DNA of 64,000 nt from Streptomyces galbus (lineage in GTDB: Bacteria; Actinomycetota; Actinomycetes; Streptomycetales; Streptomycetaceae): positions 62,001 to 126,000 of the forward strand of contig NZ_SZPR01000014.1 of NCBI RefSeq assembly GCF_005280195.1. Reading direction: 5' to 3'. The notes below the pieces were generated by a model that ran no database searches, was not told where the DNA came from, and was given only the letters and a program-made list of their open reading frames with translations. Position numbers and translations under genes: made by a program. Position 1 is the stretch's first letter, and each line of letters starts with the position of its first letter. This document shows positions 1 through 64,000 of this stretch, piece after piece.

Positions 1-729
1 CAGCACGGTCAGCGGGGTGCGCAGCCGGTGCGACAGGTCGGCGGCCAGCTCCCGCTCGTTCGCGAGGAGCTGGACGACCTGGTCGGCCATCGAGTTGAAC
101 GCCACGGCCGCGCGCCGCAGTTCGGTCGGCCCCTCCTCGGGCACCCGCACCCCCAGCTGCCCCTCCCCCAGCTCGTGCGCGCCCTCGGCGAGCCGCTGTG
201 CGGGCTGCACCATGCGCACGCCCAGCCGGTCGGCGACCGCGACCGAGCCCACCACCAGCGCGGCACCGACGGCGGCGAGCACCGCCCAGGCCGTGCCGAC
301 GCCGTTGGTGACCTCGGACTCGGGCACGAACACCTCGATCACCACGGTCCCGGAGCCGAGTGCGACCGGCTGCAGCAGGGCGGAGCCGCCCGGCACCTCG
401 GCGGTGGAGGCGCGGCCCAGGCGGCGCACGGCGGCGACGTCCTGCTCGGCGGCGCGCCGCCGGCCCAGGTCGACGGCGGCCCGGCCGTCCCCGGCCGGCA
501 GGTGCACGGCGAGGTCGTCACCGGCGCCGGCGGAGGCGAGGACCCGCTCCAGCTCCTCGCGGTCGGTGGTGATGGACAGCGCGGGGACCAGGACGGCGGC
601 CTCCCGCTCGGCGTTGGAGAACGCGCGGTCGCGGGCCATCTCCCGCACCACCAGCCCGAGCGGCACCGCGAACGCCACCACGACCATGGCGGTGACCGCC
701 AGGCAGACCTTGACCAGCGCCCATCTCAT
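1..729 (-). CDS. Sensor histidine kinase, C-terminal part beyond window
   Basis: This is the N-terminal 243 codons of a membrane sensor kinase; the rest lies outside the window. It starts at ATG 729 with a hydrophobic segment at about residues 5-28, followed by an extracytoplasmic stretch. The visible part ends exactly on the phosphorylation motif (SHRLRTPLTVL), so the phosphoacceptor His is present and the ATPase domain is cut off. The start codon overlaps the stop of the upstream response regulator gene (ATGA), so the two are one operon and the cognate partner is clear. The signal sensed cannot be told from the sequence. Confidence 0.9.
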   Translation of the reverse strand, partial: MRWALVKVCLAVTAMVVVAFAVPLGLVVREMARDRAFSNAEREAAVLVPALSITTDREELERVLASAGAGDDLAVHLPAGDGRAAVDLGRRRAAEQDVAAVRRLGRASTAEVPGGSALLQPVALGSGTVVIEVFVPESEVTNGVGTAWAVLAAVGAALVVGSVAVADRLGVRMVQPAQRLAEGAHELGEGQLGVRVPEEGPTELRRAAVAFNSMADQVVQLLANERELAADLSHRLRTPLTVL

Positions 730-1445
730 CGCGCCTGCTCCAGGCCCCGGGAGCCCTCACCGGGCGGTTCCAGCTTCACGCCCACCCCGCGCAGGGTGTG
801 CAGGTAGCGCGGGCGGGCGGCCGTCTCCCCCAGCTTCCGGCGCAGCCAGGACAGGTGGACGTCGATGGTCTGGTCGTCGCCGTAGGACTGCTGCCACACC
901 TCGGCCAGCAGTTCCCGGCGCGGGACCACCACGCCCGGGCGCCCGGCGAGGAAGGCGAGCAGGTCGAACTCCCGCCGGGTCAGGTCGAGTCGGACGCCGT
1001 CCAGCTCGGCCTGGCGGCGCAGCGGGTCCACCGTCAGGCCGCCGACGCGCAGCACCCCGGCCGTGGGGGCCTCACCGGCGCCGGAGCGGGCGCGCCGCAG
1101 CACGGCGGCCATCCGGGCGGCCAGGTGCTCCACGGAGAACGGCTTGGTGAGGTAGTCGTCCGCGCCGGCGTTCAACAGCCGCACGACCTCCGTCTCGTCG
1201 TCCCGGGCGGTGGCGACGATCACGGGCACGTCGGTGATCCCGCGCAGCATCTTCAGCGCCTCGGACCCGTCCAGGTCGGGCAGTCCGAGGTCCAGGATGA
1301 CCAGGTCGAAGGGGACGTGGGCGACCTCGCGCAGCGCCTCCAGTGCCGTGCCGACGCTGCGCACGGTGTGCGAGGCGTCGGTGAGGTGCCGGATCAGCGC
1401 CGAACGTACGAACTGGTCGTCCTCGACCACGAGCACACTTGCCAT
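726..1445 (-). CDS. OmpR-family response regulator
   Basis: A 239-residue DNA-binding response regulator. The receiver domain (about 1-120) has the acidic pair D9/D10, phosphoacceptor D52 in LVILDLGLPDLDG and K101 in YLTKPF. The C-terminal winged helix (about 135-225) carries the usual LTRREFDLLAFLAGRPG and YLHTLRGVGVKL signatures. It is translationally coupled to the histidine kinase and should be phosphorylated by it. A divergent gene for a secreted protein starts 88 bp away and is a natural candidate target, but that is inference. Confidence 0.93.
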   Translation of the reverse strand: MASVLVVEDDQFVRSALIRHLTDASHTVRSVGTALEALREVAHVPFDLVILDLGLPDLDGSEALKMLRGITDVPVIVATARDDETEVVRLLNAGADDYLTKPFSVEHLAARMAAVLRRARSGAGEAPTAGVLRVGGLTVDPLRRQAELDGVRLDLTRREFDLLAFLAGRPGVVVPRRELLAEVWQQSYGDDQTIDVHLSWLRRKLGETAARPRYLHTLRGVGVKLEPPGEGSRGLEQAR

Positions 1446-1533
1446 GCGCCGCACCGTACGCCATGCCGCACGACCCGGTCCGGACCTGTGGACAACTCGC
1501 CCGCTGTGCGAACTGTGGTGCTCCTGGGGCAGT

Positions 1534-2067
1534 ATGGCCGCGATGCGCAGAGGACTCGTACACGTACTCGCGTGGTCGCTCGCCACGGGCGCGGCGGTCA
1601 CGCTGTCGTGGTGGGGCGTCCACACCGTGATGGCCGGCACCGCCTACGACCCGCCCCGCGCGCTGCCGTTGACGGCGGCCGGGGCCGCGGCACGGGAGCC
1701 GGAGCCGCTGGTGCCGGCGACGTCCCGCCCGGCGCCCGCCCCGTCGCCCGACCCCTCGCCGAGCCGGTCCCCGAAGCCGTCGCCCACCCCGACCGCCTCG
1801 CGGACCCCGCTTCCGCCGTCGCCGTCCCCCTCCCCCAGCGCGTCCGGCCGGATCAAGAGCTACGACACCGACGGCGGCCGGGTGGTCTTCGACATCGGCG
1901 CGTCCTCCGCGACGCTCGTCTCCGCGACGCCCGGGGCCGGCTGGTCGATGCAGACCTGGACGACCGCGTCCTGGATCCGGGTGGAGTTCGCCTCGGGCGC
2001 GGACCGCGTGTCGGTGTTCTGCACCTGGCACGACGGGCCGCCGCACGTGGAGGTCGGCACCTACTGA
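1534..2067 (+). CDS. Secreted or membrane-anchored protein with Ser/Pro-rich linker
   Basis: A 177-residue protein of unknown function. It has an N-terminal hydrophobic segment (about 8-30), then a low-complexity linker rich in Pro, Ser and Lys/Arg (about 60-105), then a compact C-terminal domain of about 70 residues with one Cys (VSVFCTWHDGPPHVEV). The layout suggests a small globular domain held away from the membrane by a wall-spanning linker. ATG 1534 is preferred because GGGG lies about 5 nt upstream; ATG 1543 is an alternative. It is divergent from the two-component operon. No family was recognised. Confidence 0.75.
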   Translation: MAAMRRGLVHVLAWSLATGAAVTLSWWGVHTVMAGTAYDPPRALPLTAAGAAAREPEPLVPATSRPAPAPSPDPSPSRSPKPSPTPTASRTPLPPSPSPSPSASGRIKSYDTDGGRVVFDIGASSATLVSATPGAGWSMQTWTTASWIRVEFASGADRVSVFCTWHDGPPHVEVGTY

Positions 2068-2110
2068 CCGGCCCCGGACCGCCCGGTCCCGTGGGCCTCT
2101 CCGCCCCGGG

Positions 2111-2977
2111 TCAGCGGAAGACGGAGGGCGGCGGGACCGGCGAGGCGGTCGCCGAGGCGTCGCTCACGGGGGCCGCGCCGCCGCTGAAGTCGACCAGCGC
2201 CCGGCCGTGTTCGAGCCGCGCGGGCTGCGGGTCGGAGGCGGCCCTGCGGGTCAGCTCGGCCACCGGCAGCGGCCGGTCGGAGGCGACCAGCACCGCGTTG
2301 CCGAAGCGCTTGCCGCGCAGCACCGCCGGGTCGGCGACCAGGGCGAGTTCCGCGAACCGCGCGGCGGCGGTGGCGATCTGGCCGCGCAGGTGGGCCAGCG
2401 GCGGGCCGTCGGCGAGGTTGGCGGCGTAGACCCCACCGGGCGCCAGCGCGCGGCGCACCTCGTCGAGGAACTCCGTGGACGTGAGGTGGGCGGGGGTCCG
2501 GGCGCCCGCGAACACGTCGGCGATCACCAGGTCCGCCCAGCCGTCGGCCACCTTGGCCAGGCCCTCCCGGGCGTCGGCGGTCCGCACCCGGATCCGCGCG
2601 CCCGGGTCCCACGGCAGCTCCCGCCGGACCAGTGCGACCAGCGCGCCGTCCCGTTCGACGACCTGCTGGGTGGAGCGCGGGCGGGTGGCGGCCAGGTACC
2701 GGGCGAGGGTCAGGGCGCCGCCGCCGAGGTGGACGGCGCGCAGCGGCCTGCCGGGCGGCGCGGCCAGGTCGATCACGTGGCCGAGGCGCCGCTGGTACTC
2801 GAAGGACAGGTGGGCCGGGTCGTCGAGGTCGACGTGCGACTGCGGTGCGCCGTCCACCAACAGGGTCCAGGCGCGGGGGCGGTCCCGGTCCGGAACGAGC
2901 TGGGCGAGCCCGCCGCCGACGTCCTCGACGACCGCTTCGGCCCCGCCGCGCCGCCGGGGGTTCCTGGCCTTTCCCAT
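2111..2977 (-). CDS. Spermidine synthase-like methyltransferase-fold protein
   Basis: A 288-residue member of the SpeE-like Rossmann family. Visible features are the N-terminal QSHVDLDDPAHLSFEY region typical of spermidine synthases, the nucleotide-binding motif AVHLGGGALTLARY (about 81-94), an acidic residue ending the next strand (VVERD) and an IADVFAG motif. The family transfers aminopropyl groups or methyl groups; many actinobacterial single-domain members have no assigned substrate. The start is ATG 2977; the preceding in-frame codons are not needed by the family. Polyamine synthesis is possible but unproven because no speD or other polyamine gene is nearby. Confidence 0.82.
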   Translation of the reverse strand: MGKARNPRRRGGAEAVVEDVGGGLAQLVPDRDRPRAWTLLVDGAPQSHVDLDDPAHLSFEYQRRLGHVIDLAAPPGRPLRAVHLGGGALTLARYLAATRPRSTQQVVERDGALVALVRRELPWDPGARIRVRTADAREGLAKVADGWADLVIADVFAGARTPAHLTSTEFLDEVRRALAPGGVYAANLADGPPLAHLRGQIATAAARFAELALVADPAVLRGKRFGNAVLVASDRPLPVAELTRRAASDPQPARLEHGRALVDFSGGAAPVSDASATASPVPPPSVFR

Positions 2978-3048
2978 GGGGACAGTGTCCCAGGCGCCCG
3001 GACACGTGACCGTCCCGGGGAGACGGAGGCGGGGGCAGGGGGCGGGCC

Positions 3049-3498
3049 TCAGCGGCAGCTGTCGGCCGCCTCGATGAGCCGGGCCGCCTCGCCCAGTGCC
3101 CGGCGCAGGACGGCGGGGTCGGTCGCCAGGTCCGCCTCGCCGGGCGGCAGCAGCCAGTCGCAGCCCTCGGCGGGCGGTGCGGGCAGGGCGACGTCCTGTC
3201 CCATCAGGGCCGGCTCCTCCTCGTGCGGTCCCTGCGCGTCCGTCCCCTCCAGCCGCAGCCCGCGTCCGTCGGTCTCGGTGCAGGTGCTGCCCGGTACGTC
3301 CCACCCGGCCGCCGTGCCCGCCGGGACCACGAACACCAGCGTCCCGCCGCCCTCGATGTGCAGCACCGGCCCGACGCCGTCGCCCGGCGCGCGGCGCAGG
3401 ATGTCCACCGCCTCCAGGCCCTGCCGCGCCGGCACGCTCACCACGTCGCACGGCTCACACGGAACGTTGCTCTGGCTGGTCTCCACGCCGGCCTCCAC
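3049..3498 (-). CDS. Conserved protein, primase/polymerase N-domain-like
   Basis: About 149 residues from GTG 3498; a TTG at 3534 would add 12. It resembles the small actinobacterial proteins related to the N-terminal part of bifunctional primase/polymerase domains: a C-x2-C-DVVSVPA segment, a glycine-rich LVFVVPAGTA core and a C-terminal DWLLPPG motif. The same order of motifs occurs in the protein at 11901-12494, so I consider the two paralogous. The catalytic acidic triad of true prim-pols is not evident, so activity is doubtful. It is divergent from the HTH-TPR regulator at 3817. Confidence 0.6.
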   Translation of the reverse strand: MEAGVETSQSNVPCEPCDVVSVPARQGLEAVDILRRAPGDGVGPVLHIEGGGTLVFVVPAGTAAGWDVPGSTCTETDGRGLRLEGTDAQGPHEEEPALMGQDVALPAPPAEGCDWLLPPGEADLATDPAVLRRALGEAARLIEAADSCR

Positions 3499-3816
3499 GA
3501 CGGAACGGAACCCACTGCGGTCTGTGGGGTTCAACGCGCGAGTGCGTCAACGGCTACGGCGAAATTGCGCCGCAAAGGATGGCAGTTCATGGCAGATCGC
3601 GGAGGAGATATCCGGTTTGTGGCCAAACCGTGCGTGGCGGCCCGACCACAGACGGTACGTTCTAGCCCGCCGGAAACAGGGCGGGACCGTCGGGGCTCCA
3701 GGGAGTCGCGGGAGTCCCGGGAAGATCCAGGGAGTTGCTCGGACGGCCCCGGGAGGTCCGGACCGACTCGCCCGGTCCCCGGCATGGTTCGACGGTTCGC
3801 ACGAGAGGACCCGGCC
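3499..3816. other. Divergent intergenic region
   Basis: This 318-bp gap separates two divergent genes and must hold both promoters. It is less GC-rich near 3540-3640. It contains a short inverted repeat GGTTTG-TGGC-CAAACC at about 3611-3626, a direct repeat of ATGGCAG, and the near-palindrome listed separately. The ribosome site AGAGGA for the right-hand gene ends about 8 nt before its ATG. No confident -35/-10 pair was assigned. Confidence 0.5.
3557..3572. promoter_or_regulatory. Near-palindrome, candidate operator
   Basis: CGGCGAAATTGCGCCG has 5-bp arms (CGGCG/CGCCG) around an AATT centre with one mismatched pair. It lies between the divergent hypothetical gene and the HTH-TPR regulator, where autoregulation would be expected. 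The binding protein is unknown. Confidence 0.35.
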
Positions 3817-5244
3817 ATGGCGTCGTCATCGGTGCCCGCACCCCGGCCCCACCGGCCACCCCTGCCCAACGCCGCGTTCCGGCGGCTGCGCGGGCCGCGC
3901 TCGCCCGCCGAGTTCGCGGCGCTGGTCCGCCGGGCCGCGCGGGAGATCGGGGAGCGGGTGAGCTGCGACGCGCGCTACATCGGCCGGGTCGAGGCGGGCG
4001 AGATCCGCTGCCCCAACTACGCCTACGAGCGCGTGTTCCTGCACATGTTCCCCGGCCGCACGCTCACCGACCTGGGCTTCGCACCCCGCTCGTCCGTCCG
4101 CGGACGCGCGGCGCGCACCGCCGAGGACGTTCCGGGCACGGCTGAGACGGACGGGGCGTACGAGCCGTATGACCCGCAGGACCCGTACGACACGCACCAC
4201 AACGACGAGGAGAGCGACGTGCTGCGTCGCGCATTCATGACCGGCGGGGGCGCCACCGTGGCCGCCGCCTCGCTGGGGCCCCTCGGCCTCTGCCTCGACG
4301 CGTCGCCCGCGCGGCGCCCGCGCCGGGTGGGGGCCGGCCAGGTGAGCGCCCTGGAGGAGGCGGTCCGCAGGATCCGGCTGCTCGACGACCGGCACGGCGC
4401 CGACGGCCTCTACCGGCGCGCGGCCGCCCCGCTGCGCGCCGCCTACGCCCTGCTGGACGCGGGCGCGACCCGGCAGGCGACCGCCGACCGGCTGCACGCG
4501 GGAGCCGGTGAACTCGCCATCTCCGTGGGCTGGCTGGCGCACGACTCGGGCCGCTTCGACGACGCGCGCTCGCACTACGCGGAGGCGCTCGCCACCGCGC
4601 GCGTGACGGGCGACCCGGCGCTGGAGGCGCACGCGTTCTGCAACACGGCGTTCCTCGCGCGCGACGCCGGCCGCCCCCGCGAGGCGGTGCGGGCCGCGCA
4701 GGCCGCCCAGCGGGCCGCGCGGGGCCTCGGTTCGCCGCGGCTGATGTCGCTGCTCGCGCTGCGCGAGGCGGGCGGCTGGGCCGGACTCGCCGACCGCGCG
4801 GGCTGCGAGCGGGCCCTGGTGCGCGCCCAGACCCTGTACGGGCAGGGCCCCACGGACGACGACCCCGAGTGGATGAGCTTCTACGGCGAGGCGGAACTGG
4901 AGGGCCTGGAGGCGCAGTGCTGGTCCACCCTCGGGGACTGGCCGCGCGCGGCCCGGCACGCGCGGCGTGCGGCGCGGCTGCAGGACCCGCACTTCACCCG
5001 GAACATCGCGCTGTACACGGCCGAGCTCGCCGACGACCTCGCGCGCGGCGGCCGCCCCGACGAGGCGGCGGTGGCCGGGACGCGCGTCCTGGACCTGCTC
5101 GACCAGGTGCAGTCGTCGCGCATCCAGACGATGCTGGCGGGCACGGCCCGGGTGCTGCTGCCGCACCGGCGGGCGAGCGGCGTGGCCGACTTCCTGGACC
5201 GCCACGCGTCCCGGCCCCGGGCGGTGTCAGCCGGGACGGTGTGA
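3817..5244 (+). CDS. HTH-TPR transcriptional regulator
   Basis: A 475-residue regulator. The N-terminal region (about 20-85) is helix-turn-helix-like and contains VEAGEIRCPNYAYERVF, similar to Streptomyces regulators of aerial growth and antibiotic genes. The C-terminal half (about 190-460) is alpha-helical with tetratricopeptide-type repeats (SGRFDDARSHYAEALATARV and AGRPREAVRAAQAAQRAA). Between them is a curious RRAFM motif plus a hydrophobic stretch (about 145-165) that resembles an internal twin-arginine or signal segment. ATG 3817 is chosen because AGAGGA lies 8 nt upstream; ATG 3784 is less likely. Confidence 0.85.
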   Translation: MASSSVPAPRPHRPPLPNAAFRRLRGPRSPAEFAALVRRAAREIGERVSCDARYIGRVEAGEIRCPNYAYERVFLHMFPGRTLTDLGFAPRSSVRGRAARTAEDVPGTAETDGAYEPYDPQDPYDTHHNDEESDVLRRAFMTGGGATVAAASLGPLGLCLDASPARRPRRVGAGQVSALEEAVRRIRLLDDRHGADGLYRRAAAPLRAAYALLDAGATRQATADRLHAGAGELAISVGWLAHDSGRFDDARSHYAEALATARVTGDPALEAHAFCNTAFLARDAGRPREAVRAAQAAQRAARGLGSPRLMSLLALREAGGWAGLADRAGCERALVRAQTLYGQGPTDDDPEWMSFYGEAELEGLEAQCWSTLGDWPRAARHARRAARLQDPHFTRNIALYTAELADDLARGGRPDEAAVAGTRVLDLLDQVQSSRIQTMLAGTARVLLPHRRASGVADFLDRHASRPRAVSAGTV

Positions 5245-5264
5245 GCCGCCCGCTCCCGGGGCCC

Positions 5265-5861
5265 CTACGCGGCCAGGTGCCCCTGGTCGTTCCAGCTCTC
5301 GATGGCCGCTTCCCCGTACGCCCAGCCCAGGACGGACAGGGACGTCGGGTTGAGGCGGATGCGGGACGCGAAGTCCAGCGGCAGGCCCAGCCAGCGGGCG
5401 CCGATGGAGCGCAGGATGTGGCCGTGGGCGAAGACGAGGACGTCCCGGTCGGCCGAGCGGGCCCAGGCGACGACCTCGTCGGCGCGGGCCGTGACCTCGG
5501 CCAGGCTCTCGCCGCCGGGGACGCCGTCGCGCCAGATGAGCCAGCCGGGGCGGACCGCCTGTATCTCCGCCGGGGTCATGCCCTCGTACGTCCCGTAGTC
5601 CCACTCCATCAGCGTGTCCCAGACGGTGGCGCGGTCCCCGAAACCGGCGAGCTCGCACGTCTCCCGCGCGCGTGCCAGGGGACTCGTGCGGACCTCGACA
5701 CCGGGCAGGGAGTCGAACGGGGACCGGTGGAGCCGCTCGCCGAGCAGCTTGGCGCCGCGGCGGCCCTCCTCCAGCAGCGGCACGTCGGTCCTGCCGGTGT
5801 GCTTTCCGGACAACGACCACTCGGTCTGTCCGTGCCGGGCCAGCAGGATGCGCGGTGCCAT
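5265..5861 (-). CDS. Histidine phosphatase family protein
   Basis: A 198-residue phosphoglycerate-mutase-like phosphatase. The catalytic RHG triplet is at residues 9-11 (LARHGQTEW), the general acid region is [12 protein letters not shown], and the second catalytic His is in VFAHGHILR. The size and motifs fit the single-domain phosphatase branch rather than glycolytic mutase. The substrate is unknown. It converges on the regulator gene with only 20 bp between the stops. Confidence 0.9.
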
Positions 5862-6215
5862 GGGGAGACCTTTCCGAGGGGTGCGGACGCGTGCGGACGG
5901 GTGCCGAGAAGTCCGGAAACGAACGTGCGGGGGGACGCGAGGGAGGACAGGAGGACATCGACGGGCGGGACCCCTCCATCATCGCGCACCCCGAGATGGG
6001 GCAACCCGGCGGGCGATCCCGGCGTCTTGTCGGCCGGGGCGCCCGGGACCGGGCGCGTACATACGCCGTAAAGTGACACGCCCGTGCCACAGCCGGTGGA
6101 CACCCGTGCCACGGCGGGGGAACGGCCGCGGCACGGCCGGCCGCACGACCGCGACCGGACCCACCGGACCTGACCGGACCGCCGTGCACAGACCACTGAA
6201 GGGGGAGGCGATCGG
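5862..6215. other. Divergent intergenic region, 354 bp
   Basis: The gap lies between the divergent histidine phosphatase and PAP2 genes. It holds a GGGGGAGG ribosome site ending a few bases before the PAP2 start and a TAAAGT hexamer near 6070 that could be a -10 element for the rightward gene. No convincing open frame, RNA gene or repeat was seen. Confidence 0.5.
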
Positions 6216-7169
6216 ATGCCCCACACCGAGACACCGGGCACCGAGGCGACCTCGCGGACCCGGCTGCGCTGGTGGACGGAGCTGCCGCTGATCGTGCTGG
6301 TGTACGCCTGCTACTCGGCGGGGCGGCTGCTCGCGCGCGGTGACGTGTCGTCGGCCGTGGACCACGGGCTGGCGATCCTGCGCGTCGAGAAGACGCTGCG
6401 CCTGAACGCCGAACACCCGCTCAACCGGCTGTTCACGCGCGAGGCGTGGCTCGGCGTCCCGGCGGACTTCTGGTACGCCTCGCTGCACTACCTGGTCACC
6501 CCGGTGCTGCTGGTCTGGCTGTTCCGCCGGCGCGCGGAGGTCTACTCGGCGGCTCGCACCTGGCTGATGACGTCGACGTTCATCGGTCTGATCGGCTTCA
6601 CGCTGCTGCCGACCTGCCCGCCCCGGCTGCTGTCGGCGGACCACGGCTTCGTGGACACGATGGCCCAGTACAGCTCGTACGGCTGGTGGGGCGGCGAGGC
6701 GAGCGCACCGCGCGGCCTGGGCGGCATGACCAACCAGTACGCGGCGATGCCCAGCCTGCACGTGGGCTGGGCCCTGTGGTGCGGCGTGATGCTGTGGCGC
6801 CACGGCGGGACGCGGACGGCGAAGGTGCTGGGCGTGGCCTACCCGCTGCTGACCACGGTCGTGGTGATGGGCACCGCGAACCACTACTTCCTCGACGCCG
6901 TCGCCGGCGCGGCCGCGATGGGCGTCGGGCTGCTGCTGACCCCGTTCGTGACGCGCGCTCTGGACCGGGCGCGCGGGTGGGTCGTCGCACGCGTGCCGGT
7001 GTTCTCGGCGAACTCCGAGGCAACACCCGCCACGATTGTCAGTGGAGGATGCCAGACTTCCCCGGGTGAGCGATTTCCACGGCAGCGCGAGTCACGGTTC
7101 GAACCGGGAACCGAGCCGGAGGCCTCTCCCAGCGACGCGGGGGACGGGGCTCCGGCAGCGGCTCGCTGA
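6216..7169 (+). CDS. PAP2 / inositol-phosphorylceramide-synthase-like membrane enzyme
   Basis: A 317-residue integral membrane protein with about six hydrophobic segments between residues 20 and 250. It carries the PAP2 lipid phosphatase motifs: PSLH at 179-182 and H223/D227 in ANHYFLD. The segment LPTCPPR is like the Aur1 branch, suggesting transfer of inositol phosphate or dephosphorylation of a lipid. The C-terminal 65 residues are polar and unlike the family, and they overlap the start of the downstream nuclease gene. Either this tail is real or an ancestral stop has been lost. Start ATG 6216 has a strong GGGGGAGG upstream. Confidence 0.85.
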   Translation: MPHTETPGTEATSRTRLRWWTELPLIVLVYACYSAGRLLARGDVSSAVDHGLAILRVEKTLRLNAEHPLNRLFTREAWLGVPADFWYASLHYLVTPVLLVWLFRRRAEVYSAARTWLMTSTFIGLIGFTLLPTCPPRLLSADHGFVDTMAQYSSYGWWGGEASAPRGLGGMTNQYAAMPSLHVGWALWCGVMLWRHGGTRTAKVLGVAYPLLTTVVVMGTANHYFLDAVAGAAAMGVGLLLTPFVTRALDRARGWVVARVPVFSANSEATPATIVSGGCQTSPGERFPRQRESRFEPGTEPEASPSDAGDGAPAAAR

Positions 7170-8322
7170 GCTGCGCGGTCCCGAGGTACCGGCCAAGGCG
7201 CTGGACGCCCGCGCCCTCGCGGCGCTCGCCGCGAACCCCGGGTGCCGGCGGCGTGCGATCCTCGACGGCGCCGGGGTGGACAAGGCGGTGCTGGCGGACC
7301 GGCTGGGCTCGCCCTCCGCGTTCGGCCAGTCCCAGTTCGCGCTGACCCGGGGCAACGCCTTCGAGGCCCGGGTGAAGGCCGACGGCGGGGCCGAGCTGCT
7401 GGGCCTGGTGCACCGCACCCTGGACCCGGCCGCCGAGCCGCCCGCCGGCGCGGCCACGCCCGACCTGACGGCGCCCGGCCCCGAGGGGCGCACGGCGCGC
7501 ACGGCGCTCGCGCTGCGCGAGGCCACGGAGGCGGCCGGCACCTGGACGCTGCTGGACCACCCGATGCTCGCGCTGGACGTCGCGGGCTCCCCGGCCTTCC
7601 TGGAGCCGGACGCGGTCGTGGTGCACCCCGACGGGAGCTGGACGGTCGTGGAGATCAAGTCCTTCCCGATGCTGGACGGTTCGGCGGACCCGGCGAAGGT
7701 CGGCGCGGCCGCCCGCCAGGCCGCGGTGTACGTGCTGGCGCTGGAGGAGGTCGCCGCGCGCCTGGAGGCCGCCCCGCGCGTGCGTGACCGCGTGCTGCTG
7801 GTGTGTCCCAAGGACTTCTCCAACCTGCCCACCGCGTCCGCCGTGGACATCCGCAAGCAGCGCGCGGTCACCCGCCGCCAGCTGACCCGCCTCACCCGCA
7901 TCGAGGACATCGCGGGCGCGCTGCCGGAGGGCGTGTGCTTCGCCCCGGACCTGCCCGCCGAGCGGCTGGCCGAGGCCGTCGCGTCGGTGCCGGCGACGTA
8001 CGCCCCCGAGTGCCTGGCCGCCTGCGAGCTGGCGTTCCACTGCCGTGAGCGCTCCCGCACGGCCGGCGCGGTGACCGCGCTGGGCCGCTCGGTCCGCGCG
8101 GAGCTGGGCGGCCTGACGACGGTCGAGGACGTGCTCGCCGCCGCGCGCGGCGAGGCGGGCGACCCGCGCGACCCGGCGGTCGCCGCGCTGCGCCGGGCCG
8201 CACGGCTGCGCGCCGAGGCACTGGCCGGCGCGGCGCTCCCGCCCGCCCGGGAGCCTGCGGACGGGCCCGCGGGGGCCGCCGGGACGCCGGGCACGGTGCG
8301 GGAGGCCGCGCCGTGTCGCTGA
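7066..8322 (+). CDS. RecB-family PD-(D/E)XK nuclease with predicted Fe-S cluster
   Basis: About 418 residues from GTG 7066 (TTG 7036 would add 10). Numbered from 7066, the nuclease core shows GNAFE at 96-100, D182 in EPDAVVV, E196-x-K198 in VVEIKSF and the RecB signature Q218-x3-Y222 (QAAVY). One Cys before the core (C60, NPGCRRR) and a C-x3-C-x5-C cluster after it (C316, C320, C326; ECLAACELAFHC) match the one-plus-three cysteine arrangement of the 4Fe-4S nucleases AddB, Cas4 and Dna2. The gene overlaps the next one by 10 bp and is the first of a coupled three-gene operon. Its start overlaps the PAP2 gene by about 104 bp and is uncertain. Single-strand DNA processing is inferred. Confidence 0.82.
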   Translation: MSDFHGSASHGSNREPSRRPLPATRGTGLRQRLAELRGPEVPAKALDARALAALAANPGCRRRAILDGAGVDKAVLADRLGSPSAFGQSQFALTRGNAFEARVKADGGAELLGLVHRTLDPAAEPPAGAATPDLTAPGPEGRTARTALALREATEAAGTWTLLDHPMLALDVAGSPAFLEPDAVVVHPDGSWTVVEIKSFPMLDGSADPAKVGAAARQAAVYVLALEEVAARLEAAPRVRDRVLLVCPKDFSNLPTASAVDIRKQRAVTRRQLTRLTRIEDIAGALPEGVCFAPDLPAERLAEAVASVPATYAPECLAACELAFHCRERSRTAGAVTALGRSVRAELGGLTTVEDVLAAARGEAGDPRDPAVAALRRAARLRAEALAGAALPPAREPADGPAGAAGTPGTVREAAPCR

Positions 8323-9905
8323 TCGCCACCCTGTCCCGGCTCGAGGCGGTCACCACCGGCCGGGCGCAGCCCCTCGCGACGGTCCGCCACCGGCACCTGT
8401 CCGAGCGGCCGCTGGTGTTCGTGCCGCTGACCACGGCCGGTGAGGCCGGTGCGCCGCTCGGCGCGCTGGTCGGCACCGACCGGGACGCGCCGCGCCTGCT
8501 CGTCGTCCCGCAGCCGCGCGACCGCGACCTGAGGTTCGCGTTCCTCGCCGAGCTGGCCGATGTGGTCCTGCCCTACGTCGACTCCCACGCCGACGCCGTC
8601 GAGGCCGCCGAGCGCACCGAGACCGACCCGGAGACCGGCAAGCGGGTCAAGGTCGAGGTCGAGCTGTGCGCGGACGCGCCGCAGATCGTCGTGCCGAGCC
8701 GCGCGGGCGTGGAGTTCGTGCGTCTGCTCGGCCGGTCGATGCGCTTCCGCCGGACGGCGGAGCAGGATCCGGAGGCACCGCACCCCGCGCCCCCGCGCGT
8801 GCCGTTGCTCGGCCGCTGGCTGACCCACTACGGCGAGCGGGCCCGGGTGCCCGGTTCCTCGCTGCTGCTGGCGCTCACCGAGGTGCTGGGCCGGCACTGG
8901 GCCACCGGGCAGTCCACCCTGGAGGACCAGCACCTGGGCGCGCTGCTGGCGTGGATCGACCCGCCCGCGGGCACCTCGGGCGCCGAGGCGGCGCTGCGCG
9001 CGGAGCTGGCGCGGGACGAGCAGGGGCAGTTGCTGTGCCCGCCGGCCGGCCCGGCCACCGACCCGGCGTTCGACAACAAGCTGCTGGCCCCGGCGATCGA
9101 GCGCTACGACCGGGCGCGCACCGCGCTCGCCGCCGCGGAGGACGGCCTGGAGGCCGACACCCGGCTGGGCATCCTGACCGCCGCCGAGCGGGAGGTCCGC
9201 GAGCTGGTCCTCAGCCGGACCCGGCCCACCTGGGACGCGGTCTGGCGGGGCCTGGACCTGCTGCGGGAGCTGCCCGAGGGGGCGCACGTCGAGGAGCGGT
9301 GGACGCGCGACCGCTGGTCGTTCACCGGCCACCGCGACCGGGTCCTCGCGGGCGAGCCCCCGCAGCCGCGCCGCGACGACGCGGTGACCGCGGCGAACAA
9401 ACTGGCCACGCGCGAGCGCGAACAGGCCCGCCTGGACGCGCAGGAGGCGCTCGACGACCCGCTGGTGATGGCGGGACGGCGGCTGGCCGGGGAGGCGTTC
9501 GCGGGCGAGGTCACCGAGGTCGTCATGGCGTACAGCGAGGGCAAGCGGCCCAGCCCGCGCCCGCTGGTGACGGTGCGCACGGACGACCGGCCGCACCTGG
9601 GCGAGCGCGCGAAGGTCTACCGCTCGCTGGGCGGGAAGCCGCAGTCGGCGGAGTGCGTGGGCGTCGACACCGACGACGGCCTGGTCGTGCTGCGCGTGCT
9701 CGACAAGATGGGCCGCGGCAAGGAGCCGGAGCCCGGGTCGGTGCCGGAGAAGGGCGACCGGGTGTGCTTCACGCTCTTCGAGCACGAGCAGCGCGGCGGC
9801 GCCAAGCTGCCCGACCCCGAGCAGACCCCGTGGACGCACGGCGGGCCGCCCGGGGAGCCGGTGCCCGAGGCCGCCGACCCCCTCACCCAGGAGGACGTCC
9901 TGTGA
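8313..9905 (+). CDS. Unknown protein of nuclease-helicase operon
   Basis: A 530-residue protein from GTG 8313 with no family recognised. Residues 1-130 are a mixed alpha/beta region, 150-400 is mainly helical and charged, and about 420-500 looks like a small beta-barrel (VTVRTDDRPHLGERAKVY, then GLVVLRVLDKMG, then PEKGDRVCFTLFEH). Barrels of that sort occur as domain 1B or the stalk in UPF1- and Dna2-type helicases. The gene overlaps its upstream nuclease by 10 bp and its downstream helicase by GTGA, which strongly suggests equal translation and a shared complex. It may supply the parts missing from the short helicase. This is inference; no catalytic motif is visible. Confidence 0.7.
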   Translation: MSLIATLSRLEAVTTGRAQPLATVRHRHLSERPLVFVPLTTAGEAGAPLGALVGTDRDAPRLLVVPQPRDRDLRFAFLAELADVVLPYVDSHADAVEAAERTETDPETGKRVKVEVELCADAPQIVVPSRAGVEFVRLLGRSMRFRRTAEQDPEAPHPAPPRVPLLGRWLTHYGERARVPGSSLLLALTEVLGRHWATGQSTLEDQHLGALLAWIDPPAGTSGAEAALRAELARDEQGQLLCPPAGPATDPAFDNKLLAPAIERYDRARTALAAAEDGLEADTRLGILTAAEREVRELVLSRTRPTWDAVWRGLDLLRELPEGAHVEERWTRDRWSFTGHRDRVLAGEPPQPRRDDAVTAANKLATREREQARLDAQEALDDPLVMAGRRLAGEAFAGEVTEVVMAYSEGKRPSPRPLVTVRTDDRPHLGERAKVYRSLGGKPQSAECVGVDTDDGLVVLRVLDKMGRGKEPEPGSVPEKGDRVCFTLFEHEQRGGAKLPDPEQTPWTHGGPPGEPVPEAADPLTQEDVL

Positions 9906-11242
9906 GCACCGAGGCCGACGTCGACCCCGGTACGGCCGCCGCGCGGGCCACCGCGGCGATCCTGCGCGACACGCTGCACGGTGACGCGCGCGGGGTCGTC
10001 GTCGACTCCCCGCCCGGCGCCGGCAAGTCCACGCTGGTGGTGCGCACCGCGCTGGAGCTGGCCGAGGCGGGCCGCCCGCTCATGGTGGTGGCGCAGACCA
10101 ACGCCCAGGTCGACGACCTGGTGCTGCGCCTGGCGGAGAAGTCCCCCGAGCTGCCGGTGGGCCGCCTGCACAGCAGCGACGCCGACCCCTACGACAAGGC
10201 GCTGGACGACCTGCCGAACGTGCGCAAGTCGGCGAAGGCGGGCGACCTCGCCGGGCTGCCGGTGGTGATCTCCACGGCGGCGAAGTGGGCGCACGTGAAG
10301 GTCGACGAGCCGTGGCGGCACGCGATCGTGGACGAGGCGTACCAGATGCGCTCGGACGGGCTGCTGGCCGTGGCGGGCCTGTTCGAGCGGGCGCTGTTCG
10401 TGGGCGACCCGGGGCAGCTCGACCCGTTCGCCATCGTGGGCAGCGAGCAGTGGGCGGGCCTGTCGTACGACCCGTCCGCGTCGGCGGTGACGACGCTGCT
10501 GGCCCACAACCCGGACCTGCCCCAGCACCGGCTGCCGGTGTCGTGGCGGCTCCCGGCGTCGGCGGCGCGGCTCGTGTCCGACGCGTTCTACCCGTACACG
10601 CGCTTCCGCAGCGGCACCGGCCACGGCGACCGCCACCTGTCCTTCGCCGTGCCCTCCGACGGCTCCGGCCCCGACCGGGTGATCGACGAGGCGGCCGCCT
10701 CCGGCTGGGGCCTGCTGGAGCTGCCCGCCCGGCACACCCCGCGCACGGACCCCGAGGCGGTGCGCGCGGTCGCCACCGTCGTACGGCGGCTGCTGGACCG
10801 GGGCGGGGCGGCGACGTCGGAGCGCTCGCCGGAGCCCGCGCCGCTGACCGCGGACCGGGTCGCCGTCGGCACGGCGCACCGGGACCAGGCGGCCGCGGTC
10901 CGGGCGGCGCTCGCCGAGCTGGGCGTGCGGGACGTCACGGTCGACACGGCCAACCGGCTGCAGGGCAGGGAGTTCGACGTCACGGTGGTCCTGCACCCGC
11001 TGTCCGGCCGCCCCGACGCGACGGCGTTCCACCTGGAGACCGGACGCCTGTGCGTGCTGGCCTCCCGGCACCGCCACGCGTGCATCGTGGTCTGCCGGGC
11101 GGGCGTCGGCGACCTCCTCGACGACTACCCGTCGACGGAACCGGTCCAGTTGGGCACGCTGGTGAAGTTCCCGGACGGCTGGGAGGCGAACCACGCGGTG
11201 CTCGCGCACCTGGGGGAGCACCGGGTGGCCTGGAAGCCGTGA
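9902..11242 (+). CDS. SF1 (UPF1/Dna2-like) helicase core ATPase
   Basis: A 446-residue ATPase with all SF1 motifs: Walker A SPPGAGKST (36-44), Ia VVAQTNAQVDDL (62-73), II IVDEAYQM (142-149), III VGDPGQLDPF (167-176), IV VSWRLPASAARL (213-224), V VDTANRLQGREFDV (347-360) and VI RLCVLASRHRHA (382-393). The Q-rich GDPGQLDP motif III and short RecA-like core resemble the UPF1/Dna2 (SF1B) group, but the barrel and stalk insertions are absent. Start GTG 9902 overlaps the previous stop (GTGA). It is predicted to translocate on nucleic acid for the nuclease two genes upstream. Confidence 0.88.
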   Translation: MSTEADVDPGTAAARATAAILRDTLHGDARGVVVDSPPGAGKSTLVVRTALELAEAGRPLMVVAQTNAQVDDLVLRLAEKSPELPVGRLHSSDADPYDKALDDLPNVRKSAKAGDLAGLPVVISTAAKWAHVKVDEPWRHAIVDEAYQMRSDGLLAVAGLFERALFVGDPGQLDPFAIVGSEQWAGLSYDPSASAVTTLLAHNPDLPQHRLPVSWRLPASAARLVSDAFYPYTRFRSGTGHGDRHLSFAVPSDGSGPDRVIDEAAASGWGLLELPARHTPRTDPEAVRAVATVVRRLLDRGGAATSERSPEPAPLTADRVAVGTAHRDQAAAVRAALAELGVRDVTVDTANRLQGREFDVTVVLHPLSGRPDATAFHLETGRLCVLASRHRHACIVVCRAGVGDLLDDYPSTEPVQLGTLVKFPDGWEANHAVLAHLGEHRVAWKP

Positions 11243-11255
11243 CAGCGGGGGGCGT

Positions 11256-11315
11256 GCGCGGGAACATCCCCGCGCGTGCGCGGCTTGAGAGTGCGGCGGG
11301 GCCCCCTTGCGGGGC
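11256..11315 (+). terminator. Two GC hairpins after the helicase gene
   Basis: Arms GCGCGGG (11256-11262) and CCCGCGC (11269-11275) enclose a 6-base loop 13 bp after the helicase stop. A second hairpin follows with arms GGCCCC and GGGGCC (11299-11315). No U-tract is present, as is usual in Streptomyces. They probably end the nuclease-helicase operon. Confidence 0.5.
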
Positions 11316-11387
11316 CGCGAGACAATGGAGGGTGGTCCGTGCGGAAGCGCCGGGCGGGCCGCACCCGACCCCAGGAGGAGGCACGAC

Positions 11388-11753
11388 ATGGCGGAGCCCA
11401 CGCCGCGTCGCAACGAACCGCGGCTACGCCCCGCGCCCCTGCTCTTCGAGCCCGCCGAGGCCACGGGCGATCCGGAGCACTTCTTCGACCTGGAGTCCAT
11501 CGACGACCCGAGGGCGCTGTTCGCGCGGGCGACGGAGCTGACGGTGGCGTTCCGGGCGGCGGCCGACCGCGCGCTGGAGTTCCAGGCCATGGCGGCGGCC
11601 CAGCTCGCCGACCCGCGCCGCTTCGACCGGCTGACCACGGCGGACATCGCCGAGCGGGCGGAGTGGACCGAGGACTACGCCAAGAAGATGGTCGAGTTCG
11701 GGCGGGACCTGATGCGCGGCGGCGAGGGCCGGAGCCCGGTCGACCCGGTCTGA
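11388..11753 (+). CDS. Small conserved acidic protein, unknown function
   Basis: A 121-residue cytoplasmic protein. It is acidic and helical, with HFFDLESIDDPRALFARATEL in the centre and WTEDYAKKMVEFGRDLM near the end, followed by a short disordered tail. No signal peptide, membrane segment or catalytic motif is seen. The start is fixed by AGGAGGAG 7 nt before ATG 11388. No family was recognised. Confidence 0.7.
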   Translation: MAEPTPRRNEPRLRPAPLLFEPAEATGDPEHFFDLESIDDPRALFARATELTVAFRAAADRALEFQAMAAAQLADPRRFDRLTTADIAERAEWTEDYAKKMVEFGRDLMRGGEGRSPVDPV

Positions 11754-11900
11754 CGGGCCGGCGCCCCGGGCGGCGGCGCGCCAGGGCCACGCCACCCCGG
11801 CATATGCCAGGCGGGCACGATACCCGCTGACCCACCGCCGCGTCCCCGGTTCGCGCAACTCACCGGAACCGGCTGCTCACAGGCAGTAGATGTAGGACTC

Positions 11901-12494
11901 ATGAGCAGCGTATGGGACGAGTTCTCCGACATCTCGGGCGTCACCGCGGACGGCGCCGCCTGGCTGGCCTCGGCCGGCGCATACCCACGCAGCACGCTCG
12001 CCCTGTGGGAGGAGCAGCCGGACGCCCCGGTCGTCCTGCCCTGCGGCTCGGTCTTCGACGTCGTGAACGTCCCGGCCCTGTTCGGCCGGCGGATGCTGGA
12101 CCGGCTGTGGGACGAGGGCGCCGGCACCGGCCCGGTGGCCGTCTTCCGTGGCCGGGTCCTGCTGTTCGCCGCCCCCGGCACCGCCCAGCGCCTGCCCTCC
12201 CTGCTGGCGTGGGAGGAGTGGGGCGCACGGGACGCCCGGGACTGCCGTACGGCGGCCGTGCCGCCCCTGCTGTGCCACGGCACCGGCGACGCCGTGACCG
12301 TCCCGCCGCTCACCGCGACGGCCCCGGCCGGGGCCCGCTGGCTGGTCGCCCCGGACACGCGTCAGCCCTGGCTGCCGGGCCCGGAGGTGCTGCTCTGGGC
12401 GGCCGTACGGGCGGCCCGCTCGGCGGTGCGGATATCGATTTCGCCCTCCCCGGACCCTGATGCTAAGGTCTACGACGTCAGCAGGCGCCGCTAG
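11901..12494 (+). CDS. Primase/polymerase N-domain-like protein, ends inside tRNA
   Basis: A 197-residue protein with the pattern CGSVFDVVNVPALFGRRMLD, then VLLFAAPGTAQRLPSLLAWEEW, then APAGARWLVAPDTR. These motifs match, in order, those of the smaller protein at 3049-3498 and resemble the N-terminal region of bifunctional primase/polymerase proteins, without an evident metal-binding triad. The stop codon TAG at 12492-12494 is formed by the TA spacer and first D-stem base of tRNA-Lys, so the coding region overlaps the tRNA by 10 bp. The tRNA promoter must lie within this gene. Confidence 0.72.
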   Translation: MSSVWDEFSDISGVTADGAAWLASAGAYPRSTLALWEEQPDAPVVLPCGSVFDVVNVPALFGRRMLDRLWDEGAGTGPVAVFRGRVLLFAAPGTAQRLPSLLAWEEWGARDARDCRTAAVPPLLCHGTGDAVTVPPLTATAPAGARWLVAPDTRQPWLPGPEVLLWAAVRAARSAVRISISPSPDPDAKVYDVSRRR

Positions 12495-12558
12495 CTCAGT
12501 TGGTTAGAGCAGCTGACTCTTAATCAGCGGGTCCGGGGTTCGAGTCCCTGGCGGCGCA
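12485..12558 (+). tRNA. tRNA-Lys(CUU), copy 1
   Basis: A 74-nt cloverleaf: acceptor GCGCCGC/GCGGCGC, D-stem GCTC/GAGC, anticodon stem GCTGA/TCAGC around CTCTTAA (anticodon CTT, reads AAG), T-arm with TTCGAGT, discriminator A, no encoded CCA. It is identical to copies at 19366 and 23573. A TAAGGT hexamer at 12464-12469 is a plausible -10. Its first 10 bases overlap the upstream coding region. Confidence 0.97.
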
Positions 12559-12568
12559 CACGACGGAG

Positions 12569-12594
12569 AAGCCCTTCGCGCAAGCGGAGGGCTT
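12569..12594 (+). terminator. Terminator after tRNA-Lys copy 1
   Basis: Arms AAGCCCT and AGGGCTT flank a 12-nt loop, followed by TT. It ends the tRNA transcript and, read the other way, could also serve the convergent M6 protease gene. Confidence 0.75.
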
Positions 12595-12638
12595 TTCGCA
12601 TGGCCGAAAAGCGCCGCCCCGCCGCTCCCCCACCGGCG

Positions 12639-13970
12639 TCACACGCCCGGCGTGATCCGTACCGCCCACGTCCCCGACGCCGTGCGGCCCTCCACGTCCA
12701 CCCGGACCCCGTGCCCGCCGTCCTCCCCCGGCACCGTGAAGCTCTCCCCCGCCGCGACCGGCGCGTCCGCGAGGGGCGGGTAGACCGAGTCCTCCCAGCA
12801 TGCCTCCGTGTGCGGGTGGGCGTCGACCACCTCGACGGGTCCGCGGCCGGACTCGGCGCGGCCGTGGACGCGGTAGACGAGGATGCCCGAGCGGCAGGCG
12901 TAGCGGTCGTTGCCGGCGGGTTCGCGCGCCTCGAAGGCGAGGGCGCTGTCGGCGCCGGTGCGCACGACGGCGAGCTTCACGCCGCCGCCCGGCCCGAGGC
13001 CCGGCGTGCGCAGGCCCGGGGTGCGGAAGGCCGGCGGGCCCGCGGCGGCCGGATCGGGGCCCGCCGCGCCGGCGAGGGGCACGCCGGGACCGGCGGCGTC
13101 GGGTTCCAGCGCCAGCCGGGTCGCCCCGGGACCCCGTACGCACACCACCTGGCGGGACCGCAGCCAGCCCAGCTTCCACTTGTGCCAGGCGAACAGGTCC
13201 GGGGCCAGGGCGAACTGGCTGCCCATCAGGTCCCAGTCGCCGACGTAGGTGTCCCAGTCGCCCTTGCCGTCGGCGGGCCGGTGGTACAGGTCGGGCAGAT
13301 CGAACACGTGGCCGGTCTCGTGGGCGAGGACCAGCCGGTCCGGCGGGTGCTGCTCGAAGACGGTGACGACCCGGCGGATGGCGGTGCCGTCCGCGTGCAG
13401 CGGGGTCTCCAGGTTGACGACCTTGGTGGCGTCGGAGTCGACGCCGGGCGCGTCCGGGTCGGCGACGAAGTAGACGAGGTCGTAGCGGGAGAAGTCGACC
13501 TGGGGATCGGCCGCGGCGAGCGCGTCGCTCAGGTAGGCGGCGCGGTGCCCGGGGTTCCAGTCGCGCTGTATGGCGTACGCCGTGGACGGCCTCGGCATCC
13601 GGATCCAGCGCCGCAGGGGGTGTGCGCGCAGGGTGAACCGGCCGTAGGACGCGCGGCGGAAGAAGTCGGTGGTGGCCGGGAAGTGGTCGGCCGTCAGCTC
13701 GGCCGGGGTGCTCATCGGGGTCCAGTCCGGGAACGACAGGAACACCATCACCGCGTCGAGGGACCGGGTCGGCCGGGGGTAGGCGGTGTTCCAGGTGTCC
13801 AGGCCCTCGGAGTGGTGGGCGGCGGTGCGCTGCAGCGCGCAGGGCTCGGGTGAGAAGGGCTCGGCCACCGAGGGACCGGTGATCAGCGAGGTCGCGGCGA
13901 GTGCCGACAGGGTGGTGAACACGGCCGCCGCGCTGCGCAGTCGGGGACGCGGGAGCGGACGACGCGGCAC
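12639..13970 (-). CDS. Secreted M6-type metalloprotease domain protein
   Basis: A 443-residue secreted protein. A signal peptide (basic start, hydrophobic LSALAATSLITGPSVA) is followed by a zinc protease domain with HETGH at about 217-221, a downstream DLPDLYH and a Met-turn-like GDWDLMGS, the pattern of immune-inhibitor-A (M6) peptidases. The C-terminal 150 residues form a beta-rich domain. GTG 13970 is preferred because GGAGG lies 5 nt upstream and puts the signal peptide at the very N-terminus; an earlier GTG at 14006 lacks such a site. Exact substrates are unknown. Confidence 0.85.
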   Translation of the reverse strand: MPRRPLPRPRLRSAAAVFTTLSALAATSLITGPSVAEPFSPEPCALQRTAAHHSEGLDTWNTAYPRPTRSLDAVMVFLSFPDWTPMSTPAELTADHFPATTDFFRRASYGRFTLRAHPLRRWIRMPRPSTAYAIQRDWNPGHRAAYLSDALAAADPQVDFSRYDLVYFVADPDAPGVDSDATKVVNLETPLHADGTAIRRVVTVFEQHPPDRLVLAHETGHVFDLPDLYHRPADGKGDWDTYVGDWDLMGSQFALAPDLFAWHKWKLGWLRSRQVVCVRGPGATRLALEPDAAGPGVPLAGAAGPDPAAAGPPAFRTPGLRTPGLGPGGGVKLAVVRTGADSALAFEAREPAGNDRYACRSGILVYRVHGRAESGRGPVEVVDAHPHTEACWEDSVYPPLADAPVAAGESFTVPGEDGGHGVRVDVEGRTASGTWAVRITPGV

Positions 13971-14284
13971 GAGGACCTCCGGGAGCGGTTCACGGGACAC
14001 CGCCACCCAGCCTGTGCTGATTTGTCATACTGCGCCCTGTTTGTCTGCCCCAGACGAGTGAGGGCCGGGCCCGAAGCGGAGCGCGCGACACCCCCGGACC
14101 ACTCACGGAACGTCACAAGCGATCGGGGGCCCGCAGAACCGGTCCAGTGCGGGCAGAAACGATCTGTCAGAAGGGCCACCGCTTCGGGGACACTGGGCAG
14201 TGGCTGCGCAACTCCGCGGCCAGCCTCTATGATCGGCACACTTTGCTGCGCGGACAGAGATCGAGTGCACTGCGGGAGCGAGCG

Positions 14285-16192
14285 GTGAGCGGAACGTCCG
14301 AAGGGCCGACGCCCGCGGCAGACCTCGACGGGTCCGCCGTCACGGAGCGTGACAGCACGGCACCTCCCGGTACCGGGGAGGTCATCGACACGGGGACCAC
14401 GGTGCTCCTCGACACCTACCCGGCCGGCGCCGGTGACCCGGGCGTTCCCGGCGACCCCGACGACCCCGTTCCCTACCGGTCCGTCTTCGCCACCGCCCCG
14501 CTGGCCATGGCCGTGGTGGACCGCGAGGGGCTGGTCGTCGGCGTCAACGACGCCCTGGGCGCGCTGCTCGGGGGCGAGCCCGGGGCGCTGGTCGGGCGGG
14601 TGGCCGCCGACCTGCTGGACCTGGCCTCCGACGCGCGGACCTGGCACGCCTACCGCGAGGTGCTGCGCGGCCGGCAGGCGCGGCTGCGCTGCACCCGGCG
14701 GCTGAAGCAGCCCGACGGGCGCTCCCTGTGGGCGCAGGTGACCGTGGCCCCGCTGGACGGCCGCACGCCCGGCGTGCTGCTGTCGGTGGCCGACATCAGC
14801 GCCCGCCGCGACCTCCAGGCCAGGCTGCGGCACCTGCAGATGCACGACCCGGTGACCCGGCTGCCCAACCGCACCCTGTTCTTCGAGCGGCTGACGGCCG
14901 CCCTGGAGGCGGACTCCCTGGAACACGGCGGCACCGGCCGGATCGGCCTGTGCTACCTGGACGTCGACGGCTTCAAGGCGGTCAACGACACCCTGGGGCA
15001 CCGCGTCGGCGACCGGCTGCTGGCGGCGGTGGCCGAGCGGCTGACGGCCTGCGCCGAGGAGGTCGGCAGGTCCCGGCCCGGCACCCCGCTGGTGGCGCGG
15101 CTCGGCGGTGACGAGTTCGCCCTGCTGGTGGAGGACTCCACCGGCACCGACCAGCTCTCGGAGCTGGCCGAGGCCGTGCTGAAGGCGCTGCAGGCGCCGT
15201 TCGACCTGGACGGGCAGCGGTTGAGCCTGTCGGCGTCGATCGGGGTGGTGGAGCGGCACGCGGCCGGGACGACGGCGACCGGGCTGATGCAGGCCGCCGA
15301 CACCACGCTGTACTGGGCGAAGGTGGACGGCAAGGCCCGCTGGACGCTGTTCGACCCGGAGCGCAACGCGCACCTGATGACGCGTCAGGCGCTCGCCTCC
15401 ACGCTGCGGCCCGCGATCGAGCGCGGGGAGTTCGTGCTGGAGTACCAGCCACTGGTCGGCATGGCGGACGGGCGGCTGCGGGGCGTGGAGGCGCTGGTGC
15501 GCTGGGACCACCCCCGGTTCGGGCTGCTGCCGCCGAATCGGTTCGTCGCGCTGGCCGAGGAGGACGGCTCGATCGTGCCGCTCGGCCGCTGGGTCCTGGC
15601 CACCGCGTGCCGGCAGGCCCGGCGCTGGCAGCTGGAGAACCCCGACGAGCCGCCGCTGTTCGTGAGCGTCAACGTCGCCGTGCGCCAGGTGTGGGACTCC
15701 GACCTGGTGGCGGACGTGGCGGCGATCCTCGCGGAGACCGGGCTGCCCGCGCACCTGCTCCAGCTCGAGCTGACCGAGTCCGCGGTGATGGGCTCGGCGG
15801 GCCGGCCGCTGCAGGCGCTGCAGGCCCTCAGTGACATGGGCGTGCACATCGCCATCGACGACTTCGGCACCGGCTACTCCAACCTCGCCTACCTGTCGCG
15901 GCTCCCGGTGTCGGTGCTGAAGCTGGACGGGTCCTTCGTCCGGGGCTTCCAGTACGAGGGGCGCGGCGACGAGGCCGCGCCGCCCAACCCGGCGGACGAG
16001 GTGATCGTCGAGGCGATGATCGACCTGGCGCACCGGCTCGGGCTGACGGTCACCGCCGAGTGCGTGGAGACGGCGGCGCAGGCGGACCGGCTGCGCCGCA
16101 TCGGCTGCGACACCGGGCAGGGGTGGCTGTACTCCCGCCCGGTGACACCGGACCGCATCGCCGCGCTGCGCACCACCCGGGCCTGCACCTGA
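14285..16192 (+). CDS. PAS-GGDEF-EAL cyclic-di-GMP enzyme
   Basis: A 635-residue protein that can make and break cyclic-di-GMP. A PAS domain (about 62-175) is followed by a diguanylate cyclase domain with intact GGDEF at 274-278 and a phosphodiesterase domain with EAL at 402-404 and DDFGTGYS further on. Both active-site motifs look functional; no RxxD inhibitory site precedes GGDEF. No membrane segment is seen, so the PAS domain probably senses an internal signal. In Streptomyces such proteins control the switch to aerial growth through BldD; architecture and neighbourhood recall CdgA of S. coelicolor, but identity is not proven. GTG 14285 has GGGAGCGAG upstream. Confidence 0.92.
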   Translation: MSGTSEGPTPAADLDGSAVTERDSTAPPGTGEVIDTGTTVLLDTYPAGAGDPGVPGDPDDPVPYRSVFATAPLAMAVVDREGLVVGVNDALGALLGGEPGALVGRVAADLLDLASDARTWHAYREVLRGRQARLRCTRRLKQPDGRSLWAQVTVAPLDGRTPGVLLSVADISARRDLQARLRHLQMHDPVTRLPNRTLFFERLTAALEADSLEHGGTGRIGLCYLDVDGFKAVNDTLGHRVGDRLLAAVAERLTACAEEVGRSRPGTPLVARLGGDEFALLVEDSTGTDQLSELAEAVLKALQAPFDLDGQRLSLSASIGVVERHAAGTTATGLMQAADTTLYWAKVDGKARWTLFDPERNAHLMTRQALASTLRPAIERGEFVLEYQPLVGMADGRLRGVEALVRWDHPRFGLLPPNRFVALAEEDGSIVPLGRWVLATACRQARRWQLENPDEPPLFVSVNVAVRQVWDSDLVADVAAILAETGLPAHLLQLELTESAVMGSAGRPLQALQALSDMGVHIAIDDFGTGYSNLAYLSRLPVSVLKLDGSFVRGFQYEGRGDEAAPPNPADEVIVEAMIDLAHRLGLTVTAECVETAAQADRLRRIGCDTGQGWLYSRPVTPDRIAALRTTRACT

Positions 16193-16207
16193 GCGGCCCG
16201 GGGAGGG

Positions 16208-17320
16208 TCAGGCGGTGGGCAACCCGTAGGCGTCGGCGATGAGTTCGTAGGAACGCAGGCGCAACTCGCCGCGGTGGGCGTGCGTGGTGAGCATCAGCTC
16301 GTCCGCGCCGGTGCGCTTGTGGAGGTCGTCGAGGCCCGCGCGGACCTCGTCGGCCGTGCCGTGCACGATGTTCGCCGTCCAGGACGTGAGGAACTCCCGC
16401 TCCATCGGGCTGAACTCGTACGCCTCCGCCTCCCGCGGGTCGGGGAAGAGACCGGGCCGTCCGGTGCGCAGCCGCACCATGTTCAGCCCCGTGGCGAGGA
16501 CCTGGCGGCGGGCCTCCTCGGGGTCGTCGGCGGCCAGGGCCGAGACGCCGATCAGGGCGTACGGCGCGTCCAGGAGCGCCGAGGGCCGGAAGGACTCCCG
16601 GTACAGGTCGAGCGCCGGGATCGTGTTCTGCGCGGAGAAGTGGTGCGCGAAGGCGAACGGCAGGCCGAGCAGTCCGGCCAGGCGGGCGCTGAACCCGGAG
16701 GAGCCGAGCAGCCAGACCGGCGGGCGGTGCCGGGACTGCACCCCGCCGGGCGAGGTGGCCTGCACCGGGCCGGGCACGGCGTGGATGCGGCGGTAGGGGT
16801 GGCCGTCGGGGAAGTCGTCGTCGAGGAAGCGGGTGAGCTCGGCGAGCTGCTGGGGGAAGTCGTCGGCGCCCTCGTTGAGGGTGTCGGTGCGGCGCAGGGC
16901 GGCCGCGGTGGCCCCGTCGGTGCCGGGCGCGCGGCCGAGGCCCAGGTCGATCCGGTGCGGGGCGAGGGCCTCCAGCGTGCCGAACTGCTCGGCGATCACC
17001 AGGGGCGCGTGGTTGGGCAGCATCACGCCGCCCGAGCCGAGCCGGATGCGGCCGGTGTGGGCGGCGAGGTGGGCGAGGATCACCGCGGGCGACGAGGAGG
17101 CCACGCCGGGCATGGAGTGGTGCTCGGCCACCCAGTAGCGGTGGAAGCCGCGCGCCTCGGTGGCCCGGGCCAGCTCCACGCTGGTGCGCAGGGCGTCGGT
17201 GGCGGTGCTGCCGCTGCCCACGGTGACCAGGTCCAGCACGGACAGCGGCACGGGCGCGCTGCCGAGGACCGGGCCGCGGATCCCGTCGTCCGGGTGGGTG
17301 TCTGCCGGGTGTCCGCTCAC
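16208..17320 (-). CDS. LLM-class flavin-dependent oxidoreductase
   Basis: A 370-residue luciferase-like (bacterial luciferase fold) flavoenzyme. Diagnostic stretches are [48 protein letters not shown] and the C-terminal [14 protein letters not shown]. It probably uses FMN; the substrate is unknown. GTG 17320 is chosen because AGGAGG lies 6 nt upstream; a longer frame begins at 17365. Only 15 bp separate its stop from that of the GGDEF-EAL gene. Confidence 0.9.
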
Positions 17321-17453
17321 CGGGTGCCTCCTGCTCGTGCGGTGCGTCGCGTCTGCCGGGGTCACAACAGGAGACGGTCCCCGCTTATTCCCGTCCCCGC
17401 TCGTTCCCGGGTGCCGGGCCCCCGGCCCCGGTGTCCGGGGCCGGGATGCCGCC

Positions 17454-18170
17454 TCAGACCTGCACCACCGGCTCCCGCGTGAAGAGGGCGCCCAGCGCCG
17501 GTGCGTTCACCCGGCGGTCGGCCAGGCGCAGGGCCTGCCAGACAGTGACCTGGTTGGCGGTGAGGACCGGCTTGCCCAGGTTCTTCTCCAGGGCCGCGAT
17601 GTGCGCCGCCGTGCTCAGCGAGGTGCCGGGCACCAGGACCGCCTGCGCGTCGGCGTGGTCGGCGGCCCGGACCAGGGCGAGCAGTTCGGCCTCGTCCCAG
17701 GCGGTCGCGGGCGGCGCGCCCGCCGCATGGGTGACGACCACCCGGACGCCGCCGGCGGTGAGGAAGTCCGCGAACCGGGCCGTCTCCTCGGGGGAGTACG
17801 GCGCCGCGACCGCGACCCGGCCGGCGTCCAGCTCCCGTACGGCGTGCGCGAAGGCCACCGACGTCGACGAGGCGGGCAGGCCGGCGGTCCGGGCCAGGGC
17901 GCCGACCTGGGCCTGGGCGCCCTCCCAGCCGTAGGCGAAGCTGCCGCCGGTCGCCGCCCAGACGACGGCCTCGGCGCCCGAGAGCCGCAGTTGCTCGGTG
18001 GCGCCGGCCAGGGCGTCCGGCGCGCCCAGCCGCCCCACCGGGTCGGCCGCGTGCGGGTCGGGCTCGACGCGGACCAGGTCGACCCGGACGTCGCTGCCCA
18101 GGAGCTGCTCGATGCGGGGGAAGTCGTCCTCGGCGGAGTGGCCCGTGTGGAGGAGTCCGAGTGCGGTCAT
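17454..18170 (-). CDS. Maleate isomerase / Asp-Glu racemase family protein without cysteines
   Basis: A 238-residue protein of the aspartate/glutamate racemase superfamily, closest in layout to maleate cis-trans isomerase and arylmalonate decarboxylase. The positions that normally hold the two catalytic cysteines read [10 protein letters not shown] (about 73-82) and [12 protein letters not shown] (about 180-191), and the whole protein contains no Cys. It is therefore unlikely to racemise by the usual two-thiol mechanism. A divergent IclR regulator suggests a role in aromatic or dicarboxylate catabolism, which is inference. Confidence 0.8.
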
Positions 18171-18499
18171 CAGCCAGCCTTTCCTGCGGTCGCTCGTGAC
18201 GGTCGCGTGCGGTGCGGGGGCCGTTCCGGGCGACGCCCCCTCGACCGGGTACCCCGTGGGCGCCGTCGCGCCCCCACCGTCCACCCGGTCGGCCGGAAAC
18301 GACCAGCTCACCAAGGCCGAATCCGTTCACGGAAGCACCGGGCGACGGTCGCGGCGCGCCCCGGGGACCTTCACGAGCCCTGTTCATGCGGACGGGGCCG
18401 CAATCTCGTCCACACCCCCTCCGGACGCCGCCCCGGGCCCGTATCGTGGACGTGATCCGCCGCCCGGACCGGGCCGGAGAGCGACCGCAGGGGGACACC

Positions 18500-19267
18500 G
18501 TGGCGCTGAGGAACGAGCCGACCGCGCCCTACCACTCGGCCCAGGACGCCCTGCGCGTCCTGGAGGGCGTCGCACGGCACACCGCCGGCGTCACCGAGGC
18601 CGGGCTCGCCCGCGCGACGGGCCTCGGGCCGGAGCGACTGACCCCGCTCCTGCTGATGCTGCGCCGCGAGGGATACGTCGAGCAGACCGCCGACGGGGCG
18701 TACGTCACCGGTGACGCGCTCGCCCGCCTCGGCTCGGCGCGCGGCCGCGAGGAGGCCCTGCGGGAGAAGCTCCAGCGGACCCTGGACCGGCTGCGTGACG
18801 CGGTGGGCGCCGCCGTCTACATCAGCCGGTACGTCGACGGCGAGGTCCGGGTCACCCAGTACGCCGCCGGCCCGGCCACGCCCGCGGTCCACGAGTGGGT
18901 GGACTTCCGCTGCTCGGCGCACGCCACGGCGGTCGGCAAGAGCCTGCTGACCCAGCTCGACCACGACGGCCGGCGCGACCACCTGTCGCGGCACCGGATG
19001 GCCCGTCTCACCTCGCGCACCATCACCAGCGACAAGCTGCTGCTGTCCCGGCTGGAGGCCCAGCCGCCGACGGTGCCGGTGCTCGACCTCCAGGAGTACG
19101 CCGTCGGCACGGTGTGCGCGGCCGTCCCGATCACCGCCGGGTCGTCCGTGGGCTGCCTCGCGCTGTCCCTCCCGGTCGCCCACGCGCACCGGCTGCGCCG
19201 GGCGGCCGACGCCCTCAACCGGAACGCGGCACCGGTGCTGCTGTCGCTGGCGATCCAGGGGCCGTGA
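18500..19267 (+). CDS. IclR-family transcriptional regulator
   Basis: A 255-residue regulator with an N-terminal winged helix (about 12-75, ALRVLEGVARHTAGVTEAGLARATG) and a C-terminal effector-binding domain (about 85-250) containing the HATAVGKSLL and VCAAVPI signatures. The start is GTG 18500 with AGGGGG upstream. It is divergent from the maleate-isomerase-like gene about 330 bp away, the usual arrangement for an IclR protein and its target. Confidence 0.9.
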   Translation: MALRNEPTAPYHSAQDALRVLEGVARHTAGVTEAGLARATGLGPERLTPLLLMLRREGYVEQTADGAYVTGDALARLGSARGREEALREKLQRTLDRLRDAVGAAVYISRYVDGEVRVTQYAAGPATPAVHEWVDFRCSAHATAVGKSLLTQLDHDGRRDHLSRHRMARLTSRTITSDKLLLSRLEAQPPTVPVLDLQEYAVGTVCAAVPITAGSSVGCLALSLPVAHAHRLRRAADALNRNAAPVLLSLAIQGP

Positions 19268-19365
19268 CCACCCGGGACCGCAGGACACGGTGGTCACGAG
19301 CACCCCCGCGGACCAGGTAGTATTTTCTTCGTCGCCGACCGCGGGAAGCGGACGGCGAGGGTCAT

Positions 19366-19439
19366 GCGCCGCTAGCTCAGTTGGTTAGAGCAGCTGACTC
19401 TTAATCAGCGGGTCCGGGGTTCGAGTCCCTGGCGGCGCA
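19366..19439 (+). tRNA. tRNA-Lys(CUU), copy 2
   Basis: Identical over all 74 nt to the copy at 12485 (anticodon CTT, no encoded CCA). A TAGTAT hexamer about 50 bp upstream could be its -10 element. Confidence 0.97.
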
Positions 19440-19445
19440 CCCTGC

Positions 19446-19475
19446 AAGGGCCTCTCGTGGGAGCGAGGGGCCCTT
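19446..19475 (+). terminator. Terminator after tRNA-Lys copy 2
   Basis: Long hairpin with arms AAGGGCC and GGCCCTT extended inward by CTCG/CGAG. It lies between the tRNA and the convergent DUF3592 gene and probably works in both directions. Confidence 0.75.
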
Positions 19476-19506
19476 CGGCATGTCCAGGGCCGCCCGGTCC
19501 GTGCGC

Positions 19507-19950
19507 TCAGGCCCGGAACTCGCTCGCGTAGGTGACCACGAAGGCGACGCAGAAGGCCACGATCGCGCCGAGGAACACCAGCGAGCCCAGCGCCGTGGCC
19601 GCGGCTCCGGCCGGGTCGGGCCGCCGGGCGGTGGCGACCACGTCCGGGCCCGGCGCGTAGTGCACGGTGACGACGTCCCCCTCGACCACGGTCGCCGGGC
19701 CGCCCTGCTCCTCGAAGCGGACGCTGCGGCCGTCGCGGGCGCGGAACTCGTAGACGTGGTGCAGCGTCGTGCGGACCGCGGTGTCGTGGCCGCCCTGGGT
19801 GGTGGTGAAGGTCCGCAGACAGCGCGCCTCGGCGGTCAGCCCGCTGTTCCAGGCCCGCCGGAGCTGCGCCGAGCGGCGCACGACCCGGTACGCGGCGAAC
19901 AGCGCACCGGCCGCGATCAGGCCGGGAAAGACGTAGAAGATGTCGTCCAT
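19507..19950 (-). CDS. DUF3592-like membrane protein
   Basis: A 147-residue protein with a membrane segment at each end (about 5-22 and 115-140) and a central beta-rich soluble domain carrying VYEFRARDGRSVRFEE and VVTVHYAPGPDVVATA, the pattern of DUF3592 proteins. Function is unknown. Confidence 0.8.
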   Translation of the reverse strand: MDDIFYVFPGLIAAGALFAAYRVVRRSAQLRRAWNSGLTAEARCLRTFTTTQGGHDTAVRTTLHHVYEFRARDGRSVRFEEQGGPATVVEGDVVTVHYAPGPDVVATARRPDPAGAAATALGSLVFLGAIVAFCVAFVVTYASEFRA

Positions 19951-20040
19951 CGTGCGGTTCCCCCGTGGTCCGCGCCGGCCCGGTCGGCCGGCGTGGGAGG
20001 AACCTACCCACGCCGGCCGGCCGGCCCGCTCAAGGGAACC

Positions 20041-20646
20041 TCAGAACGTGACGTCCGAGCAGGCGTAGAACGCGTTGCCCGTGTCGGCGACCGTCCACAC
20101 CGCGAGGATGACGTGGTGCCCGCTCAGCCCGGACGGCAGGGTGCCGCTGTGGGAGAGGGTGGACGGCGGTCGCCGGCCGCCGTAGGGGACGGTCAGGAAC
20201 GGGGTGAGGTTGAGGTCGGAGCGGGACAGGTTGTGGTCCTGGTTCCAGCCCTGCCTGGTGACGTAGTACTTGAAGTCCGTCGTGGCGTGCATGGCGGTGA
20301 ACTGCCAGCGGAACGTGTAGCTCTGACCGCCCGTCACCCGGGTCGTGGGCCAGGCCCCGCCCGACGGTGTGCGCGGTGAACTGAGCTGCGCGAAGCGGCT
20401 GTTGCCGCCGCTGCACAGTTGCCCGTCGGCCGGTCCTGACGCCGGGAAGCCCTTGGGGCCCTCGACGCTCTGCGGCTCCCACTGGATGTCGCCGCAGTTG
20501 CTGACGGTGCCGTTCTGACAGAGCTTCTGCCTGCTGATGGGGAGATCGGTGTAGCCGTGGCCGCTGGCGCCACCGGAGGAGAGCACGAGGGCTCCGGTGG
20601 CGGCCAGTCCCACCGCGGCGGCGGACAGCTTGGTCCTGGTGCGCAT
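20041..20646 (-). CDS. AA10 lytic polysaccharide monooxygenase (chitin-active)
   Basis: A 201-residue secreted copper enzyme. The signal peptide (1-29) ends at GASG/HGY, so H30 becomes the mature N-terminal His that forms the histidine brace together with the His of QFTAMHATTDF. Four cysteines (CQNG, NCGD, LCSGG, YACSD) fit two disulfides. No extra binding domain is present. Such enzymes oxidatively cleave crystalline chitin or cellulose; a DasR-type site upstream argues for chitin. Confidence 0.93.
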   Translation of the reverse strand: MRTRTKLSAAAVGLAATGALVLSSGGASGHGYTDLPISRQKLCQNGTVSNCGDIQWEPQSVEGPKGFPASGPADGQLCSGGNSRFAQLSSPRTPSGGAWPTTRVTGGQSYTFRWQFTAMHATTDFKYYVTRQGWNQDHNLSRSDLNLTPFLTVPYGGRRPPSTLSHSGTLPSGLSGHHVILAVWTVADTGNAFYACSDVTF

Positions 20647-20688
20647 ACGGCCGCTCCTGATGAGACGTGGGGAGATGCAGTGAGCCGT

Positions 20689-20704
20689 GCAGGTCTAGAC
20701 CAAG
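20689..20704. promoter_or_regulatory. dre site (DasR operator) upstream of LPMO gene
   Basis: The perfect 10-bp palindrome GGTCTAGACC (20692-20701) with a trailing A matches the core of the DasR-responsive element described in Streptomyces. It is 45 bp upstream of the LPMO start. A CATAAT hexamer on the minus strand at about 20711-20716 could be the -10, which would place the operator just downstream of the promoter. Confidence 0.8.
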
Positions 20705-20789
20705 TTCGAGATTATGGCCGTTGGTTGAACATGTCCATACCAACCGCAGAACCTCACCGCGCAACCCGGGGAACGGACTTGACGTACCG

Positions 20790-21911
20790 TCAGGGGCCCT
20801 GGTCCCCGCGACCCGAGCAGAACGCCACCGTCAGGTCCTTCACCAGGGCCTTGCGCTCGTAGTCGTCGAGCTCGACCAGGCCCCGCATGGTCAGCCGGGT
20901 CACCGTGTCCTCCACCGAGTCCACGACCGAGGTGAGCACGCTCGCCCGCTGCTGGGCGTCCAGCGCGGCGATCCGGCGGCGGTGCATCGCGGCGGCCACC
21001 TCCGGCGCGTACTCCACCCGCACCGGCCGTACCGAGAACACCTCGAGGCCGACCGCCTCCGCGTCCCGCGCCACCAGCCGGGTCAGCCGCTCCCCCGCCG
21101 CCTCGACCGAACCGCGCCCGGTACCCGGCCCCTCCACCGGCACCCGCACCACGGCCGCCTCCACGCACGCGCGCAGGTACGTCTCGTGGTCGTCGACGCC
21201 CAGCGCGGCCCGCGCGGTGTCCCGCACCCGCCACACCACCAGCACCACCACCCGCAGCGGGACCCCGCTGCCGTCGGCGGCCTGCATCGGCTCGCTGCGC
21301 CAGTGCCGCAGCCGCACGTCCACCCGGCGGCGCCGCAGCAGCGGGTTCACCCACAACAGGCCGGTGCGGCGGACCGTCCCCCGGTAGCGCCCGAACAGCC
21401 CCAGCACCCAGGCCCGGCCGGTCCGGCCGCGCGTCAGACCGCCGAAGCCGAACAGCGCGAGCGCCCCCGTCCCCGCGTACGCCGCCCACTGCGCCGGACC
21501 GAGCCCGGCACCCGCGTACACCGGCAGCCGCAGCGCCGCCTCCACCGGCGCCGGCAGCACACCGGCCCACCACGAGGCGGCCGCGCAGCCGGCCGCGCCG
21601 CACGTCCCGGCCAGCAGCCCCACCGCCCCCGGCAGCACCCGCGCCGGGCGCTCGGCCGGCGCGGTGTCCACGGGGACGGGCGGGCGGTGCGCGGCCGGTG
21701 CCGGACGGCGCAGGCGGGGCTGCTCGCCGGTGCCCTGCCGCCGGGACACCACGGTCGGGGCGAGCGGCACGGGCCGGGGGTCGGGCTCGTCACGGAAGAG
21801 CAGGTGGACGGGGATCTCGGTGGTGGCCTCGTTCTTGATGAGCCGGACGGGCCGCGGCGGCCCCTCGGCCGCTCCGCCCGGCTCCGGTGTGTGTGCGGTG
21901 GTCGTACTCAT
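20790..21911 (-). CDS. SPFH/band-7 domain membrane protein
   Basis: A 373-residue protein. The N-terminal 85 residues are Pro-rich and cytoplasmic, two hydrophobic segments follow (about 93-120 and 135-160), then an SPFH domain (about 175-330) with VLVVWRVRDTARAALGV, VEAAVVRVPVEG and VFSVRPVRVEYAPEV. SPFH proteins organise membrane microdomains. GGAGG precedes ATG 21911. Its partner is not apparent; the next gene upstream on the strand encodes a wall hydrolase. Confidence 0.83.
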   Translation of the reverse strand: MSTTTAHTPEPGGAAEGPPRPVRLIKNEATTEIPVHLLFRDEPDPRPVPLAPTVVSRRQGTGEQPRLRRPAPAAHRPPVPVDTAPAERPARVLPGAVGLLAGTCGAAGCAAASWWAGVLPAPVEAALRLPVYAGAGLGPAQWAAYAGTGALALFGFGGLTRGRTGRAWVLGLFGRYRGTVRRTGLLWVNPLLRRRRVDVRLRHWRSEPMQAADGSGVPLRVVVLVVWRVRDTARAALGVDDHETYLRACVEAAVVRVPVEGPGTGRGSVEAAGERLTRLVARDAEAVGLEVFSVRPVRVEYAPEVAAAMHRRRIAALDAQQRASVLTSVVDSVEDTVTRLTMRGLVELDDYERKALVKDLTVAFCSGRGDQGP

Positions 21912-22035
21912 AGGTGCCTCCAGCCTCCGCGCCAGATGCGTCACGACAGGGGGTACGGGTCCGCAGGGGCGGGCGGGCCCGTGCGGGTGGGGGCAGCGGG
22001 GGCTGCCCGGTGACTCCGGTGACTCCGGTGCCTCC

Positions 22036-23355
22036 TCACAGGAACAGCCGGCGCCAGGTCTCCGGCCCCGGGTAGCCGTCCGCCGCGCCGCCGCGCCAGC
22101 CCTGGGCGCGCTGGAAGGCCTCGACGTTGCGCCGGTCCGCCTCGCCCCAGCGCGGCCCGGGGCCGCTCGTGTAGTGGGTGCCGAAGCCCTTCTCCACCAG
22201 CCGCCGGCCGAGCTGCGTGACGTGGGCATTGTCCGCGCCGGGCCGGAACATCGCCTTGCCCGGGAAGGCCGGCGCGCCCGGAGCCGGCGAGGGGTCCGGG
22301 GTGCCGGTGGCGGCGGACGCGATGTCCCGGCCGCCTCCGGAGACCAGCAGGGACCAGGTGCGCGGCCCCGGCACACCGTCGGCGTTCTCGCCCCGCCAGC
22401 CCTGCGCCCGCTGGAACGCCTCGGTGGCCCGGCGGTCCGCGTCGCCCCAGCGGGGGCCGGGCCCGGAGCGGTAGAAGGACGCCCCGCCGCGCGCGGCCAG
22501 CATCTGCCCGAGCCGGGTGACGTACGCGTTGTCCGCGCCGGGTCCGAAGAACGACCGGCCGGGGTACGCGGCCTGCCCGCCGCCCGCGCCCGCCTCCGCA
22601 CCGGCCGTGCCCGCGGTGACGCCCTTGTAGCGGTAGGGGACGTACTGGCCGGAGTGGCTCCAGTAGACGTAGGGGGTGGTCCTGCGGCGGGTGGCCGGCG
22701 GGGTCTGCTCGTAGGCGACGTAGGAGGTGCGGGTGTAGTCCGTCCAGCCGCCGAAGATCACGACGTGTGAGCCCTTCTGCGGGTTCGCGGGGTTGTGGAA
22801 GAGCAGGATGTCGCCGGGCTGGAGGTCCCCCTTGCCGATCCTGACGCCGAACTGGCCGAGGCTGCCCGTCCACTCGTTGCCCGGCAGGCCCCAGGCCATC
22901 GAGACGAAGCCGGAGCAGTCCTGGCGGTACCCGTCCGACCAGTACGCGCCCATGCTGTACGGGACCTGCGCGGCGACCCACACCTTGGCCCGTCTGATGA
23001 TCTCGGCGCGGGTCGTCGGCGGGGTCTTCACACCCGTGGCGGGCCGGGCCGGGGCGCCGGCGGGGCCGTGCAGGGGTGCCGTGCCGCCCTGCGGGGTGCC
23101 GGGCTCGTCCTCCGCGGGGACGGCCGGCCGGTCGGGGGTACGGGGAGCGGTGTGCGGGGCGGCCGCGGCGGCGGGGGCGGCGCCCAGCGCCGCGCCGGTG
23201 GCGGCGGCCGTGCTCGCCACGACCGCGAGGACCCTGCCGGCCGGGGGTCCGGGGCGCCCGCGGGACACGGCGGGCCGGCTCAGCGGGCCCCGGCCGCAGG
23301 CGGGGCAGTCACAGTCGTCCCCCGGATCGATGTCCTCGAACGCCGGAGCCTCCAT
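22036..23355 (-). CDS. NlpC/P60-like wall hydrolase with two peptidoglycan-binding repeats
   Basis: A 439-residue cell-wall protein. An unusual N-terminus contains C15-x-C17-x2-C20 (CDCPACG) before a hydrophobic export segment (about 42-66). A cysteine peptidase domain follows, with C147 in RQDCSGFVSMAWG and H197 in GSHVVIFGG. Then come two repeats (about 268-338 and 366-437) sharing FxPGADNAxVTxLG, GPGPRWG and FQRAQGWRG, typical peptidoglycan-binding modules. The Cys motif ahead of the export signal would be cytoplasmic or removed; it may bind metal. GAGGGG precedes ATG 23355. Confidence 0.82.
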   Translation of the reverse strand: MEAPAFEDIDPGDDCDCPACGRGPLSRPAVSRGRPGPPAGRVLAVVASTAAATGAALGAAPAAAAAPHTAPRTPDRPAVPAEDEPGTPQGGTAPLHGPAGAPARPATGVKTPPTTRAEIIRRAKVWVAAQVPYSMGAYWSDGYRQDCSGFVSMAWGLPGNEWTGSLGQFGVRIGKGDLQPGDILLFHNPANPQKGSHVVIFGGWTDYTRTSYVAYEQTPPATRRRTTPYVYWSHSGQYVPYRYKGVTAGTAGAEAGAGGGQAAYPGRSFFGPGADNAYVTRLGQMLAARGGASFYRSGPGPRWGDADRRATEAFQRAQGWRGENADGVPGPRTWSLLVSGGGRDIASAATGTPDPSPAPGAPAFPGKAMFRPGADNAHVTQLGRRLVEKGFGTHYTSGPGPRWGEADRRNVEAFQRAQGWRGGAADGYPGPETWRRLFL

Positions 23356-23572
23356 GCGATTCCCCTCACACCCCTGACGGAAATGTCCACTGCTGTACAC
23401 ATTGGTCAGCTTCTCAACTGTCGTCCGGGCGCGCATGTTGACGGTCCGAATGATGTACGCCGGGGACACGCGCCCTCCGGCGCCCTCCGCGGCCGCCCGG
23501 CGACGGGCGGGGGCGGCCGTGCGGTGGTCCGGAGCACCGCCGCGGGTCCTGTAGAGTTGTCGCCGTCAACAG

Positions 23573-23646
23573 GCGCCGCTAGCTCAGTTGGTTAGAGCAG
23601 CTGACTCTTAATCAGCGGGTCCGGGGTTCGAGTCCCTGGCGGCGCA
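23573..23646 (+). tRNA. tRNA-Lys(CUU), copy 3
   Basis: Identical over all 74 nt to the copies at 12485 and 19366. The preceding bases CGTCAACAG resemble CGTCAGCAG before copy 1, so the similarity extends slightly upstream. TAGAGT about 20 bp upstream is a likely -10. Confidence 0.97.
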
Positions 23647-23654
23647 CCGACACG

Positions 23655-23686
23655 AGAAGGCCCTCCGCGGGAGCGGGGGGCCTTCT
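23655..23686 (+). terminator. Terminator after tRNA-Lys copy 3
   Basis: Arms AGAAGGCCC (23655-23663) and GGGCCTTCT (23678-23686) form a strong hairpin between the tRNA and the convergent sortase gene. Confidence 0.8.
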
Positions 23687-23706
23687 GCGTTGCTCGCGCG
23701 AGGCGG

Positions 23707-24375
23707 TCAGCGTGCCGCGCCCGTCAGGTACGCCGAGACGACCACGTTCGCCGTGTAGGTGCCGCTCGCCCGGTCGAAGGTGCCGCCACACGTGATCAGG
23801 CGCAGTTCGGCGCGACCGGCGCGACGGGGGCCGTAGGCGCGCGCGGCGTCGAAGCGGTCGCGGGCGACGAGCTCGACGTCCTCCACGGTGAACACCGCGA
23901 CCCGGCCGTCGGCCCGCACCACCCGGACCGCCGCCCCCGCCGCGAGCGTGCCGAGCCGGGCGAAGACGGCCGGGCGGGTCCGGGTGTCGACGTGCCCCAC
24001 CAGCAGCGCGGCGCCCCGGGCGCCCGGCGTGGTGCCGCGCGCGTACCAGCCGACGACGCCCGCCTGGTCGTAGGGCGGCGGGTCGATCGCGCCCCGGGCG
24101 TCCAGGCCGCGGGGGACGACGGGGGCCTGGACGCCGAGACCGGGGATGTCGATCCGCTGGGGTGCCGCGGCGCCGAGCGGCTCGGCGGCCGGGGGCAGGG
24201 GCGTGCCGGGCGGGCGCCCCGGGGCCGCGGCGCCGGTGACGGCGGGCACGGCGGGCCGCGGCCGTACGGCGGTGACGTCCAGCCCCCACAGCCACAGCCC
24301 GAGCAGCAGCACCGCCCAGGTCACGCCGGTGAGCAGGCGTGACCTGGCGGTGGCGGAGCCGGGCGCCTCCCTCAT
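23707..24375 (-). CDS. Class E/F-type sortase
   Basis: A 222-residue membrane-anchored transpeptidase: N-terminal membrane segment (about 15-33), Pro/Ala-rich linker, then a sortase domain with catalytic H128 (LVGHVDT), C196 (LRLITCGG) and R203 (DRASGTY). It starts 14 bp after the stop of the exported protein gene and probably shares its transcript. An LARTG-anchored protein is encoded about 1.6 kb upstream on the same strand and is a candidate substrate. Confidence 0.9.
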   Translation of the reverse strand: MREAPGSATARSRLLTGVTWAVLLLGLWLWGLDVTAVRPRPAVPAVTGAAAPGRPPGTPLPPAAEPLGAAAPQRIDIPGLGVQAPVVPRGLDARGAIDPPPYDQAGVVGWYARGTTPGARGAALLVGHVDTRTRPAVFARLGTLAAGAAVRVVRADGRVAVFTVEDVELVARDRFDAARAYGPRRAGRAELRLITCGGTFDRASGTYTANVVVSAYLTGAAR

Positions 24376-24389
24376 CGTGCGGACATCGC

Positions 24390-24947
24390 TCAGTCCGCCT
24401 CGCGGTTGCGGCGCGCGCTGCGCAGGACCACCGCGGTGGCCGCCACTCCGGCGAGGACCAGCCCGGTCACCGCCTGGGCCGCGCCGGGGCCCTCGATGCG
24501 GGCGTCGGCGACGGTGATCTGCGCGGTGCCCCCGCCGCCCGCGGCGACGGGCGCGACCGGGGAGGCGGCGGCGGACGCTCCGGCCCCCTGGGCGGCGGAG
24601 GCCGCGGCGACCTGGACCGTGCCGTCGACCCGCACGCCGGCGCAGGAGACGCGGACGGTGTGGGGGCCGGGGGCCGCCGAGGTGCGCACCCGGGTCTCGC
24701 CGACCAGGGTGCCGTCCGCGCCGGTGAGCCGGGCGTCGGCGACGAACGCCTCGGAGACCGCGACCGCCGTCCTCGACGCGCAGCCGCCGACCCGCAGGGT
24801 GACGTCGGTACCGGGGGCGGGGGACGACGGGGTCACCGAGACGCCGCGCCCGTCGGCCGCCGCCGCGTACGCGGCGGGGATCAGAGCGGTGACGGCCAGT
24901 GCGGCGGCCGCCGTTGCCGAACGGACTGTGACCTTCAATGCACCCAT
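24390..24947 (-). CDS. Exported protein with C-terminal membrane anchor, partner of sortase
   Basis: A 185-residue protein with a signal peptide (about 1-30, ending AYAAAA), a domain with a probable disulfide (VGGCASR and RVSCAGV), an Ala-rich linker, and a C-terminal hydrophobic segment plus basic tail (SARRNREAD). It has the wall-protein layout but no LPxTG or LAxTG motif, so it is more likely membrane-retained than sorted. GGAGG precedes ATG 24947. It lies 14 bp from the sortase gene, so a functional link is likely. Confidence 0.75.
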   Translation of the reverse strand: MGALKVTVRSATAAAALAVTALIPAAYAAAADGRGVSVTPSSPAPGTDVTLRVGGCASRTAVAVSEAFVADARLTGADGTLVGETRVRTSAAPGPHTVRVSCAGVRVDGTVQVAAASAAQGAGASAAASPVAPVAAGGGGTAQITVADARIEGPGAAQAVTGLVLAGVAATAVVLRSARRNREAD

Positions 24948-25127
24948 CGTGAAACCTCCTGGTACCAGGAGACTCCCCCGGGGAGGGGGGCACCGCATCC
25001 TCAGGAGTGCCGGAATTGCGCCATACGGGTGGTTTGCGGGGCCGGACGGGTTTCAGAACACGGGTTCCGGAACCGAACAGCCGTCCAGCATGCGCCCGGC
25101 GGGCCGCCGGGCGGTCCGCCGGGCGGG

Positions 25128-25907
25128 TCAGATGCGGTCGACCAGGTCCGCGATCGAGTCCACGACCTGTGACGGGCGGTAGGGGAAGTTCTCGATCTGC
25201 CCGGCGCTGGTCAGACCGGTGAGCACGAGGAACGTCTGCATGCCCGCCTCCATGCCGGCCAGCACGTCGGTGTCCATGCGGTCGCCGATCATCGCGCTGG
25301 TCTCGGAGTGGGCGCCGATCGCGTTGAGCCCGGTGCGCATCATCAGCGGGTTGGGCTTGCCCGCGAAGTACGGCTGCTTGCCGGTCGCCTTGGTGATCAG
25401 CGCGGCGACGGCACCGGTCGCCGGGAGCGGGCCCTCGGTGGAGGGGCCCGTCTCGTCGGGGTTGGTGCAGATGAACCGGGCGCCGTCGTTGATCAGCCGC
25501 ACCGCCTTGGTCATCGCCTCGAACGAGTAGGTGCGGGTCTCCCCGAGCACCACGTAGTCCGGCTCGTGGTCGGTGAGGATGTAGCCGATGTCGTGCAGGG
25601 CGGTGGTCAGCCCCGCCTCGCCGATGACGTACGCCGACCCGCCGGGCCGCTGGTCGTCCAGGAACTTCGCGGTGGCCAGCGCCGACGTCCAGATGTTCTC
25701 GATCGGCACGTCCAGGCCCATGCGGCGCAGCCGGGCGTGCAGGTCGCGCGGGGTGTAGATCGAGTTGTTGGTGAGGACGAGGAAGGGCCGGCCGGACTCC
25801 TTCAGCTTCTTCAGGAAGGCGTCGGCGCCGGGGATCGGTACACCCTCGTGGATGAGCACACCGTCCATGTCGGTGAGCCACGATTCGATGGGCTTGCGGT
25901 CTGCCAT
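25128..25907 (-). CDS. HAD-superfamily (NagD-like, subfamily IIA) phosphatase
   Basis: A 259-residue phosphatase. Motif I is DMDGVL (D13, D15), motif II the LTNNS segment at about 45-49, motif III the AGKPNP Lys, and motif IV GDRMDTD. The long insertion between motifs II and III is the C2 cap of the NagD/AraL group, which acts on sugar phosphates and nucleotides. Specific substrate unknown. ATG 25907 begins the conserved region. Confidence 0.9.
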   Translation of the reverse strand: MADRKPIESWLTDMDGVLIHEGVPIPGADAFLKKLKESGRPFLVLTNNSIYTPRDLHARLRRMGLDVPIENIWTSALATAKFLDDQRPGGSAYVIGEAGLTTALHDIGYILTDHEPDYVVLGETRTYSFEAMTKAVRLINDGARFICTNPDETGPSTEGPLPATGAVAALITKATGKQPYFAGKPNPLMMRTGLNAIGAHSETSAMIGDRMDTDVLAGMEAGMQTFLVLTGLTSAGQIENFPYRPSQVVDSIADLVDRI

Positions 25908-25994
25908 GGTGCCGTCTCCTGACCTGCGCGGTGCTGCGTGGGCCCCAGCCTAGCGATCAGCCGTGAGCGGTCCCGGGGCGACCGGTCCCCGAGC

Positions 25995-26906
25995 TCAGCG
26001 CCGCCGGCGGGCCAGCAGCAGGGCCGTACCGGCCGCCAGCAGCACGGCCGCGGCCGCCGCGGCGAGGGGCGAGGCGAGGCCGGTGCGGGCCAGCTCGCCG
26101 GCCCGCTCGGTCAGGGAGAGGACGGCCCCGGGGGACGGGGAGCCGGACGGGGCGTCCGGCGCGGGGGTCGTGCCGGCGGCGGTCGCGGCCGCCGGGGTGG
26201 CACCGCCGGGGTCGGCGGCGGCCGGATCGGTGGGGGCCGGGTCGGTGGGGACCGGATCGGTGGGGACCGGATCGGTGGGGGCCGGGTCGCCCGCGACCGT
26301 GAAGCGGTAGTCGCCGGACTGGCCCACCCAGTCCCCGTCGTCGCCGTGCCGCTGCACCACGGCCGCGTTCGCGGTGACGTCGTCGGGCGCGGTGTCCGAG
26401 GTGAACGCGAGGCGGACCCGCACGGTGACGGTGGCGCGCGGTCCGACGGTGAAGCCCGGGAAGCCGTCGAAGGCGCCGACCAGCTCGTCCTCGTCGGTGC
26501 GCTGGAAGCGCACGGGGTGCGGGCGGCCGTCGGCGTAGAACTCCAGTTGCGGCTGGGACGGGCGCAGCGCGCGCCGGGTGTCGACCAGGACGACGACGGG
26601 GTGGACGCCGGCGCAGGTCCGGTCGGTGGTGTTGGCCAGGTCCAGGTACCAGGTGCCGTAGCCGCCGCCGGGTTCGTAGGCCGCGGGGCCGCCGCGCAGG
26701 CGGGTGGTGAGCGGGAAGTCCTCGGCGTCGGGGGCGTCGCACGAGGACGCGGCGGGCGTCGTCCGCACGGGGGCGGCGGCCGGGGCCGCGTGGGTGGGGG
26801 TGGCGGGGGCCGCGTGGGCGGGGGTGGCGGTGGGGGGGAACATGGTCGCGGCTAACGCGAGGCCGAGGGCGGTGGCGGGCGCGGGCGTGGTCGGTCGCAT
26901 GGTCAT
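25995..26906 (-). CDS. LAxTG-anchored surface protein
   Basis: A 303-residue exported protein. It has a signal peptide (to about residue 32), an Ala/Thr/Pro linker, a beta-rich domain with CDAPDAEDF and RTCAG cysteines, a repeat region of PTDP units (about 208-228), and a sorting tail: LARTG, hydrophobic segment, RRRR. LAxTG is the motif used by class E sortases in high-GC actinobacteria. Start ATG 26906; an in-frame ATG 6 bp later is equally possible. The ligand of the surface domain is unknown. Confidence 0.83.
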   Translation of the reverse strand: MTMRPTTPAPATALGLALAATMFPPTATPAHAAPATPTHAAPAAAPVRTTPAASSCDAPDAEDFPLTTRLRGGPAAYEPGGGYGTWYLDLANTTDRTCAGVHPVVVLVDTRRALRPSQPQLEFYADGRPHPVRFQRTDEDELVGAFDGFPGFTVGPRATVTVRVRLAFTSDTAPDDVTANAAVVQRHGDDGDWVGQSGDYRFTVAGDPAPTDPVPTDPVPTDPAPTDPAAADPGGATPAAATAAGTTPAPDAPSGSPSPGAVLSLTERAGELARTGLASPLAAAAAAVLLAAGTALLLARRRR

Positions 26907-27199
26907 GTGAGCCTGCCGGACGGGCGGCGGGCACCGGGGGCGCCGCTCCGGGCGGGACACGGAGTCCGCCCGTTCAGCTCATATGACTGGTATGACCGGC
27001 ACCCGGAGGAGATGCGCGGGAGCATCCCGGGCTCGCTCACCGTGCACCGGATCGGTGATCATGGGTAGACGGGTACGCGGAACGCAGGCACGGCGCAGAC
27101 GGACGCCGCCACGGACGCCGCCCACGGACGACGTCCACGGACGACGGATCGCGCACGCCGGACGACGACGCACACACGCATGACGGATATGGGGTCACG
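26907..27199. other. Divergent intergenic region, 293 bp
   Basis: The gap lies between the LAxTG protein gene and NAD synthase. It contains a GCGGGAGCATCCCGGGC hairpin near 27015-27031 and a run of imperfect CGGACG repeats (27100-27170). A GGATATGGGG stretch precedes GTG 27200. No gene was found. Confidence 0.45.
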
Positions 27200-29242
27200 G
27201 TGAACTTCTGGTCGCTCTATCAGCACGGATTCGCGCGCATCGCCGCGTGCACCGGCCACGCCGCCATCGCCGACCCGCCCGCCAACGCGGAGGCGGTGCT
27301 GCGACTGGGCCGCCGGTGCGCCGAGGAGGGGGTCGCCGTCGCGCTCTTCCCGGAGCTGTGCCTGACCGGCTACTCGATCGAGGACCTGCTCCTGCAGGAC
27401 ACGGTGCTCGACGAGGTCGAGCAGGCCCTGCGCACCGTGGTGGAGGGGTCGGCGGACCTGCTGCCGGTGCTCGTCGTCGGGGCGCCGCTGCGCCACCGCA
27501 ACCGGGTTTACAACTGCGCGGTCGTCGTGCACCGCGGCCGCATCCTCGGCGTCACCCCCAAGTCGTACCTGCCGAACTACCGCGAGTTCTACGAGGCCCG
27601 GCAGCTCGCCTCCGGCGAGGACGAGCGCGGCGGCACGATCCGCGTCGGCGGCGAGAGCGTGCCGTTCGGACCCGACCTGCTGTTCGCCGCCGAGGACGTG
27701 CCGGGCCTGGTGCTGCACGTGGAGATCTGCGAGGACATGTGGGTGCCGGTGCCGCCGAGCGCCGAGGCCGCGCTGGCCGGCGCGACCGTGCTCGCCAACC
27801 TCTCGGGCAGCCCCATCACCGTCGGCCGCGCCGAGGACCGCAAGATGCTCTGCCGCTCGGCGTCCTCGCGCTGCCTGGCCGCGTACGTCTACGCGGCGGC
27901 CGGCCTCGGCGAATCGACCACCGACCTGTCCTGGGACGGGCAGACGATGATCTACGAGAACGGCGTCCTGCTGGCCGAGACGGACCGTTTCCCGCAGGAC
28001 GAGCAGTACGCGGTCGCCGACGTCGACCTGGACCTGCTGCGCCAGGAGCGCGCCCGGATGGGCACCTTCGACCACAACCGGCGCACCCTCCGCGACCGCA
28101 CCGGCGACTACCGGCGGATCGAGTTCCGGCTCGACCCGCCCGCCGCCGACCTGGGCCTCAAGCGCCGCGTCGAGCGCTTCCCGTTCGTGCCCGCCGACGC
28201 CGCCCGCCTCGCCCAGGACTGCTACGAGGCGTACAACATCCAGGTCGCGGGACTGCAGCAGCGGCTCGCGGCGATCGGCAGCCCGAAGATCGTCATCGGG
28301 GTGTCGGGCGGTCTCGACTCCACGCACGCGCTGATCGTCGCCGCCCGCGCGATGGACCGCTCCGGGCGCCCGCGCAGCGACATCCTCGCCTTCACCCTGC
28401 CCGGCTTCGCCACCAGCGACCACACCAAGGGCAACGCGCACCGGCTGATGCGGGCGCTCGGCGTCACGGCGGCCGAGCTCGACATCACGCCGACGGCGCG
28501 GCTGATGCTCAAGGAGATGGGCCACCCCTTCGCCGAGGGCGAGCCCGTCTACGACGTCACCTTCGAGAACGTCCAGGCCGGCCTGCGCACCGACTACCTG
28601 TTCCGCCTCGCCAACCAGCGCGGCGGCATCGTGCTCGGCACCGGTGACCTCTCGGAGCTGGCGCTCGGCTGGTCCACGTACGGCGTCGGCGACCAGATGA
28701 GCCACTACAACGTCAACGCGGGCGTGCCCAAGACCCTCATGCAGCACCTGATCCGGTGGGTCGTCAGCAGCGGGCAGTTCGACGACGAGGAGACCGACGA
28801 GACGCTGACGGCGATCCTCGACACGGAAATCAGCCCCGAGCTGGTGCCGGGCGAGGAGCTGCAGTCCACCGAGTCGAAGATCGGCCCGTACGCGCTGAAC
28901 GACTTCACGCTCTTCCACGTGCTGCGCTACGGCTTCCGGCCGTCGAAGATCGCGTTCCTGGCCTGGCACGCCTGGCACGACCGGGAGGCCGGCGACTGGC
29001 CGACCAACTTCCCCGACGCCAAGCGGGTCGCCTACGACCTGCCGGAGATCCGGCACTGGCTCGAGGTGTTCTGCCACCGCTTCTTCGGCTTCGCCCAGTT
29101 CAAGCGCTCGGCCATGCCGAACGGGCCGAAGGTCGCGGCGGGCGGCTCCCTGTCGCCGCGCGGCGACTGGCGCGCGCCGTCCGACAGCACGGCGGATGCG
29201 TGGCTGCGGGACCTGGCTCGGTGGGAGTGGCCGGAGGGGTAG
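27200..29242 (+). CDS. nadE: Glutamine-dependent NAD+ synthase
   Basis: A 680-residue two-domain enzyme making NAD+ from deamido-NAD+, ATP and glutamine. The N-terminal nitrilase-type glutaminase domain shows E52 (FPELCLTGY), the Lys of TPKSYLPNY and the Cys of VEICEDMW. The C-terminal synthetase has the ATP-pyrophosphatase P-loop VSGGLDST and downstream [16 protein letters not shown]. The length is standard for the actinobacterial form. Start GTG 27200; the conserved start [10 protein letters not shown] follows directly. Confidence 0.97.
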
Positions 29243-29328
29243 CCCTCCGGGCGGGGCGGGCAGCCCTCCGGGCGGGTCGGGGGGCGTTGGGGTTGCTCTG
29301 TGGTGGCCGGGTGCGGGTTGTCCGTGGC

Positions 29329-29379
29329 TGGTCGCGCAGTTCCCCGCGCCCCTTTGGTCGGCACAGTGGGCCGGGGTTT
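29329..29379 (+). repeat. Intergenic repeat, copy A
   Basis: About 51 bp beginning TGGTCGCGCAGTTCCCC and ending GGCCGGGGTTT. It is nearly the same as copy B at 29418 and shares its core with an inverted copy near 51028. Such GCGCAGTTCCCCGCGCCCC elements recur between convergent genes in Streptomyces; their role is not known to me. Confidence 0.75.
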
Positions 29380-29417
29380 CGAGGTCGGCGGCGTTGGGCT
29401 CGCTGTGCGGCCATGGG

Positions 29418-29468
29418 TGGTCGCGCAGTTCCCCGCGCCCCTTGGGTGGGCACAGGGGGCCGGGGTTT
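29418..29468 (+). repeat. Intergenic repeat, copy B
   Basis: Second copy of the element at 29329, 89 bp downstream in direct orientation with only a few substitutions. Both lie between the convergent NAD synthase and ROK regulator genes. Confidence 0.75.
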
Positions 29469-29476
29469 TGTGGTGG

Positions 29477-30604
29477 TCAGCCGTTCGGGTGGCCGAAGAT
29501 CGGGGCCAGGAGGAGTTGGGCGGCGCCGTGGGCGACCCCGCGGGCTCCGGCCGGGGCCAGGGTGACCGGGACGGCGCCGTCCGGGGCGCCCTCGCGGCGG
29601 GCGCGGGCGTCCAGCACGGCGGCGACCCCGCGGACGAACACCTCGGGCGCGCGGGCCACCGTACGGCCGCCGAGGAGCACCCGGTCGATGTCCAGCAGGG
29701 CGGCGAGGTTGGCCGCGCCGACGCCCAGGACGCGGGCGGCGCCGGGCAGGTCGCCGTGGTCGAGGGCGGCGAGGCACAGGGCTTCGAGGCAGCCCCGGTT
29801 GCCGCAGGGGCAGGGCGGCCCGTCGAGCTGGACGACCTGGTGGCCGAACTCGCCGGCGCCGGTGCGGGCCCCGCGGTGCACCGTTCCGCCGAGCACCAGC
29901 CCGGCGCCCAGGCCGGTGGCGAGGTGGACGTAGACGAAGGACCCGCGCTCGCCGCCGACCGCGAGGCCGAGCGCGGCGGCGTTGGTGTCCTTGTCGACGA
30001 CGACCGGCACCCCGAGCCGCCGCGCGAGCGCGTCCCGCAGCGGGAAGCCGTCCCACTCGGGGAAGCCGGTGACCCGGTGCAGGACTCCCCGGTCGTGGTC
30101 GAGGGGGCCGGGGAGGGCGACACCGACGCCGAGGAGCGTCCGCACCTCGCTCAGCCGACCGCTCTCCGTCCCGTCGGCGACCAGCCGGCCCGTCTCGCGG
30201 ACCACCGCCTCGACCACCGCGTCCGCCCCCGCGCCCAGGTCCACCGGGACGCGCCGCTCCCCCGTCACCGTGCCGTCGAGGTCGACGAGGACGGCCCGCA
30301 GCTCGTCGCGGTCGAGGTGCACGCCGATCGCGTGCCCCGCGTCCGGCACCAGCCGCAGCACCGTGCGCGGCTTGCCGCCGGTCGAGGCGCGGCGGCCCGC
30401 CTCCGTGGCCAGTCCCTCCGCCCGCAGCCGCGCGGTGATCTTGCTGACGGCCTGCGGGGTGAGCCCGGTGCGCTCGGCCAGCTCCAGCCGGCTGATCCCG
30501 TCCGCGCCGGCCGTCCGCAGCAGGTCGAGCACCAGCGCGGTGTTGTGGCTGCGCAAGGACGGCAGGTTGGCGCCGCCCGGGGCTGCTGCGTTCGTCCTGT
30601 ACAC
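29477..30604 (-). CDS. ROK-family transcriptional regulator
   Basis: A 375-residue repressor/sugar-kinase-like protein. A winged helix (about 15-72, LELAERTGLTPQAVSKITARL) precedes the ROK domain with the zinc motif CPCGNRGCLEA and the GAGEFGH signature. Sugar or sugar-phosphate binding is typical. It starts at GTG 30604, divergent from a Gfo/Idh/MocA dehydrogenase gene, with a palindrome between the two that is a natural operator. Confidence 0.92.
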   Translation of the reverse strand: MYRTNAAAPGGANLPSLRSHNTALVLDLLRTAGADGISRLELAERTGLTPQAVSKITARLRAEGLATEAGRRASTGGKPRTVLRLVPDAGHAIGVHLDRDELRAVLVDLDGTVTGERRVPVDLGAGADAVVEAVVRETGRLVADGTESGRLSEVRTLLGVGVALPGPLDHDRGVLHRVTGFPEWDGFPLRDALARRLGVPVVVDKDTNAAALGLAVGGERGSFVYVHLATGLGAGLVLGGTVHRGARTGAGEFGHQVVQLDGPPCPCGNRGCLEALCLAALDHGDLPGAARVLGVGAANLAALLDIDRVLLGGRTVARAPEVFVRGVAAVLDARARREGAPDGAVPVTLAPAGARGVAHGAAQLLLAPIFGHPNG

Positions 30605-30629
30605 GCTCCCATTGTCCCCACCGCTTGCA

Positions 30630-30652
30630 CTTTGGCAACAGCGTTGCGAAAG
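30630..30652. promoter_or_regulatory. Inverted repeat between ROK and dehydrogenase genes
   Basis: Arms CTTTGGCAAC (30630-30639) and GTTGCGAAAG (30643-30652) are inverted repeats with one mismatch and a 3-bp spacer. TTGCAC at 30625-30630 with a 17-bp gap to GAAAGT (30648-30653) could be a promoter for the dehydrogenase gene, so bound repressor would cover it. Confidence 0.65.
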
Positions 30653-30660
30653 TAGGGGGC

Positions 30661-31734
30661 ATGAGTGCTGCTGCTACCCCCCTCCGCGTGGGCTTGATCG
30701 GCTACGGCCTCGCGGGCTCCGTCTTCCACGCCCCGCTGATCGCCGCGACCGACGGCCTGGTCCTGGACACGGTGGTCACCTCGAACCCGGAGCGCCAGGA
30801 GCAGGCCCGCTCCGCGTACCCGGACGTGCGCGTGGCCGAGACCGCCGAGGACCTGCTGGACCGCGCCGACGACCTCGACCTGGTCGTCGTGGCGTCGCCG
30901 AACAAGACGCACGTGCCGCTCGCCACCGCCGCCCTGAAGGCCGGTCTGCCGGTGGTCGTGGACAAGCCCGTCGCCGGTACCGCGGCCGAGGCCCGTGCGC
31001 TGGCCGCCCTCGCCGAGGAGCGCGGACTGCTGCTGTCGGTGTTCCAGAACCGCCGCTGGGACAACGACTTCCTCACCCTGCGCTCCCTCCTCGCGGACGG
31101 CGCGCTGGGCGACGTGTGGCGCTTCGAGTCCCGCTTCGAGCGGTGGCGGCCACAGCTGAAGGGGGGCTGGCGGGAGTCCGGCGACCCGGCCGAGATCGGC
31201 GGTCTGCTGTACGACCTCGGCAGCCACGTCGTCGACCAGGCGCTGGTGCTGTTCGGCCCGGTGGTGTCGGTGTACGCCGAGTCGGACGTGCGCCGGCCGG
31301 GCGCGGAGGCCGACGACGACACGTTCCTCGCGCTCACGCACGCGAACGGCGTCCGCTCCCACCTCTACGTCTCCGCCACGACCGCCCAGCTCGGCCCGCG
31401 CCTGCGGGTCCTCGGCTCGACGGCCGGCTACGTGAAGTACGGCCTCGACCCGCAGGAGGCGGCCCTGCGCGAGGGCCTGCGCCCGGGTCCCGGCTGGGGC
31501 GAGGAGCCCGAGGACCTGTGGGGCCGCGTCGGCTCCGGCGAGTCCCCGGCGACCGGCGGCGGACGCCCCGTCCGCACCCTCCCCGGCGCCTACCCGGCCT
31601 ACTACGCCGCGGTGGCCGGGGCCCTGCGCGACGGCGGCCCCAACCCGGTGACCGCCCTGGAGGCGGCCGCCGCCCTCGACGTCCTTGAGGCGGCCCGGCG
31701 TTCGGCGCGCGACGGAGTGGCGGTGGCGCTGTGA
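30661..31734 (+). CDS. Gfo/Idh/MocA-family oxidoreductase
   Basis: A 357-residue NAD(P)-dependent dehydrogenase. The Rossmann motif is GLIGYGLAGSVFHAP near the start and the conserved VVDKPVA (EKP-type) lies around residue 101-107. The C-terminal domain contains DLGSHVVDQAL. Members act on sugars, inositols or related polyols. It is followed by a UPF0303 gene with a GTGA overlap and preceded by the ROK operator, so a sugar-responsive unit is likely. Confidence 0.92.
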   Translation: MSAAATPLRVGLIGYGLAGSVFHAPLIAATDGLVLDTVVTSNPERQEQARSAYPDVRVAETAEDLLDRADDLDLVVVASPNKTHVPLATAALKAGLPVVVDKPVAGTAAEARALAALAEERGLLLSVFQNRRWDNDFLTLRSLLADGALGDVWRFESRFERWRPQLKGGWRESGDPAEIGGLLYDLGSHVVDQALVLFGPVVSVYAESDVRRPGAEADDDTFLALTHANGVRSHLYVSATTAQLGPRLRVLGSTAGYVKYGLDPQEAALREGLRPGPGWGEEPEDLWGRVGSGESPATGGGRPVRTLPGAYPAYYAAVAGALRDGGPNPVTALEAAAALDVLEAARRSARDGVAVAL

Positions 31735-32279
31735 CGAACGGCCCGCAGACCACCCCGCAGTCAGTTCCGCAGACCGCTCCGGAGGCCACCCCTCGGTCCG
31801 CCCCGGAGACGGACGCCACCCCGACCCTCGAAGAGCTGCAGGCGCAGGAACGGCGCCTGGTCTTCCGCCGGTTCACCCACGAGGACGCCTGGGCGCTGGG
31901 CGGCCTGCTGGTCGGGCTGGCCCGTGAGCGCCGGGCGCCGGTGGCCATCGACATCCACCGGGCGGGCCAGCAGCTCTTCCACGCGGCCCTGCCCGGCTCC
32001 ACGCCGGACAACGACGCCTGGATCGCGCGCAAGCGCCGGGTCGTGGAGCGGTACGGCGAGTCGTCGTACCTGGTGGGCTCCCGGTTCCGGGCGAAGGGCA
32101 CGACGTTCGAGGCGTCCTCCCGGCTGGACCCCGACACCTACGCGGCGCACGGCGGTTCGTTCCCGATCACCGTGGAGGGCGTCGGCGTGATCGGCGCGGT
32201 GACGGTGTCGGGCCTGCCGCAACTCCAGGACCACCGCCTGGTGGTGGAGGCCCTGGAGGAGTTCCTGGCCGGGCACTGA
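31731..32279 (+). CDS. UPF0303 / heme-degrading-domain (HbpS-like) protein
   Basis: A 182-residue protein. The first 35 residues are disordered (Thr/Pro/Ala), followed by the UPF0303 domain with APVAIDIHRAGQQLFHAALPG and DNDAWIARKRRVV. The fold is that of HbpS/GlcG, small proteins linked to heme binding or sugar-acid metabolism. GTG 31731 overlaps the dehydrogenase stop, so the two are co-translated. Confidence 0.87.
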   Translation: MTNGPQTTPQSVPQTAPEATPRSAPETDATPTLEELQAQERRLVFRRFTHEDAWALGGLLVGLARERRAPVAIDIHRAGQQLFHAALPGSTPDNDAWIARKRRVVERYGESSYLVGSRFRAKGTTFEASSRLDPDTYAAHGGSFPITVEGVGVIGAVTVSGLPQLQDHRLVVEALEEFLAGH

Positions 32280-32298
32280 GCGGGCCCGGCCGGCCGGC

Positions 32299-33156
32299 TC
32301 AGGCGTCCTTCAGTTCCTGCCGCTGCCGCCCGAGCCCGGGGATCTCCAGTTCCACCACGTCCCCGGCCCGCAGGAACGGCTTCGGCTCGGGCCGGCCGAG
32401 GGCGACCCCGGCGGGCGTACCCGTGTTGATCACGTCACCCGGGTACAGCGTCATGAACTGGCTGACGTACCGCACCACTTCACCCACCGGGAAGATCTGC
32501 TCGGCCGTCGTCCCGTCCTGCTTCAGCTCTCCGTTGACCCAGAGCCTGAGCGACAGCGCCTGCGGGTCGGGCACCTCGTCGGCGGTCACCAGCCAGGGGC
32601 CGAGCGGGTTGAAGGTCTCGCAGTTCTTGCCCTTGTCCCAGGTGCCGCCGCGCTCGATCTGGAACTCCCGCTCGGACACGTCGTGCGCGACGGCGTACCC
32701 GGCGACGTGCGCCAGCGCCTCCTCGGCCGACCCCAGGTAGCGGGCCGTCCGCCCGACCACGACCGCCAGCTCCACCTCCCAGTCGGTCTTGGTGGACCCG
32801 CGCGGCACGAGGACGGTGTCGTACGGCCCGACCACCGTGTCCGGCGCCTTGAAGAAGATCACCGGCTCGGCGGGCGGCTCGGCGCCCGTCTCCCGGGCGT
32901 GGTCGTGGTAGTTCAGCCCGATGCACACGATCTTGCCGATCCGTGCGAGCGGCGGTCCGACGCGCAGCCCGGTGTCGTCCAGCGCGGGGAGGTCGCCCGC
33001 CGCGGCCGCCGCCCGCACGCGGCCGAGGGCCGCCTCGTCGGCGAGCAGTGCACCGTCGATGTCGTCCACCACGCCGGACAGGTCGCGCAGGACCCCGTCG
33101 GCGTCGAGCAACGCGGGTCGTTCCGCTCCCGCCGTACCGACTCGCAGCAGCTTCAT
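32299..33156 (-). CDS. Fumarylacetoacetate hydrolase family protein
   Basis: A 285-residue enzyme of the FAH superfamily. Metal and catalytic segments are CIGLNYHDHARETG, IFFKAPDTVVGP, the ligand region DWEVELAVVVG, and DVSEREFQ; the C-terminus has INTGTPAGVALG. Members hydrolyse or isomerise beta-diketo acids, often in aromatic catabolism. ATG 33156 is chosen; a GTG two codons earlier is also possible. No neighbouring catabolic genes fix the pathway. Confidence 0.92.
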   Translation of the reverse strand: MKLLRVGTAGAERPALLDADGVLRDLSGVVDDIDGALLADEAALGRVRAAAAAGDLPALDDTGLRVGPPLARIGKIVCIGLNYHDHARETGAEPPAEPVIFFKAPDTVVGPYDTVLVPRGSTKTDWEVELAVVVGRTARYLGSAEEALAHVAGYAVAHDVSEREFQIERGGTWDKGKNCETFNPLGPWLVTADEVPDPQALSLRLWVNGELKQDGTTAEQIFPVGEVVRYVSQFMTLYPGDVINTGTPAGVALGRPEPKPFLRAGDVVELEIPGLGRQRQELKDA

Positions 33157-33347
33157 GGTCACCGTCTTTCTCGATCACGGGCGTCCGCCCGACGCGGTGC
33201 GACCGGAGTGCGGCCGGCGCAGCCGTCGGAGGACTGGTCGATCCTCCAAGGCGGGCGTCCACTCTGCAATACCCGGTTCACGTACTGGACCGCAGGGCCG
33301 GGGCCGGGCGTCGGTGACCGGCCCACCGGCGCCCGGTGTCCGGCCGG

Positions 33348-34106
33348 TCAGCGGTACAGCACCGCCCGTTCCACCGCGCTCCACGTCGTGCTGGTCACCA
33401 CGTACAGCGCGGCGGCCAGCGGGACCACCGCCACGGTGACCAGCGTGAGGAACGGCAGGAACGGCGCGACGCGCTGCACGGCGCCGAGCCCGGGCACCTG
33501 CCCGGCCGCGTCGGGCAGCGCGGGGCTCCCGGTGGCCGACGGGCTTCCGGCGGCGGCGGTCGGCGCGGCGGCCGTCGCCCGCTTCGTACGGACGTAGCCG
33601 AAGCCGGCGACCACCGCCATGACCGCGAACAGCCCGGCGTACACCAGCCCCGCCGTGCCGAACGCCCCGCCGTGGGCGAGCGCGTCGGCCCAGCGGTCGC
33701 CGAGGGGCGCGGTGAGCAGCCGGTGGGTGAGCAGGGAGTTGGTCTGGCCGCCCACGGTCGTGCTGGAGAACAGGTGGTAGAGGAGGAAGAACGCGGGGAG
33801 CTGGAGCAGGCCGGGCAGGCAGCCCGACAGCGGCGACACCTGCTCGCGGGCGTGCAGGTCGAGCACGGCCCGCTGGAGCTTCTCCGGGTCCCTGGCATGC
33901 CGCTCGCGCAACTCGGCGACCTGCGGCTGGAGCGCCGCCCGCGCCTTCTGCCCGCGCGCCGCCGCCCGGGACAGGGGGTGGACGAGGAGCCGTACGAGTG
34001 CGGTGAACAGGACGATCGCGGCGGCCGCGGCGGACGCGTGGAACAGGGGCTGGAGCAGGTCGGCGAGCTGCTCGACCAGGGTCGCGAAGACTGCGAGGAC
34101 GGACAT
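33348..34106 (-). CDS. YidC/Oxa1-type membrane insertase homologue
   Basis: A 252-residue membrane protein with about five hydrophobic segments. It has the family's positively charged groove residue (VRLLVHPLSR, about R39) and the LQLPAFFLLYHLFSS signature. It lacks the large N-terminal domain, as in Gram-positive YidC. The gene is not next to rnpA/jag, so this is probably an accessory copy. A DUF6412 gene lies directly upstream on the same strand and GGAGGG precedes ATG 34106. Confidence 0.88.
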   Translation of the reverse strand: MSVLAVFATLVEQLADLLQPLFHASAAAAAIVLFTALVRLLVHPLSRAAARGQKARAALQPQVAELRERHARDPEKLQRAVLDLHAREQVSPLSGCLPGLLQLPAFFLLYHLFSSTTVGGQTNSLLTHRLLTAPLGDRWADALAHGGAFGTAGLVYAGLFAVMAVVAGFGYVRTKRATAAAPTAAAGSPSATGSPALPDAAGQVPGLGAVQRVAPFLPFLTLVTVAVVPLAAALYVVTSTTWSAVERAVLYR

Positions 34107-34198
34107 GGGTGCGGAACCCTCCGGGGGTCTCGTCGTGCCGGAAGCGGTGAGGACGGCATGACGGACGACCCGCGCGGGTCACGGAACCGCGACGCTGA

Positions 34199-34546
34199 TC
34201 AGCGATGCTGCTGTGAGCGACCTATGAGTGACACCTGCGCGACGGTCGTCCGCAGGAGGTGCCCTGGCGCTCTCGGCCGGGAGCGGCCGCGGGCGTCCGG
34301 GTCGCGCTGGGGCAGGAACGCCGTGCGGCGGTCACGGTCCCGGATGGCGGTGCGCACCCGGGTGGGCGGCACGGCGGGCGCGCAGCGCGCGACGACGAGG
34401 GAGCAGACGGCGAGCGCGGAGGAGGCGGCGGCGGTCGCGGCGAGCGCGACGGTCGCGGAGAGGCTGCCGGCGTCGAGGACGGCGACGAGCAGCACGAAGA
34501 GGACCAGGCAGGCACCGAGGCGCCCGGCAGCACGGCTGCGGACCAT
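34199..34546 (-). CDS. DUF6412-type small membrane protein
   Basis: A 115-residue protein with two hydrophobic segments (about 10-28 and 32-54) and a basic, Arg-rich C-terminal half. It fits the DUF6412 proteins that accompany accessory YidC genes in Streptomyces. It ends about 90 bp before the YidC-like start and is probably co-transcribed with it. Function unknown. Confidence 0.72.
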   Translation of the reverse strand: MVRSRAAGRLGACLVLFVLLVAVLDAGSLSATVALAATAAASSALAVCSLVVARCAPAVPPTRVRTAIRDRDRRTAFLPQRDPDARGRSRPRAPGHLLRTTVAQVSLIGRSQQHR

Positions 34547-34616
34547 CGCTTTCCCCCCTCCCCCCTGTCCCGCTCTCCCGTTCCTGCGGTCCCGCTTCCG
34601 TCGCGGGACCGGCCGC

Positions 34617-35144
34617 TCACACCGGATCCGGCTCCAGCGGCGTCAGCAGACGCTTCGGCCTGAGCAGCGCGCGGCTGACCGGATCCGCCGGGTCGGGGTC
34701 GGCTCCCGGTCCCGGCTCCATCACAACGTCCGGGACCGGCACGATGGTTCCGCACGCGGGACATTCGCCGTAGGAGCCGAGTTCGGTGCCGCAGGCGGCG
34801 TGCCGGAACACCCGCACCTGCTCCTGGTCGAACTGCTCGCGCCCCCACCGGCCCAGCGAGCGCAGGGTCGGCCACAGGGCGATGCCGCGCTCGGTGGGGA
34901 CGTACTCGTCGCGCGGCGGCGACTGCTGGTAGCGGCGCTTCTCGAGGATGCCCTCGGCGGTGAGGGCCTGCAGGCGGGCGGCCAGGACGGCGCGCGGGAT
35001 GCCGAGGTGGACGAGGAAGTCGTTGTAGCGCCGTACGCCGTAGAGCGCGTCGCGGATGACGAGCAGCGTCCAGCGCTCGCCGACGATCTCCAGCGCACGG
35101 GCGATGGAGCACTCCTGGGTCGCGTAGTCCTTGCCGAGTGCCAT
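34617..35144 (-). CDS. HxlR-family transcriptional regulator with zinc-ribbon tail
   Basis: A 175-residue regulator. The HxlR winged helix (about 10-100) has ATQECSIARALEIVGERWTLL, including the N-terminal Cys common in this family. A C-terminal zinc ribbon (HAACGTE and ECPACGTI) follows. ATG 35144 is chosen because a GTG at 35153 would sit inside the predicted -10. The predicted transcript would begin at or near the ATG, so translation may be leaderless. It is divergent from an MFS drug-transporter gene it probably controls. Confidence 0.9.
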   Translation of the reverse strand: MALGKDYATQECSIARALEIVGERWTLLVIRDALYGVRRYNDFLVHLGIPRAVLAARLQALTAEGILEKRRYQQSPPRDEYVPTERGIALWPTLRSLGRWGREQFDQEQVRVFRHAACGTELGSYGECPACGTIVPVPDVVMEPGPGADPDPADPVSRALLRPKRLLTPLEPDPV

Positions 35145-35152
35145 GGCCCCCA

Positions 35153-35190
35153 CTGTAACCAGGTTCCCGACGTGGGTTCAATGAACGAAC
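35153..35190 (-). promoter_or_regulatory. hxlR promoter with operator copy 1
   Basis: On the minus strand TTGAAC (complement of 35176-35181) is separated by exactly 17 bp from TTACAG (complement of 35153-35158). The -35 lies within GGTTCAATGAACGAAC (35175-35190), whose core GTTCA-A-TGAAC is palindromic. The HxlR protein bound here would repress its own gene. Confidence 0.65.
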
Positions 35191-35212
35191 TGACCGTGCT
35201 ACGGTGACGCCC

Positions 35213-36640
35213 ATGCCCAGGTTCAATGAACGAACCCTAAGTGCCGTCGCCGACCGGTCCCGCCGCCCGGCACCCGCCCCTTCCGCGCCGCCGGCCGCGC
35301 CCATCCCCGAGGCCGCGGCCCGCCCCCGGGCCACCCTGGCCCTGACCAGCGCCGCCACCGCCGTGGCGCTGATGACGTACACGGCGCCGATGGTCACGCT
35401 GCCCGACACGGCCGCCGCCCTGCACACCCCGCTGTCGGCGCAGGCGTGGCTGCTCAACGGCACACCGCTCGGCCTCGCCGCCCTCCTGCTGGTCGCCGGC
35501 AGCCTCGCCGACGACTACGGCCGCCGGCGGATCTTCCTCGCCGGCACCCTGGCCCTCGGCGTCACCACCGCGGCGGGCGCCCTGGCCACCTCGACCTGGG
35601 TGTTCACGCTGGCCCGCATCGCCCAGGGGGCCGCCAGCGCCGCCCTGCTCGCCAGCAGCCTCGGCCTGCTCGTGCACGCCTTCCCGACCGCGCGCGGACG
35701 GCTGCACGCCACCGGCGTGTGGGGCGCGTTCGTCAGCGGCGGCATCGCCGTCGGCCCGCTGATCGCGGGCGCGCTGCCGTCCTTCCGGGTCGCGTACGGC
35801 GTCCTAGGCGTCGCCGCGCTCGTCCTCGCGGCGCTCGGCCCGCGCGTGCTCACCGAGTCCCGCGCACCGCGGGGCGGCCGGCCGGACCTCGCCGGAGCGG
35901 TCACCTTCGGGCTGGCGCTGGTCGCCCTGGTCGCCGCGCTGACCCTGGGCCGCGACGGCTGGCTGCGCGCGGCCGTGGCGTGGCCGGCGGCCGCCACAGT
36001 GGTGCTCCTCGGCGCCTTCGTGCTCGTGGAGCGGCGCACCGCCAAGCCGATGATCGACCTGGCTCTGTTCCGCAGCCCCCGCTTCCTCGCCTCCTCCGCG
36101 GGCGGCCTGTTCACCGGGCTCGCCGTGATCGGGCTGTTCTCCTTCCTGCCCACGCTGCTGCAGCAGTCCCTGGGCATGTCCGCGATGAACACGGCCTGGC
36201 TGTTCCTGCTGTGGTCGGGACTGTCCTTCGCGGTCGCGCTCCAGGCCAAGCGGCTGGCGGGCCGGGTGCCGCCGCGCCACCAGCTCGTCATCGGCTTCGT
36301 GCTGCACACCGTCGCCGTGGTGACGATGCTCGGCGCCCTGGGCTCCGGCTCCTGGGAGCGGCTGCTGCCCGGCCTGCTCCTCGGCGGGGTCGGCAGCGGC
36401 CTGCTGAACGCCGCGCTGCCGCTGCTCGCCGTGGAGTCCGTCCCGGCGGCCCGCGCGGCGATGGGCTCGGGCGCGCAGCAGACGTTCCGCTACGTCGGTT
36501 CCTGCGCCGGGGTCGCGCTGACGATCGCCCTGGTGACGTCGTCCGGCGGGAGCCTGGCGCACGGTGCGAACGTGGCGATGGTCGTGTCGGCGGGGCTGGC
36601 GGGGACGGGGGCGCTGCTGAGCGGGATGGCGTCGAGGTAG
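35213..36640 (+). CDS. DHA2-type MFS multidrug transporter
   Basis: A 475-residue membrane transporter with about 14 hydrophobic segments after a 40-residue polar N-terminus. GSLADDYGRRRIFLAG is the loop 2-3 motif of the major facilitator family and GGIAVGPLIAG corresponds to the antiporter motif C region. It is probably a proton-driven drug exporter. ATG 35213 is preferred to GTG 35204, which overlaps the predicted -10; the message may be leaderless. Control by the divergent HxlR regulator is likely from the paired operators. Confidence 0.9.
   Translation: MPRFNERTLSAVADRSRRPAPAPSAPPAAPIPEAAARPRATLALTSAATAVALMTYTAPMVTLPDTAAALHTPLSAQAWLLNGTPLGLAALLLVAGSLADDYGRRRIFLAGTLALGVTTAAGALATSTWVFTLARIAQGAASAALLASSLGLLVHAFPTARGRLHATGVWGAFVSGGIAVGPLIAGALPSFRVAYGVLGVAALVLAALGPRVLTESRAPRGGRPDLAGAVTFGLALVALVAALTLGRDGWLRAAVAWPAAATVVLLGAFVLVERRTAKPMIDLALFRSPRFLASSAGGLFTGLAVIGLFSFLPTLLQQSLGMSAMNTAWLFLLWSGLSFAVALQAKRLAGRVPPRHQLVIGFVLHTVAVVTMLGALGSGSWERLLPGLLLGGVGSGLLNAALPLLAVESVPAARAAMGSGAQQTFRYVGSCAGVALTIALVTSSGGSLAHGANVAMVVSAGLAGTGALLSGMASR
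35220..35235 (+). promoter_or_regulatory. Operator copy 2, inside the MFS gene start
   Basis: An exact 16-bp copy of GGTTCAATGAACGAAC, 45 bp from copy 1, located at codons 3-8 of the MFS gene. A possible -10 TACGGT (35200-35205) for the MFS gene lies between the two copies, so paired binding would clamp that promoter. Confidence 0.7.
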
Positions 36641-36896
36641 GAAGTCTCACCCCACCGGCCGGCCCCACCGGTCCCCCGGGGCGGCCCGAGGGTGCTGTCT
36701 GTCCCGGGCCGCGGGCCCGAACTCCCCGGCGACTTCCGGACTTTCCCCACGCGTTGGAGGAAGGGCTGCCGAAACCCTCGACAACACCGCACCCCGCCCC
36801 GATGCTCATCGACGCACGGGCGGGCGACGACCACCGCACCGCCGCACCCCGACGCCGCCGGTGGGGACGACCGGCGGGTGAGCGAGCGGAGAAGCG

Positions 36897-38372
36897 ATGA
36901 TCCGGCGCAGAACACTGCTGGCGGCGACGGGAGGGGCGCTGGTCGGCGGCGCCCTGGCCACGGGAACGGCCCGCGCCGACGCCACGGTCCCCGTGAACCC
37001 GAGTGTCTCGTACGGCAGTTGGGAGGGCTGGGGCACGTCCCTGGCCTGGTGGGCGAACGTCTTCGGCGCCCGGGACGACTTCGCCGACCTGTTCTTCACG
37101 ACCGGGTCGGTGACGTACGACGGCACGTCGCTGCCGGGCCTGGGCCTGACCATCGCCCGCTACAACCTGGGTGCTTGCAGCTGGAACAGCGTGGGCGGCA
37201 CGACCATGGCGGTGTCGCCCGGCATCCCCGCCTTCAAACAGATCGAGGGCTACTGGCAGGACTGGAACAACGAGGACCCGGCGTCCTCCGCGTGGGACTG
37301 GACGGCCGACGCGACCCAGCGGGCCATGCTGGTGAAGGCGACGGCGCGCGGGGCGACGAGCGAGCTGTTCGCCAACTCCCCCATGTGGTGGATGTGCCTG
37401 AACCACAACCCGTCGGGCGCCGCGGCCGGCGGCACCAACCTCCAGCCCTGGAACCACCGCCAGCACGCCTCCCACCTGGCCGCGGTCGCCCTGTACGCGA
37501 AGAACCACTGGGGCGTGGACTTCGCGACCGTCGAGCCGTTCAACGAGCCGTCGTCGTCCTGGTGGACGGCCACCGGCACACAGGAGGGCTGCCACCTCGA
37601 CTCCGCGGTGCAGGCGTCCGTGCTGCCGTACCTGCGCAGCGAGTTGGACAAGCGAGGACTGACGTCGACACGGATCGCGGCGAGCGACGAGACCAGCTAC
37701 GACGTGGCCCGCGCCACGTGGAACTCCTTCTCGGCGACGACGAAGGCGTACGTCGACCGGGTCAACGTGCACGGCTACCAGGGCTCCGGCGGCCGCCGCG
37801 ACCTGCTGTACACGGACGTGGTGACGACGGCCCGCAAGGCCCTGTGGAACTCGGAGACCGGCGACGGCGACGGCACCGGCTACACCCTGGCGTTCGACCT
37901 GCTCTACGACTTCCGCTGGCTGCACCCGACGGCCTGGGTGTACTGGCAGGTGATGGACCCCTCCGCGGGCTGGGCGATGATCGCCTACGACGAGAAGACC
38001 CTCCAGCCGACGGCGGTCCAGACGAAGTACTACGTCATGGCGCAGTTCAGCCGGCACATCCGCCCGGGCATGCGCGTCCTGGACACGGGCGCGAGCAACG
38101 CCGTGGCGGCCCATGACGCGGCGTCGCGCCGCCTGGTGATCGTCGCCCTGAACACCTCCGCCTCCGCCCGGACGCTGACCTTCGACCTGTCCCGCTTCAC
38201 GACGGTGACGGGCGGCCCGGGCGGCCTGGTCCCGCGCTGGACGACGGCGACGACGGGCGGCGGCGACCTGTACCGGGCACGCTCGGACACGTACCTGTCC
38301 GGGAAGACCCTGAGCGTGCCGTTCCCGGCGAAGGCGGTGCAGACGCTGCAGGTGGACGGGGTGACGGTGTAG
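36897..38372 (+). CDS. Tat-exported GH30-like glycoside hydrolase
   Basis: A 491-residue secreted enzyme. The twin-arginine signal MIRRRTLLAATGGALVGG ends near residue 27. The catalytic (beta/alpha)8 domain shows the acid/base Glu in VEPFNEPSSSWW and the nucleophile Glu in LWNSETGDGDG, and a C-terminal beta domain completes the GH30 layout. The best match in memory is the endo-beta-1,6-galactanase/glucosylceramidase-like group; the exact bond attacked is unsure. No carbohydrate-binding module. The gene stands alone. Confidence 0.85.
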   Translation: MIRRRTLLAATGGALVGGALATGTARADATVPVNPSVSYGSWEGWGTSLAWWANVFGARDDFADLFFTTGSVTYDGTSLPGLGLTIARYNLGACSWNSVGGTTMAVSPGIPAFKQIEGYWQDWNNEDPASSAWDWTADATQRAMLVKATARGATSELFANSPMWWMCLNHNPSGAAAGGTNLQPWNHRQHASHLAAVALYAKNHWGVDFATVEPFNEPSSSWWTATGTQEGCHLDSAVQASVLPYLRSELDKRGLTSTRIAASDETSYDVARATWNSFSATTKAYVDRVNVHGYQGSGGRRDLLYTDVVTTARKALWNSETGDGDGTGYTLAFDLLYDFRWLHPTAWVYWQVMDPSAGWAMIAYDEKTLQPTAVQTKYYVMAQFSRHIRPGMRVLDTGASNAVAAHDAASRRLVIVALNTSASARTLTFDLSRFTTVTGGPGGLVPRWTTATTGGGDLYRARSDTYLSGKTLSVPFPAKAVQTLQVDGVTV

Positions 38373-38453
38373 GACCCACCGCACGGCGGGCAGGGCAGGA
38401 CCGGCCAAAGGGGGACCTCACGTTTGTCACCGGCGGGCAGTACGGTGTCGTGC

Positions 38454-39470
38454 ATGCGCCCCGACACGCCTGCCGAGAACGTCGACCACACCGCCGAAGC
38501 GGCACGCCTGGAGCGGTCCGCCGGCCTCTACCCGGAGGACGCGGAAGCCCTGCTGCTCCAGGCCGCGGCCCACCGGGAACTGTCCGGCGACCGCCCCGCC
38601 GCGACGGCCCTCTACGACCGTCTGCTGTCCGACCCGGCCGCGCTGGACAACCCCCACCTGGTGCGCGCCCTGAAGGCGTCGAACCTGTGGGAGTACGACC
38701 ACGAGGCCGAGGCCAGGGCCATCATCGACGGCATCCGCGCGGCCGCCCCGCGCGACGCGGCGCCCTGGGTGATCGTGGCGGAGGCCCTGGAGGCGCACGA
38801 CGAGCTGGAGCAGGCGCAGGAGACGTTCACGCAGGGCGCGCGGCTGCTGCTGACGGACGGGGAGGAGCCGCCGTACGCGACGCACCCGCTGCTCTTCGGC
38901 CGCCACCGGGTCCGCCGCATGCTGGGCGCGGACCACGACGCGTGGGACACGCTGGCCGACTCCCTGAGCTCGGCGCCGGTCCCGCTGGACGAGCTGCACG
39001 ACCCGGGGCGCGTGTGGTCGCTGGGTTCGGACAACCCGGCGGAGCTGCGGGCCGAGATCAGCCGCCTGCGCGCGGAGCTGGGCACGTACCGCGAGGCGCT
39101 GTCCCGTCCGTTCCCGGTGGCGGTCCTGCACTGGCCGAAGGACGAGCTCACCGAGCTCCTGGACGCCTACCCGACCCTGTCCGCGGAGTACCCGTCCCAC
39201 GAGGCGCACCTCGCGACCATAGAGTCCTCCCTCCGCGAACTCGCCACCTCCGGCACCCCCAACCTGGGCATCGTCACGGGCACGGTCCCGTCGTACGAGG
39301 CGTTCGCGGCATCGGAGGGCACGACCCCGGCGGACACGGCCCTCCTCCCCCAGTACGCCACGACCCTCGCGGCGCGGGGGCGGGCGGTGGCGTGGCCTCC
39401 GCAGGGGGCGGAGCCGTGCTGGTGCGGGTCGGGGGCGCCGTATGGTCAGTGCCACGGCCCGCACGCTTGA
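38454..39470 (+). CDS. SEC-C motif protein with TPR-like helical region
   Basis: A 338-residue cytoplasmic protein. Residues 15-130 are TPR-like (DAEALLLQAAAHRELSGD and APWVIVAEALEAHDELEQA). The C-terminus carries a SEC-C zinc motif (CWCGSGAPYGQCH). SEC-C domains bind zinc and occur in SecA and many proteins of unknown role. ATG 38454 follows a TACGGT hexamer by about 7 nt, so the message may be leaderless. Confidence 0.82.
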   Translation: MRPDTPAENVDHTAEAARLERSAGLYPEDAEALLLQAAAHRELSGDRPAATALYDRLLSDPAALDNPHLVRALKASNLWEYDHEAEARAIIDGIRAAAPRDAAPWVIVAEALEAHDELEQAQETFTQGARLLLTDGEEPPYATHPLLFGRHRVRRMLGADHDAWDTLADSLSSAPVPLDELHDPGRVWSLGSDNPAELRAEISRLRAELGTYREALSRPFPVAVLHWPKDELTELLDAYPTLSAEYPSHEAHLATIESSLRELATSGTPNLGIVTGTVPSYEAFAASEGTTPADTALLPQYATTLAARGRAVAWPPQGAEPCWCGSGAPYGQCHGPHA

Positions 39471-39573
39471 CCTAGCCGGGTGGGGCGCGGTGCAGCCGAC
39501 CGCCGGCCGCGGGTCGAGCGCAGCGCCCCCTGGGGCGGGCCGCTGAGGCACGGCACGAACGGGGAGCGAACGG

Positions 39574-39597
39574 GCCCAGCGGTCGTAACCGCTGGGC
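39574..39597. terminator. Bidirectional terminator between SEC-C and endonuclease genes
   Basis: Perfect 10-bp arms GCCCAGCGGT and ACCGCTGGGC with a CGTA loop, located between two convergent genes at the left edge of the compositionally different insert. Confidence 0.8.
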
Positions 39598-39618
39598 TCA
39601 TGGCGCGGCGTCTGTGTC

Positions 39619-41028
39619 CTACTGCCCGAACTGGCTGTGTCGTTGGCGAGCCACGCGGGCCAGGCTCGCTTGTAGCTGAGCCCGGTTCTTCCCACGGGTT
39701 TTCAGCGCGTGGCAGTTGGGGCACAACGCGATCATGACGTCTGGGGTGTCCTGCCCAGTGCGGGCTAGCCCAACGACATGATCCACTTCCAGAAGAGGTT
39801 GATCGCTGTCCGTGCGCTCCTGCGGGTGGCCCAGACAAGAGGGGTTCTCACAGCATCCCTCACTGCGAATGATGACAGCGTCTCGAGCAGCCGCTGAACG
39901 CAGATAACGCTCGACCTTCGTCATCGTCGACCGTCGCGTTCGGCGGTCAGCAGTTCTGCGCGCGGCAGCCGTCAATCGCCTGTACCGCTCCTTGGGCGTG
40001 AGAAGCAGAGAAGCGCCCTGCTCGTCGTCCACTTCGATCGGCACCACGTCGACGGAGTCGTCGTGAACCCGACCGTCGTCCTGCTCCAAGGCTTCCTTGA
40101 CCTCTGCTGGCCAGGTCGCCGGCAGCGGGGAGGGAACAGGAGCGAGCACCCAGACGTACTCACGCCGTTGCCGGTCATCGTCCCCGGGCCCCCAGCGCCG
40201 ACGGCACTGGACGATGACGGCCCAGGTTTCGAAGGTCCAATGTCCTTTGTACGGCTTGTGCCAGTACCGCAGTGCCTTCCTCTGCACCTGGTAGCGCTGC
40301 ATCGACTTGTTTCCCTTGACCATCGCCTGGTCACCGGAAAGGCCATCCCCTGTGTACGCAATCCAGCCCGTCTCCGGGATGCGATGGTCCCCGTACGGGC
40401 CCTTTTCGTCCGAATAGACGGAAAGGATGCCATCCGCGAGAGGCGTGATGCCTGACACGCCGTTGCCGCCATAAGCCTGCTGAATCGCCGTGCGATGCGG
40501 GAAGGGCTCCCCCAGCAGAGGCTGCAGGTAAGCGTCGACATGGCCAGGCACCAACGCGTGGACGTGCAGAGCCTGCAGCACTTCAGCCGGGTTCGCGCTG
40601 AAGAACCGGACGATGAGGTTGCTCATGGCCGTGATGGCGAGTTCGCGGTCCCTCACCAGGAGGTCGTAATCGGCTTCGAGCAAACCCCCGAGCGGGTTCA
40701 CCTCGTCCAGGGCCGTCAGCGTAGGGCGGCGCAGCTCACTAGTCAGAGGCAAGCCACCCTCGTTGACCACCTCCCACACAGCATCGTTGCGGAGAGCCCA
40801 GAAGGGATAGCGCACGTCGGCCTCGCTCAGGTGCGGTGCGGCGAACTGAGCGAGTAGGGGACCCACTTCGCCCTTCACCAGCGACCACGGCTGGAGACGT
40901 GGACGACCCTGCACAGCCTGGGCGATGGCCCAGAGAAGAAGGAGGGGACGGTGGAGCGCTTGCCCTCCCGGGCGGTGATCCGGCCGTATCTTGCCGATCC
41001 GTCTGAGCAAGTCCTGCTGGTCGGTCAC
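39619..41028 (-). CDS. SBD-SRA-HNH modification-dependent (type IV) endonuclease
   Basis: A 469-residue restriction enzyme. Residues 1-150 match the sulfur-binding domain of ScoMcrA-type enzymes (HRPLLLLWAI, RYPFWALRND, VWEV). Residues about 180-300 are an SRA/YDG-like domain (AYGGNGVSGI, then IAYTGDGLSGDQAMVKGN). The C-terminus is an HNH nuclease with C393/C398, D416-H417 and CPNCHALKTRGKN (436-448). Enzymes of this layout cut phosphorothioated and/or 5-methylcytosine DNA and block incoming modified DNA. GTG 41028 has GGGGAG 7 nt upstream. GC content and codon use look lower than in the neighbours, a sign of transfer. Confidence 0.85.
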   Translation of the reverse strand: MTDQQDLLRRIGKIRPDHRPGGQALHRPLLLLWAIAQAVQGRPRLQPWSLVKGEVGPLLAQFAAPHLSEADVRYPFWALRNDAVWEVVNEGGLPLTSELRRPTLTALDEVNPLGGLLEADYDLLVRDRELAITAMSNLIVRFFSANPAEVLQALHVHALVPGHVDAYLQPLLGEPFPHRTAIQQAYGGNGVSGITPLADGILSVYSDEKGPYGDHRIPETGWIAYTGDGLSGDQAMVKGNKSMQRYQVQRKALRYWHKPYKGHWTFETWAVIVQCRRRWGPGDDDRQRREYVWVLAPVPSPLPATWPAEVKEALEQDDGRVHDDSVDVVPIEVDDEQGASLLLTPKERYRRLTAAARRTADRRTRRSTMTKVERYLRSAAARDAVIIRSEGCCENPSCLGHPQERTDSDQPLLEVDHVVGLARTGQDTPDVMIALCPNCHALKTRGKNRAQLQASLARVARQRHSQFGQ

Positions 41029-41048
41029 GTGCCCACTCCCCTCCGATG

Positions 41049-41091
41049 GTCCCAGTAGGACTATCTGATCAGATGGCACTGACAGTGGGAC
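41049..41091. promoter_or_regulatory. Nested palindromes between endonuclease and divergent gene
   Basis: A perfect 12-bp palindrome ATCTGATCAGAT (41063-41074) sits almost at the centre of a wider inverted repeat GTCCCA (41049-41054) / TGGGAC (41086-41091). The element lies 21 bp from the endonuclease start and is placed to control both divergent genes. Confidence 0.55.
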
Positions 41092-41160
41092 TTCACGCTC
41101 GAGACTAGGTGGTCGAAGAGGGGCCACCCGGCTGCCATGCGGCGCTTCAATGCCCGAGTG

Positions 41161-41883
41161 ATGAATTGGACGCACTGCCACGACAGCTACGGGGATACCG
41201 ATCGCGTCCCCCTGCTCCTGGAACAGGTGGAGGCCGAGGACAGCGCTGAGGCATGGGACGAGTTGGAATACCGGCTGGTCCTTGAAGACGACCTCGTTTT
41301 CCCCGCCAGTTTCGCCGCCGTGCCGCGTCTGGTGCGTCTCGCTCCAAGGAGTGCACGGGCGCGTCACCTGGTCGGAGCGATCCTACGACGCGCCGCAGGG
41401 CATCACGGCTGCGACGATCTGCTGGCGCACTGCAGCGACGCCATTGCGGAGTTCCGCCAGTTGCTGGACCAGCACCTACAATCCCGGCCGACTGACTACC
41501 TCGTGACCTTCGTCGATGCGCTCGCGGCCAAGGAGGAATACCACTGGAGCGCTGTCCTCGGAAACTTCGTGGACGACTTCTACCACCTGGCCTGCCCCCA
41601 CTGCTCCGTGGACGTAACCATCGCTATGGGGGACCACGGGCGCTATTCAGCGATCCGGGACTGGACCCTGGGCGACGTGGATCGCCGAGCTCTACGGCCA
41701 GCCTCTTCCGAGGCACTTCGCGGCACCGGGAGGTGGATGCACGAGACTGCCGTCCGTGATGGGCACGAGGACCTCGCCGATGGGATTGCCTACCTCTTCG
41801 GACAAGCTGAATGCCCCCGCTGCGCCAGCGTCTTCTACGTCGCGGACGAGTACACCTCCGCCAATCGCCCTGTACTGCAATGA
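41161..41883 (+). CDS. Unknown protein divergent from the type IV endonuclease
   Basis: A 240-residue protein. The N-terminal half (NWTHCHDSYGDTDRVPLLL, then AWDELEYRLV, then VFPASFAAVPRLVRL) resembles a HEAT-like family of Streptomyces proteins often found near polymorphic toxins, where some may be immunity factors. The C-terminal part has paired CxxC motifs (CPHC at about residue 135, CPRC near the end), suggesting a zinc ribbon. ATG 41161 starts at the conserved MNW; ATG 41137 would add 8 residues, and neither has a clear ribosome site. It lies in the same lower-GC insert as the endonuclease. Function not assigned. Confidence 0.7.
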   Translation: MNWTHCHDSYGDTDRVPLLLEQVEAEDSAEAWDELEYRLVLEDDLVFPASFAAVPRLVRLAPRSARARHLVGAILRRAAGHHGCDDLLAHCSDAIAEFRQLLDQHLQSRPTDYLVTFVDALAAKEEYHWSAVLGNFVDDFYHLACPHCSVDVTIAMGDHGRYSAIRDWTLGDVDRRALRPASSEALRGTGRWMHETAVRDGHEDLADGIAYLFGQAECPRCASVFYVADEYTSANRPVLQ

Positions 41884-41906
41884 GTAGCGCCTCAGGAAGG
41901 TTGCCG

Positions 41907-42731
41907 TCAGCGATTACCCACCGCCCCCTCCCACACCCCCCGCATCTCCCCCACCACCCCCGGCGCCACCAGCACCAACGGCCCGTCGTACACCGGTGTC
42001 GGGGGAATCGCCACCGCTCCCGCCTCCGTGGCGATCAGGTACGCCGGGAGGGCGTCCACCGCGTGGAACTCGCCGACCGCCGCTGCCGTGGCGCGGCCCG
42101 CTGCCACCTGGGTCAGGGAGAGGGCCGTGGAGCCCATGACGCGGGTCGTGCAGTGGCGGGAGGAGAGCTCGGTGAGCAGGGTGTCCAGGCCCGGCCAGTG
42201 GGCGTGGGCCGCCCATTCCGTCAGGAACAGGTGGCCGGTCAGTGTCGTGTGGTCGGCCGCGTGGGTCGGGATGCCGTTCAGCCGAGCTCCCCGGCCCCTC
42301 AGCGCCGTGAACGTCTCCCCCCGCCACGGGTCCGCCACCAGGCCCAGCAACGGGGTGCCGTCGGGGGCGACCAGGCCCAGGGAGAAGGAGCACCAGCCGA
42401 TGCCGTGGGCGTAGTTGGTCGTGCCGTCGACCGGGTCGACCACCCAGTACGGCGCGTCCGGCGCCGTGCCCCGCTCCGTGCCGTACTCCTCGCCCTGGAT
42501 GCCGTGCGTCGGGAACGCGCGGTGCAGGGTCTCGCGGACGTACGACTCGATCTCCTCGTCCGTCCTCGTGACGATGTCCGCCGGGCCCGCCTTCTCCCTG
42601 ACCTCGCCCGGCTCGCCGGGCCGGCGCGGGCGGCGGATCCTCTCCACGGCCCACTCCGCCACGTCGTTCGCCACCTCCAGCGCCGCGTCCAGATCGACGT
42701 CCGCGCCCGGGTGTCCGTGGTCCTCCGTCAT
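41907..42731 (-). CDS. Inositol monophosphatase family protein
   Basis: A 274-residue metal-dependent phosphatase. Motifs are GEEYGTERG, WVVDPVDGTTNYAHG and, near the C-terminus, EFHAVDALPAYLIATEAGA, which together supply the Mg ligands. Substrates in the family include inositol phosphate, fructose bisphosphate, histidinol phosphate and PAP. Start ATG 42731. It borders the right side of the lower-GC insert. Confidence 0.92.
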   Translation of the reverse strand: MTEDHGHPGADVDLDAALEVANDVAEWAVERIRRPRRPGEPGEVREKAGPADIVTRTDEEIESYVRETLHRAFPTHGIQGEEYGTERGTAPDAPYWVVDPVDGTTNYAHGIGWCSFSLGLVAPDGTPLLGLVADPWRGETFTALRGRGARLNGIPTHAADHTTLTGHLFLTEWAAHAHWPGLDTLLTELSSRHCTTRVMGSTALSLTQVAAGRATAAAVGEFHAVDALPAYLIATEAGAVAIPPTPVYDGPLVLVAPGVVGEMRGVWEGAVGNR

Positions 42732-42904
42732 GCGTGGGCCGCGTCCTTCCTCGTCGCCGTCGTCCGGTGCAGGAACCTGCTGATCGCCTCGTGCAGCGTA
42801 TGCGGATCGTGTGGCGTTGCGTCGCCGGCCCACATCGTGCGGGGCGCGTCGGCGGCGGATGTTCATGCCCGCGTCGGCGGACGTCGCCCGGGCGTCGCCC
42901 GCCC

Positions 42905-43465
42905 TTACCGGGCAGCGGGCGGGACCAGCTCGGCCTTGCCGAACAACAGGGCGTAGCCGGGCGGGAGTTCCCTCAGGACGCGGTCGATCAGGTCGTCGCC
43001 CACCAGTTCCGGCAGCACGCTGAGGACCGAGCTGACGTCCCAGCGGGCCGTCGCCGGGGTCGCCCCCTCGATGCGCGCGGCCACGCCGTCCACGAACTCC
43101 GCCGCCGTCTGCGGGCGGGTCACCGGGATCTGCGAGGCGACCACCCGCGCCGCCTCCGGGGGCAGGGCCTGCGCCAGGGCCACGCGTTCGTCGCCCACGA
43201 CGTGGCCGCCGAGGGCGGACAGGACGATCCTGGTGACGCGTTCCGCCTCCGCGGTGGTCGTGTACCGGCCCGCCTCCCGGACGGCGTCCACCAGACGGGT
43301 CCAGGCGCGGCTGCGGGCGGTCGCCTTTCCCGGCCTCTCCTGCCGCTCCTGCCCCACCGACGCTGCCGTCGTGCCGGGACCGCCCGATCCGTCGGGCGCG
43401 GACGGCCTGGGAACGGGCGCGGGGATCACCGTCCTACGGAGGGACTGCGTCGACATCACGGTCAT
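42905..43465 (-). CDS. DUF2267 domain protein
   Basis: A 186-residue protein. A 50-residue disordered N-terminus precedes the DUF2267 domain (about 55-180: WTRLVDAVREAG, EAERVTRIVLSALGGHV and DLIDRVLRELPPGY). The domain is cytoplasmic and of unknown function; it often occurs with stress genes, and here an Hsp20 gene lies about 100 bp upstream on the same strand. AGGAG precedes ATG 43465. Confidence 0.85.
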   Translation of the reverse strand: MTVMSTQSLRRTVIPAPVPRPSAPDGSGGPGTTAASVGQERQERPGKATARSRAWTRLVDAVREAGRYTTTAEAERVTRIVLSALGGHVVGDERVALAQALPPEAARVVASQIPVTRPQTAAEFVDGVAARIEGATPATARWDVSSVLSVLPELVGDDLIDRVLRELPPGYALLFGKAELVPPAAR

Positions 43466-43568
43466 CGTTCGGGCTGCTCCTCAGGGTTGGGGCGCGTCCC
43501 CGGGGGGGGGGCGCGGGCAGGGCAGGGCGTCCCGCGCGCCCGGCCGGGGCGCGGGACGCCGGAGTGGG

Positions 43569-43994
43569 TCAGTTGCTGATCTGCTTGCGGTCGCTCGTGC
43601 CGCCCGAGATCTGGATGCGGCGCGGCTTGGCCTGTTCGGCCACCGGGATGCGCAGGGTCAGCACGCCGGCTTCGTACGAGGCGTCGATGCGCTCCGTGTC
43701 GAGGGTGTCGCCGAGGAAGAGCTGGCGGGTGAAGGAGCCCGTCGGACGCTCGGCGACCAGCAGCTCCGCGCCCTCGGGGGCGGGGTTGCGGCGCTCGGCG
43801 CGGACGTTGAGGACGTTGCGCTCGACGTCCAGCTCGATCGTCTCGGGGTCGATGCCGGGGAGGTCGAAGTGGACGAGGAAGTCGTCCCCGGCGCGGTAGG
43901 CGTCCATCGCCATCGCGGCGGGACGGCCGGTGGAGCCGAAGACCTGCTGCGCGAGGCGGTCGAACTCGCGGAACGGGTCGGTGCGCATGAGCAT
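43569..43994 (-). CDS. Hsp20/alpha-crystallin small heat-shock protein
   Basis: A 141-residue holdase. The alpha-crystallin domain (about 40-130) shows DDFLVHFDLPGIDPETIELD and the closing ASYEAGVLTLRIPV (the A-x-x-x-n-GvL motif). It prevents aggregation of unfolded proteins. AAGGGAG lies 9 nt before ATG 43994; GTG 43997 is an alternative. A strong promoter precedes the gene. Confidence 0.95.
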   Translation of the reverse strand: MLMRTDPFREFDRLAQQVFGSTGRPAAMAMDAYRAGDDFLVHFDLPGIDPETIELDVERNVLNVRAERRNPAPEGAELLVAERPTGSFTRQLFLGDTLDTERIDASYEAGVLTLRIPVAEQAKPRRIQISGGTSDRKQISN

Positions 43995-44046
43995 CACGGT
44001 TCACTCCCTTCTTCAGGCGCTGCCTGTGCGATGCCCTACGCCTTCT

Positions 44047-44075
44047 TATATAGCTCCGGGGAAGAAAGTTGACAA
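44047..44075 (-). promoter_or_regulatory. Consensus-like promoter for the Hsp20 gene
   Basis: On the minus strand TTGTCA (complement of 44070-44075) and TATATA (44047-44052) are spaced 17 bp apart, far closer to consensus than most promoters here. A perfect inverted repeat CCCCGAC-TCAG-GTCGGGG (44077-44094) abuts the -35 and could be a repressor site or a terminator for upstream transcription. Confidence 0.75.
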
Positions 44076-44167
44076 CCCCCGACTCAGGTCGGGGTCCGGC
44101 GCGGGGGGCGGAGTTAGCCTCGGGAGAGCCGGAGATATGGAGACCGGCAGCACCAGGAGGGCATCAC

Positions 44168-44470
44168 ATGGCGAAGGTTCCCAGTTCCGTGATCGCGGCC
44201 GGCGGGCTCGTCGGCGGGTACGGCGTGGCCCGCTGGACGCGCAAGCGTCAGCTCGGCGGCGCCGTGCTGGCCGTGGCGGGCGCCGCGGCCGCCCAGCAGT
44301 GGCGCCGGCAGGCCGGCGGCGTGGCCGCGGGCGCCCTGACCGCCGCCTACGTGGCGGCCTTCGCCGGTTCCCACCCGCTGGCCAAGAAGGTCGGCGCCTG
44401 GCCGTCGGTGTTCGGCGTGGCGGGCGCGGTCGCGCTGGCGTCCTGGGCGGTCGCCGACCGACGGGCCTGA
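44168..44470 (+). CDS. Small hydrophobic Ala/Gly-rich membrane protein
   Basis: A 100-residue protein with three or four short hydrophobic segments (VIAAGGLVGGYGVA, AVLAVAGAAAA, GVAAGALTAAYVAAFAG, AVALASWAVA) separated by basic stretches. GGAGGG lies 7 nt before ATG 44168. No family was recognised; it is divergent from the Hsp20 gene. Confidence 0.68.
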   Translation: MAKVPSSVIAAGGLVGGYGVARWTRKRQLGGAVLAVAGAAAAQQWRRQAGGVAAGALTAAYVAAFAGSHPLAKKVGAWPSVFGVAGAVALASWAVADRRA

Positions 44471-44821
44471 AACCTGCCGGGTTCCAGCTCGGTGCCGCCT
44501 TGTCCCGCGCCGCCGCCGGCGGGACCATGAGGGGCGTGACCACGCCGGAAGTGCCGCCCCCGGGCCTCAGCTGGGTGACCGTTGTTCTCGATCCGTCCTG
44601 GCGGCGGACACCGAGGAGGGGGCCAGGGGCGCCCGGCGCGACGCGCTGACCACCTGCGGCTACGTGGTGCTGATGTTCGCGGTGGTCATCGCCATCGCCC
44701 TGCTGGCGGCCTGAGCCGCACGGCGACCGGCGACCGGTTCCCGAGGTCCGCGACCGGTGCCCGGGGCCCGGGGCCCATGACCGGTGCCCGGCACGACACC
44801 GGTCGACAACCAACCGCCCGC
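44471..44821. other. Intergenic region with hairpin and startless hydrophobic frame
   Basis: The 351-bp gap contains a hairpin GTCCCGC/GCGGGAC (44502-44525) that may end the upstream gene. A frame closing at TGA 44712-44714 encodes a single membrane helix (YVVLMFAVVIAIALLAA) but has no ATG, GTG or TTG start in frame, so I treat it as a remnant. The right third has repeated GACCGGTGCCCGG units. Confidence 0.5.
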
Positions 44822-45784
44822 TCACCTCCCCCGCCCCGACCTGAACGCCCTCCGGTACCCCTGCGGGCTCGTCCCCGCCACCCGGCGGAAGCGTTCGCGG
44901 AACGCCGTCGGCGAGCCGAAGCCCGCCTGGGACGCGATGCGTTCGACCGGGTACTCCGTCGTCTCCAGCAGGTACTGCGCCCGGCGCACCCGTGCCCGGT
45001 GCAGCCACTGCAGCGGCGTCGTCCCCGTCTGCTCGCGGAAACGGCGGTTCAGCGTGCGTGTGCTCATCCCCGCCCGCGACGCGATCTCGTCGAGGGTGAG
45101 GTCGCGTTCGCAGTGGCCCTCCAGCCAGTCGAGCAGCGGCTCCAGCGTCGCGCCCGCCGGGGCCGGCGGCAGGTCGTGCACGATGAACTGGGCCTGCCCG
45201 CCCTCCCGTTCGAGCGGCATGACCGACATCCGGGCCGTGTGCGCGGCGACCGCCGACCCGTGGTCCCTGCGGACCATGTGCAGGCACATGTCCAGGGCCG
45301 CGGCCGCGCCCGCCGAGGTGAGGAACTGGCCGTTGTCGACGTAGAGGACGTTGGGGTCGACCTCGACCTTCGGGTAGCGCGCCGCCAGGTCGGCCGCCGC
45401 GCGCCAGTGCGTCGTCGCGCGCAGCCCGTCCAGCAGGCCCGTGGCCGCGAGGAGGAAGGCGCCCACGCAGACCGACGCGATGCGCGTGCCCCGGTCGGCC
45501 GCCGCGCACAGCGCCTCGGTCACGCCCGGCGGCAGCGGGTCGGTCGGTACGGCGACGCCGGGCAGGACGATCGTGTCGGCCTCCGCGAGCAGCTCCAGGC
45601 CGTAGGGCGCCCGTACGGTGAACGGCCCGGAGCGCACCTCCCGGTCCGGCGGGCCCGCCGAGCAGACCTTCACCTGGTACGGCTCGCGGCCGTCCGGGAG
45701 CCGGGCCCAGCCGAAGGTGTCGATCGGTGCGGAGAGGTCGAACGGGATGACGCCGTCGAGGGCGAGTACGGCCACGGTGTGCAT
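44822..45784 (-). CDS. GlxA-type AraC regulator with DJ-1/PfpI domain
   Basis: A 320-residue regulator. The N-terminal amidotransferase-like domain (about 1-185) has the nucleophile elbow SVCVGAFLLAATGLLDG. The C-terminal AraC domain (about 215-315) holds two helix-turn-helix motifs (LDEIASRAGMSTRTLNRRF and VERIASQAGFGSPTAFRERF). Streptomyces codes many such cAMP-associated repressors. The adjacent divergent gene encodes a DUF2269-like membrane protein. Confidence 0.93.
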   Translation of the reverse strand: MHTVAVLALDGVIPFDLSAPIDTFGWARLPDGREPYQVKVCSAGPPDREVRSGPFTVRAPYGLELLAEADTIVLPGVAVPTDPLPPGVTEALCAAADRGTRIASVCVGAFLLAATGLLDGLRATTHWRAAADLAARYPKVEVDPNVLYVDNGQFLTSAGAAAALDMCLHMVRRDHGSAVAAHTARMSVMPLEREGGQAQFIVHDLPPAPAGATLEPLLDWLEGHCERDLTLDEIASRAGMSTRTLNRRFREQTGTTPLQWLHRARVRRAQYLLETTEYPVERIASQAGFGSPTAFRERFRRVAGTSPQGYRRAFRSGRGR

Positions 45785-45948
45785 GGCGGGATCGTAGGCG
45801 GTCGACGAGTTCCGGCCAACGGGCCCCTGGGCAGGGGAAGCAGCCCGAGCAACCCGGTCCGGCCTCGGGGGTCGCCCTGGCGGGAATCCGTCGCAACGTG
45901 GCAAGAGCGCCACTGCCACAAGATCCACGGCCCGCCTAGCCTCGGGCC

Positions 45949-46398
45949 GTGACCAAGTTCCTCCTCGCCGTGCACGTCCTCGCCGCGATCGTCGCGATCG
46001 GGCCCGTCACCGTCGCCGCCAGCATGTTCCCGCCGGCCGCCCGTCGCGCCCTGGCGGCGCCCGAGGACGCACGGGCCGCCGAGACCCTGCGGCTGCTGCA
46101 CCGGATCTGCCGGGTGTACGCGGTCGTCGGCGTCGTCGTGCCGCTGTTCGGGTTCGCCACGGCGGGGCAGATGGGGGTGCTCGGCGACACCTGGCTGATC
46201 GTGTCCATCGTGCTGACGGTGCTGGCCGCCCTCGTCCTCGGCGCGCTGGTGCTGCCCCGGCAGGAGGCGCTCGTGGAGAACGGCGGCACCCCGGCGGCCA
46301 CGGCCCGACTGGCCATGGTCACCGGGGTGTTCAACCTGCTCTGGGCCACCGTGACGGTGTTGATGATCGCGCGCCCGGGGTCGACGACCGGGGCGTAG
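45949..46398 (+). CDS. DUF2269-like integral membrane protein
   Basis: A 149-residue protein with four hydrophobic segments (about 5-25, 57-75, 82-104, 120-140) and the LLAVHVLAAIVAIGPV start common to DUF2269 proteins. GTG 45949 follows TAGCCTCGGGCC, so the message may be leaderless. Function unknown; a role related to the divergent GlxA regulator is possible. Confidence 0.8.
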   Translation: MTKFLLAVHVLAAIVAIGPVTVAASMFPPAARRALAAPEDARAAETLRLLHRICRVYAVVGVVVPLFGFATAGQMGVLGDTWLIVSIVLTVLAALVLGALVLPRQEALVENGGTPAATARLAMVTGVFNLLWATVTVLMIARPGSTTGA

Positions 46399-46483
46399 GC
46401 GCCCCCCACGAGGACCCTTCGCCCGGTCCTCGCGAGGACCACTCACCCGTCCCTCGCGAGGACCGCTCCCCGGCCCCGGCCCC

Positions 46484-48004
46484 CTACGCCGGCGCCGACC
46501 CCGTCCCCGACGCCGGACCGCTGCCCGCCACCTCGCGGGCCTTGGAGGCCGCCGCCGTCAGCGGGCGAGCGATGTCCTCCAGCGAACGGCGCTCCGCGTT
46601 GACGGCGAGGAACGCCGCCACCAGGCCCGCCGCGCACATCAGGCCCGCGCCGATCTGGAAGGCGAGCACCGTGTCGCCGACCTTGCCGCTGTCGGTGAGG
46701 TCGGCGAACAGCAGCGGTCCGCTGATGCCGCCGGCCGCGGTGCCGAGGGCGTAGAAGAAGGCGATCGACATCGCGCGGGTCTCCATCGGGAAGACCTCGG
46801 AGACGGTCAGGTAGGCGCTGGACGCGCCGGCCGACGCGAAGAACAGCACCACGCACCAGCAGGCGGTCATGGTCACGGCGTCCAGCGAGCCCCGGTCGAA
46901 CAGCCAGGCCGTGCCGAACAGCAGGATGCCGGACAGCAGGTAGGTCGAGGAGATCATCACGCGGCGGCCGACCGTGTCGAACAGCTTGCCGAGCAGCAGC
47001 GGGCCGAAGAAGTTGCCGACCGCGATGACGGCGAAGTAGTAGCCGGTGTGACCGCTCGGCACGTCGAAGAACTTCGTCAGGATCGCGCCGAAGCCGAAGG
47101 TGATCGCGTTGTAGAGGAACGCCTGCCCGATGAAGAGGGAGAAGCCGAGGATCGAGCGGCGGCGGTACTGGGCGAACACCGTGCGGGCGATCTCCTTGAA
47201 CGTCACGCTGCCGCGCTGGTGGATCGTCAGCTCGCCCTCCGGCCGGGCCAGCGGCCGGCCCTTTTCCGCCTCCACCTTCTGCTCGATGGAGGTGACGATC
47301 TCCTCGGCCTCCTCGTCCCTGCCGTGGATCAGCAGCCAGCGTGGGCTCTCCGGGACGTGCCGCCGTACGAGGAGGATGACCAGGGCGAGGACGGAGCCGA
47401 GGGCGAAGGTCAGGCGCCAGCCGACGTTCGCCGGGAAGATGTCCGTGTTCAGGGCCGGGATCGACAGCAGGGAACCGCCGACCGCGCCCAGCCAGAAGCT
47501 GCCGTTGATGATCAGGTCGACGCGCCCGCGGTACTCGGCAGGGATCAGCTCGTCGATCGCGGAGTTGATCGCCGCGTACTCACCGCCGATGCCGAAGCCG
47601 GTGAGGAAGCGGAAGAGGAGGAACCACCAGGTGTCGAAGGAGACGGCGGTCAGGGCCGTCGCCGCCAGGTACACCGCCAGGGTGATCATGAACAGGTTCT
47701 TGCGGCCGAAGCGGTCGGTCAGCCGGCCCCAGAACAGGGCGCCCACGCAGGCACCGGCGACGTAGAGCGCCGCCGCGATGCCGGTGACCTGGCCGGAGGA
47801 GATCGGCAGGCCGCTGCCGGGCTCGGAGAGCCGCCCGGCGATGTTGCCGACGACCGTGACCTCCAGACCGTCCAGGATCCACACGGTGCCGAGACCGATG
47901 ACGATCGTCCAGTGCCAGCGGGACCACGGGAGGCGGTCCAGACGGGCAGGTATGTTCGTGGTGATGGTGCGACCGGTCCCGGCCGGGGCTCCTGCAGTGG
48001 CCAT
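46484..48004 (-). CDS. MFS transporter, sugar/aromatic-acid porter type
   Basis: A 506-residue 12-helix transporter. WGRLTDRFGRKN and TVGRRVM are the repeated loop motifs; GFGIGGEYAAINSAIDELIPAEYRGRVD is the helix 4-5 signature of the sugar/metabolite porter branch; VPESPRWLL occurs before the central loop. The central cytoplasmic loop is about 60 residues. GGAGGG precedes ATG 48004. The substrate cannot be read from the sequence and no catabolic gene adjoins it. Confidence 0.92.
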   Translation of the reverse strand: MATAGAPAGTGRTITTNIPARLDRLPWSRWHWTIVIGLGTVWILDGLEVTVVGNIAGRLSEPGSGLPISSGQVTGIAAALYVAGACVGALFWGRLTDRFGRKNLFMITLAVYLAATALTAVSFDTWWFLLFRFLTGFGIGGEYAAINSAIDELIPAEYRGRVDLIINGSFWLGAVGGSLLSIPALNTDIFPANVGWRLTFALGSVLALVILLVRRHVPESPRWLLIHGRDEEAEEIVTSIEQKVEAEKGRPLARPEGELTIHQRGSVTFKEIARTVFAQYRRRSILGFSLFIGQAFLYNAITFGFGAILTKFFDVPSGHTGYYFAVIAVGNFFGPLLLGKLFDTVGRRVMISSTYLLSGILLFGTAWLFDRGSLDAVTMTACWCVVLFFASAGASSAYLTVSEVFPMETRAMSIAFFYALGTAAGGISGPLLFADLTDSGKVGDTVLAFQIGAGLMCAAGLVAAFLAVNAERRSLEDIARPLTAAASKAREVAGSGPASGTGSAPA

Positions 48005-48057
48005 GGGCTCCCTCCTCGTCGAGCGGAACGAGCATCGGGTGCCCCCGGCCGTTTCGT

Positions 48058-49470
48058 TTACGCGCCGAGCGCCTGCGACACGGTGTAGATCAGCAGACCG
48101 GCCAGCGAGCCCACCACCGTGCCGTTGATGCGGATGAACTGCAGGTCACGGCCGATGTGTGCCTCGATCTTGCGGGTGGTGTGCTCGGGGTCCCAGCTCG
48201 CCACGGTGTCGGTGATCAGCGAGGTGATCTCGCGCCGGTAGGTGGTCACCACGTGCACCGCGGCGCCCTCGACCCAGCTGTCGACCTTGTCCTGGACCTT
48301 GGGCTCGCGGGCCATCCGCGCGCCCAGCGACAGCAGCGCGGCCCGCACGCGCAGCCGCAGCTCGCTGCGCTCGTCCTCCGCGGCCGACACGATCATGGAA
48401 CGTACGGCGGTCCAGGTGGACGCGATCAGGTCCTGCACCTCGTCGCGGGCGAGGACCTCGCCCTTGAGCCGCTCGATCCGCGCCCGGGTCTCGGTGTCGG
48501 ACTGCAGGTCGGAGGCGAAGTCGGTGAGGAAGCGGTCGAGGGCGCCGCGGGCCGGGTGCGAGGGCATGTCGCGCATCTCGGTGATGAAGCGCAGCAGCTC
48601 CTTGTAGACGCGCTCGCCCACCTTGCGGTCCACGAAACGGGGCGTCCAGCCGGGCGCGCCGCCCTCCACGGCGCCCATCACCTCGCCGCGGTGCAGCTCC
48701 AGCCAGTCGTGCGCGCGGGACACCACCAGGTCCACGAACCGCCGGTGCCCGCCGTCGGCGACGACCTTCTCCAGCATCTTGCCCAGGCCGGGGGCGATCT
48801 CCCGGGCGTCGGCGCGCCGGGTGATGGCCTCGCCGACCACCGCCTGCACGTCGGAGTCGCGCAGCACGGTCAGCGCGCCGCGCAGCGCCGTGGCGAGCTC
48901 CGCCGTCACCCGGTCGGCGTGCTCGGGCTCGGCCAGCCACGCGCCGAGCCTGCTGCCGATGCCGACGGCACGCAGCCGCTGCCGAACGACGTCCTCGGAG
49001 AGGAAGTTCTCGCCGACGAACTCGCCGAGCGAGACGCCCAGGGCGTCCTTCTTGGTCGGGATGATCGCGGTGTGCGGGATGGGCAGGCCGAGCGGATGAC
49101 GGAACAGGGCGGTGACCGCGAACCAGTCGGCGAGCGCGCCGACCATGCCGGCCTCGGCGGCCGCCGACACGTAGCCTGCCCAGGCACCGGCGCCCGTGTG
49201 CTCCGCCACCTGCGCCAGGACGTACACCAGCGCTACGAACAGCAGCATCCCGGTCGCGGTGAGCTTCATCCGCCGCACACCGCGCTGCCGTTCCTCGTCG
49301 GCGGCGGTGAACGCGGTCATGGTGCGGTACGACGGCGCTCCGGCCCCGGCCGGTCCCGTCGCCGACCCTGCCGCCGCCCCGGCCGCCGTCCCGGTCTCGG
49401 GGCCGCTCGCCGGCCCCGGGCCCTGCGCCTCGCCGGTCCCCGCGCGGTCCGGTCGCTCCAGTCGCTTCAT
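48058..49470 (-). CDS. DUF445 family membrane protein
   Basis: A 470-residue protein with one membrane segment near residue 72-92, a long soluble domain and a hydrophobic C-terminal end (NGTVVGSLAGLLIYTVSQ). MVGALADWFAVTALFRHPLGLPIPHTAIIP is the diagnostic DUF445 block, given here in part only. The first 60 residues are low-complexity Gly/Ala/Thr. Function unknown; it is 53 bp from the MFS gene and may be co-transcribed. Confidence 0.88.
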   Translation of the reverse strand: MKRLERPDRAGTGEAQGPGPASGPETGTAAGAAAGSATGPAGAGAPSYRTMTAFTAADEERQRGVRRMKLTATGMLLFVALVYVLAQVAEHTGAGAWAGYVSAAAEAGMVGALADWFAVTALFRHPLGLPIPHTAIIPTKKDALGVSLGEFVGENFLSEDVVRQRLRAVGIGSRLGAWLAEPEHADRVTAELATALRGALTVLRDSDVQAVVGEAITRRADAREIAPGLGKMLEKVVADGGHRRFVDLVVSRAHDWLELHRGEVMGAVEGGAPGWTPRFVDRKVGERVYKELLRFITEMRDMPSHPARGALDRFLTDFASDLQSDTETRARIERLKGEVLARDEVQDLIASTWTAVRSMIVSAAEDERSELRLRVRAALLSLGARMAREPKVQDKVDSWVEGAAVHVVTTYRREITSLITDTVASWDPEHTTRKIEAHIGRDLQFIRINGTVVGSLAGLLIYTVSQALGA

Positions 49471-49666
49471 CGCTCCACCCGTTCGGTGATCCCGCACACA
49501 TTGTCCCCTCCTGTCCGACTCCCGGAACGGAACAGGAGTTCCCGTCGTCTGTCTGCCCGGGGGACCCCACCGTGTGTTCGTTCGGGGTTCCTCCCGGCTC
49601 GTGCCCGATCATGAGCTCACAGCACCACGGTCTTCGACCCCTTTCGCCCTAGGAGCACGCATCCGC

Positions 49667-51007
49667 ATGGCCAGACGTCGTGGTTATGCCCTTCTGTCCG
49701 CGATCGCCGCGCTGATCGTGGGTCTGTCCGCCGCCATATACGCCGGGGTGTCGGCCGGTGAGGGCGGCGCCGTCGCGTCCGCGAAGGACGGCGCCGCGGG
49801 CCCCGGCCGGGGCGACCGGGTCGCCCCCGCCTCGACCGGCGTCTGGACCGGCACCTGGGGTGCCTCCCCGGTGGCCGGGGAGCCCGGCACCGGGACCGAC
49901 GGGATGGCGGGACGCTCGGTGCGCAACGTCGTGCACACCAGCGTCGGCGGAACGAGTGCCCGCATCACGCTGTCCAACCTCTACGGGACCGGTCCGCTCA
50001 CCTTCACCCACGCCACCCTCGCCCTCGCCGGCGGGGACGGGGCGGGCGCGGCGGCCGGGACCATGCGGCGCGTCACCTTCGGCGGGCACACGACGGTGAC
50101 CCTCCCGGCCGGCGCCGAGGTGACCAGCGACCCGGTGCGGCTGCTCGTGCCGGCGGACTCCGACGTGCTGGTGACCACGTACTCCCCCACCGCGTCCGGG
50201 CCCGTCACCTCCCACCCGCACGCCCGGCAGACCAACTACCTCGCCGACGGCGAGCACACCGCCGACCTGTCCGGGACGGCGTACGTCGCCGACCGCGCCG
50301 ACCGCTGGCGCTACGTGACGGCGCTCGACGTGTCCGGCCTGGCCGCCGAGGGGACCGTCGTCGCGCTCGGCGACTCCCTCACCGACGGGGTGACGTCCAC
50401 GGCGGACGCCGACCGGCGCTGGCCCGACGTCCTCGCGGACCGGCTGCGCGAGGCGGCGGACGCCGGATCCGACGTGCCGCTGCACGGCGTCGTCAACGAG
50501 GGCATCAGCGGCAACCGCGTGCTCACCGACGGCACCGGCCGGCCGGCCGAGAACCAGAGCGGGCTGCACCGCTTCCAGCGGGACGTCCTCGGGCGGCCCG
50601 GGGTGCGGGTCGTGGTGGTCGACCTCGGCATCAACGACATCCTGCGCGACCCCGGGGTGGCCGACCCCGACCGCATCCTGGGCGGGCTGCGCACCCTCGT
50701 CCGGCGCGCCCACGCCCACGGCATCAAGGTCGTCGGGGCGACGCTGATGCCGTTCGAGGGGCACCGCGGCTACGACGACGCCCGCGAAGGCGTACGGCAG
50801 GAGGTGAACGCGGCGATCCGGCAGGGCCGGGTGTTCGACGCGGTCGCCGACTTCGACGCGGCGCTGCGGGACCCGTACGACCCGCGCCGCTTCCGGCCGG
50901 ACTACGACTCGGGGGACCACCTGCACCCGAGCGACAAGGGGTACCGGGTGATGGCCCGCACGGTACGCCTCGACGACCTGCGCACCGCACTGCCGGCCCG
51001 CTTGTAG
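49667..51007 (+). CDS. Secreted SGNH/GDSL hydrolase
   Basis: A 446-residue exported esterase. A signal segment (about 7-30) is followed by a beta-rich N-terminal domain and then the SGNH core: block I ALGDSLTDG, block II NEGISGNR, block III DLGINDI, block V DHLHPSDKGY. These give the catalytic Ser, oxyanion Gly and Asn, and Asp/His pair. The layout matches Streptomyces extracellular lipase/rhamnogalacturonan-esterase-like enzymes. ATG 49667 has AGGAG 11 nt upstream. Confidence 0.9.
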   Translation: MARRRGYALLSAIAALIVGLSAAIYAGVSAGEGGAVASAKDGAAGPGRGDRVAPASTGVWTGTWGASPVAGEPGTGTDGMAGRSVRNVVHTSVGGTSARITLSNLYGTGPLTFTHATLALAGGDGAGAAAGTMRRVTFGGHTTVTLPAGAEVTSDPVRLLVPADSDVLVTTYSPTASGPVTSHPHARQTNYLADGEHTADLSGTAYVADRADRWRYVTALDVSGLAAEGTVVALGDSLTDGVTSTADADRRWPDVLADRLREAADAGSDVPLHGVVNEGISGNRVLTDGTGRPAENQSGLHRFQRDVLGRPGVRVVVVDLGINDILRDPGVADPDRILGGLRTLVRRAHAHGIKVVGATLMPFEGHRGYDDAREGVRQEVNAAIRQGRVFDAVADFDAALRDPYDPRRFRPDYDSGDHLHPSDKGYRVMARTVRLDDLRTALPARL

Positions 51008-51027
51008 GCAGGGGGCGCCGGTCCCCA

Positions 51028-51060
51028 CCCCGGGGGCGCGGGGAGCTGCGCGACCAGCCC
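51028..51060 (-). repeat. Inverted copy of the GCGCAGTTCCCC intergenic repeat
   Basis: On the minus strand it reads TGGTCGCGCAGCTCCCC and continues with GCGCCCC, sharing the core of the elements at 29329 and 29418. It lies between the convergent SGNH hydrolase and DUF1707 genes and may double as a terminator. Confidence 0.65.
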
Positions 51061-51082
51061 CCGCGCACCCGCGGACGGACGA

Positions 51083-51928
51083 CTACTCGCCGTACCCCCG
51101 CCGGTCGCGACGGTCCCGCCGCTCCTCCCGGTATTCCTCACGAGCCTCCCGGCGCCCCTCCCCCAGCAGATCCCGGTGACCCTCCAGCATCCGCCGGTGG
51201 GCACCCTGGACGCCCCGGGCACCGCGCTCCGCACGCCGCAGCTCCCGGCGGGCCTCCCGCTCCCGCCGCCGCTGCGCCTTGGACGCGCGGACCTCCTTGC
51301 GCTCGATGCCGACCCCGCCCCAGAAGGCGACCCCCGTGACGATCACGCGGGGCGCCCCGGGGTCGCCCGGGACGCCGGCCTCGCGGTGGTCGAAGCCGCC
51401 CATGATCCCGATGCCGCGCACGACGACCTCGACGCCCGGCGGCACGGTGATCTGGATGCCGCCCATGACGGCCACGCAGTTGATCTCGACCTCGCCGGCC
51501 GAGAAGTCCGCCTGGCGCAGGTCGAGTTCGCCGCCGCCCCAGAACGCGACGCAGTTCATGCGGCGCGGCACGACCCAGCGCCCCTTGCGCTCGAAGCCGG
51601 ACATCACCGCGACCGCCCAGGGCGTCGCCCCCGGGTCGGCGCCGCCGACGATGCGGCCGGCCCAACCCCCCTGCGGAACGGGGTCCTTGTGCAGGTCCAC
51701 CACGGGCGGCGGGGTGACCCCGGCGACCGGCAGGTCACGGGTGATCGGCGCCAACTCCCCGTAGGTGCGCGCCTTGTACGTCGCGTCGAGCCGTTCCTCG
51801 AACTCGGTCATGTCCAGGCGGCCCTCGGCGACGGCGTCCCGCAGCACCTCGGCGACCCGTTCCCGGTCGGCGTCGGAGGCCCGTAGGTCGGGTGCCGTGC
51901 CGGCCGCGTCCGCTGCGTCGTCGGTCAT
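51083..51928 (-). CDS. DUF1707 and LiaF-like domain protein
   Basis: A 281-residue protein. DUF1707 (about 12-65, LRASDADRERVAEVLRDA and GRLDMTEFEERLDATYKA) is followed by a beta-helical LiaF/YvqF-like domain (MNCVAFWGGGELDLRQADF, INCVAVMGGIQITVP). The C-terminal 65 residues are a highly charged Arg/Glu helix. No membrane segment is visible. LiaF-like proteins respond to envelope stress in other bacteria; here the role is inferred only. Confidence 0.85.
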   Translation of the reverse strand: MTDDAADAAGTAPDLRASDADRERVAEVLRDAVAEGRLDMTEFEERLDATYKARTYGELAPITRDLPVAGVTPPPVVDLHKDPVPQGGWAGRIVGGADPGATPWAVAVMSGFERKGRWVVPRRMNCVAFWGGGELDLRQADFSAGEVEINCVAVMGGIQITVPPGVEVVVRGIGIMGGFDHREAGVPGDPGAPRVIVTGVAFWGGVGIERKEVRASKAQRRREREARRELRRAERGARGVQGAHRRMLEGHRDLLGEGRREAREEYREERRDRRDRRGYGE

Positions 51929-51979
51929 GGCAGCAGCCTACGAGGTCGCCGCGCCGGGGGCCATGGAGCGCGGGAACCG

Positions 51980-52999
51980 TCAGCGAACCGCTCCCGGGGT
52001 GTCCACGCCCGCGCCGTCCCCGCGCTCGTCGCTGCGCTCCGCGTACATCTTCGCGATCACCGTCTCGATGTCCGGCTCCCGCACCGACAGGTCCACCAGC
52101 GGGTACTCGGCCGCCACCCGCGCCACCAGCGGCGCCGCCGACTGCGAGGACGGGAAGGCCAGCCACTGGCGGGGCCCCTCCACCCGGACGACCCGCGTGC
52201 CCGGCACCCGCACCGGCGGCAGTTCGCGCTCCAGGTCGACCACCAGGGTCCGTTCGCTCTCCCCCGCCTCGTGCAGGCCGGCCAGCGCGCCGTCGTACAT
52301 CAGGCGCCCGTGGTCGATGACCATCACGCGGCGGCAGAGCTGCTCGATGTCCTGGAGGTCGTGCGTGGTCAGCAGGACCGTCGTGCCGCGCTCGGCGTTC
52401 ACCTCCCGCAGGAACTCCCTTACCCGGGCCTTGGAGACGACGTCCAGCCCGATCGTGGGCTCGTCCAGGTACAGCACCTCGGGGTCGTGCAGCAGGGCCG
52501 CCGCGATGTCGCCGCGCATGCGCTGGCCCAGCGAGAGCTGCCGCACGGGCACGTTCAGCAGGTCGGACAGGCCGAGGAGTTCGACGAGCCGGTCGAGGTT
52601 CTCGCGGTAACGGGCGTCGGGGATGCGGTACATGCGGTGCATCAGCCGGTAGGAGTCGATCAGCGGCAGGTCCCACCACAGCGTGGTGCGCTGCCCGAAC
52701 ACCACCCCGATCCGGCGCGCCAGCCGGGTGCGTTCGCGCGCGGGGTCGATGCCGGCCACCCGCAGCCGGCCCCCGCTCGGCACCAGGATGCCGGTGAGCA
52801 TCTTGATCGTGGTCGACTTGCCGGCGCCGTTCGGGCCGATGTAGCCGACCATCTCGCCGCGGCCCACGGTGAACGAGATGCCGTCCACCGCGCGCACCTC
52901 GCGCCGCTCCCGCTTCAGGAAACCGGTCCTGCGGCGCACCGGGAAGACCTTCTCCAGCCCGTCCACCTCGACGAACGCCCCACCGGCCGGCTCACCCAC
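51980..52999 (-). CDS. ABC transporter ATP-binding protein (ABC-2 exporter)
   Basis: A 339-residue ATPase. Walker A GPNGAGKST, signature LSLGQRMRGD, Walker B VLYLDEPTIGLD and the TTHD switch His are intact. The sequence IGVVFGQRTTLWWDLPLIDSY is typical of the viologen/daunorubicin-like branch that pairs with two ABC-2 permeases, as here. GTG 52999 is chosen because GGAGGG lies 7 nt upstream. The C-terminal 90 residues form a regulatory domain. The substrate is unknown. Confidence 0.92.
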   Translation of the reverse strand: MGEPAGGAFVEVDGLEKVFPVRRRTGFLKRERREVRAVDGISFTVGRGEMVGYIGPNGAGKSTTIKMLTGILVPSGGRLRVAGIDPARERTRLARRIGVVFGQRTTLWWDLPLIDSYRLMHRMYRIPDARYRENLDRLVELLGLSDLLNVPVRQLSLGQRMRGDIAAALLHDPEVLYLDEPTIGLDVVSKARVREFLREVNAERGTTVLLTTHDLQDIEQLCRRVMVIDHGRLMYDGALAGLHEAGESERTLVVDLERELPPVRVPGTRVVRVEGPRQWLAFPSSQSAAPLVARVAAEYPLVDLSVREPDIETVIAKMYAERSDERGDGAGVDTPGAVR

Positions 53000-53079
53000 C
53001 GCACGTCCCTCCGCTCCGTCCACGTCCCTGCACACATCCGCGTCCGCGTCCCCGTGGGCACCCGGGGTCCCGTCCACCG

Positions 53080-53976
53080 CTAGCTCCCCGTGCTCCGGTA
53101 CGACCGCAGCGCCGTCCGCCACGCCAGCCCGGCCAGCGCGCAGCACACCCCGGCCACCACGGGCGACACGGCGGCCGTCCACGCGGGCAGCCCGAGCGGC
53201 AGCGGCCGGTCCAGCACGTAGCTCACCGGCACCCAGTTCACGAAGGCCAGCGGCACCAGGCAGGTCACCGAGCGCACCAGGTCCCGGCCGAACACGCTCG
53301 GCGGGTACTGCAGCAGCGTCGTCCCGCCGTAGGTGAACGCGTTCTGCACCTCTGCCGCGTCCTGCGCCACGAACTGGAAGGACGCGCCCGCCACGAACAG
53401 CGCCCCGAACAGCGCGGCGCCGCTCAGCACCGCCACCGGCAGCAGCAGCACCTTGACCGGCGACCAGTCGGCGTCGACGCTCACCAGGCCCCAGCCCAGC
53501 ACCAGCGCGCCCTGGGTGATCCGGCCCAGGCGGCGCAGCGCGAAGTGGTCGGCGGCGACCTGGGCGAGGACCGGCGCGGGCCGCACCAGCAGCGTGTCGA
53601 ACGAGCCGTCGCGCATCCGGCCGCCCAGCACGTCCATCGAGCCCATCACCAGGTCGGCCACCCCGAACGCGGTCGCCGACACGCCGTACAGGAGCGCGAC
53701 CTCGGGCAGCGACCAGCCGCCGAGCGAGTCGACCTGCGCGAACATCAGCAGGATCGTCGCGAAGTCCAGGCCGGTGATCAGCAGGTTGCCGACCACCGTC
53801 AGCGCGAAGGAGGTCCGGTAGGCCATCGTGGAGCGGATCCACATGCCCGCGACCAGCCGGTACGTGCGCAGGCTCTCGGTGAGCCGGGAGCCGCCCGGGG
53901 CCGGTTCCGGCGTCCAAGGCCGGGCGGCGGCCGCGCACTCGGCCACCGGGCGCCCGGTCACCCCGCGCTCAGCCAC
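53080..53976 (-). CDS. ABC-2 family permease, second subunit
   Basis: A 298-residue membrane protein with six hydrophobic segments. The stretch RMRDGSFDTLLVRPAPVL is the cytoplasmic coupling motif of this permease type and DRPLPLGLPAWTAA occurs near the C-terminus. GTG 53976 overlaps the upstream permease stop by 8 bp, so the two are co-translated. It should dimerise with the next permease and the ATPase as an exporter. Confidence 0.88.
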   Translation of the reverse strand: MAERGVTGRPVAECAAAARPWTPEPAPGGSRLTESLRTYRLVAGMWIRSTMAYRTSFALTVVGNLLITGLDFATILLMFAQVDSLGGWSLPEVALLYGVSATAFGVADLVMGSMDVLGGRMRDGSFDTLLVRPAPVLAQVAADHFALRRLGRITQGALVLGWGLVSVDADWSPVKVLLLPVAVLSGAALFGALFVAGASFQFVAQDAAEVQNAFTYGGTTLLQYPPSVFGRDLVRSVTCLVPLAFVNWVPVSYVLDRPLPLGLPAWTAAVSPVVAGVCCALAGLAWRTALRSYRSTGS

Positions 53977-54769
53977 CCTGGACCACCACCCGCCGCGTCG
54001 CCGCCGCCTGCACCAGCCGGCCCGCGCCGAGCAGCGCCACCGCCCACGCCGCCTGGAAGGCGAACGCGTCCGCCCAGGACGCCTCGCCCATCAGCACGTC
54101 CGCCGGGACCTGCACCTGGGCCGCCCACGGCAGCGCCCGCAGCACCTCGCCGAATCCCGCGGGGAACGCGTTCAGCGGCAGCGTCATCCCCGAGCAGAAG
54201 ATCCCGAGGATCATCATCGCCTGACTGACGCCCTGGCCGTCCAGCAGCCAGAACGCGCTCAGCGCGAACAGGTAGCGGATGCCGAAACTGACCACCAGGC
54301 CGAGCAGCAGCGCGAGGACGAACGCCGCCCAGGTGCCCGCGTCGCGCGGCAGCGCCGTCGGGAACAACAGCGCGCCGACCGCGAACGGGACCACCCCGCG
54401 CCCCACCAGCTGGAACAGCGCCCGGCCCAGGTCGGTCGCCAGCCACCAGAGCTGCAGGTCGGCCGGGCGGTACAGGTCGATGGCGATCTCGCCCGTGCGG
54501 ATGCGCGCCATCAGGTCCTTCTCCACTCCGCCGCCCTGGATGGCGAACGTCGCGTACAGGGCCTGACCGAGCCACACGTAGGTGACCGCCTGCGCCTGGT
54601 CGTAACCGCCCAGGTGCGGCCGCTCGTCCCACAGGGCGAGGTAGGTGTGCACGAGGATCAAGCCGAAGACGGTGTTCGTGAACACCCCGGCGGCAGTGGC
54701 CGCCCGGTAGGTCGCGTACCTTCTGAATCCCCCCGCCGCGACGGCCGCGTACAACCGCGCCGATCCCAC
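53969..54769 (-). CDS. ABC-2 family permease, first subunit
   Basis: A 266-residue membrane protein with six hydrophobic segments. ARIRTGEIAIDLYRPADLQ corresponds to the coupling motif RMRDGSFDTLLVRPAPVL of its partner, so the two are distant homologues. GTG 54769 has AAAGG 8 nt upstream. It is the first gene of a three-gene exporter operon, divergent from the penicillin-binding protein gene, which hints at an envelope role. Confidence 0.85.
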   Translation of the reverse strand: MGSARLYAAVAAGGFRRYATYRAATAAGVFTNTVFGLILVHTYLALWDERPHLGGYDQAQAVTYVWLGQALYATFAIQGGGVEKDLMARIRTGEIAIDLYRPADLQLWWLATDLGRALFQLVGRGVVPFAVGALLFPTALPRDAGTWAAFVLALLLGLVVSFGIRYLFALSAFWLLDGQGVSQAMMILGIFCSGMTLPLNAFPAGFGEVLRALPWAAQVQVPADVLMGEASWADAFAFQAAWAVALLGAGRLVQAAATRRVVVQGG

Positions 54770-54915
54770 GGCAACCGCCTTTCCGCCCGCCGGAACCGAA
54801 GCAAGGGACCCTAGCGGGCCCGGGAAGTGGCGTGCCACGCATTTTCCGGCAGAACGCGTGCCGGTTGCCGGGAACGGAACGCAGGGTGCGACAGTCTCTA
54901 GCAGGGGGCGCAAAA

Positions 54916-54942
54916 GCGTACGAGGCGTATGAGGCGTACGGG
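54916..54942. repeat. Three tandem 9-bp repeats upstream of PBP gene
   Basis: Units GCGTACGAG, GCGTATGAG and GCGTACGGG start at 54916, 54925 and 54934, between the divergent ABC operon and the PBP gene. Tandem 9-bp spacing could present half-sites to a regulator, though the reader is unknown. Confidence 0.5.
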
Positions 54943-54977
54943 AACGTACGACGCGACAACGGGAGTCCGTGCAACAC

Positions 54978-57413
54978 ATGAGTGACGAGCCGCAGCCGCA
55001 GCAGCCGACCGAGGGCGGGGCACCGGACGAGCCACCGGCGGCTCTCGCAGCGGACGACGGCGGGAAGAGGCCGAAGCGCACCGGGTGGCGCCGGATACTG
55101 CCCACCTGGCGGATGGTGCTGGGCACCGTGCTGGTCGGCGCCGTGCTGATCGTCGGCCTGTTCTTCCTCGGCTACTCGATGGTGAAGATCCCGGACGCCA
55201 ACGCGCTCGCCACCAAGCAGTCCAACGTGTACCTGTACGCCGACGGCACCGAGATCGCCCGCGACGGCGCGGTCAACCGGGAGAACGTCACCCTCGCGCA
55301 GATCTCCAAGGAGGCCCAGCACGCCGTGCTCGCCGCCGAGGACCGCGACTTCTACACCGAGTCGGCCGTCGACCCCAAGGCCATGATCCGCGCCGGCTGG
55401 AACACCGCCACCGGCAAGGGCAAGCAGTCCGGCTCCACGATCACCCAGCAGTACGTGAAGAACTATTACCTCGCCCAGGAGCAGACCGTCACCCGCAAGG
55501 TGAAGGAGTTCTTCATCTCCATCAAGCTGGACCGCGAGCAGCCCAAGGACAAGATCCTCGAGGGCTACCTCAACACCAGCTACTTCGGCCGCAACGCCTA
55601 CGGCATCCAGGCCGCCGCCCAGGCCTACTACGGCGTCGACGCCGGCGAACTCACCGCCCCCCAGGGCGCCTACCTCGCCGCGCTGCTCAACGCGCCCAGC
55701 GAGTACGACGTGATCGCCCACCCGGAGAACAAGGCGGCCGCCGAGGCCCGCTGGAACTACGTCCTGGACGGCATGGTCAAGAAGGGCTGGCTGACGGAGG
55801 CCAAGCGGCAGGGCACCGCGTTCCCCACCCCGCGCGAGGAGAGCGCCGCCGACACCGGCATGTCCGGGCAGCGCGGCTACATCGTGCGCGCCATCCGCGA
55901 CCACCTCACCCAGAACAAGATCGTCACCGAGGCCCAGCTCGACGGCGGCGGCTACCGCATCACCACCACGCTGGAGAAGAGCAAGCAGGACGCCTTCGTC
56001 GACGCCGTCGACGACAAGCTGATGTCCAAGCTGGACAAGAAGAACCGCAAGGTCGACACCTACGTCCGCGCGGGCGGCGCCGCCGTCGAACCCAAGACCG
56101 GCAAGGTCCTCGCCCTGTACGGCGGCATCGACTACGTCAAGCAGTACACCAACAACGCCACCCGCCGGGACTTCCAGGTCGGCTCCACCTTCAAGCCGTT
56201 CGTGTTCGCCGCGGCCGTCCAGCACGACTCCGAGACCCAGGACGGCCGCCCCATCACGCCGAACACGGTCTACGACGGCACCAACGAACGCCCCGTCCAG
56301 GGCTGGAGCGGCGGCGGCTACGCCCCCGAGAACGAGGACCAGACCTCCTACGGCGACATCTCCGTGCGCGAAGCCACCGACAAGTCCGTGAACGCGGTGT
56401 ACGCGCAGATGGCGGTCGACGTCGGCCCCGCCAAGGTCAAGCAGACCGCGATCGACCTGGGCCTGCCCACCGCCACCCCCGACCTCCAGCCGTACCCGTC
56501 CATCGCCCTCGGCACCGCCACCGCCAGCGTGCTCGACATGGCGGAGGCGTACGCCACGCTCGCCAACCACGGCCGGCACGGCACGTACACCCTGATCGAG
56601 AAGGTCACCCGGAACGGCAAGGACGTCGTCGAACTGCCCGCCCGCAAGACCTCGCAGGTGGTCAGCCGGGAAGCCGCCGACACCACCACCTCGATCCTGC
56701 GCAGCGTCGTCCAGAACGGCACCGCGTCCGCCGCCCAGGCCGTCGGCCGCCCGGCCGCGGGCAAGACCGGCACCGCGGAGAAGGACACCGCGGCCTGGTT
56801 CGCGGGCTACACGCCCGACCTCGCCACCGTCGTCGCCGTGATGGGCCAGGACCCGGTCACCGCCGCGCACAAGCCCCTGTACGGCGCGATGGGCCTGCAG
56901 CGGATCAACGGCGGCGGGGCGCCCACCGAGATCTGGGCGCAGTTCACGAAGAAGGCCCTCAAGGACACCCCGGCCGACGACTTCAACCTCCAGCTCCAGG
57001 AGGGCTCCGAGGACAGCGCCTACCCGTCCGGCGAGCCCTCGCAGACCAAGCCCACCGGCGACGGGGACAGCAGCGCCACGCCCTCCGGCCAGGCCACGCA
57101 GGGCCAGGGCGACCAGGGGCGGACGCAGGGCCAGACCGGCGGGGGCGGCACCCACGGCGGAACGACCACCGGCGGCACCTCCAACGGCGGCCCCGGCACC
57201 GGCGGCACCACCGGCTCCACCCCCACCGGCGGCGCGACCACGGGCAGCAGCACGTCCGGCGACACGGGCAACGGCGGCACGGGCAACGGCGGCACCACCG
57301 GGAACACCACGGGCTCCACCTCCGGCGACACCGGCGGCGCGACGGGCAGCACGCCCGGCAGCAACGGGGCGACCGGCGCGGTCCTGCCGCAGACCACGGC
57401 CCGCCGGGAGTGA
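54978..57413 (+). CDS. Class A penicillin-binding protein
   Basis: An 811-residue bifunctional peptidoglycan synthase. It has a cytoplasmic tail, a membrane segment (about 45-68), a glycosyltransferase domain (AAEDRDFYTE, GGSTITQQ-type SGSTITQQYVKN, and LEGYLNTSYFGRNAYG) and a transpeptidase domain with STFK, SVN and KTGTAEK. The last 120 residues are a Gly/Thr/Ser-rich low-complexity tail. ATG 54978 is preferred because GGGAG at 54961-54965 is too close to GTG 54969. In S. coelicolor I recall a PBP at this relative location. Divergent from an ABC exporter. Confidence 0.95.
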   Translation: MSDEPQPQQPTEGGAPDEPPAALAADDGGKRPKRTGWRRILPTWRMVLGTVLVGAVLIVGLFFLGYSMVKIPDANALATKQSNVYLYADGTEIARDGAVNRENVTLAQISKEAQHAVLAAEDRDFYTESAVDPKAMIRAGWNTATGKGKQSGSTITQQYVKNYYLAQEQTVTRKVKEFFISIKLDREQPKDKILEGYLNTSYFGRNAYGIQAAAQAYYGVDAGELTAPQGAYLAALLNAPSEYDVIAHPENKAAAEARWNYVLDGMVKKGWLTEAKRQGTAFPTPREESAADTGMSGQRGYIVRAIRDHLTQNKIVTEAQLDGGGYRITTTLEKSKQDAFVDAVDDKLMSKLDKKNRKVDTYVRAGGAAVEPKTGKVLALYGGIDYVKQYTNNATRRDFQVGSTFKPFVFAAAVQHDSETQDGRPITPNTVYDGTNERPVQGWSGGGYAPENEDQTSYGDISVREATDKSVNAVYAQMAVDVGPAKVKQTAIDLGLPTATPDLQPYPSIALGTATASVLDMAEAYATLANHGRHGTYTLIEKVTRNGKDVVELPARKTSQVVSREAADTTTSILRSVVQNGTASAAQAVGRPAAGKTGTAEKDTAAWFAGYTPDLATVVAVMGQDPVTAAHKPLYGAMGLQRINGGGAPTEIWAQFTKKALKDTPADDFNLQLQEGSEDSAYPSGEPSQTKPTGDGDSSATPSGQATQGQGDQGRTQGQTGGGGTHGGTTTGGTSNGGPGTGGTTGSTPTGGATTGSSTSGDTGNGGTGNGGTTGNTTGSTSGDTGGATGSTPGSNGATGAVLPQTTARRE

Positions 57414-57423
57414 CCGGCGGGCC

Positions 57424-57470
57424 GGGCGACCGGTCGGACGGGCGACCGGTCGGACGGGCGACCGGTCGGG
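57424..57470. repeat. Three tandem 16-bp repeats
   Basis: GGGCGACCGGTCGGAC is repeated at 57424 and 57440 and partly at 57456, each with an ACCGGT palindrome. It lies between the convergent PBP and SMR transporter genes and may have arisen by slippage. Confidence 0.8.
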
Positions 57471-57480
57471 CCGCCGTGGC

Positions 57481-57801
57481 TCAGTGGCCGCCGGTCGCCT
57501 TCAGGCCCACCACGGCGACCAGCAGCAGGCACACGAAGAAGATCCGGGCGGCGGTGACCGGCTCCCCCAGCACCACCATGCCGAGCACGGCCGCCCCGGC
57601 GGCGCCGATCCCCACCCACACGCCGTAGGCGGTGCCGATCGGCAGCGAGCGCGCCGCGTACGACAGCAGCAGCATGCTGGCGACGATGCCGGCGCCGGTG
57701 AACAGGCTCGGCACGAGCCGGGTGAAGCCGTCGGTGTACTTCATGCCGACCGACCAGGCGACTTCGAGCAGACCGGCGACGACGAGCAGGATCCAGGCCA
57801 T
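57481..57801 (-). CDS. sugE: SMR transporter, guanidinium exporter Gdx/SugE type
   Basis: A 106-residue four-helix dual-topology exporter. E13 in VAGLLEVAWS is the essential coupling residue and the GMKYTDGF loop is typical of the Gdx (SugE) branch, which exports guanidinium in exchange for protons. GGAGG lies 8 nt before ATG 57801. A guanidine-III riboswitch in the leader supports the guanidinium substrate over quaternary ammonium compounds. Confidence 0.93.
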   Translation of the reverse strand: MAWILLVVAGLLEVAWSVGMKYTDGFTRLVPSLFTGAGIVASMLLLSYAARSLPIGTAYGVWVGIGAAGAAVLGMVVLGEPVTAARIFFVCLLLVAVVGLKATGGH

Positions 57802-57806
57802 GACGG

Positions 57807-57906
57807 GCACCTCCGGGGACGACGACCGCGCACCGTGCGCGGCGGGGGTGCGTCGTCTTTGCCTCTCCCCTCGCGAGGGGGACCCGGTACGGCGCGTCTC
57901 GTCGGG
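57807..57906 (-). promoter_or_regulatory. Guanidine-III riboswitch and expression platform
   Basis: On the minus strand the aptamer (57906 down to 57850) begins CCCGACGAGACGCGCCGTAC, then CGGGTC, a CCCCTCGCGAGGGG hairpin, then CAAAGACGACGC. CCCG pairs with CGGG, and GCGCCGT pairs with ACGACGC with one mismatch, forming the compact pseudoknot of the guanidine-III (ykkC-III) class of actinobacteria. Downstream, GCACCCCCG (57843-57851) can pair with CGGAGGTGC (57807-57815), which holds the ribosome site. Guanidine would hold the 3' aptamer strand and free the site. The match was made by eye. Confidence 0.75.
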
Positions 57907-57934
57907 CGACCTCCTTCGAACCTAGCAAAGGCAC

Positions 57935-57973
57935 GACGAAAGGGCTGGTGACAACCGTCACCAGCCCTTCGTC
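57935..57973. terminator. Strong bidirectional-looking hairpin
   Basis: Perfect 13-bp arms AAGGGCTGGTGAC (57940-57952) and GTCACCAGCCCTT (57957-57969) with an AACC loop, extended 4 bp by GACG/CGTC around a bulged A. It lies 10 bp after the GroES-like stop and terminates that transcript before the riboswitch. Confidence 0.85.
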
Positions 57974-57982
57974 ACCTCCGGT

Positions 57983-58339
57983 TCAGAGGTACAGCCCCGT
58001 GGAGTCCTCCGACCCCTCGAACCGGTCGGCGGCCACCGCGTGCAGGTCGCGCTCGCGCATCAGCACGTACGCGATGCCGCGCACCTCGACCTCGGCCCGG
58101 TCCTCCGGGTCGAACAGGACCCGGTCACCCGGCTCCACGGTCCGTACGTTCTGCCCCACCGCGACGACCTCGGCCCACGCCAGGCGCCGGCCGACCGCCG
58201 CCGTGGCGGGGATCAGGATGCCGCCACCGGAACGCCGCTCGCCCTCGGAGGTGTCCTGCCGGACCAGAACGCGGTCGTGCAGCATCCGGATGGGGAGCTT
58301 GTCGTGGTGGGTGCTGTGCTCGTTTCTCTTGGCGCTCAC
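57983..58339 (-). CDS. GroES-like (chaperonin-10 fold) protein
   Basis: A 118-residue protein of the Cpn10 fold: IRMLHDRVLVRQD, then a mobile-loop region SEGERRSGGGILIPATA, then VVAVGQNVRTVEPGDRVLFDP. No groEL is adjacent, and the C-terminal part (VRGIAYVLMRERDLHAV) matches the accessory GroES-like proteins of actinobacteria. It may be a non-canonical co-chaperonin. GTG 58339 is the start. Confidence 0.88.
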   Translation of the reverse strand: MSAKRNEHSTHHDKLPIRMLHDRVLVRQDTSEGERRSGGGILIPATAAVGRRLAWAEVVAVGQNVRTVEPGDRVLFDPEDRAEVEVRGIAYVLMRERDLHAVAADRFEGSEDSTGLYL

Positions 58340-58382
58340 GCTTCGAACCTACCTGCCCCGGGCCGTCCCGTCCGCGCCCGGG

Positions 58383-58712
58383 TCAGCCCTTGCGGCGCCG
58401 GGTGCCCAGCACGAGCAGCCCGACGAGGCCCACGGCGACCACGGCCACCGGCACGACGCGCTCGAGCCGGGGCGAGCCCTCCTCGTCCACGAACTGCGCC
58501 TTGACGTCGCTGACGACCTTGTTGACCTGGACGTACGCCCGTCCGAGGGTGTGATCGACATTCGCCACGACCTTGGCCCTGGCATCGCCGACGATGGTCC
58601 TGGGGTGCACCCGCACCCCGATCTCGTCGAGCGTCTCGGCCAGCACTTCGCGGCGGCGCTTGATGTCCGCCTCGATCTGCGCCGGGGTTCTGGTGTCCGA
58701 CGTGTCCGCCAC
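58383..58712 (-). CDS. DUF3618 domain protein
   Basis: A 109-residue protein. The DUF3618 block (about 8-50, TPAQIEADIKRRREVLAETLDEIG) is followed by a helical region, one C-terminal membrane helix (VVPVAVVAVGLVGLLVLG) and a basic end. GGAGG lies 7 nt before GTG 58712. Its family is often encoded with membrane stress proteins. It is divergent from bcp. Confidence 0.88.
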   Translation of the reverse strand: MADTSDTRTPAQIEADIKRRREVLAETLDEIGVRVHPRTIVGDARAKVVANVDHTLGRAYVQVNKVVSDVKAQFVDEEGSPRLERVVPVAVVAVGLVGLLVLGTRRRKG

Positions 58713-58805
58713 CGTACGGCCTCCGAAGTCCGATGATGCTGTTCCGGACAGTCTGTCAGCTCCACGCGTCGGCGCACTGTCAGGACCCCCCGTTACGCTG
58801 GTCCG

Positions 58806-59273
58806 ATGAGCGAGCGACTCCAGCCCGGGGACGTGGCCCCCGCCTTCACCCTGCCCGACGCGGACGGCAAGCCGGTCTCCCTTGCCGACCACCAGGGCCG
58901 CAAGGTCATCGTGTACTTCTACCCGGCGGCGCTGACCCCCGGCTGCACCAAGCAGGCCTGCGACTTCACGGACAACCTCGAGCTGCTGGCCGGCGCGGGG
59001 TACGACGTCATCGGCATCTCCCCCGACAGCCCGGAGAAGCTCGCGAAGTTCCGCGAGAAGGAGTCCCTGCGGATCACCCTGCTCGCCGACCCCGACAAGA
59101 AGGTCACCGAGGCCTACGGCGCGTACGGCGAGAAGAAGAACTACGGCAAGACCTACCTGGGCGTCATCCGCTCCACGGTCGTCGTCGACGAACAGGGCAA
59201 GGTCGAACGGGCCCTGTACAACGTCCGCGCGACGGGCCACGTAGCCAAGATCATCAAGGACCTCGGCCTCTGA
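58806..59273 (+). CDS. bcp: Thioredoxin-dependent peroxiredoxin, Bcp type
   Basis: A 155-residue peroxidase. The peroxidatic C47 and resolving C52 are in PGCTKQACDF, the classical atypical 2-Cys arrangement. It reduces hydrogen peroxide and organic peroxides with thioredoxin. TACGCT about 8 nt before the ATG is a possible -10, which would make the mRNA nearly leaderless. Confidence 0.95.
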   Translation: MSERLQPGDVAPAFTLPDADGKPVSLADHQGRKVIVYFYPAALTPGCTKQACDFTDNLELLAGAGYDVIGISPDSPEKLAKFREKESLRITLLADPDKKVTEAYGAYGEKKNYGKTYLGVIRSTVVVDEQGKVERALYNVRATGHVAKIIKDLGL

Positions 59274-59397
59274 CCACTCCCGAGCGGCCCGCCCCCACCC
59301 GACCGGGGCCGGGCCGCTTCGCTGTCGGGCGTGACCCTCAGCGCACCGGGTCGTTGATCCGTTCGGCGGAGGAACGTCTTGCCGAACGGGGGGACAC

Positions 59398-60051
59398 ATG
59401 GGGGCGTCGGTCTACACCCGAGAGCGCCTGGAGCAGGCGGCCGACGGGGCGCGGACCCTGACCGAGGCGCTGCTGCGGCTCGGCGTGGACCCGAGGAGCT
59501 CGACACGGCGCCATGTGGCCGATCGGATGCGGAAACTCGGGGTGGACGTCTCCCACTTCGAGCGCGAGGGCGTCAAGTGGACGAAACAGGCCCTCGCACC
59601 CGTGGTCGCCGAGTCGACGAGCGTCGGTGACGTACTGCGCAGGCTCGGGCTCGACGTGGTGGGCGGCCACCACGCCCACATCAGCCGCAAGATCAAGTCC
59701 TACGGACTCGACACCTCGCATTTCCGGGCCACCGCCCCCCGGGGCACCTCCCAGGGTCCCCGGTCGCCGCAGGCCCTGTTGGTCCGGCAGGCGCCGGACC
59801 GGGCACGACGGGTCCCCGGCAGCCGGCTCAAGCGGGCGATGACGGCCCTGGGGGTGGCGGAGCGCTGTGCCCTCTGCGGGACCGAGGCGGTCTGGCTCGG
59901 CCGGCCGCTGCCGCTGGAGGTGGACCACATCGACGGCGACTGGCGCGACAACCGGCTGGAGAACCTCCGGCTGCTGTGCCCGAACTGCCACTCCGCGACG
60001 GACACGTTCCGGGGCCGAGGCAAGGGACGCCGCGGGGCAGGTGCCGTATGA
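59398..60051 (+). CDS. HNH endonuclease with two N-terminal repeats
   Basis: A 217-residue putative nuclease. Two related N-terminal units, TLTEALLRLGV..LGVDVSHF (about 20-54) and SVGDVLRRLGL..YGLDTSHF (about 75-109), look like DNA-binding helical modules. The C-terminal HNH domain has C157/C160, D176-H177, N189 and C194/C197-H198 (RLLCPNCHSATDTF). Both zinc knuckles and the catalytic His are intact. The stop overlaps the next HNH gene (ATGA), so the pair is co-translated. Confidence 0.87.
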   Translation: MGASVYTRERLEQAADGARTLTEALLRLGVDPRSSTRRHVADRMRKLGVDVSHFEREGVKWTKQALAPVVAESTSVGDVLRRLGLDVVGGHHAHISRKIKSYGLDTSHFRATAPRGTSQGPRSPQALLVRQAPDRARRVPGSRLKRAMTALGVAERCALCGTEAVWLGRPLPLEVDHIDGDWRDNRLENLRLLCPNCHSATDTFRGRGKGRRGAGAV

Positions 60052-60569
60052 GCGAGGACGTGGTCCCGCTCGCGGCGACCGGCCGCAGGGGTTCCCCGCC
60101 CCCCGCGGACGTGATGCGGAGGGCGGTCGGGGAGTCCGCCTCCCTCGCGGAGGTGCTGCGGCGCCTGGGCCGTGCCGACAACACCTGGCAGCGCGCGCAG
60201 GTCCGCCGGTGGATCGCCGAGCAGCACCTGGACACGAGCCACTTCCTCGGCCGGGCGCACCAGCGGGGGAAGCCCGCGACCAATGCCAAGCGGCCGCAGG
60301 ACGTCCTGGTCCGTCAGGGCGGAGGGCATCGGATCGCCACCGTTCGGCTGCGCAGGGCGCTCGTCGCCCTGGGTGTGCCCGAGCGGTGCGTCCGCTGCGG
60401 GCTCGGCCCCGAATGGCGCGGCCGGCGCCTGACGTTGGAGGTCGACCACGTCAACGGCGACCGGTACGACAACCGGCCGGAGAATCTGCGCCTGCTCTGC
60501 CCGAACTGCCATGCGGTGACGAGCACCTGGTGCCGAGGAGGGCGCCGAATGATCGGCGGCGCCCAGTAG
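60048..60569 (+). CDS. Second HNH endonuclease, paralogue of the first
   Basis: A 173-residue putative nuclease with one N-terminal module (SLAEVLRRLGR..LDTSHF, about 32-66) and an HNH domain: C114/C117, D133-H134, N146 and C151/C154-H155. It matches the upstream protein closely in the HNH part (LEVDHVNGD, NLRLLCPNCH), so it arose by tandem duplication with loss of one repeat. Its TAG stop is part of the -10 hexamer TAGAGT of the following tRNA. Whether the two form a heterodimer is unknown. Confidence 0.87.
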   Translation: MSEDVVPLAATGRRGSPPPADVMRRAVGESASLAEVLRRLGRADNTWQRAQVRRWIAEQHLDTSHFLGRAHQRGKPATNAKRPQDVLVRQGGGHRIATVRLRRALVALGVPERCVRCGLGPEWRGRRLTLEVDHVNGDRYDNRPENLRLLCPNCHAVTSTWCRGGRRMIGGAQ

Positions 60570-60584
60570 AGTAGGCCCTGCTGC

Positions 60585-60659
60585 GGGCCCGTACCCCAGC
60601 TGGCTAGAGGGCGCCGGTTTAGGTCCGGTGTGTCGTGGGTTCGAGTCCCACCGGGCCCA
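60585..60659 (+). tRNA. tRNA with UAG anticodon (Leu by code), short variable loop
   Basis: A 75-nt cloverleaf: acceptor GGGCCCG/CGGGCCC, anticodon stem GCCGG/CCGGT around TTTAGGT (anticodon TAG, codon CUA), T-arm GTGGG-TTCGAGT-CCCAC, discriminator A, no encoded CCA. The variable loop is only GTGTC, five bases, whereas tRNA-Leu normally has a long variable arm. The D-stem pairs CCC/GGG plus one mismatch. TAGAGT at 60567-60572 is a plausible -10 and a terminator follows, so it is likely transcribed. Charging identity is uncertain. Confidence 0.9.
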
Positions 60660-60664
60660 CCTGT

Positions 60665-60696
60665 GAGGGGCGCGCCACGCATCGTGGGCGCCCCTC
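60665..60696 (+). terminator. Terminator after tRNA(UAG)
   Basis: Arms GAGGGGCGC (60665-60673) and GCGCCCCTC (60688-60696) make a 9-bp GC-rich hairpin directly after the tRNA. Confidence 0.8.
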
Positions 60697-60723
60697 GGCG
60701 CGTTCGCCGGGCGTTCTGCCGGT

Positions 60724-61326
60724 TCAGGTCGTCAGTTCGCGGATGGCCGGGAGCAGGGCGCGGAAGGCCTTGCCCCGGTGGCTGATGGCGTTCTTCTCCG
60801 CGGGGGTGAGTTCCGCGCAGGTTCGGGTCTCGCCCTCCGGCTGGAGGATCGGGTCGTAGCCGAAGCCGTGGGTGCCCTGGGGGGTGTGGCGCAGGGTGCC
60901 GTGGAGCCGGCCCTCGACCACGCGTTCGGTGCCGTCGGGCAGGGCGAGGGCGGCGGCGCAGGCGAAGTGGGCCGCGCGGTGGCCGTCGGCGATGTCGGAG
61001 AGCTGGGCGAGCAGCAGGTCGAGGTTGGCCCGGTCGTCGCCGTGGCGGCCCGACCAGCGGGCGGAGAAGATGCCGGGGGCGCCGCCGAGGACGTCGACGC
61101 AGAGGCCGGAGTCGTCGGCGATGGCGGGGTGGCCGGTGGCGCGGGCGAGGGCGTGGGCCTTGAGGAGGGCGTTCTCGGCGAAGGTGACGCCGGTCTCCTT
61201 GACGTCGGGGACGTCGGGGTAGGCGTCGGCGCCGATGAGTTCGTGGGGGAGGCCGGCCTCGGCGAGGATCGCGCGGAGTTCGGTGATCTTCCCGGCGTTG
61301 CGGGTGGCGAGGATCAAGCGGGTCAT
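60724..61326 (-). CDS. rdgB: Non-canonical purine NTP pyrophosphatase (RdgB/HAM1)
   Basis: A 200-residue house-cleaning enzyme that hydrolyses ITP, dITP and XTP to monophosphates. Motifs are LATRNAGKITELR at the N-terminus, ETGVTFAENALLKA, ADDSGLCVDVLGGAPGIFSARW and HGFGYDPI. Length is standard. ATG 61326 begins with the conserved TRLILATRN. Confidence 0.95.
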   Translation of the reverse strand: MTRLILATRNAGKITELRAILAEAGLPHELIGADAYPDVPDVKETGVTFAENALLKAHALARATGHPAIADDSGLCVDVLGGAPGIFSARWSGRHGDDRANLDLLLAQLSDIADGHRAAHFACAAALALPDGTERVVEGRLHGTLRHTPQGTHGFGYDPILQPEGETRTCAELTPAEKNAISHRGKAFRALLPAIRELTT

Positions 61327-61502
61327 GGCCCTCAGTATCCCGGGGGCCGCGGGAGCCGCGGGAGCCGTGGGGCGCGGCCCGGGGTGTCTTGCCGGTCAGG
61401 CCGGATCGGGGAGCGGCGTCTGGTGCCGTGCATCGCCATCCGACGACGACGGGGCGAGGCGCGGTGCCAGGCGCCGCGAGCCGCGCGTGAACGGCAGGAC
61501 AC

Positions 61503-61904
61503 CTAGGGCGTGCAGACCTTGGTGAGTTCGCCGGCGGCGTCGGTGACGGGGCTGATGTCGGGGGTGCGGTCGCCGTTGCGGACGGCCGTGCGGACGTTGT
61601 CGACGGCCTTCTGGAGGTCGTCGACGGCCTTGTTGACGTCGGTGTCGTCGGTGCGGTCGCCGATGCGGTCGAGGTCGGTGTCGATGCTCTGCAGGGACTG
61701 GTCGATCTGGGTGGGGTCGCTGGAGGCGTTCTCGACGGCCTGCTGGAGCCGGGTGACGCCGTCGGCGATGGTGTCGGCGGTCTGGACGCAGTCGAGGGCC
61801 TTGTCGACGGCGTCGCAGGCGGTGGCGAGGGCGGTGGTCAGTGCGACGGCCGCGAGGGCGGTGGCGAGGGCGGTGCGGTGTCGTCGGTGGCGGCTCGCGG
61901 CCAT
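61503..61904 (-). CDS. Putative lipoprotein, helical
   Basis: A 133-residue exported protein. A basic start (RHRRHR) and hydrophobic segment end at LATAC, a lipobox-like site with Cys near residue 30. The mature part is helical and acidic (DTIADGVTRLQQAVENAS, SLQSIDTDLDRIGDRTDDTD) and has two further Cys (DCVQ and VCTP) that could pair. Function unknown. Confidence 0.72.
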   Translation of the reverse strand: MAASRHRRHRTALATALAAVALTTALATACDAVDKALDCVQTADTIADGVTRLQQAVENASSDPTQIDQSLQSIDTDLDRIGDRTDDTDVNKAVDDLQKAVDNVRTAVRNGDRTPDISPVTDAAGELTKVCTP

Positions 61905-62069
61905 GGTGGTGGTCCTCCCCTGTCAGGCCCTGGCAGGGCCCCCGTGTGTGGTGCGCGCGCTGTGTGCTGCGTGTGGTGGCGTCTACTGGCGTGTACTGGC
62001 GTGTACTGCGCAAGACGCCGGGGCGGGCGGCGGGGTTGCCCCCGGCCGCCCGCCTCCTTGGTGTGCCTT

Positions 62070-62801
<732 letters not shown>

Positions 62802-62834
62802 GGGGCTGAGCCTAGTGGTAGCCGGGGATGCGGA

Positions 62835-62866
62835 AGGGGCCCCTCCCTGGGTCGGGAAGGGCCCCT
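62835..62866 (-). terminator. Terminator between nagF and rph
   Basis: Arms AGGGGCCCCTCCC and GGGAAGGGCCCCT (one mismatch) with a 6-base loop, lying 21 bp after the EIIB stop on the minus strand. Confidence 0.7.
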
Positions 62867-62887
62867 GGGACGCGGGGGGCGTCCGGG

Positions 62888-63121
62888 TCACATCATGTCT
62901 TCGATCTCCGCGGCGATGGGGTCCGCGTCGGTGCCGATGACGACCTGGATGGCGGTGCCCATCTTGACGACGCCGTGGGCGCCGGCGGCCTTCAGGGCGG
63001 CCTCGTCGACCAGCGAGGCGTCGTTCACCTCGGTGCGCAGGCGGGTGATGCAGCCCTCGATCTCCTCGATGTTGTCGATGCCGCCGAGCCCGGCGACGAT
63101 CTTCTCAGCCTTGCTGGCCAT
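62888..63121 (-). CDS. nagF: PTS EIIB component (N-acetylglucosamine), NagF-like
   Basis: A 77-residue phosphocarrier. C24 in [12 protein letters not shown] is the phosphorylated Cys of glucose-family EIIB, and the GVVKMG segment is conserved. It receives phosphate from EIIA and passes it to N-acetylglucosamine entering through EIIC. It is divergent from the EIIC gene with a DasR site between, as in S. coelicolor nagF/nagE1. ATG 63121 has GGGAGAAGC upstream. Confidence 0.9.
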
Positions 63122-63237
63122 GTTGCTTCTCCCTGATCCGAACCGCTTTGTCGCAGTAACCCACAGTTGGCCCAACTTCGCGAGCGGTCTTGCCGTCCGT
63201 ACCGAATGATGGCGTCACGACAGCGGAACCGTCCGAA

Positions 63238-63253
63238 ACTGGTCTACACCACC
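63238..63253. promoter_or_regulatory. dre site (DasR operator) between nagF and nagE1
   Basis: ACTGGTCTACACCACC matches the dre consensus with one change in the palindromic core (GGTCTACACC instead of GGTCTAGACC). It lies 54 bp before the EIIC start and 116 bp before the EIIB start, so one DasR dimer could act on both directions. Confidence 0.8.
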
Positions 63254-63307
63254 TGGCGGACGGTCGCCAAACCCCGCCGCCGAGCCGAGCGGCCCGGAAG
63301 GACACCC

Positions 63308-64000
63308 ATGAGTGCCGACGCCGAGGTCAGCCCCGCGCGGGCGCGCTGGAACAGTCTGTTCCAGGGCCTGCAGAAGATGGGCCGCAGCCTGCAGCTGCCG
63401 ATCGCCGTGCTGCCGGCGGCGGGCATCCTGAACCGGCTGGGCCAGCCGGACGTGTTCGGGTCGGACGGGCTGGGCTGGGACAACGTCTCGAAGGTGATGA
63501 AGGGCGCGGGCGGGGCGCTGCTGGACGGGTCGCTCGGTCTGCCGCTGTTGTTCTGCGTGGGTGTGGCGATCGGGATGGCCCGCAAGGCGGACGGGTCGAC
63601 GGCGCTGGCGGCGGTGGTGGGCTTCCTCGTCTACTACAACGTGCTGCACCAGTTCCCCGAGTCCTGCCCGGGCGGCTCGAAGGAGCTCCCGGGCCTCGGG
63701 TGCCAGGTGAGCGTGGGGGCGGGGGTCGGGTCGGTGACGCCGTACACCTTCCAGAACCCGGGGGTGTTCGGCGGCATCGTGATCGGTCTGCTGGCGGCGT
63801 TCTTCTGGGCGCGGTTCCACCGGACGAAGCTGGTGGACTGGCTGGGCTTCTTCAACGGGCGTCGGCTGGTGCCGATCATCATGGCGTTCGTGGCGATCGC
63901 GTTCGCGGCGCTGTGCCTGTGGATCTGGCCGCCGATCGGTGACGGGCTGGAGAGCTTCAGCCGGTGGCTGCGGGACGCGGGGTCGTGGGGGGCGGGGGTG
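63308..64000 (+). CDS. nagE1: PTS EIIC component, N-acetylglucosamine permease (partial)
   Basis: The first 231 codons of a sugar permease; the rest is outside the window. MGRSLQLPIAVLPAAGILNRLG is the typical glucose-family EIIC start, and hydrophobic segments follow at about 70-90, 95-115, 145-165 and 190-210. Divergent from nagF across a dre site, so N-acetylglucosamine is the likely substrate. ATG 63308 has GGAAGGAC upstream. Confidence 0.9.
   Translation, partial: MSADAEVSPARARWNSLFQGLQKMGRSLQLPIAVLPAAGILNRLGQPDVFGSDGLGWDNVSKVMKGAGGALLDGSLGLPLLFCVGVAIGMARKADGSTALAAVVGFLVYYNVLHQFPESCPGGSKELPGLGCQVSVGAGVGSVTPYTFQNPGVFGGIVIGLLAAFFWARFHRTKLVDWLGFFNGRRLVPIIMAFVAIAFAALCLWIWPPIGDGLESFSRWLRDAGSWGAGV

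What the first reader, a model, noticed from the sequence alone, without database searches (positions are those of the whole stretch)
7066..11242. Three-gene Fe-S nuclease / unknown / SF1 helicase operon, like a Dna2 enzyme split in three
Seen: gene 1 has a complete RecB-type PD-(D/E)XK motif set (D182, E196-x-K198, Q218-x3-Y222) and one plus three cysteines placed as in 4Fe-4S nucleases. Gene 3 has all SF1 motifs in a short 446-residue core. Gene 2 has no family but ends in a possible beta-barrel. The genes overlap by 10 and 4 bp, so fixed stoichiometry is expected. Known: Dna2 and AddAB join an Fe-S nuclease to an SF1 helicase. Inference: gene 2 supplies the barrel/stalk and linker, and the three form one end-processing or defence complex.
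Basis: partly seen in the sequence, partly recalled or inferred. Interest (0 to 1): 0.88.

Follow-up and report, generated by a model that had tools for sequence, protein, structure and literature searches.

The report
Dna2-like nuclease-helicase split into three
Three overlapping Streptomyces genes look like one DNA-end-cutting motor enzyme, resembling the human repair enzyme Dna2, divided into a cutting part, a linking part and a motor part, and distant copies of the set sit among genes that defend bacteria against foreign DNA.

Summary
Genes 1 (7066-8322), 2 (8313-9905) and 3 (9902-11242) overlap by 10 and 4 bp and are under purifying selection. Of 61 genomes, 42 hold all three and 17 none. 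Gene 1 folds like Cas4, EXO5 and RecE nucleases; its three C-terminal cysteines are invariant in 33 sequences. Gene 3 is an Upf1/SMUBP-2/Dna2-type SF1 helicase core that starts almost at its Walker A motif, so it lacks the usual 1B barrel and stalk. Gene 2 has no known family, but its model ends in long helices and a six-stranded barrel. The barrel's top structural match is SMUBP-2 just before its helicase core, tied with unrelated barrels. The parts map in order along Dna2 (20-412, 461-568, 643 onward).
The natural fused counterpart, COG2251/TM0106, rarely shares a genome with the trio (2 of 296; 16 expected). Accessory copies add a fourth gene and often SbcCD, and some lie beside Wadjet or pPIWI-RE genes, also on plasmids. 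The Streptomyces core copy lacks those neighbours. Complex formation, Fe-S cluster and activities are untested. I call it a new three-subunit variant of the Dna2/COG2251 nuclease-helicase, most likely for DNA-end resection or degradation.

The parts
7066..8322 (+). gene 1: Cas4/Dna2-type PD-(D/E)XK nuclease, 418 aa, GTG start (start uncertain)
7243..7245 (+). gene 1 C60, the lone N-terminal cysteine
   Evidence: sequence
7609..7731 (+). gene 1 nuclease motifs D182, E196-x-K198, Q218-x3-Y222
   Evidence: sequence; model pLDDT 73-97 per ten residues over 101-260
8011..8043 (+). gene 1 C316, C320, C326 (C-x3-C-x5-C)
   Evidence: invariant in 33 of 33; pLDDT under 50 here
8313..9905 (+). gene 2: no known family, 530 aa; overlaps gene 1 by 10 bp
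9063..9269 (+). gene 2 residues 251-319, two long helices (stalk candidate)
   Evidence: AF2 model, pLDDT 64-93 per ten residues
9465..9779 (+). gene 2 residues 385-489, six-stranded barrel (1B candidate)
   Evidence: AF2 model, pLDDT 62-84 per ten residues over 391-490
9902..11242 (+). gene 3: SF1 helicase core, Upf1/SMUBP-2/Dna2 type, 446 aa; overlaps gene 2 by 4 bp
10013..10033 (+). gene 3 Walker A (residues 38-44); too little chain before it for a 1B domain
   Evidence: sequence; invariant or nearly so in 30 sequences

Best explanation
The three genes encode one nuclease-helicase of Dna2/COG2251 type whose parts are separate subunits. Gene 3 is the motor (RecA-like domains 1A and 2A). Gene 2 supplies the stalk helices and the 1B barrel that this helicase class carries, plus an N-terminal part that may dock the nuclease. 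Gene 1 is the Fe-S-type PD-(D/E)XK nuclease that cuts the strand the motor feeds it. The likely substrate is a DNA end made by breakage or by SbcCD, Wadjet or similar enzymes. The likely result is resection in the housekeeping copy and degradation of foreign DNA in the accessory copies. Shown here: fold match of the gene 1 model, homology of gene 3, the helix-barrel model of gene 2, conserved order, co-occurrence and neighbours. Inferred: assembly, Fe-S cluster, substrate, direction (5'-3', from recalled properties of Upf1-like helicases) and physiological role.
For: Gene 1 model against solved structures: Cas4 part of 7mi4 Z 11.1, rmsd 4.4, 196 residues, model 27-337; EXO5 9.5; RecE 9.5; AdnA 8.1; AddB 7.7; Dna2 7.3 over Dna2 20-412; Foldseek E 4.5e-4 with RecE. 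Gene 3 profile: SMUBP-2 E 1.4e-10 from its residue 205, Dna2 E 3.3e-9 at 643-807; helicase half of COG2251/TM0106 proteins, hhalign probability 99.7, E 2e-25. Gene 2 model: barrel 385-489 best with SMUBP-2 36-139 (Z 8.2, rmsd 2.4, 84 residues); 6 of the 50 listed rows are SMUBP-2, senataxin, Sen1 or Dna2. In SMUBP-2 and Dna2 the barrel match lies before the stretch that gene 3 matches. All three genes in 42 of 61 genomes, none in 17, two discordant (three weak gene 3 hits counted as none). Fused COG2251 over its cut-off and gene 2 as marker of the trio share 2 of 296 genomes, 16 expected; in one family 1 shared genus of 68, 8.4 expected, P 3e-5. SbcCD or SbcD matches beside 10 of 19 copies that carry the fourth gene.
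Against: The barrel match is tied with unrelated barrels (dihydroorotate dehydrogenase B Z 7.9) and no Foldseek hit of gene 2 reaches E 0.001; its long helices match only generic ones (AcrA, MexA). Z under 8, as for Dna2 and AddB with gene 1, may mean only a common arrangement (note). Sequence profiles do not tie gene 2 to COG2251 (best P 0.033 among 20 comparisons, as chance would give) and tie gene 1 weakly (P 0.0024). No complex was modelled. All four cysteines of gene 1 lie in stretches with pLDDT under 50. Gene 1 of the pPIWI-associated L041 and L042 lost E196 and K198, and L129 lost E196 and Q218, so cutting may not always be kept. The window's copy has no SbcCD, Wadjet or fourth gene beside it. 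Genera within a family are related, so P 3e-5 is too small, and over the whole class the genus-level overlap is not below chance (2 of 12, 3.9 expected, P 0.18).
Confidence: 0.6

Rival explanations
1. The trio is a dedicated anti-phage or anti-plasmid system in every copy, the Streptomyces chromosomal copy included.
For: Accessory copies lie beside Wadjet type I genes on two plasmids, Wadjet type II genes in L034 and L038 by PADLOC and L033 and L117 by clustering, pPIWI-RE partner genes in L041 and L042 (clustering) and a ResIII helicase in L134 and L133 (clustering).
Against: The window's clade is near-universal in the genus (gene 2 in 37 of 37 same-genus genomes and 27 of 28), forms its own branch, has ordinary neighbours and lacks the fourth gene, as do the same-genus genomes with only that clade. 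Defence genes are usually patchy (recalled).
Confidence: 0.2
2. Three co-transcribed but separate enzymes; gene 2 is an independent DNA-binding protein, not the missing part of gene 3.
For: No interface tested; gene 2 barrel match tied with unrelated folds; gene 3 about 36 and 49 kb away in two genomes.
Against: Joint presence or absence, gene 3 kept even where the operon is split, and the part missing from gene 3 is what the gene 2 model offers.
Confidence: 0.14
3. An RNA-processing machine, as Upf1, Sen1 and senataxin act on RNA (recalled).
For: Solved helicase relatives include RNA helicases.
Against: Gene 1 matches mostly DNA nucleases; Dna2 ranks next to SMUBP-2; neighbours of accessory copies are SbcCD and Wadjet.
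Confidence: 0.06

Closest known systems
Eukaryotic Dna2 nuclease-helicase
   Same: Same kinds of part in the same order: nuclease (matched at 20-412), barrel (461-568), SF1 core (643 onward)
   Different: One chain in Dna2, three here; gene 2 adds about 240 N-terminal residues of unknown kind; cysteine spacing x3 rather than x2 (x2 recalled)
COG2251 / TM0106 (TIGR03491) fused proteins
   Same: Nuclease, then middle part, then a helicase homologous to gene 3; rarely in the same genome as the trio. PMC3985635 (passages read) gives COG2251 as an RNase H-like domain with DUF83, which resembles PD-(D/E)XK nucleases, and frequent tandem AAA domains
   Different: Single chain; genes 1 and 2 do not match TIGR03491 or its members convincingly
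AdnAB / AddAB
   Same: Bacterial nuclease plus SF1 motor; nuclease folds match
   Different: Recalled as UvrD-type motors fused to their nucleases; gene 3 is Upf1-like
UvrD-Cas4 fusions (PMC5704561, passages read)
   Same: Cas4-like nuclease joined to SF1 helicase, linked there to defence genes
   Different: UvrD-type helicase in one chain; no gene 2
PLuB system helicase-like protein (NCBIfam NF040671)
   Same: Best NCBIfam match of gene 3 (E 6e-16 over 28-401)
   Different: A 1256-position model, whose last third matches; what the system is I could not find (one search listed no paper with the name)
Mokosh (MkoA, MkoC)
   Same: Helicase similar to gene 3 (MkoA E 7e-9)
   Different: Recalled as kinase and phospholipase-D partners; none here

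Membership tests
Cas4/Dna2-type Fe-S PD-(D/E)XK nucleases (gene 1) | PD-(D/E)XK core with D, E-x-K, Q-x3-Y | tested here: met
   Residues conserved in 30-33 of 33; fold match Z 11.1 to Cas4
Cas4/Dna2-type Fe-S PD-(D/E)XK nucleases (gene 1) | One N-terminal plus three C-terminal cysteines | tested here: met
   32 of 33 (one masked base) and 33 of 33; spacing x3-x5
Cas4/Dna2-type Fe-S PD-(D/E)XK nucleases (gene 1) | Bound 4Fe-4S cluster | not testable with these tools
   Needs purified protein
Upf1-like SF1 helicases | 1A/2A core with SF1 motifs, homologous to Upf1/SMUBP-2/Dna2 (gene 3) | tested here: met
Upf1-like SF1 helicases | 1B barrel and stalk before the 1A core in the same chain | tested here: not met
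   Walker A at residue 38 of gene 3; a barrel is predicted in gene 2
Dna2 | Nuclease and helicase in one polypeptide | tested here: not met
   Separate genes; none of the 37 complete loci has neighbouring genes in one open frame. In L046 gene 2 and gene 3 share an open frame but gene 2 is frame-shifted
Dna2 | Nuclease, barrel and helicase parts in that order | tested here: inconclusive
   Order fits, but the barrel match is tied with unrelated folds and the Dna2 nuclease match is under Z 8
COG2251 / TIGR03491 | Match to TIGR03491 over its cut-off | tested here: not met
   No match of genes 1 or 2 to any NCBIfam model at E 1; no match in the window genome
COG2251 / TIGR03491 | RNase H-like middle domain | tested here: inconclusive
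   Gene 2 N-terminus shows no sequence match above reversed controls; the model there is poor
Wadjet-associated defence module | Jet genes beside the trio | tested here: not met
   No match to the plasmid Jet proteins at the window; present at some accessory copies

The most novel reading that the evidence does not exclude
A bacterial counterpart of Mre11-Rad50 plus Dna2: SbcCD, a fourth conserved protein (hyp281), an Fe-S nuclease, a detached 1B/stalk subunit and an Upf1-type motor form one movable end-resection machine. It is used in several defence islands to destroy DNA opened by Wadjet or pPIWI-RE, and a clade without the fourth gene was settled in the Streptomyces chromosome as a housekeeping resection enzyme. 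It would be a helicase whose 1B barrel is supplied by a separate protein.
Probability: 0.3. Interest if true: 0.82.

Novelty: new variant of a known kind. Interest (0 to 1): 0.62.

Why it matters
If true, most Streptomyces carry an undescribed DNA-end-processing enzyme built like Dna2 but in three pieces, so nuclease, coupling and motor functions could be removed one by one. Some accessory copies join SbcCD, a nuclease-helicase and Wadjet in one neighbourhood, and others stand beside pPIWI-RE partner genes, which suggests how DNA first cut by such systems might then be cleared.

Tried and rejected
Membership in COG2251/TIGR03491 by sequence: only gene 3 matches its relatives clearly. RNase H-like N-terminus of gene 2: suspected from strand order in the model, not supported by profile comparison with reversed controls, and the poor part of the model could not be searched alone. 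Viral relatives of genes 2 and 3: none confirmed; no phage record for gene 2; gene 3 matches one PHROGs family of unknown function (E 8e-14). Solved relatives by sequence: none for gene 2; for gene 1 none by phmmer, and three profile hits, two of them designed proteins, that I take for composition. Spread outside the class: 11 of 296 phylum-wide genomes, all in the class. hyp281 elsewhere in genomes without it beside the trio: none in the window genome, 7 of 61 genomes overall; 0 of 12 further genomes (the tool warns that an empty answer alone shows little, though the same query matched). Literature: searches listed nothing whose title or shown abstract describes this trio; I read passages of three papers only. 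Subscription journals and preprint servers are mostly not held.

Rows dropped before counts: A5 used 32 of 37 extracted gene 1 sequences plus the window, A4 32 of 38 for gene 2, A6 29 of 38 for gene 3. L046 and L051 were left out of the gene 2 and tree sets (odd frames), L039 and L040 out of gene 1 (uncertain starts), L118 and L119 out of the tree (no gene 3 in the stretch). Fold alignments A8 and A9 hold only close relatives, 79 and 76 of the 80 loci plus the window; all but one record are titled Streptomyces. One neighbour of L041 (bases 1-3024) was not identified.
Full report
Observation. The three reading frames, their GTG starts and the 10 bp and 4 bp overlaps are as described. Codon position 3 is 96-99% GC and dN/dS against three same-genus orthologues is 0.10-0.31. 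The nuclease motifs and cysteines of gene 1 hold in 33 sequences down to 39% identity to the window's. Exceptions are L041 and L042 (E196 and K198 lost), L129 (E196 and Q218 changed) and one masked C60. Gene 3 has a full SF1 motif set (names recalled) and Pfam AAA_11/AAA_12 matches over cut-off. Gene 2 has no family in four libraries.

Distribution. In 61 genomes (the window's own, 36 of its genus, 15 of its order, 9 of its class) gene 1 is in 43, gene 2 in 44 and gene 3 (E below 1e-100) in 43; all three are in 42, none in 17 (three of these hold weak gene 3 hits, two of which lie in one open frame with TIGR03491 matches). The two discordant genomes are G001 (79% complete, lacks gene 3) and G010 (93% complete, lacks gene 1, gene 2 frame-shifted). 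Across 296 genomes of the class gene 2 is in 48, among them 27 of 28 of the window's genus; the exception, G284, has no true gene 3 either. In a phylum-wide draw it is in 11 of 296, none outside the class. In 37 of 40 loci examined the order 1-2-3 is kept on one strand; genes 1 and 2 overlap in 33 of 39 and genes 2 and 3 in 25 of 37, with automatic start choice. In G145 and G246 gene 3 lies about 36 and 49 kb from gene 2 but is kept.

Parts. The AlphaFold2 model of gene 1 has mean pLDDT 70.5, and 73-97 per ten residues over 101-260. It matches Cas4 (Z 11.1), EXO5, RecE, lambda exonuclease, AdnA, AddB and Dna2, the last two under Z 8. The four cysteines lie in poorly modelled stretches, so their closeness in space was not tested. 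The model of gene 2 has mean pLDDT 61.4; residues 251-319 (two long helices) have 64-93 and 391-490 (six strands) 62-84 per ten residues. The barrel's first-ranked match is SMUBP-2 residues 36-139, with senataxin, Sen1 and Dna2 (461-568) also listed: 6 of 50 rows. Unrelated barrels score within 1 Z unit, so the match alone is not proof. Its weight comes from the other side: the gene 3 profile matches SMUBP-2 only from residue 205 and Dna2 from 643, and gene 3 has too little chain before its Walker A for a 1B domain. The pieces thus lie along Dna2 in gene order.

A fused counterpart. COG2251/TM0106 proteins of about 1100-1300 residues carry nuclease and helicase in one chain (PMC3985635, passages read). 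Gene 3 is clearly homologous to their helicase half (hhalign E 2e-25; reversed control negative). Gene 1 matches their nuclease part weakly (P 0.0024, probability 12). The best gene 2 value (C-terminus, P 0.033) is what 20 comparisons give by chance. Presence of gene 2 and of a TIGR03491 match over cut-off largely exclude each other: 2 shared genomes of 296 where 16 are expected (G081 and G299), and in one family 1 shared genus of 68 where 8.4 are expected, P 3e-5. Counting the weak double hit of genus g143 the overlap is 2 and P 1e-4. Kinship of genera makes these values too small, and over the whole class at genus level the overlap is not below chance (2 of 12 trio genera, 3.9 expected, P 0.18). 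I read it as replacement of one enzyme by the other, an inference.

Neighbours. On two Streptomyces plasmids a divergent trio lies between SbcC/SbcD and Wadjet type I genes, with a gene for 281 residues (hyp281) just before gene 1. L215 has JetA to JetD; the stretch of L216 ends in JetC, and its SbcC and SbcD are seen only as fragments near the record end. hyp281 precedes gene 1 in 19 of 124 stretches searched, 80 of which are close core copies; SbcCD (in L033 only SbcD) stands divergently beside 10 of these 19. Wadjet type II genes follow gene 3 in L034 and L038 by PADLOC and in L033 and L117 by clustering. L041 has pPIWI_RE_Y, pPIWI_RE_REase and PDDEXK partner genes upstream by PADLOC and Pfam, L042 the same by clustering; the PIWI gene itself was not identified. 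PMC3702460 (passages read) describes pPIWI-RE as a bacterial three-gene operon with a REase-fold enzyme and a DinG helicase. A tree of genes 2 and 3 puts eight Wadjet/SbcCD copies, from Streptomyces, two plasmids, a family of its order and one of its class, in one fully supported clade, apart from the Streptomyces chromosomal clade; the SbcCD-linked L133 and L134 branch elsewhere on long branches. I infer that the accessory form moves and the core form descends; no test against a species tree was made. No hyp281 was found in same-genus genomes with only the core copy.

Mechanism. I favour a three-subunit DNA-end nuclease-helicase. The step from folds and neighbours to a resection or degradation role is inference, as are the complex and the Fe-S cluster. 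The core copy is more likely repair, the accessory copies more likely defence.

Novelty. The literature searches listed under Tried and rejected showed no description of this trio in the held library, judged by titles and abstract starts. The parts are known kinds; the division into three with a separate barrel subunit, and the association with SbcCD and Wadjet or pPIWI-RE, appear new. Hence 'new variant of a known kind'. On checking, confidence in the best explanation was lowered from 0.62 to 0.60, because the gene 2 profile value is no better than chance and the class-wide genus test is not significant.

Noticed in passing
window 11170-11242 and core loci: The last ~74 nt of gene 3 recur near the gene in 33 of 118 core stretches with a hit (stretches from one genome can overlap), 30 of them beginning at the same base, most within ~350 bp downstream. 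In L047 and L050 the gene 3 tail is altered and a large serine recombinase (Resolvase and Recombinase domains) lies about 1.5-4.5 kb downstream. The 3' end looks like a repeatedly used integration site.
   Followed up: partly
L215:6971-7816 and 18 other stretches: hyp281, a conserved fourth gene before gene 1 in accessory and other-family copies, with no Pfam family over cut-off.
   Followed up: partly
window 12485-12559, 19365-19442, 23573-23648: Three tRNA-Lys(CTT) genes within 11 kb, identical over their shared length; possibly tandem copies left by integration.
   Followed up: no
window 11901-12494: A 197-residue protein with a Prim-Pol N-terminal match (E 1.7e-7) between the operon and the first tRNA-Lys.
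   Followed up: no
window 6216-7169: The PAP2 phosphatase gene runs 104 bp into gene 1 as placed here, so the gene 1 start may lie further in.
   Followed up: partly
L041:6830-7990, L042:6968-8083: Gene 1 copies beside pPIWI-RE partner genes lost the catalytic E and K but kept D182 and all four cysteines.
   Followed up: no
L133 and L134, downstream of gene 3: A ResIII/DEAD helicase with HA domains (746 aa in L134; L133 by clustering) follows these divergent trio copies.
   Followed up: no
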